Shown piece by piece: positions 1-64,000 of a stretch of DNA of 64,000 nt (its first letter is position 1; each line of letters starts with the position of its first letter). Made by a program: the position numbers and the translations under genes. Source of the DNA: Acidobacteriaceae bacterium (GTDB lineage: Bacteria > Acidobacteriota > Terriglobia > Terriglobales > Acidobacteriaceae); contig JASHOQ010000114.1 of NCBI GenBank assembly GCA_030041045.1, forward strand, positions 124,001-188,000, given 5' to 3'. The notes below the pieces were generated by a model. It did not search any database and was not told the origin of the DNA. It saw only the letters and a list, made by a program, of their open reading frames with translations.

Positions 1-1691
1 TCCGCGGATTCCGCATGGGCATGGCGCCGCTCGGCGTGCTGCGCGGCAAGGCGCAACGCCTCGACCGCGCGCTTCCAGCTTCCCGCGGCTTCGAAATGCA
101 TCGCCATTTCCCGCGTCACATCGGCTTCGCGTCCCTTGAACAGCTCGCCCAACCGCTCGGCAATGCGCACATGCCTCTGCGCCCGGCGCGGAGCGGCCTG
201 ACGGCGATACAACACTTCGCGATAGACCTCGTGGGCGAAGGCGTAGAACGCCGACCGCATGCCGCCGGGAAGCTCGTCTTCGCCGGCGCGCTCCACAAAG
301 TGCAAGCGGCGCGCAAGGCCGTCGCACATCTCTTCGGATTCGGCTTCATCGCAGGCAAGCGCGGCGGCAACGGCCCAGGCGGGAAAAGCCACCGGCATCA
401 GGCTGCCTGCTTCAAGCACGCGCTGCTGCTCAGAGCTGAGACGGTCGATTTCGAGCTCGACCATCTGCACCAGACCCTCCGGAACGCCGGCTTCCACCTG
501 CTCGAGCCCCCGGCGCAGTTCCCAGGCCGCCGCGCCGTTTTCTCCCTTGCGCACCAGCGTCCCTTGTGCAATCAGGTGCTCCACAATGGCGATGGCAAAC
601 AGCGGATTGCCTTCCGAACGCCGATGGACAAACTCGGCCAGACCGTTGGGCAGAATCTTCTGGCTCAGCTGCTCGCTCAACAATCCGGCCATCGACAACC
701 TGCTCAGCGGCGCGAGCACAAACTCCCCGCCGAGCTTGCGGATCAGCAGGTCATGCCGCAAGGATTTGAGCGGAGTTTCCGAGGCCTCACTGCGGGGCCG
801 GTAGGTGGCCAGCAGCATCAGTTTTGTCCGGGCGCGCCGCCGCGCCAGAGCCGAAATCACGTCCAGCGTGGCGCCGTCTGCCCAGTGCAGGTCTTCAAGA
901 ACCAAAATGAGAGGCTGCTCCGCGGCCAGGCATTCGAGCGCTGCCGAAAGGCCGGCGATGGTTCGATCCGGCGCGGCCGCATCCGCACCCGGCGCCTGAG
1001 GAGTGTGCGCCAGCCATGCCGGCGCCATCTGTGCGAGAACCTGGCGCGCCTCTTCGCCGCCCGGCAGCGCGCACAGTTGGCTCAGCGCTTCCAGAAGCGG
1101 GTAGAAATCCTCGCGGCCACCCACCCCCGGCACACACTGGCCGCGCGCCACGGAAGCGGTCCCCGCAGTCATCGCCTGTCCGCAAAAGGCATCCACCAGC
1201 GCGGTCTTGCCGATGCCCGCTTCCCCCACCAGGAAGATCACGCGGCGCTCGCCTGCGGACACGTGCTTCAATTCGCGCTGGAGCTGAGCCAGCTCCTCGG
1301 TCCGGTTGACGAACCGCGCCGGCTCCTCCATGCTCAAAGCCGTCCCCAGCGGCGCCCTGCGCTCGGTCCCGTTCCAGTCGGTCACCGGCGCAACAAAGCA
1401 ATAGCCGCGCTTGGGCAGCGTTTGAATGAAGCGCGGGTTTTCGGCGTCATCGCCCAGCGCCTTGCGCAGCTCAAGCATATACGTGCGCAGCACCTGGGGC
1501 TGAACGTAGGTTTCCGGCCAGAGCGCGTCCAGCAGCTCGTCATGGGTGATGAGACGCCCGGGATTGTCCACCAGATAGCGCAGCACGGCGAAGGGCTTGG
1601 GCGGCAGCACGATGGGTGCGTCCTGCTGCGCGTCCCGGCGCCACAGCCGGCTGTTCGCCGCATCCAGTCTGAAGGGCTCGAATTGCTTCAC
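1..1691 (-). CDS. Winged-helix / AAA ATPase transcriptional regulator (3' end beyond the window)
   Basis: An open frame of about 563 codons runs off the window start, so the C-terminus is missing. Residues 1-95 read as an OmpR-type winged-helix DNA-binding domain (it begins VKQFEPFRLD and contains PKPFAVLRYL). An AAA/STAND ATPase follows, with Walker A GEAGIGKT and a Walker B-like VLEDLHWADG. The rest is helical, as in MalT/LuxR-like or adenylate-cyclase-type ATPase regulators, which usually end in TPRs. I chose the GTG at 1691 because GGGAGG lies 9 bases upstream and the winged helix starts at once. An in-frame ATG at 1817 would add about 42 residues encoded partly by a 12-bp repeat. The gene is divergent from ribE. 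The regulated genes cannot be told from sequence. Confidence 0.82.
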   Translation of the reverse strand, partial: MKQFEPFRLDAANSRLWRRDAQQDAPIVLPPKPFAVLRYLVDNPGRLITHDELLDALWPETYVQPQVLRTYMLELRKALGDDAENPRFIQTLPKRGYCFVAPVTDWNGTERRAPLGTALSMEEPARFVNRTEELAQLQRELKHVSAGERRVIFLVGEAGIGKTALVDAFCGQAMTAGTASVARGQCVPGVGGREDFYPLLEALSQLCALPGGEEARQVLAQMAPAWLAHTPQAPGADAAAPDRTIAGLSAALECLAAEQPLILVLEDLHWADGATLDVISALARRRARTKLMLLATYRPRSEASETPLKSLRHDLLIRKLGGEFVLAPLSRLSMAGLLSEQLSQKILPNGLAEFVHRRSEGNPLFAIAIVEHLIAQGTLVRKGENGAAAWELRRGLEQVEAGVPEGLVQMVELEIDRLSSEQQRVLEAGSLMPVAFPAWAVAAALACDEAESEEMCDGLARRLHFVERAGEDELPGGMRSAFYAFAHEVYREVLYRRQAAPRRAQRHVRIAERLGELFKGREADVTREMAMHFEAAGSWKRAVEALRLAAQHAERRHAHAESA

Positions 1692-1710
1692 TCGATCCTG
1701 CCTCCCATCC

Positions 1711-1774
1711 TGCTTCCGGGCCCGCTTCCGGGTCCGCTTCCGGGCCTGCTTCCGGGTCCGCTTCCGGGCCTGCT
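1711..1774. repeat. 12-bp tandem repeat upstream of the winged-helix regulator
   Basis: Five full copies and one partial copy of a 12-base unit of the form (t/c)gcttccggg(c/t)c. The array sits in the divergent intergenic region, just upstream of the regulator's GTG start. On the minus strand it is in frame with that gene and would read as four-residue units R-K-(Q/R)-(A/T) if translation began at the ATG at 1817. Confidence 0.85.
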
Positions 1775-2011
1775 TGGGGAACGACGCATCCCCCACCCGC
1801 TTGAGAGCAGTTTGCATTCCAAAACCATCCACCCCCTGCGGGAGCGCAAATGCATCGGGGTCTTTAAGATAACCAAATCGCAATGGGGAAGAGCCCGTCC
1901 GCCGCTGTCCGTTTTCGAACGCGTGCGTCCGGCGGAGAACGCCCTGCGAACGGTGCAATCGCAGCCCACGCTCTCCGGTCGTACGAAAATGGCCCCATTC
2001 CCGTTCCCGGG

Positions 2012-2040
2012 TTTCGATCCTGTTCACGTCCCGTTAAAAT
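2012..2040 (+). promoter_or_regulatory. Candidate promoter of ribE with almost no leader
   Basis: TAAAAT (2035-2040) matches a -10 box, with a weak TTTCGA -35 at 17 bp spacing. The -10 ends only 6 bases before the ribE ATG, and no Shine-Dalgarno sequence precedes that ATG, so the transcript may be leaderless. I see no FMN riboswitch in 1692-2046. Apart from this promoter and the 12-bp repeat, that 355-base gap holds nothing I can name. Confidence 0.35.
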
Positions 2041-2046
2041 ACGGCC

Positions 2047-2721
2047 ATGTTTACCGGCATCATTGAGCAGACCGGCACGCTGGTCAGCCTGGAACCGAGA
2101 GGCGGGGTGCATCGCATCACCATTGAAGCTCCCGGCATTGCGGAGCGGCTGCGCGAGGGCGACTCGCTCGCGGTTTCGGGCGTCTGCCTGACGGCGCTCG
2201 ATCCCGACCCGCGCTACTTCCACGCCGATCTGGCCAGGGAGACGCTTGAGCGCACCTCGCTGGGCGCGCTTCAACCCGGCGCGCAACTGAACCTGGAGCT
2301 GCCCACCGCGGCAGGAAGCCCGCTGGGCGGGCACGTGGTGCAGGGCCACGTGGACGGGACCGGCGTGCTGACGGCGCTCGATCCCGTGGTCCCCGAGTCG
2401 AGCTCGGACTTCGACCGGAAGACCACCGATTGGACGCTGAAGGTGCGGGTCCCGGAGAACACGCGGGGATGGATGGTTGACAAGGGTTCCGTAGCTATTG
2501 AAGGCATCAGCCTGACGATCGCCGCATTCGACGGGGAGACGATCTCGATTGCGATCCTGCCCTTGACTTACTGGCGGACCAATCTGCACACGCTGCACGC
2601 GGGCGCGCGGGTGAACATCGAGGCCGATGTGCTGGTGAAGCTGGCTCAACAGCAGATGCAGGCGCAGAGGAAATCCGGGTTTGATCTGACTGCAGCCTGG
2701 CTGGTGGCCAACGGGTATTGA
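2047..2721 (+). CDS. ribE: Riboflavin synthase, alpha chain
   Basis: This 224-residue protein should catalyse dismutation of two 6,7-dimethyl-8-ribityllumazine molecules to riboflavin and a pyrimidinedione in the cytoplasm. It begins MFTGIIEQTG, the standard opening of the family, and shows the two tandem lumazine-binding repeats (about 1-97 and 98-200). The second repeat ends in the typical VNIEADVLVK stretch. Length is normal (about 210-220). Other rib genes are absent nearby, so it is not in a rib operon here. The start lacks a Shine-Dalgarno sequence and sits directly behind a -10-like box. The basic tail after residue 205 looks variable and non-conserved. Confidence 0.95.
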   Translation: MFTGIIEQTGTLVSLEPRGGVHRITIEAPGIAERLREGDSLAVSGVCLTALDPDPRYFHADLARETLERTSLGALQPGAQLNLELPTAAGSPLGGHVVQGHVDGTGVLTALDPVVPESSSDFDRKTTDWTLKVRVPENTRGWMVDKGSVAIEGISLTIAAFDGETISIAILPLTYWRTNLHTLHAGARVNIEADVLVKLAQQQMQAQRKSGFDLTAAWLVANGY

Positions 2722-2763
2722 AGCGTCACGGGAGATGCCCGAACCGGCGCCCGGGACGCGCGT

Positions 2764-3327
2764 CTATTGCCCGGGGCGAGGCGGCAGAATCTCCGGCGGC
2801 GCCACTTCGACCCAGCGCGCTTTGGCTGTCTCTGACCGGCACTCCGACCACAAAGCATAAATCTCGTTCTTGGCCGCCAGTCTTATATCCGCAAGGACTG
2901 CGCTGCCTTCTTCCGCACTCGTATAGCGCTGCCGGCACCAATGGACAAACGGCTCATACTGCCGGCCCTTGCGCATGGTGAACCAATCGATGATCTCGTA
3001 GGGCGATTCGCGGTACAGATTCTCCGGTGTCCACCAGAACCGCACTGGCCCCTTGGGCGAAAAGCGCTCTTCGATGCAGGTGCCTCCGCGCTCGCGCATG
3101 GCGCGAAAGAAGTCCTGCTGCGACATGAAACGATTCTGCTTCGAGCGCATCAGCCGCCTGAAGCTGCGCTCGCGCAGCTTGCGCGTCCATCGAAGGGCCA
3201 GGTTATATGGAATGGCAAGGCAGGCTCCGCCCAGGATCACAGGAATGAGAAGGAATTTCACCATGGCTCCGGCAGGGGAATCGCCGGGCTTCTGATCCGG
3301 CCTGATTTCGGATTCCGGCATGGGCAT
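2764..3327 (-). CDS. Hypothetical membrane-anchored protein
   Basis: A 187-residue protein of unknown function. A short acidic and polar N-terminus is followed by one hydrophobic segment at about residues 23-42 (FLLIPVILGGACLAIP), then a basic region (LRWTRKLRERSFRRLMRSKQ) and a soluble C-terminal domain rich in W, Y, R and E. This suggests a single-pass inner-membrane protein with a cytoplasmic domain. The ATG at 3327 is preceded by CAGGGA. The gene begins 15 bases after the stop of the upstream CapA-like gene, so the two are likely co-transcribed. I do not recognise the family. The frame is supported by its codon pattern and its operon position. Confidence 0.7.
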   Translation of the reverse strand: MPMPESEIRPDQKPGDSPAGAMVKFLLIPVILGGACLAIPYNLALRWTRKLRERSFRRLMRSKQNRFMSQQDFFRAMRERGGTCIEERFSPKGPVRFWWTPENLYRESPYEIIDWFTMRKGRQYEPFVHWCRQRYTSAEEGSAVLADIRLAAKNEIYALWSECRSETAKARWVEVAPPEILPPRPGQ

Positions 3328-3342
3328 GATCCCTGCTTCGCG

Positions 3343-4743
3343 CTACGGCTGCGCCGCCAGTTTGGGAGGAGCGGTTACGTAGTCGTCGCCCACGCGCGCG
3401 AGGATTTGCTCACGCCGATCGGTAAACAACTTCAATCGCTTCGTCGCTTCCATGAATTCCTTCTTCTGTTCGTCCGGCAGGGCTGCACCCTGCTTATCCA
3501 ATGCGTCCACTTTCGCCTGCAGCACGGGGATCTCCCGGTCTATCAGCACCGGCTTGATGACCGGCTTTTGCTCGCGTCCCTGAGCAAGCTGGTTGCGGTT
3601 GTTCTCTTCCCACATGGGGAGAAATCCCACGTGGCCCAGCTCCACGCGGATGCCCGCCGGTCCGTAGTCCTCGCGCACGGCAGAAAATAAGCCGATCATC
3701 TCGTCGCGCGGATCGCCTTCGGAGTCGGGATTGAGGCCGTCCACGTAGGTGCGCGACTGATTGGAGAGAAAGTTTCCCAGCGAGTAGAAGATCAAGGTGT
3801 TGCGGCCATCCTGGGTGCGGTAGGTCTCCATCGGCTGCAGCACGTGGGGATGGTGGCCGACGACCACCGAAGCGCCGGCCTCAAGCGCCTTGTGCGCGAA
3901 GTCCACGTCTTCCGGCCGCGGCGCGGGCGAGTATTCAATGCCCCAGTGGATGGAAACCACCAGCAGATCGCACTGCGCGCGCGCGGCTGTGATCGCAGCC
4001 AGCACCGCGGCTTCATCAGCTCCGGGCGCACCGCCGGACTCGCCGGGATACGGGAAAAAATTCACATGCGGCGCGTTGGGGTCGTCGGGATTGCGGTTGC
4101 CGTTGAGCCAGCGCGTCATGCCCAGCCAGCCTACCTTGATGCCGTGCGCCTCAGTAAAGACCGGCTGAAAGGCCGTGGCGGCATTATCAGAGGTGCCGGC
4201 AAAGAGCAGGCCAACGTCGCGCAGGTGCTCGCGCGTCTCCGCAAAGCCTGCCCAGCCCTGGTCCATGGCGTGGTTGTTGGCAAAGGAGACAATCTTGATG
4301 CCGCTCGCCTTGAGCGCCTGAGGCAGCGCGACGGGCGCATCGAACAGGAACGGCTTGGTGCCGTGCGAGTGCTCCGGAGCCACCGGCGTCTCCATGTTCA
4401 CAAAGCCGAAATCAACGCTTTCAAAGACGTCGGCCACATCGGAAAACAGCGCCTGCCAGCCTGCCTCGCCATCGCCGGCCGCGGCGGCCGCGGCGCGCAC
4501 CGCGTCGTGCGGGATCACATCGCCGGAGACGGCAAAGCTCACCTGGGCGAGCTCATGCGGGTAAGGCACCACGACGCTGGCGTTCCGCCGCACCTGCATG
4601 CCGGCCAAAAGCGCGAGCGCGGCCAGGGTTACCGCGCCGGCTGCAACCCACGCTAACAGGCGCACTTGGCCCGGAAAGCTGGCAGATCGGCGCCTTCCGG
4701 CAATCAGGCTTGCATGCTTCGAATTTGATATCGTCCAGTCCAT
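3343..4743 (-). CDS. CapA-family (PGA_cap) metallophosphatase-like protein
   Basis: This 466-residue protein has an N-terminal membrane anchor (about 30-50) followed by a CapA/PgsA-type domain. Visible family features are FAVSGDVIPHD, FVNMETPV, FANNHAMDQG, VVSIHWGIEY and VVGHHPHVLQ, which carry the Asp, Asn and His residues expected of the calcineurin-like metal site. CapA proteins take part in capsule or poly-gamma-glutamate export, but many bacterial homologues have unknown substrates and no pgsBC partners occur here. I chose the ATG at 4743 because GGAAG lies upstream. The ATG at 4764 has no ribosome binding site. The short membrane protein follows in the same operon. Confidence 0.88.
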   Translation of the reverse strand: MDWTISNSKHASLIAGRRRSASFPGQVRLLAWVAAGAVTLAALALLAGMQVRRNASVVVPYPHELAQVSFAVSGDVIPHDAVRAAAAAAGDGEAGWQALFSDVADVFESVDFGFVNMETPVAPEHSHGTKPFLFDAPVALPQALKASGIKIVSFANNHAMDQGWAGFAETREHLRDVGLLFAGTSDNAATAFQPVFTEAHGIKVGWLGMTRWLNGNRNPDDPNAPHVNFFPYPGESGGAPGADEAAVLAAITAARAQCDLLVVSIHWGIEYSPAPRPEDVDFAHKALEAGASVVVGHHPHVLQPMETYRTQDGRNTLIFYSLGNFLSNQSRTYVDGLNPDSEGDPRDEMIGLFSAVREDYGPAGIRVELGHVGFLPMWEENNRNQLAQGREQKPVIKPVLIDREIPVLQAKVDALDKQGAALPDEQKKEFMEATKRLKLFTDRREQILARVGDDYVTAPPKLAAQP

Positions 4744-4958
4744 GCCTTCGCCGCTTCCGGCCATTTGCAGTGCTCGAATCGAATCCAGTTCAGCATACCG
4801 CGCACGCCGGGTCCGGATTCGGCTCCGGAGCGGGAAACAGGCCGCGAACGTTCGTTCAAGCGCGCCCGTCTATTGATTGGAAGTTACTGATACCCTTGAA
4901 GTGGAGCGATTGCAAAAGCCTTGGGCCGCCGGTGGGCGCCGGGGCGGCAAGTTGAGGT

Positions 4959-6149
4959 ATGGCAGAGTTCGTTATCAAGCTGGCCGATGAGCGCGGCCGG
5001 GTGCAGGAGCAGGTGCAGACGGCGTCGACCGCCGAAGAGCTGCGCCTGCGCTTTACCCACGCGGGCTACCATGTTTTTTCCGTGCGCGCGCGCGGCGGCA
5101 TGGGACGCCGGCGCAAGGTGAAGCTGGAGCCGTTCCTCATCTTCAACCAGCAGTTTCTTACACTTATCCGCGCCGGACTGCCCATCCTCGGCTCCCTGCA
5201 GATGCTGGGCAAGATCCAGAAGAGCGCCCACTTTGCCGCGCAACTGGACGATGTTTGCGGCCGCGTAAAAACCGGCGAGGCGCTCTCGGCGGCCTTTGAG
5301 GCGCAGAGCGGCTTCCCGCTCATGTACACCACCACGCTGCTGGCCGGCGAACGCTCCGGCAATCTGCAGGAGGTGCTGGAGCGCTACGTCAACTTCCAGA
5401 AGGTCTCGCTCGCCTTCCGCAAGAAACTTACCACCTCGCTCATTTATCCCAGCGTGCTCGTCTGCCTGGTCTGCGGTTTGATGACGTTCATGTTTACCGT
5501 TGTGGTTCCGCAGTTCGCGCAGCTTTACGACCAGATGGGCTCCAAGCTGCCGCAAATGACGCTCGCGCTGCTGGGGTTCGGCAAATGGATGCAGCACAAT
5601 ATCGGCTGGCTGGCGCTGACCGCGCTCATCGTTGCCGCCTCCGCTTACCGTTTTTCCCATACCGAGCGGGGCCGGGACTTTGTGGACGCCGCGCGCATCC
5701 GCTTGCCCATCGCCGGCAAGATCTGGCTCAAGTACCAGGTGGCCTTGTTTGCGCGCACGCTGTCCACGCTGCTCACCGGCGGCTTGCCGTTGGTGCCGTC
5801 GCTCGAGACGGCGTCGCGCTCCATCTCCTCGCGCCGCGTCTCCAAGGCGGTCATGTCTTCGATCGTCACCGTGCGTGAAGGCAAGAGCCTGGCCGAGTCA
5901 CTGAGCAAAACGGGAGTATTTCCCGATCTGGCCTGCGAGATGATCACCGTAGGCGAGCAAACCGGCGCGCTGCCGCAAATGCTCAACTCAGTGGCAGAAT
6001 TCTTTGAGGAGGACGTGGCCACGGCGCTCACAGCCTCTCTGGCGCTCATTGAGCCCGCCATTCTCATCGTCATGGGCGTGGTAGTGGTCTTCATCCTGAT
6101 ATCCCTGTATCTGCCCATCTTCTCGCTGGGCCAGATCAGCGGAGGATAA
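4959..6149 (+). CDS. gspF: Type II secretion / type IV pilus inner-membrane platform protein (GspF/PilC)
   Basis: This 396-residue protein has two repeated T2SSF domains, each preceding hydrophobic helices. The first repeat (about 60-185) holds FLTLIRAGLPILGSLQML and LLAGERSGNLQEVLERY. The second (about 265-385) holds FARTLSTLLTGGLPLVPSLE and ITVGEQTGALPQML. Transmembrane helices lie near 165-190, 215-235 and 365-390. Family members form the membrane platform that couples the GspE/PilB ATPase to pseudopilin assembly. The gene is directly followed (6 bases) by gspE. The length is normal. It opens the secretion operon, and the GAGG of its ribosome site sits unusually close to the ATG. Confidence 0.95.
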   Translation: MAEFVIKLADERGRVQEQVQTASTAEELRLRFTHAGYHVFSVRARGGMGRRRKVKLEPFLIFNQQFLTLIRAGLPILGSLQMLGKIQKSAHFAAQLDDVCGRVKTGEALSAAFEAQSGFPLMYTTTLLAGERSGNLQEVLERYVNFQKVSLAFRKKLTTSLIYPSVLVCLVCGLMTFMFTVVVPQFAQLYDQMGSKLPQMTLALLGFGKWMQHNIGWLALTALIVAASAYRFSHTERGRDFVDAARIRLPIAGKIWLKYQVALFARTLSTLLTGGLPLVPSLETASRSISSRRVSKAVMSSIVTVREGKSLAESLSKTGVFPDLACEMITVGEQTGALPQMLNSVAEFFEEDVATALTASLALIEPAILIVMGVVVVFILISLYLPIFSLGQISGG

Positions 6150-6155
6150 CTCAAC

Positions 6156-7790
6156 ATGGCCGATCCCAACGTCATTACGCTTCCGGTTCCGCTGGCCGGC
6201 GACGAGCGCGGCCACGCCGAGGCGCTTGCGCGGCGTTATCAGGCCGAGTTCGTCGATCTCAAGAACTTCAAGATCCAGCATGAGCTGCTGCGCACGGTGC
6301 CGGTGGAGCTGATGTTCCGCTATAACTTCGTCCCCATCGAGCAGCAGGCGAACGCCCTGATCATCGCCGTCAGCGATCCTTCGCGGCTGATGGTGCTGGA
6401 CGAGATTGCCGGCCTGCTGGGCCAGCGCATCGTGGCGCACGTGGCCACGCTCTCGCAGATTACCGATCTGCTCAAGAAGACCGAGCAGTCGCAGCGCGTG
6501 CTCGATGAAGCCAGCGAAGGACTCACCTTCGACGTGGTCACCGGCGACGAGAACGCCGATGAGAACATCTCCATCGAGAAGCTCACCAGCGAAGAAGATA
6601 TCAGCCCCATCATCCGCCTGGTGGACACCACCATTTTCACCGCGCTCGAGCGCCGCGCCTCCGACATCCACATCGAGACGCTGGACGACTCAGTGAATGT
6701 GAAGTACCGCATCGACGGCGTTCTGCAGCCCGCCATGGCGCCCATTGCGCGCGAGCACCACGGAACCATCCTGGGCCGCATCAAGATCATGAGCGAGCTC
6801 GACATCGCCGAGAAGCGCGTGCCCCAGGACGGCCGCTTCCGCGTCCGTTACAAGGGCCGGCTCATCGACTTCCGCGTCTCCATCATGCCCACGGTGCACG
6901 GCGAAAACGCCGTGCTGCGCGTGCTCGACAAGGAATCGATGAGCGAGAAGTTCCGCAACCTTACCCTCGACGTGGTGGGCTTTGCGGAAGAAGATCTGCG
7001 CCGCTTCCGCCGCTACATCCGCGAGCCCTACGGCATGGTGCTGGTCACCGGACCCACTGGTTCCGGCAAGACCACCACGCTTTACGCGGCGCTCAACGAG
7101 ATCAAGAGCGACGAGGACAAGATCATCACCATCGAGGATCCGGTCGAATACCAGATTCGCGGCATCACGCAGATTCCCGTGAACGAGAAGAAAGGCCTCA
7201 CCTTTGCGCGCGGCCTGCGTTCCATTCTGCGCCATGATCCGGACAAGATTCTGGTGGGCGAAATCCGCGACCAGGAGACGGCGCAGATCGCCATCAACTC
7301 TGCGCTGACCGGGCATCTTGTGTTTACCACTGTGCACGCCAACAACGTGGTCGACGTGCTGGGGCGCTTTTTGAACATGGGCGTGGAGGCGTACAACTTT
7401 GTCTCCGCGCTCAACTGCATCCTGGCGCAGCGGCTGGTGCGCACCATCTGCGACTACTGCGCGCGCACCGTGCACTATAACGAGAGCGAACTCGCGCTGA
7501 GCGGCCTCGAACCGGCCGAGTGGCGCGGCTTCGGCTTCCGCGAGGGCGCCGGCTGCATGGAGTGCGGCGGCACCGGCTACCGCGGGCGAACGGCGATCCA
7601 TGAGCTGCTCGACCTCACCGACACCATCCGCGAGATCATTCTCGCCAAGAAGCCCACCTCCGAAATCCGCAAAGAAGCGCAGAAGGAAGGCATGACGTTT
7701 CTGCGCGAGTCGGCGCTCGAACGCGTACGCCGCGGGCTGACCACGCTCAAGGAGATCAACAAAGTCACGTTTATCGAAGCGTCGCGGTAG
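6156..7790 (+). CDS. gspE: Type II secretion / pilus assembly ATPase GspE (PilB-like)
   Basis: A 544-residue cytoplasmic hexameric ATPase that powers pseudopilus assembly. An N-terminal MshEN-like domain (about 1-120) precedes the catalytic part. Motifs seen are Walker A GPTGSGKT (299-306), the Asp box around TIEDPVEYQI, Walker B ILVGEIRD (365-372), the His box TTVHANN, and a tetracysteine zinc site (C432, C435, C467, C470). The zinc site marks the GspE/PilB type rather than PilT. GGAGG lies about 10 bases before the ATG. It follows gspF by 6 bases, and the G-rich repeat region separates it from pilM. Confidence 0.97.
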   Translation: MADPNVITLPVPLAGDERGHAEALARRYQAEFVDLKNFKIQHELLRTVPVELMFRYNFVPIEQQANALIIAVSDPSRLMVLDEIAGLLGQRIVAHVATLSQITDLLKKTEQSQRVLDEASEGLTFDVVTGDENADENISIEKLTSEEDISPIIRLVDTTIFTALERRASDIHIETLDDSVNVKYRIDGVLQPAMAPIAREHHGTILGRIKIMSELDIAEKRVPQDGRFRVRYKGRLIDFRVSIMPTVHGENAVLRVLDKESMSEKFRNLTLDVVGFAEEDLRRFRRYIREPYGMVLVTGPTGSGKTTTLYAALNEIKSDEDKIITIEDPVEYQIRGITQIPVNEKKGLTFARGLRSILRHDPDKILVGEIRDQETAQIAINSALTGHLVFTTVHANNVVDVLGRFLNMGVEAYNFVSALNCILAQRLVRTICDYCARTVHYNESELALSGLEPAEWRGFGFREGAGCMECGGTGYRGRTAIHELLDLTDTIREIILAKKPTSEIRKEAQKEGMTFLRESALERVRRGLTTLKEINKVTFIEASR

Positions 7791-7797
7791 AGGCGAG

Positions 7798-7927
7798 GGA
7801 CTAGGGACGTAGGGACTAGGGACTAGGGAATAGGGAATAGGGAATAGGGAATAGGGAATAGGGAATAGGGATTAGGGATTAGGGAATAGGGATTAGGGAT
7901 TAGGGATTAGGGAACTGGGGACTAGGG
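7798..7927. repeat. Telomere-like G-rich heptamer tandem array
   Basis: About 18 head-to-tail units of GGGANTA (gggacta, then six gggaata, then gggatta and gggaata mixed). The gggatta units read as the TTAGGG-type sequence on the plus strand. They lie between gspE and pilM, within the 303-base gap 7791-8093. The remainder of that gap holds a small inverted repeat near 7990-8015 and one more stray ggactaggg copy before the pilM start. The run of GGG triplets every 7 bases could form G-quadruplexes. Confidence 0.95.
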
Positions 7928-8093
7928 CTGATTGCATAGGCGGCTCGGTAGAGGGGCACAGTTTTGGCCGTGCCGGAAGAAGCCCATAAGCGGCGGGCTT
8001 TAGCCCCTCAGGGAATTTCCTTCGCGGTCTCAATCAATTTATGCAGACGGCTTTAGGGACCGAGGGAGCAAGGGACTAGGGAAAGCAAGAACG

Positions 8094-9053
8094 ATGAATT
8101 CAATGTTCCGGAAGATTCCGGCAGCGTCGCAGCCGGTCGGGCGTCCGTCGTCGGCGGTTGAGATCACGCCCGAAGGCGTGCTGGCCGCTGTGCGCCGCAC
8201 GGGATCAGATTCGCCGGATGCGCTCGCCTATGCCTTTGCCGCCCTGCCGCCGGGAGCCGTAACGCCCGGAATCGAAGATGCGAATCTGCGCGCCCCGGAG
8301 GCGGTTGCGGACGCCATCCGCAGCGCGCTGGACGAGCTCGCCCCGCGCCATCGCGCCATGACGCTGGTCATTCCCGACGCCTCTGTGCGCGTCTTCGTGC
8401 TCGATTTCGATTCCCTTCCCGCGCGCGCCGATGAAGCCATTCCCGTCCTGCGCTTCCGCCTGCGCAAGATGGTTCCCTTCGACGTGGAGCACGGCGGCGT
8501 AAGCTACCAGATCCTCAGCCAGGACAAGGCGGAGTGCAAGGTGCTCACGGCAGTGCTGCCGGGGCCGGTGCTGGCCGAGTACGAGGCCGCGGTCCGCGCC
8601 GCGGGCTATGAGCCGGGCGCCGTTCTCCCCGGCAGCCTGGCGGCTCTCGAGTCCGCCGATCCGATGGAAGCGGTGCTGGCTGTGAACCTGAGCGGCTCGG
8701 GCATGACCACGCTCATCGCCAACGGGCAGGACCTGCTGCTCTACCGCACTCTCGATCTTCCCACCGCTCCCATGGCGCGGGTCTCCGAGATTCAGCGCGG
8801 CGTGGCCGTGGCCGCTGCCTACTTTGAGGACAAGCTGGGCGCAACGCCGCGCCGATTGTATTACGCGGGCAATCACGACATGCTCGAGTTCAGCTCCTGG
8901 ATCGCCCGATCGTCGCCCGCCGGCGCGGAGATGGAAGTGGTGGAACTTGTCCCGCGTCCGGAGAGCGGCATGATGACTTCGCTGGGCCGGGAAAGCATCG
9001 CCGGTGTTGCCGGAGCTCTGGCCCTCCACGGCGGGCGGGCAGGCGCGCGATGA
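8094..9053 (+). CDS. PilM-like / GspL actin-fold assembly protein
   Basis: A 319-residue protein that reads as the actin-like ATPase-fold partner (PilM, or the cytoplasmic half of GspL). The signs are a start VEITPEGVLAAV, a central LVIPDASVRVFVLDF and LRKMVPFDVEHGGVSYQIL, which are typical of this family. It contains no obvious membrane segment. In type IV pili and related T2SS, PilM binds the N-terminus of PilN, which is encoded next with a 4-base ATGA overlap. The start may be the ATG at 8094 or at 8103; neither has a strong ribosome site. The assignment rests on family pattern plus the M-N-O order. Confidence 0.8.
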   Translation: MNSMFRKIPAASQPVGRPSSAVEITPEGVLAAVRRTGSDSPDALAYAFAALPPGAVTPGIEDANLRAPEAVADAIRSALDELAPRHRAMTLVIPDASVRVFVLDFDSLPARADEAIPVLRFRLRKMVPFDVEHGGVSYQILSQDKAECKVLTAVLPGPVLAEYEAAVRAAGYEPGAVLPGSLAALESADPMEAVLAVNLSGSGMTTLIANGQDLLLYRTLDLPTAPMARVSEIQRGVAVAAAYFEDKLGATPRRLYYAGNHDMLEFSSWIARSSPAGAEMEVVELVPRPESGMMTSLGRESIAGVAGALALHGGRAGAR

Positions 9054-9949
9054 GAGTTACGCTCAACCTGGCCACGCGTCCGTACGCCGATCTTGGTCCG
9101 GCGATGAAGCGCCTGCGCATCGGCATGGGCGTGCTCGCCGGCGCCTCGCTGCTGCTGCTTCTGGGTTTGCACGCGCTGCACCGCAAGGCGGAAGAAGCGC
9201 GCGCACGCGAGCACTCGCTCGACGGCGCCATCACCCACATCGACAGCGAACGCCAGGGCTACCAGGCCATGATGAAAAGGCCCGATAACGCGCGCTTCCT
9301 CGACCAGGTGTCGCAGTTGAACCAGCTCTTCGGCGAAAAGGCATTCTCCTGGACGCTGGCGATGGAAAACCTGGAAACCGTTCTGCCCGGCGGCGTGCAG
9401 GTGACGGAAATCGAGCCCGCGCGCGACAAGACGGGGCAGATCACTTTGCACCTGCGCGTACTGGGGCCCCATGACCTGGGCGACGACCTGGTGCGCAACC
9501 TGGAGCACTCGCACCGGTTCATGTTGCCGCGCATCGCAGGAGAAAATGCGGAAACCAGCAATAGCGGCTTCAACCGCCAGTTGGCGCCGGTGAGTACTTC
9601 GAATCAGTTTGAGTTCGATCTGCTGGCCGATTACGTTCCGCCCACGGCGGAGGAGCGCGCGACCATCAAGAATGCGGCGGAGAGGACAGCGCCCGAAAAA
9701 GAAGAACCCGGGAACCGGCCTGCGGCCAATCGACGGGTTCCGCCAGGGACGCCCGCTTTGCCGCGGCCGCCTTACACAGGGATGAAAAACTCCGCGCCGC
9801 CGCCGCGACCCAATCCCGATCGCTATCCGGTGGGCCAGGGAACGGGTCAGGGAGCCGGGCCCGGAGCGGGGCCGGCAGCAGTACCGGGAGCGGGACAAAA
9901 ACCGGGACAGGCACCGGGACAGGCACCGGGCCAGGGAGGTCCGCAATGA
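9050..9949 (+). CDS. PilN-like inner-membrane assembly protein with Pro/Gly-rich tail
   Basis: This 299-residue protein opens MRVTLNLATRPYAD, the conserved PilN-type motif that docks into PilM. A single transmembrane helix follows (about 23-43), then a coiled region and a ferredoxin-like periplasmic domain to about residue 200. The last 90 residues are a low-complexity Pro/Gly/Gln tail with repeated GQ(A/G)PG units, encoded by degenerate G-rich repeats. Such a tail is unusual for PilN. The gene overlaps the pilM-like and pilO-like genes by ATGA on each side, so translation is coupled. Confidence 0.82.
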   Translation: MRVTLNLATRPYADLGPAMKRLRIGMGVLAGASLLLLLGLHALHRKAEEARAREHSLDGAITHIDSERQGYQAMMKRPDNARFLDQVSQLNQLFGEKAFSWTLAMENLETVLPGGVQVTEIEPARDKTGQITLHLRVLGPHDLGDDLVRNLEHSHRFMLPRIAGENAETSNSGFNRQLAPVSTSNQFEFDLLADYVPPTAEERATIKNAAERTAPEKEEPGNRPAANRRVPPGTPALPRPPYTGMKNSAPPPRPNPDRYPVGQGTGQGAGPGAGPAAVPGAGQKPGQAPGQAPGQGGPQ

Positions 9950-10599
9950 GCGCGGCTGCGGACAGGGAACGGCCCTCGGTCTGGCGCGAGCGTCTCACTT
10001 CGCCGCTCACCTGGCATTATGTGGGCTTCGCCGTGCTCCTTGTGGTTGCCGCCGGGCTGGCTGTGCGCCTCGGCCTGGACTGGACTGCGATCGACAGCCA
10101 TGCGTCCGACGTTGTGGCCCGCAAGCAGATTCAGCTGAAGGCGCTGGAGATTCAGACCGCTCCTTTGCGCGGCCTGGACAAGCGCCTGGCCAAGTCGCGC
10201 ACCGCCATGGATGCGTTTTATCTCAAGCGCATTCCGCCCACGTACTCTTCCATCTCCAGCCGCATTGACGATCTGGGCGTAGCCTCGGGCGTGCGGCTTT
10301 CGCGCACGCAGTACACGCAGGGCGCGCCCGGATCCGATCTCACCGAAATTGACATGGACACCTCCATCAGCGGCGAGTATCCGGCCATCATGCACTTCGT
10401 GAACAGCCTCGAGCGCGACCCGATTTTTTTCGTGATCAAGGCCATGAATCTCACCGGACAGCAAGGCGGTGAGGTGAGCCTGCGCATGCAGGTGGCCACG
10501 TGGTTGCGGCCCGCAGACGCCCAGGCCAGCGGGCTGCCCTCCACGCCGGACGAAAACCAGCGGAGCGCTGAGCCGGTACCGGCGAAGGAGGGCGAGTAG
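9946..10599 (+). CDS. PilO-like / GspM-type assembly protein
   Basis: A 217-residue protein with an N-terminal cytoplasmic segment, one transmembrane helix at about 24-44 (WHYVGFAVLLVVAAGLAV), a coiled-coil stretch and a small C-terminal domain ending MRMQVATWL. This is the architecture of PilO/GspM proteins, which dimerise with PilN/GspL in the inner membrane. Position and the ATGA overlap with the pilN-like gene support the call. Sequence similarity in this family is weak, so the name rests mainly on architecture and gene order. Confidence 0.75.
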   Translation: MSAAADRERPSVWRERLTSPLTWHYVGFAVLLVVAAGLAVRLGLDWTAIDSHASDVVARKQIQLKALEIQTAPLRGLDKRLAKSRTAMDAFYLKRIPPTYSSISSRIDDLGVASGVRLSRTQYTQGAPGSDLTEIDMDTSISGEYPAIMHFVNSLERDPIFFVIKAMNLTGQQGGEVSLRMQVATWLRPADAQASGLPSTPDENQRSAEPVPAKEGE

Positions 10600-10601
10600 C
10601 C

Positions 10602-11210
10602 ATGGCGCTGCAGATTGGAGCGGAGAACAAGAGGCAGGTGTACCTGCTGATTGGGCTCTTCGTCGTCATCCTGGGCGTGGGCGGCTACGAACTTTACAAC
10701 AATTTTTCCGGACCTCCCGCAGCGGCCCCGGCGCGCCCGCAGGCTGCAGCCGCGCATGGCGCGCAAGGCCACCAGGACGCTGCGGCCGAGGAAGCGCAGA
10801 AGCTGAGCAATGACGATATCGATCCCACGCTGCACTTTGACATGCTCGCCGCCAGCGAGGACGTGGAATACGCGGGCTCCGGCCGCAACATCTTTTCCGC
10901 CAACTCCGCGCCGGCTTCCATTCCCCAGCCCGTCAAATCTGCGCGGGACAACGGCGCGCCCACCGTCACCACTCCTCCGCCTCCCGTGGTGCCCCACCCG
11001 CCGGCCATCGATCTCAAGTATTTCGGCTACAGCGAATCGCCGGACAGATTGGTGAGGGCATTTTTCGTGCACGGCGATGACATCTTCATTGCCGCGAGCG
11101 GCCAGATCGTCGATCATCGCTACAGGGTGGGCGCCATCAAGCCGGGCAGCGTTGAAGTGACGGATATGGCTTACAACAACACGCAGACATTGAATCTGTC
11201 GGCGTTCTGA
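10602..11210 (+). CDS. GspC/PilP-like periplasmic connector
   Basis: A 202-residue protein with a single N-terminal transmembrane helix (about 14-34, VYLLIGLFVVILGVGGYELY), a Pro/Ala-rich linker, and a short beta domain containing IDLKYFGY and FFVHGDDIFIAASGQIV near the C-terminus. The pattern resembles the homology region of GspC and PilP, which link the inner-membrane platform to the secretin. It starts 2 bases after the pilO-like stop and is followed 11 bases later by the pseudopilin gene. The fine family assignment is uncertain. Confidence 0.7.
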   Translation: MALQIGAENKRQVYLLIGLFVVILGVGGYELYNNFSGPPAAAPARPQAAAAHGAQGHQDAAAEEAQKLSNDDIDPTLHFDMLAASEDVEYAGSGRNIFSANSAPASIPQPVKSARDNGAPTVTTPPPPVVPHPPAIDLKYFGYSESPDRLVRAFFVHGDDIFIAASGQIVDHRYRVGAIKPGSVEVTDMAYNNTQTLNLSAF

Positions 11211-11221
11211 ACAGGCATCCC

Positions 11222-12310
11222 ATGGGCAAACCTTCTCCAATCCGGCGCCGCATAAAGCCCTCCGAGGAGGGTTATCTCCTGCTTTCCGTCATGTTTCTCA
11301 TGGCCATTCTGGCGCTCTGGCTTTCGGTGGCCGTGCCGCGCATGACCAAGTCCATCCAGAGAGACAGGGATCTCGAAACCATGGAGCGCGGCAAGCAATA
11401 CATTCGCGCCATCCAGCTTTACTACCGGAAATTCGGCGCCTATCCGCCCAGCGAGGATGCGCTGGTGAAGACCAACGACATCCGCTTCCTGCGCAAGAAA
11501 TATATCGATCCCACGACCGGCAAGGACGACTGGAAGTCGATCATGTTCGGGCAGAACAAGGTGCCCACGGCCATGGGGTTCTTTGGCCAGCCGCTGTCGA
11601 CGGGAGGCTCGATTGCGGGAATCGGCCCCAGCGGCGGCAACGGACTGATGGGCGCCAATGGCGCCGGCGCCGGCGGCAGCCTTTTCGGCTCCAATGGCGG
11701 CAGCGGATTTGGGAACTCAAGTTTTGGAAGCTCAGGCGGGAGTTCGATGTTCGGCAGCAGCTCCGACAACAGCAGCAATCCGTCTCAGAGCTCAAGCGAT
11801 AACTCAGCGAACAACTCTGCAAACGGGTCTGCAAACGGGTCTGCAAATGGGTCTGCAAATGGGTCTGCGAATGGGTCGAGCTCAACGGGCACAGGCGCAA
11901 GCGGCAGCTCGCCCACGGGCACGGGAGATAATGGCAGCTCCAGTTCCGGAATCGGCGGCACCGGCCTCACCGGGCAGACCTTCGGCGGCGCCGGCATCAT
12001 CGGCTTCTCGCCGGCCAGCCCCAAGCAGTCGATTCTGGTGTATAAGACCAAGGATCATTACAACGCGTGGGAGTTCACCTACGATCCCGTCATGGACATG
12101 AGAATGATGGGCGGCGGCAATACCGGAACCATCGGCCAGCCGATCGGCAATCCGCAGGGAGGCATGGTGGGCCTGCCCGGCATCAACATGCCAGGCAGTG
12201 GGGCGACGGGCGCTTCCAGTACTGGCTCCAGTACCGGTAGCTCCAATAACAGCTCGGGCTCAAATTCAACCAACACCCAGGACAATTCGTCTCCGCAGCA
12301 GCAGCAATAG
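11222..12310 (+). CDS. Type II secretion pseudopilin with Gly/Ser/Asn-rich extension
   Basis: This 362-residue protein has a prepilin-type N-terminus: basic residues, then EEG before YLLLSVMFLMAILALWLSV, with predicted cleavage after Gly17. The mature +5 position is Ser, not the near-universal Glu, a feature otherwise known from GspK-like minor pseudopilins. A GspG-like segment follows (YIRAIQLYYRKFGAYPPSED). From about residue 130 the protein becomes Gly/Ser/Asn-rich, with five N-G-S-A type units, then a short conserved-looking block (YKTKDHYNAWEFTYDP) and another Ser/Asn tail. Pseudopilins normally have 130-200 residues, so this one is large. It closes the secretion operon before a terminator. 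Confidence 0.85.
   Translation: MGKPSPIRRRIKPSEEGYLLLSVMFLMAILALWLSVAVPRMTKSIQRDRDLETMERGKQYIRAIQLYYRKFGAYPPSEDALVKTNDIRFLRKKYIDPTTGKDDWKSIMFGQNKVPTAMGFFGQPLSTGGSIAGIGPSGGNGLMGANGAGAGGSLFGSNGGSGFGNSSFGSSGGSSMFGSSSDNSSNPSQSSSDNSANNSANGSANGSANGSANGSANGSSSTGTGASGSSPTGTGDNGSSSSGIGGTGLTGQTFGGAGIIGFSPASPKQSILVYKTKDHYNAWEFTYDPVMDMRMMGGGNTGTIGQPIGNPQGGMVGLPGINMPGSGATGASSTGSSTGSSNNSSGSNSTNTQDNSSPQQQQ
11822..11881 (+). repeat. In-frame 12-bp coding repeat (N-G-S-A) in the pseudopilin gene
   Basis: Five consecutive 12-base units aa(c/t)gggtctgc(a/g), the last degenerate. Each encodes Asn-Gly-Ser-Ala. Near-identity at the DNA level suggests recent slippage expansion in frame. Confidence 0.9.
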
Positions 12311-12346
12311 CGCCGCTCGAGCGCACTGGAAGCGCAGGAAGAATCA

Positions 12347-12382
12347 AAAGGCCTGCACCCCTGAGTGGGGACGCAGGCCTTT
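12347..12382. terminator. Bidirectional rho-independent terminator between pseudopilin and erpA
   Basis: AAAGGCCTGC (12347-12356) pairs perfectly with GCAGGCCTTT (12373-12382), and an inner ACCCC/GGGG extends the stem. The A-run and T-run flanks suit termination from both sides. It separates the plus-strand secretion operon from the convergent erpA gene. Confidence 0.75.
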
Positions 12383-12418
12383 GAACTTGGAGCGGGCTTT
12401 TCGCCGCGCGGATGCCGC

Positions 12419-12790
12419 TTATACGTTGAATGAGGAGCCGCAGCCGCAGGTGGATTTAACCTGGGGATTTTCGAACTTGAAACCCGCCGCTTCCAGGGTT
12501 TCCACGTAGTCCACCGTGCAGCCGTTCAGGTACATCAATGAAGTGGCATCGATAAATACCTTCAAGTCGTCGAACTGGAAAACTTTGTCCATCATGCCGC
12601 TCTGGTTCTCGAAGGCCATTGAATACTGGAAACCGGAGCAGCCCCCGCCCACCACGCCGATACGCAGCCCCGCGGGCAGCGGTTCCTGCGTGGCCATGAT
12701 CTCGCGCACCTTGGCAACCGCCTGAGGCGTCAACGTAAGTGGCGGCTTCTTAATAGTTTCCTGATTGGCGGTGACAGTTGCAGTGGCCAT
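12419..12790 (-). CDS. erpA: A-type iron-sulfur cluster carrier (ErpA/IscA family)
   Basis: A 123-residue protein that should bind and transfer [4Fe-4S] or [2Fe-2S] clusters to client apoproteins in the cytoplasm. The three ligand cysteines are present: C51 in GGGCSGFQY, and C115 and C117 in STCGCGSSF at the C-terminus. I chose the ATG at 12790 (MATATVTANQ) because AGGAG stands 7 bases before it; a longer open frame to 13021 has no ribosome site and no family character. The first 15 residues are a variable extension. ErpA versus IscA cannot be settled here, as no isc or suf genes are nearby. Confidence 0.93.
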   Translation of the reverse strand: MATATVTANQETIKKPPLTLTPQAVAKVREIMATQEPLPAGLRIGVVGGGCSGFQYSMAFENQSGMMDKVFQFDDLKVFIDATSLMYLNGCTVDYVETLEAAGFKFENPQVKSTCGCGSSFNV

Positions 12791-13127
12791 ATATTCTCCT
12801 GATTGCGGAATGTGCCCGTTTCCAGAGTACCCTTCCCACAGCCGAGGACACAAGTGCCCATCCCGGCGCTTACTATTCGATGCTCCAGAAAACGGAAGGT
12901 CGCATTCCCGGCGGGGGTTACTTTGGGGGCTCAAAAGGGCGTTTATTGCCTGAAAACAGGCGCCGCAGGGTGAGATTGCGGCGGACAACCGTGGTGGATC
13001 GGAGCTATGATGTTCTGCCAAACGGCCCCTCTACCCGGAAGACCGCGTGCCGTTCACAGACCTTGCCGCGGACCGGCCACGGACACGCCGGTATCTGGGA
13101 CCCTTACCCCTGCTGTCGGAGGTGGGT
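12791..13127. other. Divergent intergenic region, no gene seen
   Basis: This 337-base stretch separates erpA (minus) from the small membrane-protein gene (plus). It should carry both promoters. A TATGAT-like -10 occurs near 13003 on the plus strand. Open frames here lack ribosome sites, and I see no RNA or repeat. Confidence 0.5.
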
Positions 13128-13412
13128 ATGACATTCGTTCCGGTGATGTGGTTTGTCTGGTCGTTGTTCGTCGTGGTTATGGCTGCGCTTTACATCTATC
13201 GTTCGAGCCTGACGCGCGATGAAGAGGACCAGCTTTTTCTGGACGACTCATTCGAACACGAGAAGATGGCGCAGGCGGCGATCGTGGCCAAGGTGACCAA
13301 GGTCGAGCCGGCAATCCGGGTGTCGCAATGGCTGGTGATCGCCATGACGGTGTTTGTTCTGGTCTATTACGTGCGCGACATCCTCGTCCATCTGGACATC
13401 ATCAGCTCCTGA
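13128..13412 (+). CDS. Small two-TM membrane protein, paralogue A
   Basis: A 94-residue protein beginning MTFVPVMWFVWSLF, with a first transmembrane helix (about 5-25), a charged acidic middle (SLTRDEEDQLFLDDSFEHEK), an amphipathic stretch, and a second helix (about 67-86) ending VYYVRDIL. The ATG at 13128 follows GGAGGTGGG, a strong ribosome site; a longer frame from 13047 is not needed. The convergent gene at 13563-13835 encodes a clear paralogue with the same start MTFVP, the same R-D-E-x-D acidic patch and the same VxYYVxD near the end. Function unknown; the pattern suggests an inner-membrane hairpin with a cytoplasmic or periplasmic loop. Confidence 0.82.
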   Translation: MTFVPVMWFVWSLFVVVMAALYIYRSSLTRDEEDQLFLDDSFEHEKMAQAAIVAKVTKVEPAIRVSQWLVIAMTVFVLVYYVRDILVHLDIISS

Positions 13413-13562
13413 GCCTCAGGCGCAAGCCGAGCGCTTGGGAACGTAGACGATGGCTTCGCGGCCCTGCCGATGGCCGCCACGCCGGTTCCGGAGCTGTGCG
13501 CGAGCGTTGCTCTGCGCGCCTGGTCGGGACTTATCGAAACCCGACGCTTATCGAAACCCGGC

Positions 13563-13835
13563 TTACCGGAACTGGCTGATCATGTCGTGGACGTAATAGG
13601 CCACGACGAAGAGCGAAGCCGCTCCCAGAACCCAGAGAAAGGCGCGCTGAATCGGCTCAATCCTCTGCAGCTGGGAAAGGATGGCCGCCTGCTCGTTGCG
13701 CAGATGCTCGGAAGACTCGAGCAGGATGACCTCGTCGTCTTCATCGCGGCCCAGCCGGGAAACGTAGAGTTTCAGAATCACCGACACCACCAAAAGAACA
13801 GCCCAGACCGTCCACATTGCCGGAACAAAGGTCAT
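13563..13835 (-). CDS. Small two-TM membrane protein, paralogue B
   Basis: A 90-residue protein facing its paralogue at 13128-13412 tail to tail, 150 bases apart. It begins MTFVPAMWTVWAVLLVVSVIL (first helix), continues with SRLGRDEDDEVILLESSEH, then QAAILSQLQRIEP, and a second helix (about 65-83) ending VAYYVHDMI. The two proteins match over the whole length with only short gaps, so they arose by duplication, and the inverted arrangement argues against a simple recent tandem copy. The start ATG (13835) is followed by the shared MTFVP motif. The family is unknown to me. Confidence 0.82.
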   Translation of the reverse strand: MTFVPAMWTVWAVLLVVSVILKLYVSRLGRDEDDEVILLESSEHLRNEQAAILSQLQRIEPIQRAFLWVLGAASLFVVAYYVHDMISQFR

Positions 13836-14007
13836 GGTTCACCTCGGACCGCTTACGGTTCCCGATCTTAGCGCGATGGACGGAGGATGCGAGGTGATGG
13901 CGATCACGCGAAGGCCGCGAACCACGCGGATGGGACCGCATGGCTACCTTCGTTCCCGAATCGGGCAAAACCCGCCGGACCGAGCAGCGGCATCGGGCGG
14001 CGGCCGG

Positions 14008-15246
14008 CTACTCCACTTCCTGCCGGGCGCGATAACCGTCGCGGGCGATGATCTCGTATTTGAGCGGTTTATGTTTCTCGTCCTGCATGCGCAGGGGCTG
14101 GCCTTCATCGTCAACCAGCTCGACACGGATCTTGCGATAAGTGCCGTCCTGCTTGGCGTTGGTGGGCTTGTACACAAGCTGATACTTGGCGCGGATGTTC
14201 TGGTTGATCGTCCTCACCATGTCGGGCAGCTCGCCGGTAAATTTGGGCTCGAACCACATGCCGCCCGTGATCTGGGCGAAGGTGCGCATTTCGTTATCGG
14301 CCTGCAGATAATCGATGTCGCGAATCGAGGCTCCCATGCCCGGACCGCCTTCGGTCATCTCCCTGAGCAGGCCTCCGGTTGAAACCGCGTAGATGGTGAT
14401 GTCGCGCGATTCTTTCACCCTCTTCAGAATCTTGTCGAAGGTGAGCTTCGACATGGTGTCGATGCCGGAGGCGATGAGGATGATGTACTTCTGACCCTGG
14501 ATGCGGTCAAGCCGGTCCATCGATTCGGAAAGAGCGTCGAAGACATTGGTCTCACTGAAAGCGGCAGGCATGTAGACTGACATGCCCAGTTCGTTGATGG
14601 CTTCCTGAATCTGCCGCTTGTCCTGGGTAAAGTCGACATCGATGTGCGACTTCATGTCGAAGGTCACCAGGGCGACGAAGTCCTGGGGGCGCAACTGCTG
14701 CGTGAACGCCCAGGCCGAGTTGAGCATGTCCACGCGGAAGGCAAATCCGCGGGCGGCATACTCGCACAGCAGCAGCGCGGTGATGGGCGCCTCCACGCGC
14801 TTGAAGCCGTCGATTTTCTGTTCCACGCCGTCTTCGTAAATGCGGAAGTTATCCGGCTTCAGGCCGGGCACAAACTGGCCGGTTTTCTGCAGCAGCACGC
14901 CCACGTCCACCGTCACCTCGGGCACATCGATGTGCAGCGAAACCGGAGGCATGTCAGGGGGATTGGCGACCTTGGGCTCGGGCGGGGCCACAGGCGCGGG
15001 CGGCGGCTCGTCTTCGGGAGCCTTCTTGGGAACGGCAATCACGCCGGTATCGCCGCTGGGTCCGCCCGCATCCGGCTGCGACTGATCGGGTTGCTGCTGC
15101 TGGGGATTGGCCGGCTGCGGATTCGACTGCTGCGAATCGTTTTGCGCGCTTGCCAGCGGCAGCAGCAAAAGGGCCGCAAGTGCGGCGAAAAAGAGAGCGA
15201 TGCGGGAACTGCGCGAGGCGCGGCGGAATGTGCTGGAAGTGGCCAT
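14008..15246 (-). CDS. VWFA-related exported protein (acidobacterial type)
   Basis: This 412-residue protein has a signal peptide (about 10-35, ending LASAQND), a Gln/Pro-rich linker, an Ig-like strand region (VTVDVGVLLQKTGQFVPGL followed by NFRIYEDGVEQKI), and a von Willebrand A-like domain at about 160-360 (VALVTFDMKSHIDVDF, YIILIASGID). The combination is that of the VWFA-related domain family (TIGR03436 type) that is strongly expanded in Acidobacteria. The canonical DxSxS MIDAS motif is not clear, as in many members. I use the ATG at 15246, with AGAGG upstream; GTG at 15267 is also open. The gene is divergent from the S55 peptidase gene, and its role is unknown. Confidence 0.88.
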   Translation of the reverse strand: MATSSTFRRASRSSRIALFFAALAALLLLPLASAQNDSQQSNPQPANPQQQQPDQSQPDAGGPSGDTGVIAVPKKAPEDEPPPAPVAPPEPKVANPPDMPPVSLHIDVPEVTVDVGVLLQKTGQFVPGLKPDNFRIYEDGVEQKIDGFKRVEAPITALLLCEYAARGFAFRVDMLNSAWAFTQQLRPQDFVALVTFDMKSHIDVDFTQDKRQIQEAINELGMSVYMPAAFSETNVFDALSESMDRLDRIQGQKYIILIASGIDTMSKLTFDKILKRVKESRDITIYAVSTGGLLREMTEGGPGMGASIRDIDYLQADNEMRTFAQITGGMWFEPKFTGELPDMVRTINQNIRAKYQLVYKPTNAKQDGTYRKIRVELVDDEGQPLRMQDEKHKPLKYEIIARDGYRARQEVE

Positions 15247-15389
15247 GACAACAACCTCTGTATGCACAGCATAGATGATCGAGCGGCTCGCCGCCGGTCC
15301 CGCCCAGCCACCCTGCGCCGGGGCGATTCCGATGCCGGTCCGGGCGGGCGCTTGAACGCGGGAACCGCTCTCGCTGTACTCTTATAGAC

Positions 15390-17375
15390 GTGGAAAATCG
15401 CAGGAAGGAAACCCCATTCCGGCCCGGAATGCGGGTGTTTTGGGTCTTTGCCTTGGCGGCCCTCTGGGCGGCGCCGCTCACATGTGCGCAGGACGCGGCC
15501 GGGCCGCAAACGGCTGGGCCGCAAACGGCCGGATCGCCGGCCGCCGGTGCGCAGGCTGCCGGGCAAGCGCGCGCGACAGAAGCGTCTCCGCCGCCGAGCA
15601 CAGGCGGATTTTTCCCTTTGAGCCAGGTGCGCCGCGGGATGAAAGGCTCGGCCTGGACAGTGTTTGAAGGGACCCGACCCGAGCCGATGCAGGTGGAGAT
15701 TCTCGGCGTGCTGCACGGCGCGCGCGGTCCGGGGCAGGATCTGATTCTTGCCCGTCTCGAAGGCACAAAACCCGAGTACACCGGCGTGGTCGAGGGCATG
15801 AGCGGGAGCCCGGTCTACATCGGCGACAAGCTTCTTGGCTCGCTCTCGTACCGCATTGGCATATTCAGCAAGGAACCGATCGCCGGCATCACGCCCATCG
15901 AGCAGATGCTCGAGGTGCGCAACCTTCCGCTCGGCGATCTCAAAATGGCCTCCGCCTGGCCTGCGCCGCCCAATGGCACAGCAACCGATGCGCAAAGCAG
16001 CGCGGACGCAGACGGCGAGCTGGCCGCGAGCGGCGCGGGCGACGACATGAAATTCAAGGCCATGGAAACGCCGCTGGTGATGAGCGGCTTTGCGCCCGAG
16101 GCGATTCAATTCTGGCAAAAAGAGGTGCGTGGAACCGGCCTCGAATCCGTCGCCGCCGGCGGCGTTGCGGGCACGTCGGACCCTGCATCGGATTTTGCCC
16201 AGAAACCTTCCCCCGCGGCCGCGGCAACGCTCGAACCCGGATCCGCCATCAGCATGCAACTGGTGCGCGGTGATGTGGATATTTCCGCCACCTGCACCAT
16301 CACCTACATCGATCCCAAACAATTGCTGGCCTGCGGCCACCCGGTGCTGCAGGCGGGAGAGATTTCGCTGCCCATGACCACGGCCGACGTGGTCACCACG
16401 CTGGCGTCGCCGCTCGAGGCTTTCAAGATCATCAACACCGGCGCCACCGTGGGCGCGTTCACTGAGGATCGCGAATCGGGCATTCGCGGCGTGATGGGCG
16501 CGAGCGCGAGCATGATTCCCATGCACATCACCATGGACGGCCCGGAGGATCACCGCAAACTGAATGTCGAAATCCTCGATCTTCCTTCGCTCACCTCGCA
16601 GGCCATGATGGTGGTGCTCTTCGACTCGCTGCTCGAGGCGAACTCGAGCACCGCCTCCACCAGCTACCACCTCACCGGCAACGTGGCTCTGCAGCAATAC
16701 CCCGCGGTTCCGCTTGACTTCTGGGCCTCGCCCGGAGAAGTGCTTCCGGCGCCGCTTATGCTCGCCCTGCAGGCCGGCGAGCGCTTTGCCGCGCTCTACA
16801 CCAACGGCGCGCGCCAGGGCACGGTGCGCGACATCGATCTCCATGTCGAGGAGGTCCCTCGCCGCCTGGGCGTGACGCTGGAAGGCGCGCGGCTTATTTC
16901 CAACAACATTGTGCACGCCGGCGACACCATCGAAGTGGAAGCCACGCTTCGCCCCTGGCAGCAACCGGAGCACAACGTGCGCATCGCCGTCCGGCTTCCT
17001 GACCGGCTGACCGAAGGCAACATGCGGATTCTGGTCTCCGACGCGGAAACGCTGGACCGCACGCTGAATCAGCCCCACATCCCCACCCGGCCCGCCAATC
17101 TCGAGACCGTCCTCGAGCAGGCGCGGCACCAGCATGCGGCCGACCGCATTTATGTGAGCCTGCTGGTCCCGGAGGCGCAGGCGGGTGTGAACGGCGACAC
17201 GCTCTCCAGCCTGCCGCTTTCCGTGGCCAATGCGCTCGAAGCCGTGCGCTCCACCGAGGAGGTCAACCTCAACGGAGAATCGGCGGATGTGGCCGGCGAC
17301 GCTGCGGCCGGCGGCGTGCTCAGCGGGTTCCAGATTCTCAATCTGCACATCGACGCGGGCGGCGGTTTAAACTGA
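15390..17375 (+). CDS. Exported SpoIVB-like (S55) peptidase-domain protein with permuted motif order
   Basis: A 661-residue protein. A signal peptide (about 14-33) and an Ala/Gly-rich linker precede the conserved region. Key motifs are LARLEGTKPEY, then GMSGSPVYIGDKLLGSLSY (136-154), which carries the nucleophile-type serine, and later TCTITYIDPKQLLACGHPV (301-319), which carries the His of the S55 family. In SpoIVB the GH motif comes before GMSGSP; here the order is reversed. The C-terminal 250 residues are beta-rich without a known motif. GTG 15390 gives the longest frame; the ATG at 15429 (MRVFWVFALA) gives a neater signal peptide, and neither has a clear ribosome site. It may be a periplasmic protease or an inactive relative. 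Confidence 0.8.
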   Translation: MENRRKETPFRPGMRVFWVFALAALWAAPLTCAQDAAGPQTAGPQTAGSPAAGAQAAGQARATEASPPPSTGGFFPLSQVRRGMKGSAWTVFEGTRPEPMQVEILGVLHGARGPGQDLILARLEGTKPEYTGVVEGMSGSPVYIGDKLLGSLSYRIGIFSKEPIAGITPIEQMLEVRNLPLGDLKMASAWPAPPNGTATDAQSSADADGELAASGAGDDMKFKAMETPLVMSGFAPEAIQFWQKEVRGTGLESVAAGGVAGTSDPASDFAQKPSPAAAATLEPGSAISMQLVRGDVDISATCTITYIDPKQLLACGHPVLQAGEISLPMTTADVVTTLASPLEAFKIINTGATVGAFTEDRESGIRGVMGASASMIPMHITMDGPEDHRKLNVEILDLPSLTSQAMMVVLFDSLLEANSSTASTSYHLTGNVALQQYPAVPLDFWASPGEVLPAPLMLALQAGERFAALYTNGARQGTVRDIDLHVEEVPRRLGVTLEGARLISNNIVHAGDTIEVEATLRPWQQPEHNVRIAVRLPDRLTEGNMRILVSDAETLDRTLNQPHIPTRPANLETVLEQARHQHAADRIYVSLLVPEAQAGVNGDTLSSLPLSVANALEAVRSTEEVNLNGESADVAGDAAAGGVLSGFQILNLHIDAGGGLN

Positions 17376-17467
17376 AGCGGGGATAAAGATAGCGTCTTGC
17401 AATCATTCGGCCGGAGGCAGCGCCTTTGCGCCCGGCTGTTTCCGCACCGCAGTGAGGACTCCGGAAC

Positions 17468-18475
17468 ATGGCTCAAATTCAAGGTCTTGCAGCACATGCA
17501 GCAGGAGCAGAACTTCTCCCCTTTCATTACGACCCGGGCAAACTGGGCGCGCACGAGGTTGAGATTGCCATCACCCACTGCGGCATCTGCCACAGCGATC
17601 TTCACCTGATCGCCAACGACTGGGGCATCAGCCAGTATCCCTTCATTCCCGGTCACGAGATCATTGGCACGGTTGCGGCCCTGGGCGACGAGGTGCGCCA
17701 GCTCGCGCCGGGCGAGCGCGTGGGCCTGGGCTGGCAATCGAACTCCTGCGGCGTGTGCGAGTGGTGCACGCAGGGGATGGAAAATCTCTGCGAGCAATCG
17801 GAAGGCACGTGCGTGCATCGCAACGGAGGCTATGCCGAACGGGTTCGCGCCAACGCGCGCTTCGTGGTTGCCATCCCCGACGCGCTGAAGAGTGAACAGG
17901 CCGCGCCGCTGCTCTGCGCCGGCATCACCGTCTACAATCCGCTGCGCACGCACAGCGTCAATCCCTCTTCGCGCGTGGGGGTAATCGGCATCGGCGGGCT
18001 CGGCCACATCGCCATACAGTTCGCGCGCGCCTTTGGCGCAGAGGTCACGGCTTTTTCCTCTTCCGCGGACAAGGAAGAGGAGGCGCGCGCGCTGGGCGCG
18101 CATCGTTTTGTGAACACCCGGGAGACCAAGGCGATGAAGGAAGTGGCCGGCAGGCTGGATTTCCTCCTCACCACGGTGAATGCCGACCAGGACTGGAGCA
18201 CGTATCTGCAGGCGCTGCGGCCCACGGGAAACCTGTGCTTCGTCGGCGTTCCGCCCTCGCCGGTCACGGTGCCCGCATTTCCGCTGATCTCCGGCGCGCG
18301 CTTGATCAGCGGCAGCCCCATCGGCAGCCCGCATCGCCTGCGCGAGATGCTCGACGTGGCCGCGCGCCACGGCGTCAAGGCCACCACGGAGCTCTTTCCC
18401 ATGGCCAAGGCCAATGAGGCCATTGAAAAAGTGAAGAAGAGCAAAGTGCGCTACCGCGCGGTGCTGGCGAACTGA
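17468..18475 (+). CDS. Zinc-dependent alcohol/aldehyde dehydrogenase (MDR, cinnamyl-alcohol type)
   Basis: This 335-residue NAD(P)-dependent oxidoreductase has all zinc ligands: catalytic C38, H63-E64 and C150, and structural C94, C97, C100, C108. The nucleotide-binding motif GIGGLG lies at 174-179. The early THCGICHSD and the GHEIIG block match the YahK/AdhC/cinnamyl-alcohol branch, whose members reduce aldehydes with NADPH. The true substrate is unknown. The gene stands alone between the S55 peptidase gene and a convergent membrane-protein gene. The ATG at 17468 sits after GGAAC. Confidence 0.93.
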   Translation: MAQIQGLAAHAAGAELLPFHYDPGKLGAHEVEIAITHCGICHSDLHLIANDWGISQYPFIPGHEIIGTVAALGDEVRQLAPGERVGLGWQSNSCGVCEWCTQGMENLCEQSEGTCVHRNGGYAERVRANARFVVAIPDALKSEQAAPLLCAGITVYNPLRTHSVNPSSRVGVIGIGGLGHIAIQFARAFGAEVTAFSSSADKEEEARALGAHRFVNTRETKAMKEVAGRLDFLLTTVNADQDWSTYLQALRPTGNLCFVGVPPSPVTVPAFPLISGARLISGSPIGSPHRLREMLDVAARHGVKATTELFPMAKANEAIEKVKKSKVRYRAVLAN

Positions 18476-18544
18476 AACCGATTCCCCACGCCGCCTGCAG
18501 TCCCGGGGCCGACGAGCCGGGCAACGGAAGATCGCGCACCGCGT

Positions 18545-19258
18545 TCAGTTCTTTCTGAAATGTTTGGTGAGAGTCTCGAAGATCTCGGCCGCGGCCTGGG
18601 ATCGCGGAAACAGATTGACGCCGAGAATGACGATGAGAGCCGGCAAGACGAGGAGGGCGGCACAAAGTTCCAGCTTGTGCGGCCGTGTCCAGGCCAGGTC
18701 CGTGCCCACGTTCCAGCCAAGAACTGCGGGAAAGAGCAGCCCTGCCAGGCCGATCAGGATATAAAGGACCGGAATCACGAAGTTGCTGGGCCGGTAGGTC
18801 TTCAAGAATAAACTGATCCGAAACAGCGATGGATAGAGGAGATACCAAAGGCTAACCGGCGCGGTGTCTCCCAGTTTGCTCAGTTCGCCATAGCGAACCA
18901 GGAGAAGCCCCTCCAGCCGCCATCGCAGGATTTCTTCGTAAATCCCGGCGAGGACCAGGCTGGAGAAAGCGCAGGTGGCAAGAAACTCGATCAGAATCGC
19001 AGCATAGCGCCGGTCGAGAGACAGCTCGAGAAAGGGCACCTTGAACTCTTCGGTGCCTGTGAAGGCCGCGTGGCCGTATGCCAGGATGGCCGCCAGGGAC
19101 AGCAGAGCCAGGAAGCTGATGAAGAGCTTCTCGAACTTTTTCCCTGCGTCGTACAGCGCGTCATGGGTCTTCTCAATGGTGAAATCGAGCCACGCGTAAT
19201 CGTCTTCTGAGATGTCGAGCCAGTCTGAATTCTTGAGGAAATTCGGGTCGGGCGGCAT
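18545..19258 (-). CDS. Hypothetical multi-pass membrane protein
   Basis: A 237-residue protein with an acidic N-terminus (about 1-40) and roughly four hydrophobic segments: LFISFLALLSLAAILAYG, LIEFLATCAFSSLVLAGIY, FVIPVLYILIGLAGLLFPAV and LCAALLVLPALIVILGVNLF. The start is the ATG at 19258 because AGGAGAGGA lies 4 bases upstream; the open frame extends to 19714 only inside the katG gene. It is downstream of katG on the same strand but behind a terminator, so it is probably transcribed separately. I do not recognise the family. Confidence 0.78.
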   Translation of the reverse strand: MPPDPNFLKNSDWLDISEDDYAWLDFTIEKTHDALYDAGKKFEKLFISFLALLSLAAILAYGHAAFTGTEEFKVPFLELSLDRRYAAILIEFLATCAFSSLVLAGIYEEILRWRLEGLLLVRYGELSKLGDTAPVSLWYLLYPSLFRISLFLKTYRPSNFVIPVLYILIGLAGLLFPAVLGWNVGTDLAWTRPHKLELCAALLVLPALIVILGVNLFPRSQAAAEIFETLTKHFRKN

Positions 19259-19386
19259 AGTTCCTCTCCTTTCTCCGCGAGAACTCCAAGATAGAGCAAC
19301 TCGCGGAAAGTGCAATAGGCGACCGCTCTCCCTTTTTCCCCTCGAACACACTCCCCTCCAAACTGAGACACGAAGCGAAAAAGCAC

Positions 19387-19417
19387 AAAGGGCGCCCGCA
19401 GTGCGAACGCCCTTTTT
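19387..19417 (-). terminator. Rho-independent terminator after katG
   Basis: AAAGGGCG (19387-19394) pairs with CGCCCTTT (19408-19415). On the minus strand the stem is followed by a T-rich tail, placing it 35 bases past the katG stop. The plus strand also has a T-run, so it may act in both directions. Confidence 0.65.
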
Positions 19418-19449
19418 CAGTTCCGGGGGAGGACTCCTGGAATTCGAAA

Positions 19450-21825
<2,376 letters not shown>

Positions 21826-21981
21826 TTAATTGCCCGCGTTATTTGCCCGGCGTCGATTTGCGGCGAGACCTTACGCTTTTCTGCCGCCGAAGCAAAGCAC
21901 GCGCCTGCGTGCACCTCGCAAGTTCCAGCATATGCCTCGCGGAGCAATAAGAAAAATCAATTGTTTCTACCATAACGATTG

Positions 21982-21994
21982 TCATAGACTATGA
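21982..21994. promoter_or_regulatory. Candidate OxyR operator in the katG-oxyR intergenic region
   Basis: A perfect inverted repeat TCATAG-A-CTATGA lies in an AT-rich pocket (about 21950-22000) of the 313-base divergent region, 40 bases before the oxyR start. The ATAG/CTAT half-sites resemble OxyR-type operators, but the spacing differs from the E. coli consensus, which has 7 bases between half-sites. The rest of the region (21721-21950) shows nothing I can name. Confidence 0.45.
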
Positions 21995-22033
21995 TAAAAA
22001 CGAGCCGGCTTTTCCGCCCGCACGAGCTTCGCC

Positions 22034-23020
22034 GTGAATCTTCAGGACCTTCGCTATTTCGTTGCCGTGGCCGAGCACCGGCACTTCGGGCGCGCAGCCG
22101 AAGCCTCCAACGTAAGCCAGCCCACGCTGAGCAGCCAGATCAGGAAGCTCGAAAGCGAGCTCGGCGTCACCTTGCTTGAGCGCACCAACAAGCGCGTGGA
22201 CTTGACGCCCATCGGCAGCCAGGTCTTGAGTCACGCGCGCCGGGCGCTGGCCGAAGCGGGTCAGATGGAGACCGTGGCCCATGCGGCGCGCGATCCGCTC
22301 GTGGGCGCGCTCAAACTGGGCATCATTCCCACGCTGGCGCCGTACCTGATGCCGCTGATCCTCAAGCCGCTCAAGCAGGCGTGTCCGCAGATGCCGCTGG
22401 AGCTATGGGAAGACCAGACGCGCTCGCTCATCGACGGGCTGCGCAATCACCGCCTCGACGCCGCGCTGCTGGCCACGCCGCCCGACGCGCCCGAGATCAC
22501 TGAGCTCGCACTTTTTGACGAGCCGCTGCTGGCGGCGCTGCCCCTCCATCACCGGCTCGCCGCATCGGGCAAGATCCATGAGAACTCCCTCGCCGGCGAA
22601 TTGCTGGTGCTGGCCGACGGCCATTGCCTGGCCAACCAGGCGAGGGCTGCATGCGGGTCGCGCCGCGGCTCCCAGCGCGCTTCCGCGGCCGGGACAAAAA
22701 CGACCGCCGTCTCCGGCTCCATGCAGGCCTCTACGCTTGAGACCCTGGTGAACCTGGTGGCCGCAGGCTACGGTTCCACTTTGTTGCCGGCTCTGGCCGC
22801 GGATTCCTTTGCGAGCCGTGAGATCGTCCTGCGGCCGCTCGCAGGCCACTCGTCGCGCACCATTCGCCTGGTAAGCCGGCCCGGGTTTCCCCGGCCGCAG
22901 GCGTTGCGGGCGCTCGAACGCGTGATTCTGAAGGCTGTGAGTTTTTTGTGGAAATCTGGTGCAAATCTCCAGAAACCCCGAAAAGTTGAGCATCAGTTCC
23001 GACAAATCCCGAAATCGTGA
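22034..23020 (+). CDS. oxyR: LysR-type peroxide-sensing regulator (OxyR-like)
   Basis: A 328-residue LysR-family activator. The N-terminal winged helix (1-60) reads YFVAVAEHRHFGRAAEA followed by SQPTLSSQIRKLE. The C-terminal sensor domain holds the two redox cysteines, C198 and C207, in GHCLANQARAAC, with the same 9-residue spacing as the E. coli pair C199/C208. This makes a disulfide-switched peroxide sensor likely. It is divergent from katG, its expected target. Translation starts at a GTG (22034) without a strong ribosome site. The tail after residue 300 (KSGANLQKPRKVEHQF) is longer than in E. coli OxyR. Confidence 0.93.
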   Translation: MNLQDLRYFVAVAEHRHFGRAAEASNVSQPTLSSQIRKLESELGVTLLERTNKRVDLTPIGSQVLSHARRALAEAGQMETVAHAARDPLVGALKLGIIPTLAPYLMPLILKPLKQACPQMPLELWEDQTRSLIDGLRNHRLDAALLATPPDAPEITELALFDEPLLAALPLHHRLAASGKIHENSLAGELLVLADGHCLANQARAACGSRRGSQRASAAGTKTTAVSGSMQASTLETLVNLVAAGYGSTLLPALAADSFASREIVLRPLAGHSSRTIRLVSRPGFPRPQALRALERVILKAVSFLWKSGANLQKPRKVEHQFRQIPKS

Positions 23021-23190
23021 AATCGGGACCCCCTTATCCACATAAACACCCCTTCATGCCGTTGACCCTGTTCACGGCGCTCCGTAGAGTCTCTAATCAA
23101 AGAGAGCATCCGATCGCTGCGCGCATTTGGAGCGGAAACATGCCAGGGCGTACGCGCAGCCGCGGCAGATGGACGTAATCGGGAGTAAAG

Positions 23191-26100
23191 ATGCTGAAAT
23201 TAAAAAAGATCCACATCCTCGGCTTCAAAAGTTTCTGTGACCGCACGGAGATTTCGGTTCCGGGCACAGGGATTGCCGCCGTGGTGGGGCCGAACGGCTG
23301 CGGCAAGTCGAACATTTTGGACGCGATGAGCTGGGTGCTGGGCGAGCAGAGCGCCAAGAGCCTGCGCGGCGCGCACATGCAGGATGTGATATTCGCCGGC
23401 ACGCGCGAACGCAAGCCCCTGGGCATGGCCGAAGTCACGCTCACGCTGGTCGATCCTGAAGCCTATGAAGGTCCCATCCCTGTCGAGCCGGAACTGGAGT
23501 TCGATCCCGAGGGCGCCGCGGACTGGGACGAAGAAGAGATGCGCAGGCAGAGGGCAGTTGAGGCCGAGGAGATTATCGCCGCCGAGCAGCCGCATGGCGC
23601 GGGCGAACAGGACGCCGCAGAGGAGACCGGGCCGGCCGCGCGGGAAGACAGCGCGACGGCGGAGGGTCCGCAGCCTCCAATGCAGCCGGTCGTCCTGAAG
23701 ATTCGCCGGCGCAGATTCCATAGCGTCCCGAAAAAGGGCGAAATTGCCGTCACGCGGCGGCTGTTCCGCACCGGCGAAAGTGAATACCTGCTCAACGGAA
23801 AGCTCTGCCGCCTGCGCGACATTCAGGACATCTTCATGGGCACGGGACTCGGCGCCGACAGCTACGCCATCATCGGGCAGGAGCAGGTGGGCCAGTTGCT
23901 CAGCTCCAAGCCGCATGAGCGGCGCGCCATCATCGAGGAGGCCGCGGGCATCACGCGCTTCAAGACCAAGAAGCGGCTGGCCGAGCTGCGCCTGGAAAGC
24001 GCGAAACAGAATCTTGCGCGCGTAGACGACATTTTTGAAGAAGTCACGCGGCAGATGAACAGCCTCAAGCGGCAGGCGGCCAAGGCGGAGCGGTTTGTGG
24101 CCGTGCGCGACGAGCTGCGCGGGCGCATGCGCGTGGTGCTGGCCAGCCGCATGGCCACCATGGATGGCGAGCGGGCCGCACTGGAGCAGGAGATCGCCGC
24201 GCTGACCGAGCGCGTGCTTGCCTCTGCCGCGGAGATCGAAGGCCTGGAGACGAGCCAGCACGAGCACACCGAGCGCGGCTACGCGCTCGAAGGCGAGGGC
24301 CAGGCCGCGCAGGCGCGCGCCAACGACTCGGCCGTGGAGCTGGAACGCGCCGCGGCGCGGGAGCGCAGCAACACGGAGCGCATCGGCGAACTCGAAGGGC
24401 GCATCGAGGCGCTGGGCGCGGAGCTCGAGCAGACGCGCGCGCAGTTGAGCACCCTTGCCGAGGAGCGGGCGCAGCATCGGGGCTTTCTCGAGACCGCGGC
24501 GGGCGAGTCGCGCGCCTTCCGCGAAAAGGTGGAGGCGCGCCAGCAGGAGGCGCGAGCCGCGGCGGAGGATGTATTCACGGCGGAGCGCGAGCTTGAGAGC
24601 GCACGCCGCCACGCCATGCATCTGCTCACGCTGGCCGGCAATGCGCGCAACCAGGCAGCGCAGAGCGAGGAGAGCCTGGCGGCGCTGGAGCGCGAGGCCG
24701 AGCGGCTGGCCGCGGAGATGGGCCGCGCCCGCGGCGAGCGGGAACACCTGGGCGCGGAGAGCGGGCAGGCGCGGCTGAATTTCGAGTCGGCTGCCGAGGC
24801 GCTCAAGCGGATGGAAGAGGAAATGGGCGGGTTGCGCGAGACGCTGCAGGCGCGCCGAGCGGACGAAGCTGCACAGCGCGCCCGCGCCAATCAACTGCGC
24901 GGCGAGCAGGCCGCGGCTGCCGGGCGGCGCGACTCGCTGCAGGCGCTGATCCGCAACCACGGCTACTCCACCGACAGCGTGCGCAAGCTGCTCAAGCCGG
25001 GTGTGCTGGGCGCGGGGATGGCGCCCGTGGGCACGCTGGCCGACTTCCTGGAGGTACGCGGCGAGCACGAAGGCGTGGTGGACGAGTTCCTGCGCGAAGA
25101 GCTGAATTACGTGGTGGTGGAAAGCTGGGGCGCGGCCGAGGAAGGCGTGCGCGTGCTCAAAACCGGCGACGGGCGCGCCACGTTTCTGATTCACGGCGAC
25201 GAACAGGGCAAGCTCTTTGATTCGGATTCCGGCGCCGTTCATGAGCACGGGCTGACGCCATTGCGCGAAGCGGTACGCGTGCTCAACGGCTTTGGGCGCT
25301 CGCTCGAGGGGATTCTGCCCAAGCTGGGCCACGGCTACATTGTTGAGGATTCGAGCCGGGCCTTGCAGCTTGCGGCTCGATATCCGCATGCGTTTTTCCT
25401 TACCCTGGAGGGCGAGTGCTTTCATAACTCGACGGTGACCGGCGGCAAGCCGGCCAGCGAGGGGCCGCTGGCGCTGAAGCGCGACCTGCGCGAAACCGAA
25501 GCGCGCCTCGCCGGCCTCGACTCCGAGCTGACGCAGGCGGAGATGGAAGCGGCCGCGCTGACACACGAGATGGAAGGACTCGCGGCGCGGGTGGAGACGC
25601 TGGGCGAAGAGCGGCGCCGGGCCGAGAGCGAAAGCGCGAACCTGGGCGCGGCCCTCAAGCAGATGGAAGCCGAGGTGCAGCGGATCGAGCGGCGCCTGGA
25701 GGACTGGACGCTGCAGGCGGCGCGCAACAAGGATGCCTGCGAGGCCAAGCGGCAAGTGATCGGCGACAAGCGCGACGAGACGGCCCGGCTCGAAGCCGAA
25801 CGCGCACAGGCCGAAGCCGGACTCGAAAGCATGGCTGCGCAGCTCGATGGGTTGCGGCAGAAGCGCGAGACGCTGCAGCAGGAGGCCGCGCAGATGACCG
25901 CCGAGCTGGCCGGGCTGGAGGAGCGGCGGCGCGGGGCGGAAGCGGCCTTCCAGCGCATCGACCGTCAGCATGCGGATCTGGAAAGGCGGGTGCAGGCGGT
26001 CGAGCAGCAGAAGACCGCGGCCGCCCAGGAGCGGGAGCAGCGCGCGAGCGAAAGCGCGGCGCTTGCCGACAGGCAGAAGGAGCTGGCGGAGGCGCGCGCG

Positions 26101-27030
26101 GAGGCGCAGGCGCTCACGCAAGCCCTGGCCGGCGAGGCGCAGGCGCTGCGCCAGCAACTGGCCGGAATCGAAGCGCGGCTGAAGAGCGGACGCGCGGCGC
26201 TCGACCAGTTGCGCGACGACCGCGCAGCCAAATCGAGCGAGCTGGCCAAGCTGCAATCCGATCTCGAGTACCTGGAAGCAAGCTGCCTGGCGGAGGTGAA
26301 CGTGGCCGCACAGGTGCTGCGCGAGGTTGCGGAGTTTGCGCGGCTGGCCGGAGACGAGCTGAGCCAAGAAGAAGAGACCTGCCGCGGCCTGCGCCAGCGC
26401 ATGGAGCAGATGGGCCCGGTGAACATGATGGCGCTCGACGAGTACAAGGAGACGGCGGAGCGGCATTCTTTCCTCGAGACCCAGCGCAACGACCTGATCG
26501 AGTCAATCGAGAACACGCAGGAGACGATCAAGGAGATCGACCAGATTTCGCGCACCCGGTTCGAAGAAGCATTTGCACGCATCAACGAGAACTTCGGCCA
26601 GGTGTTTACGCAACTGTTTCATGGCGGCAATGCTTTTCTGCGCATCACGGACACGGAGAATCAGGACGAGAGCGGGCTCGACATCGTGGCTTCGCCGCCG
26701 GGCAAGAAACTGCAGAATGTCCTGCTGCTTTCGGGCGGCGAAAAGGCGCTGACGGCGCTGGCGCTGCTGGTGGGCATTTTCCAGTTCCGGCCCAGCCCCT
26801 TCTGCGTGCTCGACGAGGTGGACGCTCCCCTGGACGAAACCAACGTGGGACGCTTCGCCGAACTCATGCACACGCTCAGCCGCGAGACGCAGTTCCTGGT
26901 GGTGACGCACTCCAAGCGCATGATGCACACAGCCGACATGATCTACGGGGTGACCATGCAGGAGCCGGGCGTCTCCAAGATCGTGAGCGTGCGCCTCGGC
27001 CATCACGAGCAGCAGAGAGCGGCGAGTTAG
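23191..27030 (+). CDS. smc: Chromosome segregation ATPase SMC with acidic head insertion
   Basis: This 1279-residue condensin subunit has Walker A GPNGCGKS (33-40), two long coiled-coil arms, a hinge at about 610-730 (GTLADFLEVRGEHEG to LALKRDL), the ABC signature LSGGEKALTALALL at about 1180 and Walker B VLDEVDAPLDE. Between VTLTLVDPEAYEG and KGEIAVTRRLFRTGES (about 93-181) lies an insertion of roughly 85 residues, rich in Glu, Ala and Pro, which bacterial SMCs such as B. subtilis lack. SMC compacts and segregates DNA with ScpA/ScpB, which are not in this window. Start: ATG at 23191 after GGGAG. Confidence 0.97.
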   Translation: MLKLKKIHILGFKSFCDRTEISVPGTGIAAVVGPNGCGKSNILDAMSWVLGEQSAKSLRGAHMQDVIFAGTRERKPLGMAEVTLTLVDPEAYEGPIPVEPELEFDPEGAADWDEEEMRRQRAVEAEEIIAAEQPHGAGEQDAAEETGPAAREDSATAEGPQPPMQPVVLKIRRRRFHSVPKKGEIAVTRRLFRTGESEYLLNGKLCRLRDIQDIFMGTGLGADSYAIIGQEQVGQLLSSKPHERRAIIEEAAGITRFKTKKRLAELRLESAKQNLARVDDIFEEVTRQMNSLKRQAAKAERFVAVRDELRGRMRVVLASRMATMDGERAALEQEIAALTERVLASAAEIEGLETSQHEHTERGYALEGEGQAAQARANDSAVELERAAARERSNTERIGELEGRIEALGAELEQTRAQLSTLAEERAQHRGFLETAAGESRAFREKVEARQQEARAAAEDVFTAERELESARRHAMHLLTLAGNARNQAAQSEESLAALEREAERLAAEMGRARGEREHLGAESGQARLNFESAAEALKRMEEEMGGLRETLQARRADEAAQRARANQLRGEQAAAAGRRDSLQALIRNHGYSTDSVRKLLKPGVLGAGMAPVGTLADFLEVRGEHEGVVDEFLREELNYVVVESWGAAEEGVRVLKTGDGRATFLIHGDEQGKLFDSDSGAVHEHGLTPLREAVRVLNGFGRSLEGILPKLGHGYIVEDSSRALQLAARYPHAFFLTLEGECFHNSTVTGGKPASEGPLALKRDLRETEARLAGLDSELTQAEMEAAALTHEMEGLAARVETLGEERRRAESESANLGAALKQMEAEVQRIERRLEDWTLQAARNKDACEAKRQVIGDKRDETARLEAERAQAEAGLESMAAQLDGLRQKRETLQQEAAQMTAELAGLEERRRGAEAAFQRIDRQHADLERRVQAVEQQKTAAAQEREQRASESAALADRQKELAEARAEAQALTQALAGEAQALRQQLAGIEARLKSGRAALDQLRDDRAAKSSELAKLQSDLEYLEASCLAEVNVAAQVLREVAEFARLAGDELSQEEETCRGLRQRMEQMGPVNMMALDEYKETAERHSFLETQRNDLIESIENTQETIKEIDQISRTRFEEAFARINENFGQVFTQLFHGGNAFLRITDTENQDESGLDIVASPPGKKLQNVLLLSGGEKALTALALLVGIFQFRPSPFCVLDEVDAPLDETNVGRFAELMHTLSRETQFLVVTHSKRMMHTADMIYGVTMQEPGVSKIVSVRLGHHEQQRAAS

Positions 27031-27410
27031 CGAGTCCGGGCATCGCCGCACCGGAGGCGCAGCGGAAACCGGAGTCCCGTCGGGACAGCGCGCCGGAAGC
27101 CTTCGCCGATTGCAGAGAATAGTCATCTGCTCGTGCACAATGGCCTTGCGGAAGGGCCGCGCGGAGCGTGCCGGAGATGCTTCCGGATTGTTTTCGAGGA
27201 GGTCTGCCCGGTCCAGACCGCCGCCCCCCTCCCCCAACCTCCGCAAAACCCCAAATTTTCGATCTAAGCGCTTGCTCATCAACTATTTAGCAGAAATGCC
27301 ACCCTGCAGACCTCGTTAAATCTCTGCACAAAGGGGGCAAAACCCGAAGATTTTCGCGCCGCGCCACGCCAACCTTCCACGCGCAGAGCCGCCGGCTATT
27401 CGGCTGCGCG
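27031..27410. other. Intergenic region after smc, no gene seen
   Basis: The 450-base gap between smc and the convergent TonB-like gene holds a short palindrome GTCCCG-T-CGGGAC near 27077 and the terminator described separately. A 69-codon open frame at 27110-27319 has poor composition and no ribosome site, so I do not call it. Confidence 0.5.
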
Positions 27411-27452
27411 CAAAAAAAAAATCGCCTCCGAAAAATGCTTCCTGCCGGAGGC
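27411..27452 (-). terminator. Rho-independent terminator after the TonB-like gene
   Basis: GCCTCCG (27424-27430) pairs with CGGAGGC (27446-27452). On the minus strand the stem is followed by a run of about ten T (27412-27421 as A on the plus strand). It lies 28 bases past the stop of the gene at 27481. Confidence 0.8.
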
Positions 27453-27480
27453 ATTTGCAGCAAAACGAAGGCGTTGATTT

Positions 27481-28734
27481 CTAGTAGGCGAACACCACGT
27501 TGATGCTGGTTTGCATCTCGATAGGCTGGTTGTCGAGCAGGTAAGGCCGATAGCGCCAGGTGCGGACAGCGTCGAGCGCGGCCTGCCGCAGCATGGGCGG
27601 TCCGCTGAGCACGCGCAGGTTGGCAACGGTTCCGGTGTTGGAGATGGTTGCCTGCAACACCACGGTTCCAGAAACGTGCGCACTTTTGGCGATGGCGGGA
27701 TAAGCGGGAGGCGTGCTCCGGAGCAGCAGCCCGGCGGCCACGCCGGCGGAGACATTGACGATTTTAGGCGGCGCGGCCTGAACCCTGGGCGCGGCCTGGC
27801 CGCTGGAAACAACGCTGGGGGAAGCGGAGCCGCCGAGGCCGGATGCGTCGAGCGTAGCCGGCGGCGCCTCGTCGGCGGGCTTCGCTTTCATCTCCGCGGA
27901 GATGCGTGCGGGCGCGCTCAACTGATCGTTCATCATCTGCGAGGCGACGGGAGGCGGCGTTGCGGCTTGGGGATCGGGTGCGGGTTGCGACGCCTCCGGC
28001 TGCGCTGGATCGGCGGCGGGAGCGGGGCCGCTTGAAACCGAAGGCGAAGGCTTGAGCAGATCGGACTGCGGCTGAGCAGCGACGGGGGGCGTGGGCGGCG
28101 CCGGGAGCGTGAGGGTTGCGTGCCGGCCGTAGCGCAGCAGGGCGAAGGCGAGAAGCGCGAGCAGGAGAAGAAGAGACGCGGCGGCGAGAGCGAGGATCGG
28201 CTTTTTGCCTTTCCTTTGTGCGGCCATGAGGAAGGCGCGCGCAGCAGGTCTCTGCCCGGCGAGAACGGCCGCTCCGGGAAAGAAGGCCTGAGCCGCCGAC
28301 TCCTGCGCCCATGGATCGGCTGCCTTGGCCTCGGCGCTTGCCGGTCTTTTTGGAGCGGGCTTCTCCCGCAGCTCTTCGGCGCGCGCGGGTTTGGAACGCG
28401 CCGGTGCGGGCACCACCTCATAAATGGCGCCGGCGGAGATTTGCGCCGTCGCCGCGCCGCGATCGGGTGCGCCTGGTTCGGGGCGCATGGCGATGAGCTG
28501 ATCGAGGAAGGTTTTCTCGTTAAAGTGGACATTCTGCGGCGCAGCTGCGTACCGGCCGCGCCAGACCTCTGCCTGGGGCGCAGGGACTGGCCGCGCCGCG
28601 GAGGTCGATCGGATATCGGCCGCGGGCGCGCAAGGCTCGGCCGGCTCGGCCGAGACAGCGCTTTCATCCCACTCGCCAAAATCGGCGGGCAGCGTGGACG
28701 GCAGCGCCGGCGCTACTCGTGCAGGAGATGCCAT
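27481..28734 (-). CDS. TonB-family energy-transducer-like protein
   Basis: A 417-residue protein with a cytoplasmic N-terminal half of about 185 residues, one transmembrane helix near 187-207 (LALAAASLLLLLALLAFALL), a long Pro/Ala-rich periplasmic linker and a TonB C-terminal domain (about 325-417: STPPAYPAIAKSAHVSGTVV, then LDAVRTWRYRPYLLDNQPIE). TonB proteins use the proton gradient through ExbBD to drive outer-membrane transporters. The large cytoplasmic part is unusual; acidobacterial versions often fuse sensory or unknown N-terminal domains. I chose ATG 28734, with AGGAG 10 bases upstream; TTG at 28740 is possible. Its start overlaps the small gene at 28713-28946 by 22 bases. Confidence 0.85.
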   Translation of the reverse strand: MASPARVAPALPSTLPADFGEWDESAVSAEPAEPCAPAADIRSTSAARPVPAPQAEVWRGRYAAAPQNVHFNEKTFLDQLIAMRPEPGAPDRGAATAQISAGAIYEVVPAPARSKPARAEELREKPAPKRPASAEAKAADPWAQESAAQAFFPGAAVLAGQRPAARAFLMAAQRKGKKPILALAAASLLLLLALLAFALLRYGRHATLTLPAPPTPPVAAQPQSDLLKPSPSVSSGPAPAADPAQPEASQPAPDPQAATPPPVASQMMNDQLSAPARISAEMKAKPADEAPPATLDASGLGGSASPSVVSSGQAAPRVQAAPPKIVNVSAGVAAGLLLRSTPPAYPAIAKSAHVSGTVVLQATISNTGTVANLRVLSGPPMLRQAALDAVRTWRYRPYLLDNQPIEMQTSINVVFAY

Positions 28735-28946
28735 TGGCAATCGTCTCCTTTCTCATAAACAGCGCCCCGGTAGATGCGCCGTTCGCGTTGGATGGGTTGG
28801 GCGGAGGCGCCGGGTTTTTGCCGCGGCGCGGAGGCTTCGCCTTCGCGGGTTGCGGCGGATGGCGGGCCGGCCGGATGCAGCGGCACGCAAGGAGTAACGA
28901 TGAACAGCAAGGGCACATCTTCAAATTCGTCAGCCGGTCGCGACAT
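28713..28946 (-). CDS. Small hypothetical protein coupled to the TonB-like gene
   Basis: This 77-residue frame starts MSRPADEFEDVPLLFIVTP and ends RRIYRGAVYEKGDDCQWHLL plus two residues. A near-perfect AGGAGG stands 3 bases before the ATG at 28946, stronger than most ribosome sites here. The stop lies inside the TonB-like gene, 22 bases past its ATG, which implies translational coupling. The middle is Pro/Ala/Arg-rich and likely disordered; the C-terminal RRIYRGAVYEKG block looks structured. No family recognised. The frame competes with other open frames here, so the evidence is the ribosome site plus the overlap. Confidence 0.6.
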   Translation of the reverse strand: MSRPADEFEDVPLLFIVTPCVPLHPAGPPSAATREGEASAPRQKPGASAQPIQRERRIYRGAVYEKGDDCQWHLLHE

Positions 28947-29159
28947 CGTCCTCCTGAGCCTCCGTGCAAACGCGGCGCAGCAGCCGCTTAAAAGACTTAT
29001 CGGCAGCCAAGGCTTGAAGCGCAGCAGATTTTTTCAAAGAATCGCGGGCGGAAATTGAATGTAAGTCTTGTATGGTTGCCGTTTCTGCGTCTCTTGTGGA
29101 CAGTTGAAACTAAAGTTTCTCCCCCTTCGGCTCTTGCGACGTGAAGCTTACGAGCAGAT

Positions 29160-29364
29160 GGAAAAAACGCCCCCGAAGGAACTCTTCGCCTCGGAGGCGC
29201 TTGCGTCGAAACACAAGGAAGGATTGGGGGACCAGTAGCCGGCGCTGGAGGTCGTAGCGCGCGGCTACTGGTGATCCCTGCACTAACGAAGCAGACGCGG
29301 CTTCCCCATTCCACTTCCGCTTCGTGTCTCCCGGCTCAAGGAGAACTTTCGTGCCCGTTCTCCG
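29160..29364 (-). ncRNA. Candidate structured RNA (about 205 nt) ending in a terminator
   Basis: On the minus strand this stretch folds into a 5' hairpin GGAGAAC/GTTCTCC (29340-29363) followed by a rod: GAGACAC (29324-29330) pairs with GTGTTTC (29208-29214), then GGAAG with CTTCC and GGGG with CCCC, capped by a perfect 10-bp stem ACCAGTAGCC/GGCTACTGGT (29231-29272) with further GCGC pairs inside. A terminator follows. It lies in the 600-base gap between purC and the small gene at 28713-28946, and no convincing gene occupies it. The rod shape recalls 6S RNA but the bubble is one-sided. It may be a free sRNA or a leader of the genes downstream. Confidence 0.38.
29162..29199 (-). terminator. Rho-independent terminator closing the candidate RNA
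   Basis: On the minus strand an 11-bp stem with two G-U pairs (29189-29199 with 29168-29178) is followed by six T (29162-29167 as A on the plus strand). No minus-strand gene with good coding character ends just upstream, so it points to a non-coding transcript or to attenuation. Confidence 0.6.
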
Positions 29365-29481
29365 AACCATGTTGACATGAGAAGTTTCGCCGGAAAGGAG
29401 GCACGCGTCCGTGACGGCGGTCACAGGGGTTGGCGGGGCGGGGGTTGGAGCGCGGCGGGACTTCGCCGTATCCGCGGCGCA

Positions 29482-29511
29482 TTGACAAAGCGCGGCTGCG
29501 CTCAAGAGAAT
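29482..29511 (+). promoter_or_regulatory. Candidate sigma-70 promoter of purC
   Basis: A perfect TTGACA (29482-29487) is followed after 18 bases by GAGAAT (29506-29511), four matches to TATAAT. It lies 36 bases before the purC GTG start. I see no purine riboswitch between it and the gene. Confidence 0.5.
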
Positions 29512-29546
29512 CGGAGGTTTGAGCCGGATCCGGCGCGAGAGTTTTT

Positions 29547-30455
29547 GTGACCGCACTGTTGACGACGAACCTGGGTGCAACGCCTCTGCTGGGGCGGGGC
29601 AAGGTGCGCGACCTGTACGCCGTGGATGACGGGAATTTGCATGGCGCGCTGCTTCTGGTGGCGACCGACCGGATTTCGGCATTCGATCATGTGCTCGCCA
29701 CCGGTATTCCCGGCAAGGGAAAGATCCTCACGCAGATTTCGCTGTTCTGGTTTGAGCTGCTCCGAGACGTTGCCCCCAATCATCTGCTCACGGCCGATGT
29801 GAGCGCGTACCCGGCTTCGCTGCGCGCCTATGCGGATCAGCTCGAGGGCCGCTCGATGCTGGTGAAGCGCGCGGAGATGTTTCCGGTGGAGTGCGTGGCG
29901 CGCGGTTATCTGGCGGGGTCGGGGTGGAAGGAGTATCGCGCGCAGGGGACGGTCTGCGGCATTCCCCTGCCGGCAGGATTGCTGGATGGATCGCGGCTGC
30001 CGCAGGCGATTTTCACGCCGGCCACCAAGAGCACGGATGGCGCACACGACGAAAACATCTCCTATGCGGAGAGCGAGGCGCGCGTGGGTGTGGAAAACGC
30101 GTCCCAATTACGGCGGCTGACGCTGGAGCTTTATCAACGGGCACAAGCACATGCTGAAGCGCGCGGCCTGATTCTGGCGGACACAAAATTTGAGTTTGGC
30201 AGAACGGCGGAAGGGATTATTCTTGCCGATGAGGTCTTGACGCCGGACTCTTCCCGCTTCTGGGAGATGGAACGGTGGAAACCCGGAGGCCCGCAGCCTT
30301 CCTTCGACAAGCAGTATGTGCGGGACTATCTGGAATCGATTCGTTGGAACAAGCAAGCGCCGGCGCCCGGCCTTCCCGATGAAGTGGTGGAGCGGACGAG
30401 GGCCAAGTACACGGAGGCCTTTCGCCGCTTGACCGGGCGCACGGTCGAGGTTTAG
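29547..30455 (+). CDS. purC: Phosphoribosylaminoimidazole-succinocarboxamide synthase
   Basis: A 302-residue enzyme of purine biosynthesis that joins CAIR and aspartate using ATP to give SAICAR. Typical motifs are GRGKVRDLYAV (ATP-binding lid), LLVATDRISAFD, LVKRAEMFPVECVARGYLAGS, TKSTDGAHDENISY and LADTKFEFG. The length suits the longer, yeast-like PURC form rather than the 235-residue E. coli form. It starts at GTG 29547. No other pur gene adjoins; cvpA follows 127 bases later, a link seen in proteobacteria between cvpA and purF. Confidence 0.97.
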   Translation: MTALLTTNLGATPLLGRGKVRDLYAVDDGNLHGALLLVATDRISAFDHVLATGIPGKGKILTQISLFWFELLRDVAPNHLLTADVSAYPASLRAYADQLEGRSMLVKRAEMFPVECVARGYLAGSGWKEYRAQGTVCGIPLPAGLLDGSRLPQAIFTPATKSTDGAHDENISYAESEARVGVENASQLRRLTLELYQRAQAHAEARGLILADTKFEFGRTAEGIILADEVLTPDSSRFWEMERWKPGGPQPSFDKQYVRDYLESIRWNKQAPAPGLPDEVVERTRAKYTEAFRRLTGRTVEV

Positions 30456-30582
30456 GAGAGAAAGGTCTGGGAGGGAATGGCCGGGTGAGAAAAAGACGGC
30501 GCGCCGCGCGGCAGGAGCCCCGGGCACGGCAACCTTCGACCCGATGCGCCACTTCTTAACTTGCTGGAGGGTGGGACGCATC

Positions 30583-31125
30583 ATGACCTGGGTGGATTGG
30601 GCCATCGTAATCGGGGTGCTGGCGTCGGTATTGACGGGATTGTTTCAGGGCTTCTTTCGCACCGCCTGCTCGCTGGTGGGATTGTTGTTCGGGCTTTCGC
30701 TGGCGGCATGGAATTACGCAGGACTGGCCACGCTCCTGATGCCCATGGTGCGGATCGAGGCTGTCGCCGATACCATTGCCTTCTTCGTGATTGCCATTCT
30801 GATTCTGGCCTTGGCGAACCTGATCGGAAATCTTCTGGGCAAGGCGCTGGACTGGATGGGGCTGGGTTGCCTGGATATGCTGGGCGGCGCAGTGCTGGGA
30901 TTTTTTCAGGGCATTTTGCTGGTGACTCTGTGTATTCTTGTGACCGTGGCTTTTTTTCCCCAGGCGCAATGGCTGACCGAATCGCGGCTGCCGCGTCAGT
31001 TTTTTGGGGCGTGCCACATCGGCACGCACATCACTCCGGGGCAAATGGCCGAGCGCGTGCGCCAGGGACTGAGAACGCTGGAGCTGGAGTCGCCGAAGTG
31101 GATGCACCCGAATAACGGCGGTTGA
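30583..31125 (+). CDS. cvpA: CvpA-family membrane protein
   Basis: A 180-residue inner-membrane protein with four hydrophobic helices. It opens MTWVDWAIVIGVLASVLTG, the standard CvpA start, followed by a Gly/Phe turn (GFFRTACSLVG), and later VLGFFQGILLV. CvpA is needed for colicin V secretion in E. coli and affects envelope stress tolerance elsewhere; its molecular role is unclear. I chose the ATG at 30583, with GGAGG 12 bases upstream, over the ATG at 30544, which would add 13 untypical residues. Confidence 0.9.
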   Translation: MTWVDWAIVIGVLASVLTGLFQGFFRTACSLVGLLFGLSLAAWNYAGLATLLMPMVRIEAVADTIAFFVIAILILALANLIGNLLGKALDWMGLGCLDMLGGAVLGFFQGILLVTLCILVTVAFFPQAQWLTESRLPRQFFGACHIGTHITPGQMAERVRQGLRTLELESPKWMHPNNGG

Positions 31126-31317
31126 ACTGCGGATTGGGCGAACGGACGGTTGGACGACGGACGGTAGATCGACGGAATGGATGGAGCGGCGGCAGGTAGA
31201 ACGGCGGGCGGGTGCCATGGCCAGCCATCGACGGCGGGGAACGGAACGGCGAAATATCCCCTTGCCTTCGCGTCCGGACCCGGTACACTAATCGAACGAT
31301 CCGAGCAAGAGGTGGAT

Positions 31318-31599
31318 GTGAGACGCGAACTGGATAGCCTGGTGACGCAAATGCACTCCAGTGGCATCCGCTACGAGGATGCAGTGCGGGAGTTCAAGAG
31401 GCAATATTTACGCGAGGTCCTGATTGCGCACCGGGGAAACCAGTGCAAGGCCGCCGAAGAACTGGGAATGCACCGCAACACCCTGAGCCGCACCATGGCC
31501 GACCTGGGGCTGGAGCTCGCGGAAGTCCGGGCCGGGCTCAAGCGTCCGCCGCGTCCGGAACGTCCAGTATACGGAGCACTCCGGCAGGGCTATCGCTAA
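31318..31599 (+). CDS. Fis-type helix-turn-helix protein
   Basis: A 93-residue protein whose C-terminal half is a Fis/HTH_8 domain: YLREVLIAHRGNQCKAAEEL followed by GMHRNTLSRTMADLGL. This is the DNA-binding element found at the end of NtrC-type regulators and in Fis. No ATPase or receiver domain is attached, so it is a stand-alone nucleoid- or promoter-binding protein. Translation starts at the GTG at 31318, preceded by AGAGG. It lies 15-34 bases upstream of the HAD gene, in one probable operon with the secretin. Confidence 0.82.
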   Translation: MRRELDSLVTQMHSSGIRYEDAVREFKRQYLREVLIAHRGNQCKAAEELGMHRNTLSRTMADLGLELAEVRAGLKRPPRPERPVYGALRQGYR

Positions 31600-31632
31600 A
31601 GCTGCGCCCTGCGGGTGGGTGCGCCCGCGTTC

Positions 31633-32382
31633 ATGATGCAAACCTTACCGCAGAGCACGGAACCCCGTGTGGCCATCGAGCCGGGATTCGAATGGGACGG
31701 GCAGGACGCCTATCTCTTCGATATCGACGGCACGCTTCTGCGCAGCCGCGACCGCATTCACTTCGATTCAGTGGCGGCGAGCGTGGCGCGCGTGACCGGA
31801 TTCGAGATCACGCTGGCCGGCGTGCTGATCGCGGGAAACACGGATACAGCCATCCTGCGCGAGGCCTGCAGGCAGGCCGGGATTCCCGCCGAAGTGATGG
31901 AGACGCAGACGGAGGCGATTCTCGAGGCCATGCGCAACGCGGTGGCCGAGCGGCGCCACGAGCTGGACCTGGTGAGGATGCCGGGCGTGGAAGAGGTACT
32001 CGGTCACCTGGCGCGGCGCGGCGCGCTGCTGGGCGTGGCGACGGGGAATCTGGAGATGATCGGCTGGATCAAGATTGAGCAGGCGGGCCTGCGCGAGTGG
32101 TTCCGCTTTGGCGGATTCAGCGACCACTTCCCCGTACGCGCGGAGCTGGTGGCGCAGGCGGCCAAAAAGGCGCGGGAGCTGACCGGAGGAACGAAGATCT
32201 GCGTGGTGGACGACACGCCGCGCGACATCGAAGCAGCGCGCGCAAACTCGCTTGCGGTGATCGCCGTGGCCACCGGCAGCTACAGTTACGATCAACTGGC
32301 TGCGCACCAGCCCGAGGTATGCACCACTTCACTGGCCGACCTGCTGGCGCTCGCGAGGCCCGGGCCGGGACGCGGATTGTGA
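31633..32382 (+). CDS. HAD-superfamily phosphatase
   Basis: A 249-residue hydrolase with motif I LFDIDGTLLRS (Asp nucleophile), a C1-type helical cap, motif II VATGN and motif IV VVDDTPRDIEAARAN. It resembles phosphoglycolate-phosphatase-type HADs; the substrate is unknown. The ATG at 31633 is chosen, and a GTG at 31615 is also open. Its stop TGA overlaps the GTG start of the secretin gene by 4 bases (GTGA), so the two are translationally coupled although no functional link is obvious. Confidence 0.88.
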   Translation: MMQTLPQSTEPRVAIEPGFEWDGQDAYLFDIDGTLLRSRDRIHFDSVAASVARVTGFEITLAGVLIAGNTDTAILREACRQAGIPAEVMETQTEAILEAMRNAVAERRHELDLVRMPGVEEVLGHLARRGALLGVATGNLEMIGWIKIEQAGLREWFRFGGFSDHFPVRAELVAQAAKKARELTGGTKICVVDDTPRDIEAARANSLAVIAVATGSYSYDQLAAHQPEVCTTSLADLLALARPGPGRGL

Positions 32383-34469
32383 GCGGCGCTGTGCGGTCGA
32401 AGATCTCAAGAGCCGGCGCGGGCCGCGGCCGAACGAGCGCGCGCGGGGCTCTTCGCGGCTGGTTGCGCCAAGGGACTGCATGCGCGCTGCTGGTTGTTTT
32501 CCCGGGCGCGACGATCGCGCAAATTGGGGCGCAGACGAAGACGCAAACAGGAACGCAGGCAGCGAGCCCGCCGGCGCCGGATGCGAACGGTGAGGCCGCA
32601 GGGAACGCAGAGGCCGGACAAGCTTCCGCAGCCGCGCCCGGCGACGCCTCCGCACCGGCGCAGGCCGAAAATCCCGAGGCCAAGACGACAAGCAGCGAGA
32701 GACGCAAAGCCGCGAAGCTTTATCTCCATGCAAGCAAGATCTTCCTGAATGGGCAATTCGAGGGGGCGATGGCCGAGTACCAGCGCGCGGCGAAGCTCGA
32801 TCCGGCCAACACCGACTACCGGCTTTCGATCGAGGTTGCGCGCAGCCATGCGGTCACGGCGCTGATTCAGTCCGCGGCCAAAGCGCGGCTGGTGGGCGAC
32901 GAGGGCACGGCGCGCGCCGATCTGGAACACGCGCTCGCTCTCGACCCCAAGAGCATTGAAGCCACCGAGCACCTCGACGAGCTGGGCGATGAGGCGCTGC
33001 GCGCGCAGGACCAGCCTCTCTATGAGGCGAAGGGAGGCGAACTCGAGGACGTGGTGGCGCTCGAGCCCGCGGCCGGAGTGCACAGCTTTCACCTGCGCAC
33101 CGACCAGCGCAACATCATCGAGCAGGTGTTCAAGGCCTACGGCATCACCACCATGCTCGACGACAGCGTGAACGACGTGCCCACGCGGCTGGACGTGGAC
33201 GACGCCGGTTTCGACGACGCCATGCGCGTGCTCGGCCTGGTGACGAACTCGTTCTTCGTGCCTCTGGATGCGCACCGCGCGCTGGTGGCCAAGGACACGC
33301 ACGAACTGCGGGAGCGCTTCACGCGGGAAGAGCTGGAGACCATCCATCTGGCCGGCTTGAACACCGCGGACGAAAACGCGAACGAGCTCACCGAGGTGGG
33401 CAACCTGGCCAAAAACGTCTTCGGCGTGCAGCAAGTAGCCACGGACACGGGCGAGAGCAGCCTTACGCTGCGCGCGCCGCCGACCACGCTGGCCGCCTTC
33501 AACTCCACCGTGCGCGTGCTGCTCGACGGGCGCAATCAGGTGCTGCTCGACGTGAGGATGATCCAGGTGGCGCACAACGCTACGCGCAATACCGGCGCGC
33601 AGCTGCCGCAGTCGGTGACCGCGTTCAACGTCTATGCCGAGGAGCAATCCCTGCTGAACCAGAACGCCAGCCTGGTGCAGCAGATCATTTCTTCCGGACT
33701 GGCCGCACCCGGCGATACGCTGGCCATTCTCGCCATTCTGCTGGCTTCCGGGCAGATTTCAAGTTCGCTGTTCTCGAACGGGCTGGCTCTGTTCGGCGGA
33801 GGATTGACGGCCTCCGGCGTTGAGCTGGGATCGATCACCTTCAACCTCAACCTGAACACCTCGGATTCGCGCGAACTCGACGACGTTCAACTGCGCCTGA
33901 GCGACGACGAGGCGGGAACGATCAAGGAGGGCGAGCGCTATCCTATCCAGACCTCCTCGTATTCGAGCCTGTCCCCGAACCTGCCCAACATCCCGGGATT
34001 GACGGGAGCCGGCAGCTCGAGCGGGCTCGGATCCCTGGTGGGCGCGCTGACCAGCACGGTGCCCAACATTCCCATGGTGCAGTACCAGGACCTTGGGCTG
34101 ACGCTCAAAGCCACGCCCAAGGCGATGCGCAGCGATACGGTGGCGATCACGCTGGATATGAAGCTGGACTCGCTTTCCGGCTCGTCGATCAACGGCAATC
34201 CCATTCTCAACACCCAGTCGTATTCCGGTGTGGCCACGCTCAAAGAAGGCGAAGCCGCGGTGCTGGCGGCGAACCTGAGCAAGTCGCAGAGCCTGTCGAT
34301 CAGCGGCACGCCGGGATTGAGCGAGATCCCGGGGCTGAACAACATCACGGACAAGAATCTGCAGTCGAACTACGCCACGCTGATTATCGTGATCACGCCG
34401 CACGTAGTGCGGGGCACGCAGGCCGCGGGGCACACGCCGATGATGCTGGTGGACAAGACGGCGCGGTGA
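32379..34469 (+). CDS. gspD: Outer-membrane secretin (GspD/PilQ type) with N-terminal TPR region
   Basis: A 696-residue protein. It has a signal peptide after a basic start (hydrophobic CALLVVFPGATIAQI near 35-50), an Ala/Pro-rich linker, a TPR-like region at about 105-215 (KLYLHASKIFLNGQFEGAMA), a secretin N-domain (DVPTRLDVDDAGFDDAMRVL) and a C-terminal secretin domain ending LIIVITPHVVRG. Secretins form the multimeric outer-membrane pore of T2SS and type IV pili. The likely partner machine is encoded 20 kb upstream at 4959-12310. I start at GTG 32379, which overlaps the HAD stop; the open frame upstream lies within the HAD gene and is not coding. Confidence 0.88.
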   Translation: MSGAVRSKISRAGAGRGRTSARGALRGWLRQGTACALLVVFPGATIAQIGAQTKTQTGTQAASPPAPDANGEAAGNAEAGQASAAAPGDASAPAQAENPEAKTTSSERRKAAKLYLHASKIFLNGQFEGAMAEYQRAAKLDPANTDYRLSIEVARSHAVTALIQSAAKARLVGDEGTARADLEHALALDPKSIEATEHLDELGDEALRAQDQPLYEAKGGELEDVVALEPAAGVHSFHLRTDQRNIIEQVFKAYGITTMLDDSVNDVPTRLDVDDAGFDDAMRVLGLVTNSFFVPLDAHRALVAKDTHELRERFTREELETIHLAGLNTADENANELTEVGNLAKNVFGVQQVATDTGESSLTLRAPPTTLAAFNSTVRVLLDGRNQVLLDVRMIQVAHNATRNTGAQLPQSVTAFNVYAEEQSLLNQNASLVQQIISSGLAAPGDTLAILAILLASGQISSSLFSNGLALFGGGLTASGVELGSITFNLNLNTSDSRELDDVQLRLSDDEAGTIKEGERYPIQTSSYSSLSPNLPNIPGLTGAGSSSGLGSLVGALTSTVPNIPMVQYQDLGLTLKATPKAMRSDTVAITLDMKLDSLSGSSINGNPILNTQSYSGVATLKEGEAAVLAANLSKSQSLSISGTPGLSEIPGLNNITDKNLQSNYATLIIVITPHVVRGTQAAGHTPMMLVDKTAR

Positions 34470-34470
34470 G

Positions 34471-34512
34471 GGACAGGGGTAAGGGAACAGGGATCAGGGA
34501 TCAGGGGTCAGT
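34471..34512. repeat. Short G-rich 7-8 bp repeat (ggatcag type)
   Basis: Degenerate units ggg(a)aca, gggatca and ggggtca follow the secretin stop. They are similar in style to the heptamers at 7798 and to the array at 37712-37752. Confidence 0.7.
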
Positions 34513-34624
34513 TCCCAGCCGTCAGCGCTCGGCTCCCGCTACAGAAATGCCGGTGATTTTTGGGCCCTACCCTTCGCGCGCAGAACGCGAGAAGGATGGG
34601 GCAAGCGGGCATGTCGGAGAAGCT

Positions 34625-35647
34625 CTATTGCCCTATGCCGTCGAGCTTGGCCTGATACTCAATGATCTTCTTGAGCGTGTCGTAGGGAGCGTTGGCGCCG
34701 ACGGGGCGGCCATTGACCATGAGCGTGGGAACGGAGTTGACGCCCACGTCGCCGGCCAGCTTGATGGAGGCTTCCACCTGCTGCTTGACTTCCGGCGTGG
34801 CGGCGCAGGCGGAGATCTTGGCGGGATCGAGGCCGGCCTTGGTAACGGCGCTGTTCAGCGTCAGCGTGGCGCCGTCGGAGGTGGCCAGACCGTCCTGGCC
34901 GTCAAAGACGGCGGAAGCGTACTGAAAGAAATCGGTGCTCCCGCCCAGCTTGTTGACACAGACGCCATACTCGGCCGCGGTTTCGGCTGCAGGATGAATG
35001 GAAGCAAGGGGGTTGTTCTGGAAGACGATGCGCGCGTTGGGAAAGTCGGCCACCAGCTTATCCATGTTGGCCTGCGCCTCCTTGCAGTGCGGGCACTGAA
35101 AGTCGGCGAACTCTACCAACTCGAGGGTTTTCGAGGCGGAGCCGCGGTAGGGTCCGTCGGCGCGCTGCTCGAGCTCGGTGCGATAGTCGGCAAAGGGATG
35201 GGCGCCGAAGGGAATCACCTCATCACCGGAGATGACGTGCTTGCCGTCGGGCAGGACGAAGAACTCGACTCCCTGCGGCTTCTCCGCGCCGGTCTTGTCG
35301 CCGAAGTAGATGACGACCTTGCTCAGGCCTTCAACGGGCGTCTTGAAAATGGCCTGCACCTGCCAGACGCGATTCTGGTCATAGCCCCAGTTGGCCTGGA
35401 GGAAGGCGTTTACCTGGTCCGCGGTGGGCGATGTGGCTGTGAAGTCGGCCGGATCGGGCTTGGGAAACGCAGGCGGGCCGGCGGGAGCGGGCGCTACGGG
35501 CTCCGCTGCAGGCCCGGCCTGCGACTGCGCAGGAGCGGGCGGGACCTGGGTCTGCGAACGGGACGGAAGGGCGGGCAGGACGAGCGCAACCAGCGCGGCG
35601 AGACTGAAAAAGCGGGCGCCGAGCAGGCGTGTGAATGCGTGGATCAA
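34625..35647 (-). CDS. DsbA-like thiol:disulfide oxidoreductase / thioredoxin-fold exported protein
   Basis: A 340-residue exported protein with a signal peptide (about 10-30), a Pro/Ala-rich linker, a region of about 100 residues with VEFFVLPDGKHVISGDEVIP (a DsbC-like N-terminal pattern), and a DsbA/thioredoxin domain with CPHC in FADFQCPHCKEAQ and the cis-Pro segment VNSVPTLMVNGRPVG. It should form or isomerise disulfides in the periplasm. I start at the TTG at 35647, which has AGGAG 8 bases upstream and gives a clean signal peptide; TTG at 35680 is the longer alternative. No dsbB or dsbD lies nearby. Confidence 0.87.
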   Translation of the reverse strand: MIHAFTRLLGARFFSLAALVALVLPALPSRSQTQVPPAPAQSQAGPAAEPVAPAPAGPPAFPKPDPADFTATSPTADQVNAFLQANWGYDQNRVWQVQAIFKTPVEGLSKVVIYFGDKTGAEKPQGVEFFVLPDGKHVISGDEVIPFGAHPFADYRTELEQRADGPYRGSASKTLELVEFADFQCPHCKEAQANMDKLVADFPNARIVFQNNPLASIHPAAETAAEYGVCVNKLGGSTDFFQYASAVFDGQDGLATSDGATLTLNSAVTKAGLDPAKISACAATPEVKQQVEASIKLAGDVGVNSVPTLMVNGRPVGANAPYDTLKKIIEYQAKLDGIGQ

Positions 35648-35772
35648 GAATGATTCTCCTTCAGGGTCTTCAGGCCGCAATGGAATGCGCGAAACGCTAC
35701 AAATGGCGGGAAGATTCCCAGACTCCAGCTTAAACGGTTGGGGGCGGGATTGCGTAGGCTCATTCTCCAGGT

Positions 35773-35903
35773 CCCAGGCTTACGTCTGGGGCCACCGTCT
35801 TACGCCCGCTGAAGCGGGCTGCTCGGTGCGACTGTGATCCAATTTCCCCAGGCTCACGCCTGGGGCTACCGTCTTACGCCCGCTGAAGCGGGCTGCCCGG
35901 TGC
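35773..35903. repeat. Two direct copies of a 57-bp palindrome-bearing repeat
   Basis: Copies at 35773-35829 and 35847-35903 differ at few positions. Each carries a palindrome of the CCAGGC-t-x-acg-x-CTGGGG kind and a second GCCCGCT-gaa-GCGGGC. They fill the 282-base gap between the DsbA-like gene and nadE. Such REP-like units often lie at 3' ends. Confidence 0.9.
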
Positions 35904-35929
35904 CATTGCTGTCGACCGAACTCAGCCAC

Positions 35930-37573
35930 TTAAACCGTCATTTTGACGGCAATGGGAAACCGGCGGCCGGTGCCGAAGGATTTGGAAGTAACCTTGAGCA
36001 CCGGCGCGGCCTGCTGGCGCTTGTACTCGGAGCGCTCAACCAGGCGCACAACCTGTTGGACGAGATCGAGGGGGATTCCGTTTGCGCAGGCGATCTGCTC
36101 CGGAGTTTCATAGCGCTCCACGTAGGCTTCGAGGATGGGGTCGAGGACTTCATAGGGCGGGAGCGAGTCAGTGTCTTTCTGGCCGGGTCGCAGCTCGGCG
36201 GAGGGGGGTTTCTCGAGGATGGCGGCCGGAATTTTTTCCTGGTTTTGGTTGAGCCATTTGCAGATGCTATAGACCCGGGTCTTCACTAGGTCGCCGATGA
36301 CGGCGAGCGCGCCCACCATGTCGCCGTAGAGGGTGCAATAGCCGACGGCCATTTCCGACTTGTTGCCGGTGGTGAGCACCAAGGCGCCGGATTTGTTGGA
36401 GAGGGCCATGAGCAGGTTGCCGCGAATGCGCGACTGAATGTTTTCTTCCGTGATGTCAGGCGCGGAGCCGTTGAAGAGCGGGCGGAGCGAGCGCTGGTAC
36501 TCCTCAAAGAGCGCGGTGATGGGAATGCGCTCGAAGCGGATGCCGAGGTTGGCGGCGAGGCGCTCGCTGTCGTCAATGGAGCCGACGGAGGAGTAAGGGC
36601 TGGGCATGCCGACGCCGAGTACGTTTTCCGGACCGAGGGCTTCGGCGGCGATGGCGGCAACCAGGGCCGAATCGACGCCGCCGCTCAGGCCCACGAGGGC
36701 GTTCTTGAATCCGCATTTGCGCACGTAGTCGCGCGTGCCGAGCACCAGCGCGCGGTACGCGGCTTCGGTTTCGTCGTCTTCGGGCACGGCGATGGGCTGC
36801 GCCGCAAAGGGATCCACGACGACCAGGTCCGGCTCAAAAGAGGCAGCCTGGGCGATGAGCCGGCCGCGCGCGTCGAGGGCAAAAGAAGAGCCATCGAAGA
36901 TGAGGCTGTCATTGCCGCCGACCTGGTTGACCATCAGCACCGGGATGGCGTCGCGCGTGGCGATGGCGGCCAGCATTTCCCGGCGCATGGTGCGCTTGGC
37001 GTGCCAGAAGGGCGAGGAAGAGAGATTGATGTGGAGGCTGGGATGCTGGCGCATCAGCTCCTCCACGGGATCGACGGTGTAGAGGCGGCGCGGCCAAAAG
37101 TTTTTGTCGTTCCAGGCGTCCTCGCAGATGGTGACGGCGAGGCGAACGCCCGCGAGCTCGACCACCTGCTGCGCTTTGGCTGCGGCGAAGTAGCGCTGTT
37201 CGTCGAAGACGTCGTAGAAGGGCAGCAGGCGCTTGTGCTGCTCGAGCAGCAGACGGCCGCGGTCGAGGAGGACGGCGGCGTTGACCGCCGGCTTCCCGGA
37301 TTCCGCGGGCGAACGCAACGCGACGCCGGCGAGGACGGCCGTGGGCAGATTGCGCGTGGCTTCGGCGAGCTCATTGACGGCGGCGTGGCAGCGCGCGAGG
37401 AAGCTGGGCTTTTCAAGGAGGTCGGCCGGAGGGTAGCCGCAGATGGCAAGCTCGGAAAAGACGGTGAGGCGCGCGCCCAACTCAACGGCCCGGCGGCTCG
37501 AGGAAACGATCTTCTCGAGATTTCCGGCAAAGTCGCCAACCGTGGGGTCAATCTGGGCGAGCGCGATCTTCAC
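35930..37573 (-). CDS. nadE: Glutamine-dependent NAD+ synthetase
   Basis: A 547-residue two-domain enzyme that amidates deamido-NAD+ using ammonia from glutamine and ATP. The N-terminal nitrilase-like domain shows the Glu-Lys-Cys triad: E41 (FSELAICGYPPADLL), K114 (HKRLLPFYDVF) and C150 (TICEDAW). The C-terminal synthetase has the PP-loop GLSGGVDS (295-302) and TTGNKSEMAVGY. Length matches the bacterial glutamine-dependent type. ATG 37573. NAD kinase is encoded 12.5 kb away, not in the same operon. Confidence 0.97.
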   Translation of the reverse strand: MKIALAQIDPTVGDFAGNLEKIVSSSRRAVELGARLTVFSELAICGYPPADLLEKPSFLARCHAAVNELAEATRNLPTAVLAGVALRSPAESGKPAVNAAVLLDRGRLLLEQHKRLLPFYDVFDEQRYFAAAKAQQVVELAGVRLAVTICEDAWNDKNFWPRRLYTVDPVEELMRQHPSLHINLSSSPFWHAKRTMRREMLAAIATRDAIPVLMVNQVGGNDSLIFDGSSFALDARGRLIAQAASFEPDLVVVDPFAAQPIAVPEDDETEAAYRALVLGTRDYVRKCGFKNALVGLSGGVDSALVAAIAAEALGPENVLGVGMPSPYSSVGSIDDSERLAANLGIRFERIPITALFEEYQRSLRPLFNGSAPDITEENIQSRIRGNLLMALSNKSGALVLTTGNKSEMAVGYCTLYGDMVGALAVIGDLVKTRVYSICKWLNQNQEKIPAAILEKPPSAELRPGQKDTDSLPPYEVLDPILEAYVERYETPEQIACANGIPLDLVQQVVRLVERSEYKRQQAAPVLKVTSKSFGTGRRFPIAVKMTV

Positions 37574-37611
37574 ACTACCAGTTTAATTCAGTGGTCAGCG
37601 GTCAGTGTGCT

Positions 37612-37752
37612 CTCCCCGGTCCCCAAAAGCGAGGGACCGGGGGCACCCAATTTCGTGCTGAGCCAAGGTTGCCATCCCGCCCAAGCAGAGCTTGGACGGG
37701 GCACCCGCTGTGGTCAGGGATCAGGGGCCAGGGGTCAGGGATCAGGGGTCAG
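37612..37752. repeat. Intergenic repeat block: REP-like unit plus ggatcag array
   Basis: Positions 37612-37706 match the unit duplicated at 57630-57821 (gagggaccggggg-cacccaatttcgtg ... aagcagagcttggacggggcaccc). Positions 37712-37752 are tandem ggatcag/gggtcag units. The block fills the gap between nadE and the sugar transferase gene. Confidence 0.8.
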
Positions 37753-39282
37753 TTATGTGCCGGTGCCGGCGAAGACGACGCCGATGGTCTTGACGATGAT
37801 CTTGAAATCGAGCCAGACGCTCCAGTTGTCGATATAGGTGACGTCGAGGGAGACGTAGCTGGCGAAGGATGGGTCCTGGCGCCCCTGCACTTGCCACAAG
37901 CCGGTGATGCCGGGGGTAACGTCAAGACGGCGCAGATGGCTGAGCTTGTATTCCTTCACTTCGCTGGCGATGGGAGGTCGCGGGCCGACGATGCTCATGT
38001 TGCCTTTGAGCACGTTGAAGAACTGGGGCAGCTCGTCGAGCGAGTACTTGCGCAGGAAGCGGCCGAGCTTGGTGATGCGGGGATCGTTGGAGACTTTGAA
38101 GAGCACGCCGTCGCGCTCGTTCATGTGCATGATTTCGGAGCGGCGGGTTTCCGCGTCAGACACCATGGTGCGGAACTTGGTGCAGCGGAAGACGACGCCT
38201 TTCTTGCCGATGCGTTCGGAGCGATAGAAGACGGGGCCGGGCGAGTCGAGCTTGATGGCCATGGCGATGAGGGCAAGGAGCGGCGCCATCAAAACCAGAA
38301 CCAAGGTGGAGAAGACAATGTCAAACGTGCGCTTGAACAGAAGGCCGAGTTCGGGGACGTGGCCGCAATGGAGCGGGATGGTGGGAAACTGACCGATGTA
38401 CTCGATGGCGCTGTTCCAGGCCAGACCGTCGTACATGTCCGGAACCACGCGCAGATCGACCCCATGCATGCGCGCCTGCTCGAGGACATTCTGGACGACA
38501 TCGCGCTCGCAGGGCATGGTGAAGAAGATTTCGTCGACAAAATGCTTGCGGGCGTTCTGAAAGAGAGTGTCGAGGGTGCCGACCACGTCGGCGCTGGCTG
38601 AGGAAAAGCGCTGGGCCGATGCCGCAAGGGAGCCGGGAAGATCAATAAAGCCCTTGAAGGCGTAGCCGAGTTGGCGAATGCTCTCGATGTGGTGGCGGAG
38701 GGCATGCGCCTCAGGCCCGGTGCCGACGATGAGCACGTTGCGCGTGCCCACGCCGCGCTCGAAGCGGCGGTAGAGCATGACCCTGTAAATGAGCCGGCGC
38801 AGGCTGAGGGTGCAGGCCACAACCAGGATGGTCAACAGGACGATTTTGCGGGGAATATCGTTCAGGTGCAGCAGGTAAAGTGTGCCGGTGAGGAACAAGC
38901 CTGCGGTAAAGCACGCCTGGAAGCTCAGGCTCTGCTCGTGCAGAATGCCGGAGATGTGCGTGGGGTCGTAGAGCAGGAGACGCCGGCTGACGACAATCAA
39001 AATCAGGGCAAACCCGCAGAGGAGAGCGAGAAGAACGGCCATGGAACGGCCATGGATGAGGGTCCCGTGCCAGAAACCGCGCACGCCGGCAAGCGGTCCG
39101 GTGTGGCGCTCGTAGAGCGTGGCAAGAATGGAGGCGCCGAGAATGGTGACCGCATCGAGAACCATCCACAGGGCGACGGCTCCGCGCGAGCCACGGCCGG
39201 ATTTTGCGGCCGGATTGCCCTCGCGCTCAAAAGAGGCGGCCCTGGACGCCGAAAGCTTTTCCCAAAAATCAGAACTTGCCAT
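37753..39282 (-). CDS. Exopolysaccharide polyprenyl-phosphate sugar phosphotransferase
   Basis: A 509-residue membrane enzyme. It has four to five N-terminal transmembrane helices (about 35-165), a central nucleotide-binding-like domain (RNVLIVGTGPEAHALRHHIE), another membrane segment (VFSTLVLVLMAPLLALIAMA) and a C-terminal bacterial sugar transferase domain with DSPGPVFYRSERIGKKG, KFRTMV, KYSLDELPQFFNVLKG and PGITGLWQV. It should transfer a hexose-1-phosphate from UDP-sugar to undecaprenyl phosphate, the first step of exopolysaccharide assembly (WcaJ/PssY type). I chose ATG 39282, with AAGG upstream; the frame extends further without family character. No other EPS genes adjoin, which is unusual. 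Confidence 0.93.
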   Translation of the reverse strand: MASSDFWEKLSASRAASFEREGNPAAKSGRGSRGAVALWMVLDAVTILGASILATLYERHTGPLAGVRGFWHGTLIHGRSMAVLLALLCGFALILIVVSRRLLLYDPTHISGILHEQSLSFQACFTAGLFLTGTLYLLHLNDIPRKIVLLTILVVACTLSLRRLIYRVMLYRRFERGVGTRNVLIVGTGPEAHALRHHIESIRQLGYAFKGFIDLPGSLAASAQRFSSASADVVGTLDTLFQNARKHFVDEIFFTMPCERDVVQNVLEQARMHGVDLRVVPDMYDGLAWNSAIEYIGQFPTIPLHCGHVPELGLLFKRTFDIVFSTLVLVLMAPLLALIAMAIKLDSPGPVFYRSERIGKKGVVFRCTKFRTMVSDAETRRSEIMHMNERDGVLFKVSNDPRITKLGRFLRKYSLDELPQFFNVLKGNMSIVGPRPPIASEVKEYKLSHLRRLDVTPGITGLWQVQGRQDPSFASYVSLDVTYIDNWSVWLDFKIIVKTIGVVFAGTGT

Positions 39283-39344
39283 TTTGCGGACCTTCAGAAA
39301 AATCGAACAAAGCCCAAAGCGCGAGGCGAAAAGGGGACACTTAG

Positions 39345-39457
39345 AGCGGTTCCACAGTACATGTAGCCATACTTCACAGCTGCGGAAGGTGGCTTTTTCT
39401 TGGTGAAAAAGCCACTTAGCATCTGCGGCTTCGGGATACAGCAACTGTGAAACCGCT
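39345..39457. repeat. Nested imperfect inverted repeat upstream of the sugar transferase
   Basis: Outer arms 39345-39358 and 39444-39457 match with one mismatch over 14 bases, and a perfect 11-bp inner hairpin lies at 39389-39415 (GTGGCTTTTTC/GAAAAAGCCAC). The whole is about 113 bp. It lies on the 5' side of the sugar transferase gene, so it could be a leader structure or a short MITE remnant. Confidence 0.7.
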
Positions 39458-40075
39458 GTAGCCGCGGCAAGTTTTCAGGAAGGATCCGGCTCGGCATTTG
39501 CACAGCGCTGCCTGGGAAAAAACAACGCCGTTCCGGTCACGCAAGGCTCTTGACCCCGGCGCGCCGAACGAGCACAGCCTTCCAAAACCGTCCCGTTTTG
39601 GGAAGCTCCGAATAATCGCAAATCGTCGCCGATTAGACGGCTTTCATGAATCCCGGTTCGCTAAGTTGAAAAGTGGTTTTGATGCCTGGGGGCCCGACAT
39701 TCGGCAACCACCAAAAGCCTGGTTGACAACCAGTGTTTGTATCTGTTCAACCCGTGTCGCAGCGGGAACACTCCCTGCGACTCTGCGGCTTCGAAGGCCC
39801 GCTCACAGGGGCGTGAACGGACTGATCGAAAGTGTGGGCGAACTACCGCAGCTCGGTTGCCCTACCGGTCCCGGCTAACGCTCAAAGGCCATTGGGTTTA
39901 AATCGGGGTTCCTGAGGGAGCGGATCCGGATCGCACACCATGGCTTGTCCCGGGTTCCTCTCGACGGGCTGGACGAACGCTGGGTTGAAAGTTAGCTTCT
40001 ATGAGAATGGCTTTAATAAGTGCCTTTCGGCAAGGAAATTATTACTGCGGTCACATTACGAGTTAACATGCCTGT
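39458..40075. other. Long intergenic region with possible RNA structure, no gene called
   Basis: With the inverted repeat above, this is the largest gap in the window (39283-40075, 793 bases). Within 39755-39890 I see strong local hairpins (GTCGCA...TGCGAC at 39756-39781, GGGC...GCCC at 39836-39861) and a purine-rich GGGGCGTGAACGG. A 126-codon frame at 39498-39878 has no ribosome site or family character. I cannot name an RNA family with confidence. Confidence 0.4.
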
Positions 40076-40999
40076 TTACGCCGAAGGTAACACATATGCG
40101 TCGAGGGTGAGGAATTGCCGGATGGTTGGGTCGCTCGACGCGACAAAATCCTCGAGCGGGCCGAAGAAGCGCGCCTTTCCCTGATCGAGAAAGAGCACGG
40201 TGTCGGCGAGCCGTTCAGCGAAGCGCATATCGTGGGTAACCACGATGCTGGTAAATCCAAGCTGATGCTTGAGGCGCTGGATAAGGTTGCCGAGACGGCG
40301 GGCGATGATGGGATCGACCATGGTGGTGGGCTCGTCGTAGAGCACAACCTCCGGCTGCGCAGCCAACGCGCGGGCAATGGCGACGGCGCGCTTGCGCCCG
40401 GTGGAGAGGCTTGCGGGAAGCGCGTCGGCTACGTCTTCGGCGCCCACAAGGGAGATGAGGCGATCGACAATCTGGCGGAACTGGTCCTCGTCGAGGCCGC
40501 CGCGCTCGCGCAAGGGAAAGAGCACATTCTCACGCACGCTGAGCGAGTCAAAGAGAGCTCCGTTCTGGAAGACCATGGTGACGCGCTTGCGGACGACCAT
40601 CAATTCGGTCTCGCTGAGACCAACAATTTCCCGGCCTTCGACGCGGATGGAACCGGAATCGGGTTGAAGGAAGCCCATGAGCAGGCGCAGGGAGACGGAT
40701 TTGCCGACGCCGCTGCGGCCCAGGATGCAGAGGGTCTGGCCGCGCTCGACGGAAAAGCTGACGTTCTCAAGGACCGGGCGGCCGCTAAAGGAGATGGAGA
40801 CGTTTTTGAAGGAGATGATCGGCTCGGGCTGCCCGCCGGGTGCGGTCTGCAACCCAGGGTGCGGTTCTTGCGGCTCGGCCGCGGTAATCTCCGCCATGGT
40901 CTCGGCGAGTTCCGGCAGATCGGTTTCCGCCGAACCGGCCCCGATGTGCTTGGAGTCGGAGCCCGGTTTCGTATGCGAATTGAGATCGGAATCGCCCAT
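40076..40999 (-). CDS. ABC transporter ATP-binding protein (MlaF-like)
   Basis: A 307-residue ATPase with a 58-residue acidic N-terminal extension, Walker A GRSGVGKS (94-101), signature LSTGR (198-202), Walker B VVLYDEPT (218-225) and an H-loop VVTHD. TMVDPIIARRLGNLIQRLK is typical of the MlaF/Ttg2A group that moves phospholipids between membranes with MlaE and MlaD. Those partners are not in this window, so the ATPase is an orphan here. The signature is LSTGR, not LSGGQ. It starts 15 bases after the MobA-like gene's stop, so they share an operon. Confidence 0.9.
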   Translation of the reverse strand: MGDSDLNSHTKPGSDSKHIGAGSAETDLPELAETMAEITAAEPQEPHPGLQTAPGGQPEPIISFKNVSISFSGRPVLENVSFSVERGQTLCILGRSGVGKSVSLRLLMGFLQPDSGSIRVEGREIVGLSETELMVVRKRVTMVFQNGALFDSLSVRENVLFPLRERGGLDEDQFRQIVDRLISLVGAEDVADALPASLSTGRKRAVAIARALAAQPEVVLYDEPTTMVDPIIARRLGNLIQRLKHQLGFTSIVVTHDMRFAERLADTVLFLDQGKARFFGPLEDFVASSDPTIRQFLTLDAYVLPSA

Positions 41000-41014
41000 G
41001 CGCGTAAATCCAGA

Positions 41015-41683
41015 TTACGCGATGCGGCGGGTAAATCGCTCCGCGAAGCTCTCGGCGACGGCGAGATCGGCAGGCTTGTTGAGGTTGGAAAGCCAGCACG
41101 CAGCGGGAAGGCCGGAGGGGTGCGTGACCTGGCCGGATTGGACCAGGAACTCGACAGGGACGGCGGAGAATGGCCGATGCAGCGCGGCCGCCGCGGATTG
41201 GAAGGCGAGGAGGCAGCCGAGCCGGCGGGCGGCGAGCTCGTCTGCGAGGAACGGCAGCAGAGCGCGATCGAGGACGGCGGGGAAGGATTGCGCGGAGCCA
41301 TTGATGGAGGGCACGGTGACGGCGCTTGCGGTCAGGCGGGCGTGGTGAAGCAGGCAGGTGAGGAGGGACGCGGGAACGAACGGCTGATCGATAGAGAGAA
41401 AAACGGCGTGGGGCGCAGAAGTGGAGGCAAGCGCAGCGCAGACGCCGGCGAGGGGACCGCGGCCGGCTTCGTGGTCTTCGACGACGGGCGCGAAGGAGCT
41501 CAGATCGGACCGGGAACCTGCGATCGCGGAAGGGAGGCCGGCTTCACGGAGGATCGCGAGCGCGTGGGCGATGAGCGGACGGCCGGCGAGCGGGAGCAGA
41601 GCTTTGTCGCGGCCCATGCGCGTGGATTGGCCGCCGGCGAGAAGGAAGGCGGCGACGTCATCCATTGCGATCTGGTCGGTCAT
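41015..41683 (-). CDS. mobA: MobA-like molybdenum cofactor nucleotidyltransferase
   Basis: A 222-residue NTP-transferase opening DDVAAFLLAGGQSTRMGRDK, the GTP-binding loop of MobA, followed by GRGPLAGVCAAL and FLSIDQPFVPASLL. MobA attaches GMP to molybdopterin to give the guanine dinucleotide form. Homologues acting on other nucleotides exist, and no other moa/moe genes are present. ATG 41683 follows GAGAGG. The frame upstream of it consists of intergenic repeat sequence. Confidence 0.85.
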   Translation of the reverse strand: MTDQIAMDDVAAFLLAGGQSTRMGRDKALLPLAGRPLIAHALAILREAGLPSAIAGSRSDLSSFAPVVEDHEAGRGPLAGVCAALASTSAPHAVFLSIDQPFVPASLLTCLLHHARLTASAVTVPSINGSAQSFPAVLDRALLPFLADELAARRLGCLLAFQSAAAALHRPFSAVPVEFLVQSGQVTHPSGLPAACWLSNLNKPADLAVAESFAERFTRRIA

Positions 41684-41824
41684 CGGAGACCTCTCATTTT
41701 CCCGCACTTTCCGCACAAGACGCGGGAAGGATGGAGCAGCCATGATCTGGAGCGCCTGCAGGGCCTTCGACTCGTCACTGCGCGAGTCGCTCAGGATGAC
41801 AAAGTTTGGTGAAGGCTCGTGTTT

Positions 41825-41864
41825 CCCCACCCATTCGTCCGCCGCGGCGGACGAATGGATGGGG
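41825..41864. repeat. 40-bp near-perfect palindrome (cccacccattc type)
   Basis: Arms CCATTCGTCCGCCGC and GCGGCGGACGAATGG meet without a loop. It lies between the dipeptidase stop (41876) and mobA. A related unit is embedded in coding sequence at 60123-60169. Nearby (41760-41810) is another dispersed motif containing ctcaggatgacaaag, also seen near 50000. Confidence 0.85.
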
Positions 41865-41875
41865 CGCGGGAGCAC

Positions 41876-43285
41876 CTATTTGACGTGTTGAGGTGAACGG
41901 CCGGCTTCTTCGAGGAAACGGATGGTGGAGACGATGCCGAGCTCGAAGTTTTTGAGGTTGAATTTCTCATTGGGCGCGTGGAGATTGTCGTCGGGAAGGC
42001 CGAAGCCCATCATGACGGTGGGAATGCCGAGATGACGGGCGAAGTCGCCGACGATGGGGATGGAGCCGCCGGAGCGGATGAAGACGGTGTCCTTGCCCCA
42101 GACCTCGCGCAGGGCGCGGGTGGCGGCGCGGATGTAGGCGTTGTCCACGGGGACAAGGCAGGGGTCGCCCTGGTGAATGAGACGCACGTCGACCTCGACA
42201 CCGGAGGGCGCGATTTTTTCTACAAAGCTCTGGTAGAGCGCGAAGGATTTGGCCGGCGTCATGCCGGGAACCAGGCGCATGGAGACCTTGGCCAGGGCTC
42301 TGGCGGGGATGACGGTTTTGGCGCCGGCGCCGATAAAGCCGCCGGGCATGCCATGGACATCGAGCGTGGGACGGGCCCAGGTGCGCTCGAGGACGCTGTA
42401 GCCGGATTCGCCGACAAGCCGCCTGGAGCCCACTTCGGCAATGCGGTACTCTTCCTCGTCGAAGGGAAGGCTGCGCCAGGCGGCGAGCTCCTCGGAGCTG
42501 GGCGGAACGATGCCGTCGTAGAAGCCGGGGATGAGGATACGGCCGTTCTCGTCCTTGAGGCCGGCGATGATCTGCGCCAGGGCGACGAAGGGATTGGGCG
42601 CGGCGCCTCCGTACATGCCGGAGTGGAGATCGGATTTGGCGCCGCGAACCTCAATCTCGGTGTAGATCATGCCGCGCAGGCCGACGCAGAGCGTGGGCAG
42701 GCCGGGCGCGAAGAGCTCGGTGTCGCAGACCAGGGCGAAGTCGGACTTGAGCTCGGGCGGTTTGGAGGCGACGAAGGCGGCAATTCCCTCCCCGCCCACT
42801 TCTTCTTCGCCTTCGAAGACGACGCGCACGTTGAGCGGCAGCTTGCCGCCGTTGGCGAGCAGCGACTCAAGCGCCTTGATCTCGATCCAGAGCTGGCCCT
42901 TGTCGTCGACGGCGCCGCGCGCGTAGAGATTCCCCTGGCGCTCCGTGGGTTCGAAGGGCGGGGAGAGCCATTCATCGAGGGGGTCGGGGGGTTGGACGTC
43001 GTAGTGGGCGTACATGAGCACAGTGGGTTTGCCGGGCGCGTGCAGCCAGTCGGCGTAGACGAGGGGGTGGCCCGCGCCCGAAGGCGAAGACGCATGCGTC
43101 TCGAGGACGCGCACGTTTTCCATGCCGATGCGCTTGAGCTCGCCGGCGAGGGCTGCGGCGGCGCGGCGGCAGTCGGGCGCGTGCTCGGGCAGCGTGGAGA
43201 TGGAGGGGATGCGCAGCAGGTCTTTCAGCTCAGCCAGAAAGCGCGCGTGGTTTTGGCCAGCGAATTGGACGGCGGAGGAAGACAT
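41876..43285 (-). CDS. M20-family metallodipeptidase
   Basis: A 469-residue zinc peptidase. Metal ligands are visible in YAHYDVQPP, GAVDDKGQLW, EGEEEVGGEG (general base and ligand), CDTELF and the C-terminal LPDDNLHAPNEKF. A dimerisation domain lies between about 200 and 340. It matches the M20 dipeptidase/carnosinase-like (PepV, CNDP) branch that hydrolyses small peptides in the cytoplasm. No signal peptide. ATG 43285. Confidence 0.95.
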   Translation of the reverse strand: MSSSAVQFAGQNHARFLAELKDLLRIPSISTLPEHAPDCRRAAAALAGELKRIGMENVRVLETHASSPSGAGHPLVYADWLHAPGKPTVLMYAHYDVQPPDPLDEWLSPPFEPTERQGNLYARGAVDDKGQLWIEIKALESLLANGGKLPLNVRVVFEGEEEVGGEGIAAFVASKPPELKSDFALVCDTELFAPGLPTLCVGLRGMIYTEIEVRGAKSDLHSGMYGGAAPNPFVALAQIIAGLKDENGRILIPGFYDGIVPPSSEELAAWRSLPFDEEEYRIAEVGSRRLVGESGYSVLERTWARPTLDVHGMPGGFIGAGAKTVIPARALAKVSMRLVPGMTPAKSFALYQSFVEKIAPSGVEVDVRLIHQGDPCLVPVDNAYIRAATRALREVWGKDTVFIRSGGSIPIVGDFARHLGIPTVMMGFGLPDDNLHAPNEKFNLKNFELGIVSTIRFLEEAGRSPQHVK

Positions 43286-43410
43286 GAGGGCGGTTCCTTG
43301 CGGCGGATTTCCGATTCAAAGGAAAAGTATAGGCCTTGGAGCCGCGATCAATGTGTGTGCGCGGGAGGTGGCGCGTTGCGCGCCGGGAATCGGGTGGTCG
43401 TGGCTGGGTT

Positions 43411-43516
43411 CCGTCGCCCCTACGGGGCTGAGGATTCATCTTTCGCGCTCTTCCCAGGATTTCGTTGGCCGCGGCGAACTCATCCTGGGCTATTTTCCTG
43501 CATCCCTACGGGATGC
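43411..43516. repeat. Dispersed palindromic intergenic repeat (copy 1)
   Basis: Made of ccgtcgcccctacggggc, then ttcccaggatttcg ... catcctgggctatt, then gcatccctacgggatgc: three stem-forming modules in fixed order. The same order recurs at 49864-49972 and, degenerate, at 57391-57476. It occupies the 303-base gap 43286-43588, which holds no gene. Confidence 0.85.
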
Positions 43517-43588
43517 TTGTTCTACGCACTGCCGACACCAGTGCACGACGGCTTGCATTTGGTGCTCTGGAGAATCGCGCAGAGAGGA

Positions 43589-45184
43589 TCATCTTCCGGT
43601 GAACTGAAGGGCGAGAGCGGAGAGCGCGTCCCAGTGATCGGTGCGGAAGGGCGCGGCAGGAAGGCCGGCGGCATTGTATAGATTGCAGCCGGCGGGGTAG
43701 TCGGCCCAGGCGTAGCGCACGGCAACCGGAGCGGGCACGCTGCTGCTGCTCACCAGCACGGAATCGCCCTGGATGGTGGCCTGCGCGGGGACGAATGTCT
43801 GGTCGGAACCGGCGATGGTGAAGCCGGTGAGCGGACCACCTTTGGCGACGAGGCCGCCGGCGGCGTGCGTGAAGCGGATGCGGATGGAGCGGCCTTCGAG
43901 CTTCATGGAGGCGAAGACGGGGCCGGAGGATTCGAGCTGGAAGCCGTAGGTCTGGGCGAGCGCGAGGAGCGCGAGGCGCTGGCCGACCGGCTCCTTGTTC
44001 TTGGGATGGACGTTGGCGGGATCGCCGGCGTCGATGGTAATGGCGAGGCCGGTGTTGGGCAGGGCGAGAATTTTCCCCTGCTGCTCGCGGACAACGGGGT
44101 TGTTGCTGATGTTGTCGAGCGGTGCGAGCTGGACAGCATAAAAGGGAAAATCGCCTTCACCCCAGAGGGCGCGCCAGGTGTTTAGCAGCGTTTCCATCAC
44201 GTGGGGGTAGAGCGCTACGCCGGCCGCGCCGCCGACGATGGACTCGCCCTGGTACCAGATCGCTCCCCGGATGGCGTAAGGAATGACGGGATGGAGCATG
44301 CCGTTGAACATCACCGTGGGCTGGTGCTGGTCCTCAGCAGGGTCGCGCAGGAGCGTGGATGGAGGCATGGGCCGGCCGTTAAGGGGCTCGGGCGCGGAGG
44401 GCGCCTGGGCGACGCTGGAGTGCGGATGGGTTTTGTAAAAGGCCTCGAGCGCATCGAAGCCGTCGAGCATGGGCTTGAGCTGCGGGTCGCTGGCGAGGGC
44501 TTCGCGGGGCAGCCAGGATTCGGCGGTGCTCGAGCCGAAGGCCACGGTGAGGATGCCGACGGGCACGTGGAGACGTTCTTCGAGCTCGCGGGCGAAGACG
44601 TAGCCGATGGCGGAGAAGGCGCCGACAGTTTGCGGGCTCGAGACCTTCCAGGAGCCGTTGACGCTCTGCTGGGGCGTGAGGGCTTTGACCGTGGCCACCG
44701 TGAACATGCGGATGTTGGGATCGTTGGCCGCGGCAATGACTTTGTCTTCGTCGAGCATGCCGGCGAAGAACTCGGCCTTGCTGGAGACGGTGAAGGCCAT
44801 GTTGGACTGGCCGGCGGCGAGCCAGACTTCGCCGACGAGGACGTCGTGGAGGACGACGGTGTTTTTGCCGGCGATCTTCATTTCGTAAGGGCCGCCGGCG
44901 GTGAGCTTGTTGAGGCGCACTGACCAATGGCCGTCGGGCGCCGCGATTGTGGATTGCGACTGGCCGTTGAAGGCGACGGTGACTTTTTCGCCGGGACTTG
45001 CCGTGCCCCAGACGGGAATGGGCATGTCGCGCTGCAGGACCATGTGATCGCTGAAGAGTGTGGCGGGTTTGACCTGGGCGGGGGCGAGCGCGGGAAGGAG
45101 ATAGCAGCATGTGAGGAGGAGAACGGCAAGGCGTGTCGGCATGCGATTCAAGGCGCGGGACAGAAACGTTTCAATATCGTGCAT
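43589..45184 (-). CDS. Sialate O-acetylesterase-like SGNH hydrolase
   Basis: A 531-residue exported esterase with a signal peptide at about 15-37 (LAVLLLTCCYLLPALAPAQ), a beta domain (LFSDHMVLQRDMPIPVWGTA) and an SGNH fold. The catalytic Ser lies in WLAAGQSNMAF and the Asp/His region in DAGDPANVHPKNKEPVG. It probably removes acetyl groups from plant or host glycans; close relatives act on acetylated sialic acid or xylan. The ATG at 45184 overlaps the rhodanese stop (TGATG), which indicates coupling; an internal ATG at 45142 would also give a signal peptide. Confidence 0.9.
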   Translation of the reverse strand: MHDIETFLSRALNRMPTRLAVLLLTCCYLLPALAPAQVKPATLFSDHMVLQRDMPIPVWGTASPGEKVTVAFNGQSQSTIAAPDGHWSVRLNKLTAGGPYEMKIAGKNTVVLHDVLVGEVWLAAGQSNMAFTVSSKAEFFAGMLDEDKVIAAANDPNIRMFTVATVKALTPQQSVNGSWKVSSPQTVGAFSAIGYVFARELEERLHVPVGILTVAFGSSTAESWLPREALASDPQLKPMLDGFDALEAFYKTHPHSSVAQAPSAPEPLNGRPMPPSTLLRDPAEDQHQPTVMFNGMLHPVIPYAIRGAIWYQGESIVGGAAGVALYPHVMETLLNTWRALWGEGDFPFYAVQLAPLDNISNNPVVREQQGKILALPNTGLAITIDAGDPANVHPKNKEPVGQRLALLALAQTYGFQLESSGPVFASMKLEGRSIRIRFTHAAGGLVAKGGPLTGFTIAGSDQTFVPAQATIQGDSVLVSSSSVPAPVAVRYAWADYPAGCNLYNAAGLPAAPFRTDHWDALSALALQFTGR

Positions 45185-45507
45185 CAATAGCGCGGAAGGG
45201 CGCGGTCCACTTCGAGGCTCCAGGCATCAATGCCGCCGCGGAGGGACTGGGCTTGCGCGAAGCCCTGCCGGCGCAGCCAGACAGCGACGTTCATGGAGCG
45301 GACGCCGTGGTGGCAGAGGACGAGAAGGCGCTCGGAGGGGTTGAGCTCGCCGGCAGCGCGGGCGGGTATCTCGTTCATCGGTATGGAGAGGCTGCCTTCG
45401 ATGCGCGCCGTTTCGCGCTCCCAGGGCTCGCGGACGTCGACGAGGCGGGCGCGGTTTTCCTTGAGCAGAGAAGCGGCTTCGGCGGCGCCGATTTCGAAAT
45501 CCAGCAT
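45184..45507 (-). CDS. Single-domain rhodanese
   Basis: A 107-residue sulfurtransferase-like protein with RLVDVREPWERE and the active-site loop CHHGVRS (C65). It carries persulfide sulfur on Cys65; acceptors vary. The compact GlpE-like size fits a cytoplasmic protein. Its stop overlaps the start of the esterase gene. The MITE-like element lies 42 bases upstream of its start. Confidence 0.92.
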   Translation of the reverse strand: MLDFEIGAAEAASLLKENRARLVDVREPWERETARIEGSLSIPMNEIPARAAGELNPSERLLVLCHHGVRSMNVAVWLRRQGFAQAQSLRGGIDAWSLEVDRALPRY

Positions 45508-45548
45508 GGGTACAGTTTACGCTCGATGGGATGGTCCAAGAGGGTAAG

Positions 45549-45820
45549 CTAGAGTCTGTTATTAACTTTCGCGTAGGTGGCGTTGCGAGCGAAAATTCGG
45601 CCAGACGAGGCAGAGGCCGAAGGCTTTGGTGATTCCAAGGTCGAGGCCGATAACGAAGTATGGCCGGATTTTCGCCGCAACCCTCTGGGCTGGGGTCAAT
45701 CTTCCCGATTGCGTTGTCGCTCGTCGCTCGCAGATATCGAATATGCGTCGCTCCTCGCTCCTAGCACTCGAAAAAATTGGCTCCAGCGCCGCCTGCGGGA
45801 AAGTTAATAACAGACTCTAG
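45549..45820. mobile_element. MITE-like element with 25-bp terminal inverted repeats
   Basis: Left end 45549-45573 (CTAGAGTCTGTTATTAACTT followed by TCGCG) and right end 45796-45820 are inverted copies with a single mismatch, 272 bp apart. Both ends carry TA/CTAG, as in elements that duplicate a TA target (IS5- or IS630-like). No transposase is encoded; the inside holds short open frames without family features. The right end is 15 bases from the ATG of the NtrC-type gene, so it lies where that gene's promoter and ribosome site would be. I saw no second copy in the window. Confidence 0.75.
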
Positions 45821-45835
45821 AGAGCAGTGGAATCG

Positions 45836-47236
45836 ATGATGGAGAACGCAGTTAAAGTGCTGATTGCCGAAGACGAACCGCATGCCCTGATGGGGCTGGC
45901 GGAGCTGATCTCCGGCTGGGGCTATACGACGGAGACGGCGCGGGACGGGCAGGAGGCGTGGGAAAAGGCGCGGGCATGGGATCCGGCGATCGTGGTGACG
46001 GATTTGAAGATGCCGCGGCTGGACGGGATCGGCCTGCTGACCAGGCTGGCCAAGGAGGATTCGGGGCTGAGCACGCGCGTGGCCGTGGTGGTGCTTACGG
46101 CCATGGGCAGCGTTCAGCAGGCCGTGGACGCGATGAAGCTGGGCGCTTACGACTTTTTGCAGAAGCCGGTGGATGCGACCCGGCTGAAGACCATCCTGGG
46201 CAACGCGACACGGCAGCGGGAGACGGCGATCGAGCTCGAAGTGGCGCGGCGGCGGCTGCGCCAGAGCGGCGTGCTGGGATCGATGGTGGGCAGCTCACAG
46301 AAGATGCGGGAGACGTTCGCGATGATCGAGCAGATTGCGCCCTCGAACGTGCCCGTGCTGATTACCGGCGAGAGCGGGACGGGCAAGGAGCTGGTGGCGC
46401 GCACCCTGCACGCGTTGAGCCCGCGCAAGGCGCGGCCGTTTGTGGCGGTGAACTGCGCGGCGATTCCGGAGACGCTGATCGAGAGCGAGATTTTCGGGCA
46501 TGAAAAGGGCGCGTTTACGGGCGCGGCCGAGCGGCGCGCGGGATGTTTCGAACTGGCATCGGGGGGAACACTGCTGCTGGACGAAGTGGGCGAGATGCCG
46601 AGCGGCACGCAGGCCAAGCTGCTGCGCGTGCTGGAGGAGCGCAAGCTGCGCCGGCTGGGCGCGCGCACCGAGCAGGATGTGGATGTGCGCGTGCTGGCGG
46701 CCACCAACCGCGACCCCGGTGACGCCGTGGAGCAGGGCCACCTGCGCGCCGATCTGTTCTACCGCCTGAACGTCTTCAACATCCACATGCCGCCGCTGCG
46801 CGAGCATCTGGAGGACCTGCCGGCCATGGCCGAGGCGATGCTGAACGAGATGAACGAGAAGCACGGGCGCAAAGTGTCCGGATTGGCGCAATCGATGCTC
46901 GACCGGCTGTTGAGCTACGACTGGCCCGGCAATGCGCGCGAGCTGCGCAACACCATCGAGCGCGCGGTGATTCTGTGCCCGGACGGTGCGCCGCTCGATG
47001 CCGGGCACCTGCCGCCGGGATTCGGCAAGGCGAAGCCGGCCTCCGCGCCCGCGCCCGACGCGGGAACGATCTCAGTGCAGGTGGGCGCCACCGTGGACGA
47101 AGCGGAACGAATGCTGATCCTGAGGACGCTCGAAGCCACGGGGCAGAACAAGACGCGCGCGGCGGAGATTCTGGGCGTGAGTTTGAAGACGCTGCACAAC
47201 AAGCTCAAGGAGTATAACCGCGCCGCGGAAGAGTGA
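45836..47236 (+). CDS. NtrC-family sigma-54-dependent response regulator
   Basis: This 466-residue protein has a receiver domain (1-120, phospho-accepting D56 in VVTDLKMP), an AAA+ domain with Walker A GESGTGKE, an intact GAFTGA loop for sigma-54 contact and LLLDEVGEMP as Walker B, and a Fis-type HTH (NKTRAAEILGVSLKTLHNKL). It is a full activator of sigma-54 promoters. ATG 45836 is chosen; GTG 45827 and ATG 45839 are alternatives and none has a good ribosome site, perhaps because the MITE lies just upstream. The cognate kinase follows 3 bases later. Confidence 0.95.
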   Translation: MMENAVKVLIAEDEPHALMGLAELISGWGYTTETARDGQEAWEKARAWDPAIVVTDLKMPRLDGIGLLTRLAKEDSGLSTRVAVVVLTAMGSVQQAVDAMKLGAYDFLQKPVDATRLKTILGNATRQRETAIELEVARRRLRQSGVLGSMVGSSQKMRETFAMIEQIAPSNVPVLITGESGTGKELVARTLHALSPRKARPFVAVNCAAIPETLIESEIFGHEKGAFTGAAERRAGCFELASGGTLLLDEVGEMPSGTQAKLLRVLEERKLRRLGARTEQDVDVRVLAATNRDPGDAVEQGHLRADLFYRLNVFNIHMPPLREHLEDLPAMAEAMLNEMNEKHGRKVSGLAQSMLDRLLSYDWPGNARELRNTIERAVILCPDGAPLDAGHLPPGFGKAKPASAPAPDAGTISVQVGATVDEAERMLILRTLEATGQNKTRAAEILGVSLKTLHNKLKEYNRAAEE

Positions 47237-47239
47237 GCG

Positions 47240-49201
47240 ATGCGCCTGAAAACCAAACTCGTCCTGGCGATTACGACGCTGCTTTTCCTGGTTGCCGGGC
47301 TGGTGTCGCTGGTTTACGTAAGCCAGCTTGTGGGCGCGGCAGTGCAGCAGTCCTACGAGACAAACGTCATGGTCGCCGAGCAGGTGCGGCTGGCGCTGGA
47401 CAATGCACTGGAAAACGGCCTCAAAGGCCAGGAGGTCGATCCCAACAATCCCCTGGAGCTGCGCGCGCTGGCCGCGCAGGCGGTGCGCAGCGACGCTTCG
47501 CTCAAAGCGGTCATCGACTCCGTGAACCGCTATTCGCTCACCGTGTATGACGTCTACATCGGCGACAACCTGGGCACCACGCTGCTCAGCTCCAACCCCG
47601 ACAACAACGACAAGCCGCTCCCGGTGCGGCCGGGATACCAGCAGTTGCTCGATGCCGGGCCGATGCAGCTGATGGCCGAGGTGTTCGGCCCTCCCAAGGT
47701 ATTCGATGTCGCGGTGCCGCTGGACCGCAACGGCGAACCGTTTCTCAGCGTGCATGTGGGCGTGCGCTCTACGCTTCTGAGCGCGTTTTACATGCCGTGG
47801 CTGAAGAAGGCGCTGTGGCTGATGGGCTTCGCCCTGGGCGCGGCGCTGGTGGTGGGGTTCCTGCTCAGCAATCTGGCGCTGCGGCCGATGGAGGAGATCA
47901 GCCAGCAACTGGATTATTGGACGGCTGCCGGCGAAGCCCAGAGCGCGAAAGTCGACGAGCCGAAGCAGGAGCTGGCGGCGCAGGTCTCCACCAAGATCGA
48001 GATGATCGGCCAGCGCATGCGCAACGTGGAGGAAGTGTTTGCGGCGCTCAAGGAAAACCTCGACCAGATTCTCGGCAATCTGCAGGACGGCATCCTGCTG
48101 TTTACCGGAGACGGGCGCGCGGTGCTGGTTTCAGAAGCGGCGCGGCGGTTCCTGCATCGCGAGCGCGACAACATTCTGGGCCTGCACGCGCGCGACATCT
48201 TCGACCGCTCCACGGTGCTGGGGCGCACGCTTTGGGAGGCGCTCGACGCCGGCGTAACCATGGTGCAGGAGGAGATCCGCACGGAAAGCGGGAAGCGGAT
48301 CCAGGCCTCGGTCGACTTTATTCACGACGACGAGACCAATCAGGGGCTGGGCGCGCTGGTGACGCTGCACGACGTGGAATCGGCCGAAGAGATCGAGTCG
48401 GAACTGGAGCTTTCGCGGCGCATGGCGGCCATCGGCAGGCTCACGTCCGGCGTGGGCCACGAAGTGAAGAATCCCATCAACGCCATCGTGGTTCACCTGG
48501 AGCTGCTGAAATCCAAGCTGGGCGATGCCGATGCTCCCGCGGCCCGGCACCTGGAGGTGATCGATGCCGAGATTCATCGCCTGGACCGCGTGGTGCAGAT
48601 GCTGGTGGATTTTTCAAGGCCGGTAGAACTGCAGCTGCGGGAGCAGGATTTGCGCGGGGTGATTGCCGATGTGCTGGCGCTGGCCGCCGAAGAACTTTCG
48701 ACGCGCAACGTGACCCTGGTGAGCAGCATGCCCGACGAGCCGCTGATTGCGAATGTAGACGCGGACCTGCTGAAGCAGGCCGCTCTCAACGTGATCCAGA
48801 ACGGCGCGCAGGCCATGCCGGAAGGCGGACGGCTGGAAGTGGTGCTGGAAGGGGACCAAAGGACGACGGGAAACGCAGACCGCTTACCGAGCGGGCGGAC
48901 GGCGCCTGGCGGGGATCGGCCGGGAGCGCCGGGATGGAAGTCAGCCGTGCTGCGCATTGCCGACGAGGGTCCGGGGATTCCCGAGGAAATTCAAGAGAAA
49001 ATCTTCGATCTTTATTTCACCACCAAGATCGGCGGCAGCGGCATCGGCTTGGCGATGACGTACCGGATTCTGCAGTTGCATCACGGCAGCGTGGAAGTAC
49101 AATCAGTGAGAGACCGTGGCACGGAATTCCGGCTGCGAATTCCCCTCGCCGCTACGGAATGGGGTCGCCGGCATCCTCGACCGGCAGTGGTAGAAGATTA
49201 G
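47240..49201 (+). CDS. Membrane sensor histidine kinase (NtrB/AtoS type)
   Basis: A 653-residue sensor with a first transmembrane helix at about 7-28, a periplasmic domain of about 155 residues, a second helix at about 190-212, HAMP and PAS regions, a HisKA domain with H407 in VGHEVKNPINAIVVHL, and an ATPase domain containing NVIQNGAQAM, DEGPGIP and GGSGIGLAM. It should phosphorylate the NtrC-type regulator encoded just upstream. A 35-residue variable insert (about 530-565) interrupts the ATPase domain. The signal is unknown. Confidence 0.95.
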   Translation: MRLKTKLVLAITTLLFLVAGLVSLVYVSQLVGAAVQQSYETNVMVAEQVRLALDNALENGLKGQEVDPNNPLELRALAAQAVRSDASLKAVIDSVNRYSLTVYDVYIGDNLGTTLLSSNPDNNDKPLPVRPGYQQLLDAGPMQLMAEVFGPPKVFDVAVPLDRNGEPFLSVHVGVRSTLLSAFYMPWLKKALWLMGFALGAALVVGFLLSNLALRPMEEISQQLDYWTAAGEAQSAKVDEPKQELAAQVSTKIEMIGQRMRNVEEVFAALKENLDQILGNLQDGILLFTGDGRAVLVSEAARRFLHRERDNILGLHARDIFDRSTVLGRTLWEALDAGVTMVQEEIRTESGKRIQASVDFIHDDETNQGLGALVTLHDVESAEEIESELELSRRMAAIGRLTSGVGHEVKNPINAIVVHLELLKSKLGDADAPAARHLEVIDAEIHRLDRVVQMLVDFSRPVELQLREQDLRGVIADVLALAAEELSTRNVTLVSSMPDEPLIANVDADLLKQAALNVIQNGAQAMPEGGRLEVVLEGDQRTTGNADRLPSGRTAPGGDRPGAPGWKSAVLRIADEGPGIPEEIQEKIFDLYFTTKIGGSGIGLAMTYRILQLHHGSVEVQSVRDRGTEFRLRIPLAATEWGRRHPRPAVVED

Positions 49202-49215
49202 AAGGGATTTGCGGG

Positions 49216-49779
49216 ATGAAGTTGCCTGCGAAGATTGTCGTTTGGCTGTTACCTGTTTTCTTGAGCGCCTGCCATAAACAGCAGCAGGTACAGGTGCAGC
49301 CGCTGGCCCCTCCGGTTGAGGACAACCCGCCCGCCCCGCCGTCGACGGCGCCCGTGAATCTTCCGCCGCCGGTTGTGACCATCCCGCCCGAGCCGACGAA
49401 AAACGCGCCCACCCCTCCGACCAAGCCTCCGGCGAAACACAAGAAGCCGAAGCCGACGGACAATACGCCGGCCAACCCATCGAGCGGCACCACGGAAGTG
49501 GCGGCGAACCCCTCGCCCAATCCCGGCGTACCGGCAATCGGCCAGCTTTCCTCGGGCGACCCGGCGGATTTCAAAAAAGAAACCGAGGACATGCTCGCAG
49601 CGACGGAAAAGGGATTGGATGGCATTACGCGGACTCTGAACGATACCGAAAAGAAGACCGCCGATCAGATTCGCGAAGACCTGAAAGAAGCCAAACAGGC
49701 GCTGACTTCAGGCGATGTAGACGGCGCGCATACGCTGGCGGAAAAGGCCAAGGTGCTGCTGCAGGAGCTGACGCAGTAG
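49216..49779 (+). CDS. Pro-rich lipoprotein of the two-component operon
   Basis: A 187-residue lipoprotein with signal sequence and lipobox LSAC (Cys at about 19), a long Pro/Thr/Lys-rich linker (about 30-115), and a helical C-terminal region (about 125-187: DMLAATEKGLDGITRTLND, then a run rich in Ala, Lys and Glu). It begins 14 bases after the histidine kinase stop, so it is probably co-transcribed. It could be an accessory sensor or an envelope protein. No family name can be given. Confidence 0.82.
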   Translation: MKLPAKIVVWLLPVFLSACHKQQQVQVQPLAPPVEDNPPAPPSTAPVNLPPPVVTIPPEPTKNAPTPPTKPPAKHKKPKPTDNTPANPSSGTTEVAANPSPNPGVPAIGQLSSGDPADFKKETEDMLAATEKGLDGITRTLNDTEKKTADQIREDLKEAKQALTSGDVDGAHTLAEKAKVLLQELTQ

Positions 49780-49863
49780 AGAAATCCGAAGGCGGCCCCG
49801 CTGCGCTGCTGCACGCCGTTCCGGGCCTGAAACGACCGACGGGCTGAAGAGAGCTGGCCGATT

Positions 49864-49972
49864 CCGTCGCCCCTACGGGGCTCGAATTTCGTTTGTGCGC
49901 CCGCTTCCCAGGATTTCGTCCGCTGCGGCGGACTCCATCCTGGGCTATTCTCCTCGCATCCCTCCGGGATGC
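49864..49972. repeat. Dispersed palindromic intergenic repeat (copy 2)
   Basis: Same modules, order and orientation as 43411-43516, with the middle stem enlarged by tccgctgcggcgga. The surrounding gap 49780-50143 (364 bases) contains no gene but also carries a ctcaggatgaca motif near 50010. Confidence 0.85.
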
Positions 49973-50143
49973 GTTCCCCTATCGCCGCGCGAGCGTGGCA
50001 AACTCCGCTCAGGATGACAGTGGTGCTTTTGATCCAGGTTTTTGAAGCAAGGCGCAGCCGTCGTCGCCCATCCGGGCCTGAAGGCCGGTTCGGTTCGGCA
50101 GGCAGATTCAACGGCCTGAAGGCCGCTGCTCCCTCCAGACGCC

Positions 50144-51001
50144 TCAGAGCTCGCCCCAGCTCAATTTGCTGCGCAAGGCCTCAAAGAATCCGCTCTCGCT
50201 GAGGCGGACGAGTTTGACGGTGTGCGTGGAGCGATGGCAGCGCACCTCGTCGCCTTTGAGCAGCGGGACGGCCTGCTGTCCGTCGACGGTGAGCAGAGCC
50301 AGCTCCGGCACGCCTTCAATGCGGATGGTCAGATGGGCGTCGCCGCGCACCACGATAGGCCGCAGCGTGAGCAGGTGCGGGCAGATGGGCGTAACCACCA
50401 GCGCATCGACATCCGGAGTGAGAATGGGGCCGTTGGCGGCGAGCGTATAAGCGGTCGAGCCGGTGGGCGTGGAGGCGATGACGCCGTCGGCGCGGAAACG
50501 GGCCACATTTTTCCCGTCGAGCTCCACGGCAAACTCGCCCATGCGCGCGATATCACCCTTGGAGACGACGATCTCATTCAGCGCCGTGTAGCACGAATGC
50601 TCGGCGCCGGCGCGCCAGAGCGCGGCGTCGAGCATGGCGCGCTCATCGACGCTGTGGCAACCATCGCACCAGCTCTCGAGCGTGGAGTAGAGATCGGTGA
50701 GCTTCACTTCCGTAAGAAAGCCGAGAAAGCCGAGGTTGACGCTGAGAATGGGCGTGCCCAGCGCGGCGAAAATGCGCGCTACCGAGAGCAAGGTGCCATT
50801 GCCGCCGAGCACGATGACCAGCGCAGGCGCGTGGCGGGGGAGATCGGCGCGAGGAACAGAGGGAGCGGTCTGCGCATATTCGCCGCCCTCGTGATCGAGC
50901 AACGGCTCGTAGTTGTGCCGGCGCAGCCAATCGACAAGCTCGGGGACGATGCGCGCGAGCTCTTCCCTGTGCGGCTTGCAGGCGATGGCGACGCGGGTCA
51001 T
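50144..51001 (-). CDS. nadK: NAD kinase with altered GGDGT motif
   Basis: A 285-residue ATP-NAD kinase that should make NADP. Family motifs are LSVNLGFLGFLTEV, ALNEIVVSKGD, FRADGVIASTPTGSTAY and VVTPICPHLLTLRPIV. The glycine-rich motif reads VLGGNGTLL: the Asp of GGDGT, which acts in catalysis, is Asn68 here (codon AAT). The rest is well conserved and length is normal, so the gene is not decaying. The upstream tlyA gene is 118 bases away on the same strand. A ribosome site is not evident before the ATG at 51001. Confidence 0.93.
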   Translation of the reverse strand: MTRVAIACKPHREELARIVPELVDWLRRHNYEPLLDHEGGEYAQTAPSVPRADLPRHAPALVIVLGGNGTLLSVARIFAALGTPILSVNLGFLGFLTEVKLTDLYSTLESWCDGCHSVDERAMLDAALWRAGAEHSCYTALNEIVVSKGDIARMGEFAVELDGKNVARFRADGVIASTPTGSTAYTLAANGPILTPDVDALVVTPICPHLLTLRPIVVRGDAHLTIRIEGVPELALLTVDGQQAVPLLKGDEVRCHRSTHTVKLVRLSESGFFEALRSKLSWGEL

Positions 51002-51040
51002 GCGGAATCAGTGTAATCGAGCGGGGTTAGCGTAGATAGC

Positions 51041-51082
51041 GGGTCAGCAAGTCGGCAAGTCAGCGAGTCGGCGAGTCGGCGG
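51041..51082. repeat. 8-9 bp tandem repeat (agtcggc type)
   Basis: Degenerate units gtcagcaa, gtcggcaa, gtcagcga, gtcggcga and gtcggcgg lie between nadK and tlyA. A reverse-oriented array of the same family is at 57828-57875. Confidence 0.8.
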
Positions 51083-51119
51083 CGAAAGACCTTTGACACC
51101 GCTAACTCCGCCAACTACG

Positions 51120-51905
51120 CTAGCCCCGCTTTGCATAGAGGAGAAACTCCTGGTTGCCTTCAGCGCCGGTGATGGGGGAGGGGATGGTTCCGACGACCTC
51201 CCATTCGAGGGAACGAAGGCAATCGGCGACGCGTGCGACGGCGAGCGCGTGCGCCTCCGGTGCGCGGACGATGCCGCCCTTGCCGACGTGCTCGCGGCCG
51301 GCCTCGAACTGGGGCTTGACCAGGATGACGGCTTCGCGCAGTGAAGGCGCGGCGGCGAACACGGCGGGGAGGATGAGCGTGGCGGAGATAAACGAGACAT
51401 CGACTACGAGCAAAGTTGGGGCTGGGAGCGCTTTTTCCTGGCCTTCTCCAGACGCGGCCAGCGACCCGGGCTCGAGAAAGCGCGCATTGGTGCGCTCGAG
51501 CAGCGTGACCCGCGGATCATTGCGCAGCTTCATGGCGATCTGGCCGAAGCCGGTGTCGACGGCGGTGACGTGCGCGGCGCCGTGCTGCAGGAGGCAATCG
51601 GTAAAGCCGCCCGTCGACGCGCCCACGTCGACGCAGGCGCGGGACTCGAGGGCAATCTCCCAGTGATCGAGCGCTGCGGCCAGTTTCAAGCCGCCGCGGC
51701 TCACGTAGGGCTGGTCTTGGCCGAGAAGACGAATCTCGGCGTCGGCGGCGACCGATGTGCCGGGCTTCTCGATTTTCTGCTCATTCTTCTTTTCGCGCTT
51801 CTGTTCGCTGACCAGCACGCGCCCGGCAAGGATCAACGCGCGCGCCCGCTCGCGGCTGGACGCAAGGCCGCGCTCGACCAGAAGAAGATCGAGACGTGTT
51901 TTCAT
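51120..51905 (-). CDS. tlyA: TlyA-family rRNA 2'-O-methyltransferase
   Basis: A 261-residue protein with an N-terminal S4 RNA-binding domain (RLDLLLVERGLASSRERAR) and a FtsJ-like methyltransferase: YVSRGGLKLAAALDHW, SAM site CVDVGASTGGFTDCLL (91-106), VVDVSFISATL and LVKPQFEAGRE. TlyA methylates the 2'-OH of cytidines in 16S and 23S rRNA and sensitises cells to capreomycin in mycobacteria. A linker (about 34-52, Lys/Glu-rich) is longer than usual. I use ATG 51905, 16 bases after the stop of the lipoprotein gene; the longer frame to 51953 overlaps that gene. Confidence 0.93.
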   Translation of the reverse strand: MKTRLDLLLVERGLASSRERARALILAGRVLVSEQKREKKNEQKIEKPGTSVAADAEIRLLGQDQPYVSRGGLKLAAALDHWEIALESRACVDVGASTGGFTDCLLQHGAAHVTAVDTGFGQIAMKLRNDPRVTLLERTNARFLEPGSLAASGEGQEKALPAPTLLVVDVSFISATLILPAVFAAAPSLREAVILVKPQFEAGREHVGKGGIVRAPEAHALAVARVADCLRSLEWEVVGTIPSPITGAEGNQEFLLYAKRG

Positions 51906-51921
51906 GGGAGGTTGCGAGCGG

Positions 51922-53544
51922 TTACGGGACGGCTTGCAGCTCGCAGTCGGCAAGCGTGGACGGGGTGAGAACCGACGGGGGCAGATTGCAGGGCTGGCCG
52001 TAACCGGGGATGCGGCTGGTGTAATCGCTGTTGCTGCTGCCTGAGCCGTTTTCGGTAGTTACGCGCGCATCGATGAGGTTGCCCTCGACGAGAATGGTGG
52101 TATCGACCTGGTCGGTGGTGGTCGGGGTCGACTCGATCACGGTGAGTTCCGGGCTGTTGGGCGCCACGGCATAGACCTTGCTGAACTCGGAGTTCTGGGT
52201 GGAGACCACGGTGCGCGGGAAGCCGACAACGGGCAGAGTTTTCTCAAGCGTGTGCGTGGATAGATTCACGACGGAAACCGTGCCGTCGGGCGAGGCCGTG
52301 CAATTAGGCGAGCAATCACCCTGGTTGGCGGTATAGGCTTTGCTGCCGTCGTAGAGGACGGTGACGCCGGCCGGCTCGGGAGTGGCAGTATTTCCGACGG
52401 GGATGGTATACGTGGTGCCGAAGGTGGGGCTGTCGTTGCCGTACTCGTCCAGGCTCACGTCGATCACGCTGATGGTACCGCCATCGTAGTTCGCCACCAC
52501 GAGCTGCTGCGTGGCCGCATTGTAGACGGCATCCACGGGACCGGCAATGGTGGTCATGCCCGCGGTGCCGTTGGGCGGCGTGACGCCGGTGGCCGTGACC
52601 GCCGAGAGCGAGAGGGGAAGAATGGGATGGTTGAAGTAGGTCTGCCCGTTCTGGTTGGTGCAGCCCGTCGGCGGCGGGCAGCCGATATCGAGCGTGTTGT
52701 TCTGGCTGTTGATGACGGAAACGGTATCGCTGCCGCGGTTGAGAACGTAGAAGCGCTTCAGATCGGTCGATTGCACGGCGAAGACCGGGCACACGGCGTT
52801 GAGGGTTCCGCTCGCGGCCGTGGGATCGAGCACGATAGGCGCATCGGCCACATCGCTGGCGATCTCAATACCCGTGGCCACACCATTCACGCCCGCCGTT
52901 GTGGGCGCAAGAGTGCAGGTCATGTTGTCGGTGTCAGGAATGTTCTGGCTGAGGACGTATTCGCGCAATCCGGTAAGCGTGGGAGGTCCGAAGACCGATA
53001 CCGGCATGGCTGCAGGAGAGGATGCGGTTCCCACGGGGACGGAAAGCTTGAGAACTTCAGGGAAACCGGAGAAGACATCGGCCACGTCGCCGTTGAGGTC
53101 GGCGGCGAACAACCCTGACGAGGGCGCCATCATGTTCACCGGCTGTGCCGTAAAAGGAAGCGTGGACTGGAGAACGAGTTTGGCCTGCAGCGTGGTGCTG
53201 ATGGGAAAGTTGGTGAGCGTGCCGTCGCTATTGATGGTGTAACCGTACGCGCCCACCTCGTCGATAGTGAAGGCGAGGGGACCGGGGCCGATGACCGCTG
53301 CGGCCATGATGGTGTCACCGGAGTAATCGATGATGGTAGCGACGCCGGGAGTGGATGGTCCAGTGGACGAGACCGCAACGACGTACGATGTGGGCTGCGC
53401 TGCAGGTCCGCTGGGAACGATGGGCGTGACGACGGGCCGATAATTATTGCCGCACCCCGCAAGCATGGCTGTAACCGCGAGAGCCGCGCCAACCTCAACC
53501 AAAAGCGCGCGCCTCTGGCCTGAAATCATGGGAAAAAGCCTCAT
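51922..53544 (-). CDS. YncE-like beta-propeller lipoprotein
   Basis: A 540-residue exported lipoprotein with signal and lipobox LAGC (Cys near 31). It contains repeated propeller blades, seen as FYVLNRGSDTVSVINSQNN, LVVANYDGGTISVIDVS, KAYTANQGDCSPNCTASPDG and TVSVVNLSTHTLEKTLPV. Several Cys pairs suggest disulfides. Such propellers bind other proteins, glycans or surface layers; the function is unknown. ATG 53544 follows AGGAAAG. It lies 16 bases upstream of tlyA in an unlikely functional operon. Confidence 0.85.
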   Translation of the reverse strand: MRLFPMISGQRRALLVEVGAALAVTAMLAGCGNNYRPVVTPIVPSGPAAQPTSYVVAVSSTGPSTPGVATIIDYSGDTIMAAAVIGPGPLAFTIDEVGAYGYTINSDGTLTNFPISTTLQAKLVLQSTLPFTAQPVNMMAPSSGLFAADLNGDVADVFSGFPEVLKLSVPVGTASSPAAMPVSVFGPPTLTGLREYVLSQNIPDTDNMTCTLAPTTAGVNGVATGIEIASDVADAPIVLDPTAASGTLNAVCPVFAVQSTDLKRFYVLNRGSDTVSVINSQNNTLDIGCPPPTGCTNQNGQTYFNHPILPLSLSAVTATGVTPPNGTAGMTTIAGPVDAVYNAATQQLVVANYDGGTISVIDVSLDEYGNDSPTFGTTYTIPVGNTATPEPAGVTVLYDGSKAYTANQGDCSPNCTASPDGTVSVVNLSTHTLEKTLPVVGFPRTVVSTQNSEFSKVYAVAPNSPELTVIESTPTTTDQVDTTILVEGNLIDARVTTENGSGSSNSDYTSRIPGYGQPCNLPPSVLTPSTLADCELQAVP

Positions 53545-53722
53545 TCAAATATCTTTCCTGCTTCTGCGATTGTAAATCAGCCGGATGGGATTCCAAGCGA
53601 GGCCTTGCCTCCGCTGGCCGATGCACGGCTCACGATGACAAAGCTTCTGCCAGAAAGACGGCGAACAGGCGAAAAGGACAACCGGAAAACCAGTTAGGCG
53701 GGCCGGCAATCGAGCCACGGCT

Positions 53723-56176
53723 TCAGGGTGCGACAATGTCGACGACGGCGCTGTCCGGCGCGCTCCAAGCCGCGGCGCCCGAATGGGTAAGGCGATGGGC
53801 GGCGTCATCCCAGCGCAGTTCGGAGATGGAGCCGGCGCCTTTTTCGTAGGCGTAGGTGGTGCCGTCGTCGTTGAAGAGGGTGAAGACCGCGTCCGCTCCG
53901 GGATAAACGCGCACCTGGGCGATGGACTGGGAATCGTGCGAGCTTTCGACGGGCGTGCCCAGGGGAACGATGGAGCCGGCACGAACGAAGAGTGGAATCG
54001 TATCGATGGACGCGGCGACGGTGATGGTCTGCCCGCCGTGCGCTCGTTCATTTGTCCAGTAGTTGTACCAGTCGGTTCCCGCGGGCAGATAGACCTGGCG
54101 GGTGGTTGCGCCCTGTTCGGTAACCGGCGCCACGAGAAAAGCGGGGCCGAACATGTATTCGTCAGTGAGATCGGCGACGTTGGGGTCGCGAGGAAAGTCG
54201 AGAGGCAGCGCGCGCATGAAGGGCGCGCCGGTGCGCCAGGTGCGATACGCGAGCGAATAAATATAAGGCAGGAGCTGGTAACGCAGGCGCAGATATTTCT
54301 CAAGGATGGGCTCGGCCTCGTGACCGTAAGACCAGACCTCGTTGGACTTGCGGCTGCCGTGGGTGCGCATGATGGGGAGAAACGTGGCGTACTCAAACCA
54401 GCGGGTGTAGAGCTCGGGATAATCGTCGTAGCCGCCGACGTTGTCGCGCGCATCCGAGGGATCAAGCAGCGGCGGGTGCGCGGGATGATGCACGGCGGGG
54501 AGATATTGCCAGCCGCCGGTGTCATTGGACCAGTAGGCGATGCCGGAGGCGGTGACGTCGAGGCCGGTGGGGATCTGGCGTTTGAGCGTATCCCAGGTGG
54601 GGTAAATATCGGAGGACCAGAAGAAGTCGCCGTTGCGCTGGGCGCCGGTAAAGGCGTCGCGGGAGAGAATGAGAGCGCGGCGATCGGGGAAATCTTTTCG
54701 GAAACCGTCGTAGAGCGCGCCGGTGTGGAAGAGGGGGTAGACGTTGAAATCTTCAGTGCCGGGACCGATGGAGAAGTACGCGCCGTTGGGAGGCAGATCG
54801 GGCTCGGTCTCGTCGGCCCAGAGAGCGTCGAATCCCTTGCTCAGAATGTTGTCGCGGATGGTCTGCCAGTACCATTGGGCCGCGGCGGGGTTGGTGGTGT
54901 CGATGTCGGAACCGGCGCGATCGTAAGGCAGGCCGTCGATGGGTGTGCCGTCAGCGAGATGAATGAACCAGCCGTTTTTGCGCAGCTCATCGTAAAAACG
55001 GTCGCCGGGAACGAAGCGCGGCCAGACGCTGATCATGGTTTCAAAGCCCATGGCGTGGAGCTGCCGGTTCATGGCCGCCGGATCGGGCCAGGCGACGGGA
55101 TCGAAGTCCATTTGGCCCATGTTGGTGTAGTAAAACCAGTCGACGACAATGACGTCGGCGGGCAGATGGCGCTGGCGATAGCCGCGCGCCACGGCCATGA
55201 CTTCGTCCTGGCTGGAGTAGCGCTGCTTGCACTGGATGTAGCCGTAGGCGGCTTTGGGCAAGAGCGGCGTGGGGCCGGTAAGGAGCCGGTAGCCCGCGAA
55301 GATTTCGTCGGCCGTGGCGCCGGCAATGACGAAGAAGGAGACGCGGTCGCCCACCTGCGAGGTCCAGGTTGTCCTTTCATTGAAGCCGGCGACGATGGTG
55401 GTCTTGGAGGGATTGTCCCAGAGCAGGCCGTAGCCCTTGTTGGTGATGAGGAAGGGCACGCAAAAGCTGGGCGCGGCGGGAGCCATGTAATCGGCCCAGC
55501 AATCGACAAGATGGCCGCGGTGATCGAGAAAGCCCTGCTGGTTTTGTCCCAGGCCGTAGTAGTGCTCGTCATCGGGCGAGGCGAAGGTTGCGCCGACGGT
55601 GTTGAAGGGCGGATCGGTGGGACGGCGATCGTAGAGGAGATCAGCATCGCCGGCTTTCTGATTGAGCACTTCCTGGGACCAGCCGGTGAGCTCGAGCAGC
55701 TTCGCGCCCTCGGGCGTGGTGAAGGTGATGTGCGCGCCCGGCGTGGAGCCGACGAAATATTTCGCGGTGTCGGGCAGCTTTTGAGGTTTCGGCGCCGGCT
55801 GGGGCGTGTCTAGCGTGGCCACCATGCGCGAGGACTGGAACGAGATGCTGGCGAGAGTGCGATGAATCTGCCAGCCTTCTTTCGAGGGCTGGGCGAGGAT
55901 GCCGTATCCGGGGCCGGCGAGCGCGGCTTCGTGATTCAGGCTGAGGGTTACGCGCAAGATATTCGGCGCATAGGGCTCGAAGACGATGGTCTCGCCCTGC
56001 CGATTGATTTCGAGACGACTGGCGGGTGCGTTGGGGCCGGGTGGTGCGGCGGTCTGCAGCACTTCCGTGATGGTTTTCTGTTCCTGCGGCGAGGGGGCAG
56101 GCGCCTGCGCGGGAGCGAGGGACGCGGCGATGGCGAATCCAGCCAAGAATGCCGAGCAGCAAAAGAGGTTTCTCAA
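53723..56176 (-). CDS. GH31 glycoside hydrolase (alpha-xylosidase/alpha-glucosidase-like)
   Basis: An 817-residue exported enzyme with a signal peptide (1-23), an N-terminal beta domain (YYGLGQNQQGFLDHRG), a TIM-barrel and C-terminal beta domains. The catalytic nucleophile region reads FDALWADETEPD, close to the WxDxxEPD form of alpha-xylosidases, and the acid/base region includes RNGDFFWSSDI. Other GH31 marks are PKAAYGYIQCKQRYSSQDEV and VIVVDWFYYTNMGQMDF. It starts with TTG (56176) after GGAG. Substrate: probably xyloglucan or isoprimeverose-type oligosaccharides, by inference from the motif. Confidence 0.93.
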   Translation of the reverse strand: MRNLFCCSAFLAGFAIAASLAPAQAPAPSPQEQKTITEVLQTAAPPGPNAPASRLEINRQGETIVFEPYAPNILRVTLSLNHEAALAGPGYGILAQPSKEGWQIHRTLASISFQSSRMVATLDTPQPAPKPQKLPDTAKYFVGSTPGAHITFTTPEGAKLLELTGWSQEVLNQKAGDADLLYDRRPTDPPFNTVGATFASPDDEHYYGLGQNQQGFLDHRGHLVDCWADYMAPAAPSFCVPFLITNKGYGLLWDNPSKTTIVAGFNERTTWTSQVGDRVSFFVIAGATADEIFAGYRLLTGPTPLLPKAAYGYIQCKQRYSSQDEVMAVARGYRQRHLPADVIVVDWFYYTNMGQMDFDPVAWPDPAAMNRQLHAMGFETMISVWPRFVPGDRFYDELRKNGWFIHLADGTPIDGLPYDRAGSDIDTTNPAAAQWYWQTIRDNILSKGFDALWADETEPDLPPNGAYFSIGPGTEDFNVYPLFHTGALYDGFRKDFPDRRALILSRDAFTGAQRNGDFFWSSDIYPTWDTLKRQIPTGLDVTASGIAYWSNDTGGWQYLPAVHHPAHPPLLDPSDARDNVGGYDDYPELYTRWFEYATFLPIMRTHGSRKSNEVWSYGHEAEPILEKYLRLRYQLLPYIYSLAYRTWRTGAPFMRALPLDFPRDPNVADLTDEYMFGPAFLVAPVTEQGATTRQVYLPAGTDWYNYWTNERAHGGQTITVAASIDTIPLFVRAGSIVPLGTPVESSHDSQSIAQVRVYPGADAVFTLFNDDGTTYAYEKGAGSISELRWDDAAHRLTHSGAAAWSAPDSAVVDIVAP

Positions 56177-56468
56177 TTAAGCTCCCGAGCGATTTTTGAA
56201 ATGCGCCGCGTGTAACAGTGTATACAGAGCGACCACTGCGGCAGCGGGCCGCGCCCTTCTTTGCCGGGTGCTATTCTATGCGCCGTCCCTCCGGGACTCC
56301 GGGGAAGATTTGTCGAACCCGCTTTCCCCACGCTGAAGCGCGGGGCTATCAAACGCTGCGCCTCCGGCGCGCTTCGTAAGTCATTGCTGTGGCAGATTCC
56401 AATGATGGCCGCGCCCTCCGCCCAGCTCCGCGCTTTCCCGGTTCGATTGCGGGACGGTACGATGAGGC

Positions 56469-57335
56469 GTGACGCGAAGCGAACTGGGCTGGCAATCGAA
56501 GCTGGTGCTGCTGGTGGTGCTGCCGTTTGTGGGCGCGGACGTACTGCTGGAGACGCGCTTCTGGCTGGTGCAGGAGCCGCGCGTGGCCGCGTGGACGCTG
56601 GGTTTGAGCGCATTGCTGGGAATTGTTACCTGGGTTCTGCGCGCAGCCACGCCTGCGGCTGCGGCGACGGGCGCGGCCATCACGGCGGCGCTGATGTTTT
56701 CGACGGCGCCGAGCCCTTTCGACCCGTGGCACACGGCGCTGGCGCCGGTGCTGGCGGTTGCGCTGCTGGCGTTTGCGGCCACGCGCGTGGGCCGCGCGCG
56801 CAAGGAGCAACTGGGAACGGCGGAGAAGCGCAGAGGCCGTTCCGCCGCGCAGGTGAGCGCGAACCTGGGCGTGGCGGCGCTGGCTACGGGCGAAGCGGCG
56901 AAGATCTGGCTCTTGGGCACGCGCTGGCATGCGCATGGACTGGCGCCCTTGTTCGCGGCGAGCCTTGCGGCGCTGGCGGAAGCCGCAGCCGACACAGTTT
57001 CGTCTGAAATCGGGCAGGTGGTTGGCGGGCGGCCGCGCATGATTACTTCACTCCAAAGCGTGGATCCCGGGCGGGACGGGGCCTTGAGCCCAGGGGGAAC
57101 CCTTGCCGGCATCGCTGCGGGGGTGCTTGTGGCGGCTCTGGGAACGTATGCGCTGCGCGGCAACGCACGTTTTTTCTGGATGAGCAGCGGGGGCGCGATT
57201 TTCGGGCTGTTCTTCGACAGCCTGCTGGGCGCGGCGCTGGAGCAGCGGGGCTGGCTGAACAATGACGCGGTGAATTTTCTTTCGACGGGGAGCGCGGCGG
57301 CGGTTGCGCTGGCGGTGTGGATGTCGCTGCGGTAG
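56469..57335 (+). CDS. DUF92-family membrane protein
   Basis: A 288-residue protein with about six transmembrane helices. The conserved core reads SANLGVAALATGEAAKIW, LAALAEAAADTVSSEIGQV, and GALSPGGTLAGIAAGVLVAA, with GLFFDSLLGAALEQRGWLNN later; these match DUF92 (TIGR00297). Eukaryotic relatives include VTE6 (phytyl-phosphate kinase) in plants, so a polyprenyl-phosphate kinase role is possible but unproven in bacteria. Start is GTG 56469 after GAGG. Confidence 0.85.
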   Translation: MTRSELGWQSKLVLLVVLPFVGADVLLETRFWLVQEPRVAAWTLGLSALLGIVTWVLRAATPAAAATGAAITAALMFSTAPSPFDPWHTALAPVLAVALLAFAATRVGRARKEQLGTAEKRRGRSAAQVSANLGVAALATGEAAKIWLLGTRWHAHGLAPLFAASLAALAEAAADTVSSEIGQVVGGRPRMITSLQSVDPGRDGALSPGGTLAGIAAGVLVAALGTYALRGNARFFWMSSGGAIFGLFFDSLLGAALEQRGWLNNDAVNFLSTGSAAAVALAVWMSLR

Positions 57336-57390
57336 GCTCTTTGGTCGTGCCCTTCCACCCTAGCCCATCAAGGAGCGATGCTTCCAGTGC

Positions 57391-57476
57391 GGCCGTCCCT
57401 ACGGGACGGCGAACGAGCCCCGGCCCTCTTCTCAGGGCTTCGCCCTGGGCTATTATCGGCTCTCCCTACGGGAGAG
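57391..57476. repeat. Dispersed palindromic intergenic repeat (degenerate copy 3)
   Basis: Contains ccgtccctacgggacgg, then tcagggcttcgccctgggctatt, then ctctccctacgggagag, in the same order as 43411-43516 and 49864-49972. It lies in the gene-free stretch 57336-57881. Confidence 0.8.
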
Positions 57477-57629
57477 TCGGGTGCTCCGAGCGTTCCAAGA
57501 ATCGTGCTTTCCCACCCTAATTGCTCAGCCACCCCGCGGACCAATGCCTGTCCGCGGGGGCCCGGCGAACGCGTTTGGGATGGGGCACCCGGTTTCGTGC
57601 CGGGTTGAGAATAGCGAAATGAGTCAGTG

Positions 57630-57821
57630 CTTTCCCAGGTCTCAAGAGCGAGACCTGGGGCACCCATTTTCGTGCGGAATTCAGGTCTTTACCCCGCCCA
57701 AGCGAAGCTTGGACGGGGCACCCGGCTTTCCCAGGTCCCAAGAGCGAGACCTGGGGCACCCATTTTCGTGCGGAATTCAGGTCTTTACCCCGCCCAAGCG
57801 AAGCTTGGACGGGGCACCCGG
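57630..57821. repeat. Tandem duplication of a 96-bp REP-like unit
   Basis: Two adjacent copies (57630-57725 and 57726-57821) differ at a single base. Each contains an accaggt-type stem (CCCAGGTCTC-aagagc-GAGACCTGGGG) and CCCGCCCAAGC-gaa-GCTTGGACGGGG. A single diverged copy is at 37612-37706. Confidence 0.95.
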
Positions 57822-57827
57822 CACCGA

Positions 57828-57875
57828 ACTCGCTGACTTGCTAACTTGCCAGCTCGCTGACTTGCTGACTCGCTG
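57828..57875. repeat. 8-9 bp tandem repeat (ctcgctgactt type)
   Basis: Units such as ctcgctga, cttgctaa, cttgccag, ctcgctga and cttgctga run up to 7 bases before the stop of the YdcF-like gene. They are the reverse complement style of 51041-51082. Confidence 0.8.
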
Positions 57876-57881
57876 CACACT

Positions 57882-58508
57882 TCAGTGCAGGCCCATCCGC
57901 CAAAGCGTATAGCTGAGGATTTCGTGGGCGAGGCGCTCGGCTTCGAGGGTTTTGTCTTCCACGGCGGGGCGCGGGCGCGGCGAGGTGAGCACGTCCAGGC
58001 CGTCGGTGGCGAGGATGGCGTGAATGCGGAAGAGATGCGTGCCGTCGCTTACGATCACCAGGCGGCGCAAGCCGTTGGTGCGGGCAATGACGGCGATGCG
58101 CCGCGCGGACTCCTCGGTGTTGCGGCTCTCGGTTTCAGCGATGATGTTCTGCTCGGGAACGCCCTGGCTCATGAGGTAATCGCGGCCTACGGAGCCTTCG
58201 GAGTAGGCGTCTCCGCCTTCGCCGCCGAGGGTGATGATGAGCGGGGCGATGCCGCGGTGGTAAAGGTCGAGCGCGTGGTCGAGCCGTGCGCGAAAGACGG
58301 GCGAGGGGCGGCCGTCGTACTCGGCGGCGCCGAAGACGCCGATGGCATCAGCGGGCGCGGCCTGGTCGAGGTTGGCGTAGCGCTCGATCTGGAGGTAGAC
58401 CCAGCGGCACCAGACGACGCTTGCGGCGGCAAACACAACGAACAGGGCGAGCAGCACGCCCAGTACCGGTCTGCGCCGCTTTGCGCCTGTTCCGCGTTGC
58501 TTAAGCAT
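57882..58508 (-). CDS. YdcF/DUF218-family protein
   Basis: A 208-residue protein with an N-terminal transmembrane helix (about 14-35) and a DUF218 domain: DAIGVFGAAEYDGRPSPVFR, PLIITLGGEGGD, DYLMSQGVPEQNIIAETES, NTEESARRIAVIAR and LVIVSDGTHLFRIH. DUF218 proteins such as ElyC and SanA act in envelope or lipid-carrier homeostasis; YdcF binds SAM. The ATG at 58508 lies 4 bases past the upstream gene's stop, so they form an operon. Confidence 0.88.
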   Translation of the reverse strand: MLKQRGTGAKRRRPVLGVLLALFVVFAAASVVWCRWVYLQIERYANLDQAAPADAIGVFGAAEYDGRPSPVFRARLDHALDLYHRGIAPLIITLGGEGGDAYSEGSVGRDYLMSQGVPEQNIIAETESRNTEESARRIAVIARTNGLRRLVIVSDGTHLFRIHAILATDGLDVLTSPRPRPAVEDKTLEAERLAHEILSYTLWRMGLH

Positions 58509-58512
58509 CTGG

Positions 58513-59157
58513 TTACCGCTGCAGGACCATGACCACTTCAGAGGTGGGAATTGCGCCCTCGCGCAGAACTTCCCAGCGGCCGGGGCCGAGGGAGAGATCG
58601 ACAATGGTGGTGGGCAGGGAGCGGCCGGTGGGACCGCCATCGACAATGAGCGGAATGCGGTCGCCGATCTGGTCGCGGACGCAGCCGGCGTGGGTGCATT
58701 CGCTGGCGCCCTGCAGATTGGCGGACGTGGCCGTGATGGGCAGACCGAAACGATCGACCACGGCGCGGGGAATGGCGGAGTCGGGCACGCGCAGCGCCAC
58801 GTTGCCGGTATTGGCCGTGGAGCGCAGGGGCAGCTTGCTGCTGGCGCGCACAATGATGGTGAGCGGGCCCGGCCAGAAGCGGTCGGCCAGTTTGTCGAGC
58901 ATGATGTCGGTGTCGCGCGCAAGCGTGTAGGCCTGGGTGAGACCGGAGATGAGAAGCGAAAGGGGCTTGTGTTTCTGGCGCGTCTTGATCTGGTAAATGC
59001 GTTCCACGGCGTGCAGGTTCACAGGGTCAACGGCGAGGCCGTAAAACGTGTCTGTGGGCAGGGCGATGACATCGCCCTTGCGCAGGCAGGCGACGATATA
59101 GTCGATCCGGTCCGGTTGGGGTTCATCGGGATGGACGCGCAAGATTTCCGCGAACAA
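58513..59157 (-). CDS. Sua5/YciO/YrdC L-threonylcarbamoyladenylate synthase-like protein
   Basis: A 214-residue protein with VIALPTDTFYGLAVDPVN, IYQIKTRQKHKPLSLLI, RFWPGPLTIIV, NVALRVPD and TATSANLQG, the YrdC-fold motifs. It should form threonylcarbamoyl-AMP from threonine, bicarbonate and ATP for tRNA t6A modification. The KxR(...)KPL and SxN motifs needed for binding are intact. It lacks the C-terminal Sua5 domain, so it is TsaC/YciO-length. Start TTG 59157, with TAGG 5 bases upstream. Confidence 0.92.
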   Translation of the reverse strand: MFAEILRVHPDEPQPDRIDYIVACLRKGDVIALPTDTFYGLAVDPVNLHAVERIYQIKTRQKHKPLSLLISGLTQAYTLARDTDIMLDKLADRFWPGPLTIIVRASSKLPLRSTANTGNVALRVPDSAIPRAVVDRFGLPITATSANLQGASECTHAGCVRDQIGDRIPLIVDGGPTGRSLPTTIVDLSLGPGRWEVLREGAIPTSEVVMVLQR

Positions 59158-59293
59158 GAAGGCCTACCTCTATCCCCGAAACAGAGAAAACGCTACAAAC
59201 TCGGAAGCTATCACAGCCCGCCACGGCGGGCAAGTTCGGGAGCCGCACAAGAGAGTTTCGAATGGGGGCGCTTAGAATCGCCTGTAGACAGGA

Positions 59294-60250
59294 ATGGGTT
59301 TTGGTCCGATGCCTGTTCGTATTGTACAGAGCAAACAGAACGCGCGGGTGAAGGAGCTGCGGAAGGCGCTTGCGCAGCCGGGCCGAGGCGCGCACGGGCA
59401 CGTGGGCATTGAAGGGTCGAAGATGGTCGAAGAGGCGCTGCGTGCCGGGTTGCAGGTGAAGACTGTATTCGTGGCCCAGGGGTGGGAGCGGTTGGTGGGG
59501 GCCATGCGCCTGCCGGCCACGACGGAGATTCTGCGGCTTCCGCACGCGATTCTCAGCGCCGCGCTCGCCACGGAGACGCCGCAGGCGGTGGCGGCGCTGG
59601 TTGAGCCACCGGCGTGGAGTTGGGAGAGCCTGTTGAGGGTGCGACACGGTTGCGCGCCGCTGGTTCTGGTGCTTGCGGGCTTGCAGGATCCGGGAAACCT
59701 GGGAACCATTCTGCGTTCGGCCGAGGCGTTTGGCGCGAGCGGTGTGGTGAGCCTGCCGGGAACTGTGAGCGCGTGGAATGCGAAGGCGGTGAGGGCTTCG
59801 GCGGGGAGCGTGTTTCGCGTGCCGGTGCTGCCAGCGAGCGCGGATGAGTGCTTTGCGCGGCTGCGCGAGGCGGGCGTGAAGATCCGGACGACGGCGGCAG
59901 AAGGGGCGGCGCGCAGCGCCGAGGCGGCAGATCGCGCGGACCTCACGGCGCCGGTTGCGCTGCTGATCGGCAATGAAGGCAACGGAGTTTCGGCGGAGCT
60001 TGCGGCGCGAGCGGACGGTGCGATCACGATTCCCTGCCCCGGCCCGGTGGAGAGCCTGAACGCGGCGGTTGCGGCGAGCGTGCTGCTGTATGAGGCGTCA
60101 CGGCAGCGGGGTTTTTCGGTTTCCCACCCATTCTCCGCCGCCGCAGGCGGCGCTGGAGAATGGATGGGGCACGGGGAGAGGATGGGGCACGGGGAGTCGA
60201 TTGGGCAGGGAAAGTCCGCGGCAAAGAAGACTGCGAGGAGAGCGCGATGA
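59294..60250 (+). CDS. SpoU/TrmH-family RNA 2'-O-methyltransferase with repeat-derived tail
   Basis: A 318-residue protein. An N-terminal substrate-binding part (KQNARVKELRKALAQPGRG, then GSKMVEEAL) precedes a SPOUT domain with LAGLQDPGNLGTILRSAEAF (motif 1), LLIGNEGNGVS (motif 2) and IPCPGPVESLNAAVAASVLL (motif 3). It should methylate rRNA or tRNA ribose. The last 45 residues (SHPFSAAAGGAGEWMGHGER onward) are low complexity and are encoded by a palindromic repeat. ATG 59294 or 59309; the latter fits the family start better. Its stop overlaps the rarA ATG (ATGA). Confidence 0.9.
   Translation: MGFGPMPVRIVQSKQNARVKELRKALAQPGRGAHGHVGIEGSKMVEEALRAGLQVKTVFVAQGWERLVGAMRLPATTEILRLPHAILSAALATETPQAVAALVEPPAWSWESLLRVRHGCAPLVLVLAGLQDPGNLGTILRSAEAFGASGVVSLPGTVSAWNAKAVRASAGSVFRVPVLPASADECFARLREAGVKIRTTAAEGAARSAEAADRADLTAPVALLIGNEGNGVSAELAARADGAITIPCPGPVESLNAAVAASVLLYEASRQRGFSVSHPFSAAAGGAGEWMGHGERMGHGESIGQGKSAAKKTARRAR
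60123..60169. repeat. Palindromic repeat inside the trmH-like coding end
   Basis: The sequence cccacccattctccgccgcc ... ggagaatggatgggg is the same type as the intergenic palindrome at 41825-41864. It is read in frame as part of the C-terminal tail, and two further gaggatggggcacgg copies follow it. Confidence 0.8.
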
Positions 60251-61596
60251 GCTTATTCGAGCAGATGCCTGCGCAGCCGCCGCGTGGCGTGAAGAGCACG
60301 CGCGCCGGCGGCGCGCCGCTCGCCGAACGGATGCGGCCGCGCAGCCTGGACGAACTCGTCGGCCAGGAGCATCTGGTGGGACCGGGCAAGCCGCTGCGCG
60401 TGCAGATCGAGCGCGATGACGCGAGCTCGATGATCTTCTGGGGTCCGCCGGGGGTGGGCAAGACCACGCTGGCGAAGATCATTGCCGAGACCACGCAGGC
60501 GAGCTTCATCGAGTTCTCCGCGGTGATGAGCGGCATCAAGGAGATCAAGCAGGTGATGGTGGATGCGGCCAAGGCCGCGGAACTGCGCTCGCGGACGATT
60601 CTCTTTGTGGACGAGATTCACCGCTTCAACAAGGCGCAGCAGGATGCGTTTCTGCCCTACGTGGAGCGGGGCACGATAAGGCTGATTGGCGCGACCACCG
60701 AGAATCCGTCGTTCGAAGTGATCTCCGCGCTGCTCTCGCGCTGCCGCGTGTATGTGCTGGAGCCGCTCAAGGACGAGCAGATTGCACTGCTGCTCCGGCG
60801 CGCGCTGGAGGACCGCGAGCGCGGCCTGGGTGCACAGGAGCTCCAGGCCGATGACGATGCCTTGGAATTGATCGCGGGCTACGCAAGCGGCGATTGCCGC
60901 ACGGCCTACAACGCGCTTGAAGTGGCGGCGCAACTGGCGACGGCCGATGAAAGCAAGCACATCGCCAAGGCCATCGCAGCCGAAGCGATCCAGCGGCGCG
61001 TGCTGATGTACGACAAGCAGGGCGAGGAGCACTTCAACCTGATCAGCGCGCTACACAAGAGCGTGCGCAACTCCGATGCGGACGCGGCGCTCTATTGGCT
61101 GGGGCGGATGCTGGCCGCAGGCGAGGATCCGCTGTATCTGGCGCGGCGCATCGTGCGCATGGCCGTCGAAGACATCGGTTTGGCTGCGCCGGAAGCTCTG
61201 CATCTGTGCCTGGCGGCGAAAGAGACGTACGATTTTCTGGGCTCGCCGGAGGGCGAGCTGGCGCTGGCGGAAGCGGTGGTTTATCTCGCGTTGGCGCCGA
61301 AGTCGAACGCAGTGTACACCGCGTACGGCGCGGCGCAGGAGGACATCGAGCGCACGCGCCAGGAGCCGGTGCCGCTGCACCTGCGCAACGCGCCGACGAA
61401 GCTGATGAAGGAGCTGGGCTACGCTGCCGGTTACAAGTATGCGCACGACGAAGAGGGGAAGGTTTCCGATATGGATTGCCTGCCGGATTCGCTCAAGGGG
61501 CGCAGCTATTACGTGCCCACGCAGGAGGGACGGGAAAAGCAGTTGGCGGCGCGGATGGAGGAGATCAGGCGAATCAAAGCTGCAAAACGCGGGTAA
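60247..61596 (+). CDS. rarA: Replication-associated recombination protein A (RarA/MgsA)
   Basis: A 449-residue AAA+ ATPase of the clamp-loader type that acts at stalled replication forks. Motifs: ERMRPRSLDELVGQEHLVG, Walker A GPPGVGKT (66-73), Walker B LFVDEIHRFNKAQQD, sensor 1 GATTENPSFE, and the MgsA C-terminal region (ISALHKSVRNSDADAALYWL). Length is normal. It is translationally coupled to the methyltransferase gene. Confidence 0.96.
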   Translation: MSLFEQMPAQPPRGVKSTRAGGAPLAERMRPRSLDELVGQEHLVGPGKPLRVQIERDDASSMIFWGPPGVGKTTLAKIIAETTQASFIEFSAVMSGIKEIKQVMVDAAKAAELRSRTILFVDEIHRFNKAQQDAFLPYVERGTIRLIGATTENPSFEVISALLSRCRVYVLEPLKDEQIALLLRRALEDRERGLGAQELQADDDALELIAGYASGDCRTAYNALEVAAQLATADESKHIAKAIAAEAIQRRVLMYDKQGEEHFNLISALHKSVRNSDADAALYWLGRMLAAGEDPLYLARRIVRMAVEDIGLAAPEALHLCLAAKETYDFLGSPEGELALAEAVVYLALAPKSNAVYTAYGAAQEDIERTRQEPVPLHLRNAPTKLMKELGYAAGYKYAHDEEGKVSDMDCLPDSLKGRSYYVPTQEGREKQLAARMEEIRRIKAAKRG

Positions 61597-61606
61597 CGGC
61601 CCTATA

Positions 61607-61813
61607 TTAACTTTGATCCTTTGGTTTTTGGTTTCGCGATTTTTGCATGCCTTCGCGCGCCAGCCGCGCAGCCTCGTTCATGCGCTCGATGGACGCAATC
61701 TTCTCCGGCCAGGTTCGCGACTTGAGAAATGCGCGCATCGAAGCTTTGGCTCGTGCGTTAAACGCGGCCTTTTCTTCGTCGATTTTAAGCAAATCTTGCC
61801 CACTATCGCCCAT
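61607..61813 (-). CDS. Small hypothetical protein (68 aa)
   Basis: A helical, charged protein starting MGDSGQDLLKIDEEKAAFNA, with a segment RTWPEKIASIERMNEAARLA. Similar W-x-x-K-I-x-S-I-E-R-M-N patterns occur in many short bacterial proteins, some beside toxin-antitoxin or restriction genes, but I know no function. It is convergent with rarA (10 bases apart). No ribosome site is evident before the ATG at 61813, so the gene is called on composition. Confidence 0.55.
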   Translation of the reverse strand: MGDSGQDLLKIDEEKAAFNARAKASMRAFLKSRTWPEKIASIERMNEAARLAREGMQKSRNQKPKDQS

Positions 61814-61862
61814 GAGTTCAGCGTGACGGCACTACCGCTGCTGCGCCGCGCAGACTCCTCGT

Positions 61863-62048
61863 TCAGTCTTCGTGCGTGGGGAAGTTGTAAGTTTTGGCGT
61901 CGCCGGTTTCCATTTCTTCATCGAGTCCGGTCGAATCGGCGATGTGGACGGTTCCGAGCGAGTCGTTGAACATCGCGTAGCCGGCATTCTCCTCGTCATC
62001 GAACGGCCGGCCGGGCATGGAGTAGGTCAGCCTGGAATCCTTGCTCAT
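61863..62048 (-). CDS. Small acidic hypothetical protein (61 aa)
   Basis: Begins MSKDSRLTYSMPGRPFDDEE and is strongly acidic, with a Gly/Asp/Glu-rich end. GAGGAG stands 6 bases before the ATG at 62048, a good ribosome site. The tail TGDAKTYNFPTHED and the lack of hydrophobic segments suggest a soluble, partly disordered protein. No family recognised. Confidence 0.65.
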   Translation of the reverse strand: MSKDSRLTYSMPGRPFDDEENAGYAMFNDSLGTVHIADSTGLDEEMETGDAKTYNFPTHED

Positions 62049-62260
62049 GATGGTCTCCTCGAAGGTAAGACTTGAGCTTTCCGGGTTCAGGTTTTGCGGA
62101 GGGTGGACGCTACCTGATGGCGCCTTGCCGTGGAGCGCCCCCTGCGCACTGCCGACTTCAAGAACATTCTGCACTGAAACGGTCTAAAAATGGTATGAGA
62201 ATCTTTGAGATTTTGGCCAAATCTTGCCTTGGCGGCCCATTATGGTCTCCAGATTGGCTG

Positions 62261-62461
62261 TCAGGCGGCTGGTGCGGAGATCGCTCTGAACAGCGCCGGA
62301 GGCGATGCTTGGCTGCCGCTTGAGACTGGCGCTTGGCCACCGCGTGCAATCGAGTCAGCCGGATCGATGGTGCCGAGGAAACCATTCACCATGCCGTCGC
62401 CGGATTTCTTTTCTATAAATCCGCCGGGTTGGGTATGCGCGGACAGCAATTTTGCGCTCAT
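62261..62461 (-). CDS. Small hypothetical protein (66 aa)
   Basis: Begins MSAKLLSAHTQPGGFIEKKS and has a FLGTIDPADSIARGGQA block. AGGAGACGATTGCGA precedes the ATG at 62461, nearly the same leader as that of the TonB-like gene (AGGAGACGATTGCC). No known domain. The 430 bases around it (62049-62560) hold no other supported gene. The call depends on the ribosome site. Confidence 0.4.
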   Translation of the reverse strand: MSAKLLSAHTQPGGFIEKKSGDGMVNGFLGTIDPADSIARGGQAPVSSGSQASPPALFRAISAPAA

Positions 62462-62559
62462 TCGCAATCGTCTCCTGGCGTTAGGTTGCGAGCGTGGCAC
62501 ACGGCGATGGGCGCGGGTTTAAGTTGGTTCCTCGTTCTCATGCTATGCTTGCCGGAATC

Positions 62560-63138
62560 ATGCCCCGCGCCAACGTGCTTCTGCTTACGTGTTTCGCGCT
62601 CAGCCTTGGCGCAGGCTTGCTGCGCGGCCAGGCAGATGCGACGCCTGTGCGTCACGAGACGATCGATACCGGGTTTTATGTTGCGGGTTTGCAGTTACGC
62701 ACCAACAACGCCGACGAAATGAGCGGCCAGGGCAAGATTGGCCCGCTGTGGCAGCGGTTTATGCAGGAGGACGTTGCCGCTCAGATTCCCGATCGCACCG
62801 ATGGCGCACTGATCGTGGTTTACTCGAACTATGCAAGCGACGATAAAGGCGATTACGATTACCTGCTAGGCGCGCGCGTCAGCTCAGTGGATAAGCTGCC
62901 TGCCGGTATGGACTGGAGAAAAGTTGAGGCAGGGGCCTACGCCGTGATTCTTACCGACAAAGGCCAGATGCCGGGCGTGCTTCAAGCCGCGTGGGCGCGG
63001 ATCTGGAAGATGTCGCCGGCAGAACTCGGCGGCAAACGCGCATTGGTTAGCGACTACGAGGTCTACGACGCACGCAGCGCGAACATGCAAAGTGCGCAGG
63101 TGGAGATTCACGTGGGCCTGGCGCCGGCGTCGCATTGA
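62560..63138 (+). CDS. Exported GyrI-like effector-binding domain protein
   Basis: A 192-residue protein with a signal peptide (about 1-24, NVLLLTCFALSLGAGLLRG). The rest fits the GyrI-like/AraC effector-binding fold: FYVAGLQLRTNNADEMSGQG, IGPLWQRFMQEDVAAQIPDR, VVYSNYASDDKGDYDYLLGA and a YEVYD plus VEIHVGL ending. These domains bind small molecules or peptides, usually inside the cell (SbmC, YdeE, BmrR); export is unusual. ATG 62560 is used, with GGAATC before it; 62545 and 62494 are alternatives. Confidence 0.78.
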   Translation: MPRANVLLLTCFALSLGAGLLRGQADATPVRHETIDTGFYVAGLQLRTNNADEMSGQGKIGPLWQRFMQEDVAAQIPDRTDGALIVVYSNYASDDKGDYDYLLGARVSSVDKLPAGMDWRKVEAGAYAVILTDKGQMPGVLQAAWARIWKMSPAELGGKRALVSDYEVYDARSANMQSAQVEIHVGLAPASH

Positions 63139-63196
63139 AGCGCGTTCCCTCCGATGCAGTCTCAATCAGTAGTTGCTCAGTTGTGAGTGAAAATCC

Positions 63197-63265
63197 AATC
63201 AGGGGCTGAAGCCCCAATTGTTTGTGCGGCTCCGAGAATAGTCAGGGCTGAAGCCCTGACCTACC
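63197..63265. repeat. Paired REP-like palindromes
   Basis: AGGGGCTGAAGCCCC and CAGGGCTGAAGCCCTG sit 30 bases apart in the gap before the convergent redoxin gene. A related half-unit occurs near 7990. Confidence 0.8.
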
Positions 63266-63291
63266 TAACCGGCGTCTTTCGCGGGCCAGCC

Positions 63292-63921
63292 TCAGTCGCC
63301 GTATTTGACCGAGCAGCCGTAAGGGCGGGTGTAGGCCGTGGCGATGGGTTTGCCGGCCATGGATTCGGTGAGCGCGTCGGTGACGTAATTGTCGGCGCCG
63401 CGAATGTCGTCCACATCGGGGGTGGGGCGGTTGTCGATGGCACCCTCGTAGATGAGCTTGCCTTCAGGGTCGATCACGTACATTTCGGGGGTGGTTTTGG
63501 CGTCAAAGAGCCGGCCCAGCTTGCCCTGGGGATCCATGAGCACGGCGGTGGGATCGGCGTGCATCTTCTCGACGTACGAGTTCTCCTCGGCATCGGTGAC
63601 GTAGCCCTGCTCGCCGGGCGCCGAAGAGATGACGGTGAACCAGGCCACGCCTTTGGCGGTCCATTCCTTCTGGAGAGCCTGCATGTTGCCGGAGACGTAA
63701 TGCTTGCGCGTGTAGGGGCAGCCCTGGTTGTGCCACTCCAGCACCACATACTTGCCGTGGTATTGATTGAGCGCGTGCGTCTGGCCTTGCGAATCGGTGG
63801 CAGTGAAAGCGGGCGCGGACGCGCCGACGCGCGGGGCCTGCGCAGCGGCAGCCAGCGAAAGAGCAAGCGCGGCACCGGTCAGGAACGATGCGGCGCGAAG
63901 AGAGCGAGATGCGAATGCCAT
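63292..63921 (-). CDS. Exported thioredoxin-fold redoxin (AhpC/TSA-like)
   Basis: A 209-residue protein with a signal peptide (about 10-30) and a thioredoxin-like domain: APAFTATDSQGQTHALNQY, YVVLEWHNQGCPYTRKHY (C68 as active Cys), VLMDPQGKLGRLFDAKTTPE and MYVIDPEGKLIYEGAID. A second Cys, C203, is near the C-terminus (PYGCSVKY), so an atypical 2-Cys cycle is possible. It belongs to the redoxin/TlpA-like group with one Cys in the CxxT-type site. ATG 63921 follows AGGAGGAAGG. Confidence 0.9.
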   Translation of the reverse strand: MAFASRSLRAASFLTGAALALSLAAAAQAPRVGASAPAFTATDSQGQTHALNQYHGKYVVLEWHNQGCPYTRKHYVSGNMQALQKEWTAKGVAWFTVISSAPGEQGYVTDAEENSYVEKMHADPTAVLMDPQGKLGRLFDAKTTPEMYVIDPEGKLIYEGAIDNRPTPDVDDIRGADNYVTDALTESMAGKPIATAYTRPYGCSVKYGD

Positions 63922-64000
63922 AACAGCCTTCCTCCTTTGCGGATTTTGAGAAGAGGGCCCTCCCGGCGATCGGAGCCGAGGTGAGCCGGGACTGTGTTCA

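Follow-up and report, generated by a model that had tools for sequence, protein, structure and literature searches.

The window analysed here, a stretch of 64,000 nucleotides from a contig of an Acidobacteriaceae bacterium, carries on its minus strand, at 50144-51001, an open and intact reading frame for an NAD kinase homologue of 285 amino acids counted from the ATG, whose sequence includes LVIVLGGNGTLLSVARIF. Adjoining this nadK gene upstream, on the same strand, is a gene for an FtsJ-like methyltransferase (51120-51953; PF01728, 136.3 bits), which we take to be of the TlyA type and which serves here as context only.

An NAD kinase homologue with GGNGT in place of GGDGT

The two Pfam domains of NAD kinases are both recognised in the protein above their curated cut-offs, PF01513 with 59.7 bits (cut-off 25.5) and PF20143 with 121.8 bits (cut-off 23.7), and its best sequence matches in the PDB are the NAD kinases 4hao (E 1.6e-46), 7mh7 and 7qvs. 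The NE short motif, as defined in the available part of PMC8553519, is intact at residues 140-146 (ALNEIVV, with Asn142 and Glu143; 50564-50584, minus strand). Alignment shows that conserved region II is intact as well (50441-50494, minus strand), running from RADGV (residues 170-174) to ASTPTGSTAYTL (residues 176-187) with its RADG...STPTGSTAY pattern complete; Asp172, Gly173, Thr178 to Thr183 and Tyr185 are invariant across an alignment of six proteins. The GGDG motif, with its catalytic Asp, is the exception: residues 66-70 read GGNGT (50792-50806, minus strand), the third of them being Asn68, encoded by AAT (50798-50800; ATT on the plus strand). A sequence-only reading of this DNA had placed GGNGT with an AAT codon for Asn68 within 50780-50815, and in this it was exact. 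With E. coli NadK, M. tuberculosis Ppnk and L. monocytogenes NADK1 the window protein shares PF01513 and PF20143, the NE motif, region II and NxGxLGF, whereas the Asp of their GGDG is Asn in the window protein.

Eighteen NCBIfam NAD kinase models match the window protein, none above its cut-off (best 229 bits, against 316). Two Asp-bearing proteins of the same genus also stay below these cut-offs, with best scores of 220 (a partial protein) and 245.5 bits against 316, so that the shortfall is a trait of the group and not of the Asn. Given GGNG at the Asp column, we place the window protein among the homologues of NAD kinase on grounds of descent, with putative activity.

What is known of this Asp gives the substitution its weight. 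Asp-85 of M. tuberculosis Ppnk is described as vital for activity, and Asp-45 of Listeria NADK1 as taking the proton from the 2'-hydroxyl of NAD, in the available part of PMC8553519; the activation of the 2'-hydroxyl that the sequence-only reading had attributed to the Asp agrees with both descriptions. The same part of that source reports substrate-assisted catalysis by the NAD diphosphate in LmNADK1 and, for characterised kinases, that the residue two places on from the Asp in GGDGT or GGDGN bears on the use of polyphosphate. NAD kinase is described as the one enzyme that makes NADP de novo and as essential in several bacteria (PMC4518329 and PMC9208755, each in its available part), so that loss of the Asp from a sole NAD kinase should carry a heavy cost if catalysis could not do without it. 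Chlamydia, an intracellular group, is reported to be without NAD kinase genes (PMC9208755, same part). Three explanations offer themselves: enzymes with Asn may retain enough activity to be useful, the record may be in error, or the strain may obtain NADP in a different way.

The PDB entry 2i2f, of L. monocytogenes NADK1, scored 2.3 bits above entry 2i1w with each of two Asn-bearing queries; an Asp-bearing query placed it 2.3 bits lower than 2i1w. Judged from bit scores alone, 2i2f is probably an Asp-to-Asn version of Listeria NADK1; if it is such a mutant, a protein of this kind folds. Our literature search found nothing on D45N, or on Asp45 together with NAD kinase, and GGNGT was not found in the literature among the matches listed.

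A single recognisable NAD kinase gene in the genome

The genome is a draft of 142 contigs and 5.23 Mb, listed as 99.62% complete. PF01513 and PF20143 each have one place above the cut-off in it, and both places are the gene at 50144-51001. A protein search of the genome with the kinase of the endosymbiont of Pedicinus badii (L037, described below), with E values up to 10, returned the same single place and nothing further. The second NAD kinase that the sequence-only reading had considered possible was thus found neither with the two Pfam domains nor by the protein search.

One weak additional PF01513 match, at L002:1351-2313 (22.5 bits, below the cut-off of 25.5), has GGDGT. It gives 107.3 bits with PF00781 and was ruled out as a second NAD kinase, being a protein of the diacylglycerol kinase / YegS type, a distant relative that shares GGDGT and is not an NAD kinase.

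Comparison with relatives

The protein search covered 60 genomes, the window's own and those of 59 relatives (35 of the same genus, 14 of the same order and 10 of the same class). The nadK gene was matched in 54 of the 59 relatives, and 55 loci were read from these 54 genomes, G045 having two. Asp occupies the column of Asn68 at all 55 loci. Asn as a group-wide trait is therefore ruled out, and the many Asn-bearing kin for which the sequence-only reading had allowed were not encountered; Asn is carried by four genomes of other groups. The window protein is 67-88% identical to those of its genus, the closest being that of a sister species (G029; 88% over residues 27-285). The sister codon is GAT, against AAT in the window, so that one base separates Asp from Asn.

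A column was taken as invariant when no variation was seen among the relatives represented in it (at least 45 of the 55). D68N is the sole break by the window protein among 38 otherwise invariant columns, and with 37 of the 38 kept the earlier statement that the rest of the protein is well conserved stands. By the same leave-one-out count, breaks at one or more of these columns occur in 10 of the 55 loci of relatives, among them L064 (genome G047, same order), which has Arg at the position of Asn142 of the NE motif (ALREVVV in the alignment), either through error or as another odd active site. Odd residues at catalytic columns thus do occur in these draft genomes.

Within the genus (29 relatives), the window protein breaks four of 122 invariant columns, by L19V, D68N, V176A and V226I. 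The other 29 genus proteins have a mean of 0.79 breaks, and L028 alone has more than four (6). Odd changes are slightly more frequent in this nadK than in those of its genus kin, which speaks against a wholly ordinary history of the gene. Despite these breaks, more than in 28 of the 29 kin, decay of the gene is not supported, given the low ratio of dN to dS with respect to the sister (Nei-Gojobori dN 0.075, dS 0.499). Over residues 27-285, five amino acid changes are private to the window protein and six to that of the sister. The sequence-only reading had also suggested that another residue might substitute for the Asp, a suggestion without support in the sequence: L19V, V176A and V226I, and likewise A56R and A246P, which are further private changes with respect to the sister, add no acidic residue, and no compensating one is found among the private changes.

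Some loci of the relatives are peculiar in other ways. L042 (genome G010, same genus) has its nadK split over two frames, for residues 1-89 and 96-284, by a frameshift or an assembly error. The two NAD kinase loci of G045 (same order), L053 and L060, both have Asp; the genome is listed as 82% complete, and the extra locus is either a duplicate of the gene or the product of a mixed bin. The protein search gave no nadK match in five of the 59 relatives. When these five were searched with PF01513, three were without a match and G022 had one, above the cut-off at 26.3 bits. By eye, the G022 match and one of two sub-cut-off matches in G048 have GGDGT and are like diacylglycerol kinases; no such motif was seen by eye at the second G048 place. 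These five genomes may be without nadK or may be incomplete.

GGNG kinases in other bacteria

We scanned 84,980 species genomes with a fixed-spacing DNA pattern, GGNG followed by the NxGxLGF stretch. The Asp form of the pattern catches 45 of the 55 relative loci, which makes the sensitivity of the scan good and not complete; genomes closely similar to that of the window may be absent from the scan. Six places were returned. Two (L034 and L036), not being kinases, were set aside; both Pfam domains exceed their cut-offs in the remaining four, which are NAD kinases and belong to Sodalis sp. CWE, a louse endosymbiont (L035:3521-4405), to the endosymbiont of Pedicinus badii, also a louse endosymbiont (L037:4569-5465), to a Cytophagales MAG (L038:4826-5701) and to a Chlorobiota MAG (L039:3835-4743).

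All four use AAT for the Asn, at the same place and followed by Gly, and all four keep the other motifs; in the kinase of the Chlorobiota MAG, NE/D takes its known ND form. As searched, each of these genomes holds one PF01513 place and one PF20143 place, and the PF01513 place is the same gene, letter for letter. The four proteins share the Asn with the window protein at 27-35% identity. Those of Sodalis sp. CWE and the Pedicinus badii endosymbiont, 46% identical to each other, have GGNGN, unlike the GGNGT of the window, and may go back to one shared Asn ancestor. What is new here is that Asn at this NAD kinase site recurs in other groups, rarely, in proteins of putative activity.

The firmest of the parallels is Sodalis sp. 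CWE, for which an average coverage of 90X is given for the endosymbiont contigs (available part of PMC8173840), making a base-call error there unlikely. No word in that paper begins with nadK, NADP or NAD. A genus search around Sodalis sp. CWE returned that genome alone, and in literature on Sodalis, lice and endosymbionts the term NAD kinase was not found among the matches listed. Reduced symbionts fix harmful changes, and this, together with the reported absence of the gene from Chlamydia, makes the two endosymbionts less persuasive as evidence of function than they seem at first. The two MAG parallels are open to the same doubt about error as the window record.

A possible error in the record

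It is a serious possibility, short of probable, that a base-call, assembly or consensus error hides a true GAT codon and an ordinary GGDGT NAD kinase. The change is a single transition in one genome, set against Asp at every relative locus read, and it comes with no new acidic residue to accommodate it. A scan that hunts for oddities will pick up wrong bases, and draft relatives are likewise odd at invariant columns, at 10 of the 55 loci. An assembly that is still in 142 contigs can be expected to contain a few wrong bases.

Two genes on the same contig, one for a RarA/MgsA-type ATPase (60160-61596) and the other for a T2SSE/PilB-type ATPase (6156-7790), were used as controls, each compared with its best-matching 29 relatives, and they weigh against an error. 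Their proteins in the window break none of 173 and none of 312 invariant columns respectively (0 at 485 in total); the relatives average 1.2 breaks, a figure that some distant ones push upwards. The assembly is consequently not generally poor, although a single base is not cleared thereby, and a generally noisy assembly is not supported. Against an error stand also the open and intact nadK frame and the Asn of the four other genomes, which is above what we would expect from error alone, by a rough judgement.

Less likely readings: an inactive enzyme or a selected change

That the substitution is real and inactivating seems improbable to us. The kinase would then be dead, and NADP would come from an unrecognised enzyme or by uptake, or the sample would derive from a sick or mixed population. 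The vital role of the Asp in Ppnk (PMC8553519, in the part available) and the absence of NAD kinase genes reported for Chlamydia (PMC9208755, likewise) would agree with such a loss, as would the four broken genus-invariant columns. However, no second NAD kinase was found in the genome, dN/dS with respect to the sister is low, and a genome of 5.2 Mb would be unlike that of a host-dependent organism. A change selected because it alters the use of donors (ATP versus polyphosphate) or feedback, and not the rate alone, is more doubtful still. In its favour, the second residue after the Asp of the motif bears on polyphosphate use in characterised kinases (available part of PMC8553519); against it, that position differs from Asn68 and is unchanged here as Thr70, and the substitution has one private occurrence among the kin.

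A proposed slowed but working NAD kinase

We put at about even chances the reading that this is the sole NAD kinase of the genome, with a recent GAT to AAT change, slowed yet working and making NADP; we consider a real, slowed enzyme somewhat likelier than an error in the record, low activity and sequencing error both being alternatives that the sequence-only reading had named. A recent change of one base would have exchanged the catalytic Asp for Asn in the single NAD kinase, and the other motifs, being intact, would still bind NAD and ATP, so that NADP would be made slowly and in amounts sufficient for growth. With no strong base supplied by the protein, activation of the 2'-hydroxyl would fall to the metal and ATP together with the NAD diphosphate, as in the substrate-assisted portion of the mechanism already known. 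Slow deamidation of the Asn-Gly pair possibly helps, regenerating Asp in part of the molecules.

We infer a working enzyme because 37 of the 38 columns are kept, dN is low relative to dS, the gene is the sole NAD kinase, four GGNG parallels exist and the control genes are clean. Weighing against a working enzyme is the absence of Asn from all 55 relative loci, which leaves its persistence in this lineage without support. So do the vital Asp-85 of Ppnk, the four of 122 genus-invariant columns broken and the fact that two of the parallels are reduced endosymbionts.

The part that deamidation might play follows from the motif itself. The Gly after the Asp belongs to it, and any Asp-to-Asn change here therefore makes Asn-Gly, the fastest-deamidating dipeptide, which yields Asp and isoAsp. 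With Gly following Asn68, the enzyme could slowly regain its Asp. An Asp-to-Asn haloalkane dehalogenase reportedly regained activity through deamidation; our own literature search found nothing on deamidation restoring enzyme activity. Of the five genomes, two (Cytophagales and Chlorobiota) have near-full-length matches to PCMT, the isoaspartate methyltransferase; in the window's own genome and in the two endosymbionts the matches are partial and weak, so that we claim no repair partner for the deamidation. Comparison of these sequences allows the broader and rather unlikely proposal that in several bacteria of different groups NADP is made entirely by Asp-less NAD kinases, with the Asp either dispensable or restored after translation by deamidation, which would make this a self-repairing site.

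Meaning of the substitution

The enzyme family is an ordinary one, here with a single striking residue: in the record, the catalytic position of the one NAD kinase that can be recognised has changed by one base, a substitution private among the kin read. A sole NAD kinase copy without the proposed general base raises the question of how much that base contributes, and the five natural GGNG cases, that of the window and the four others, form a small panel for assay. If the Asn of the window is an error, its recognition would usefully correct the record. Should the Asn enzymes work, either the accepted role of the Asp would have to be softened or deamidation would be part of the maturation of the enzyme.
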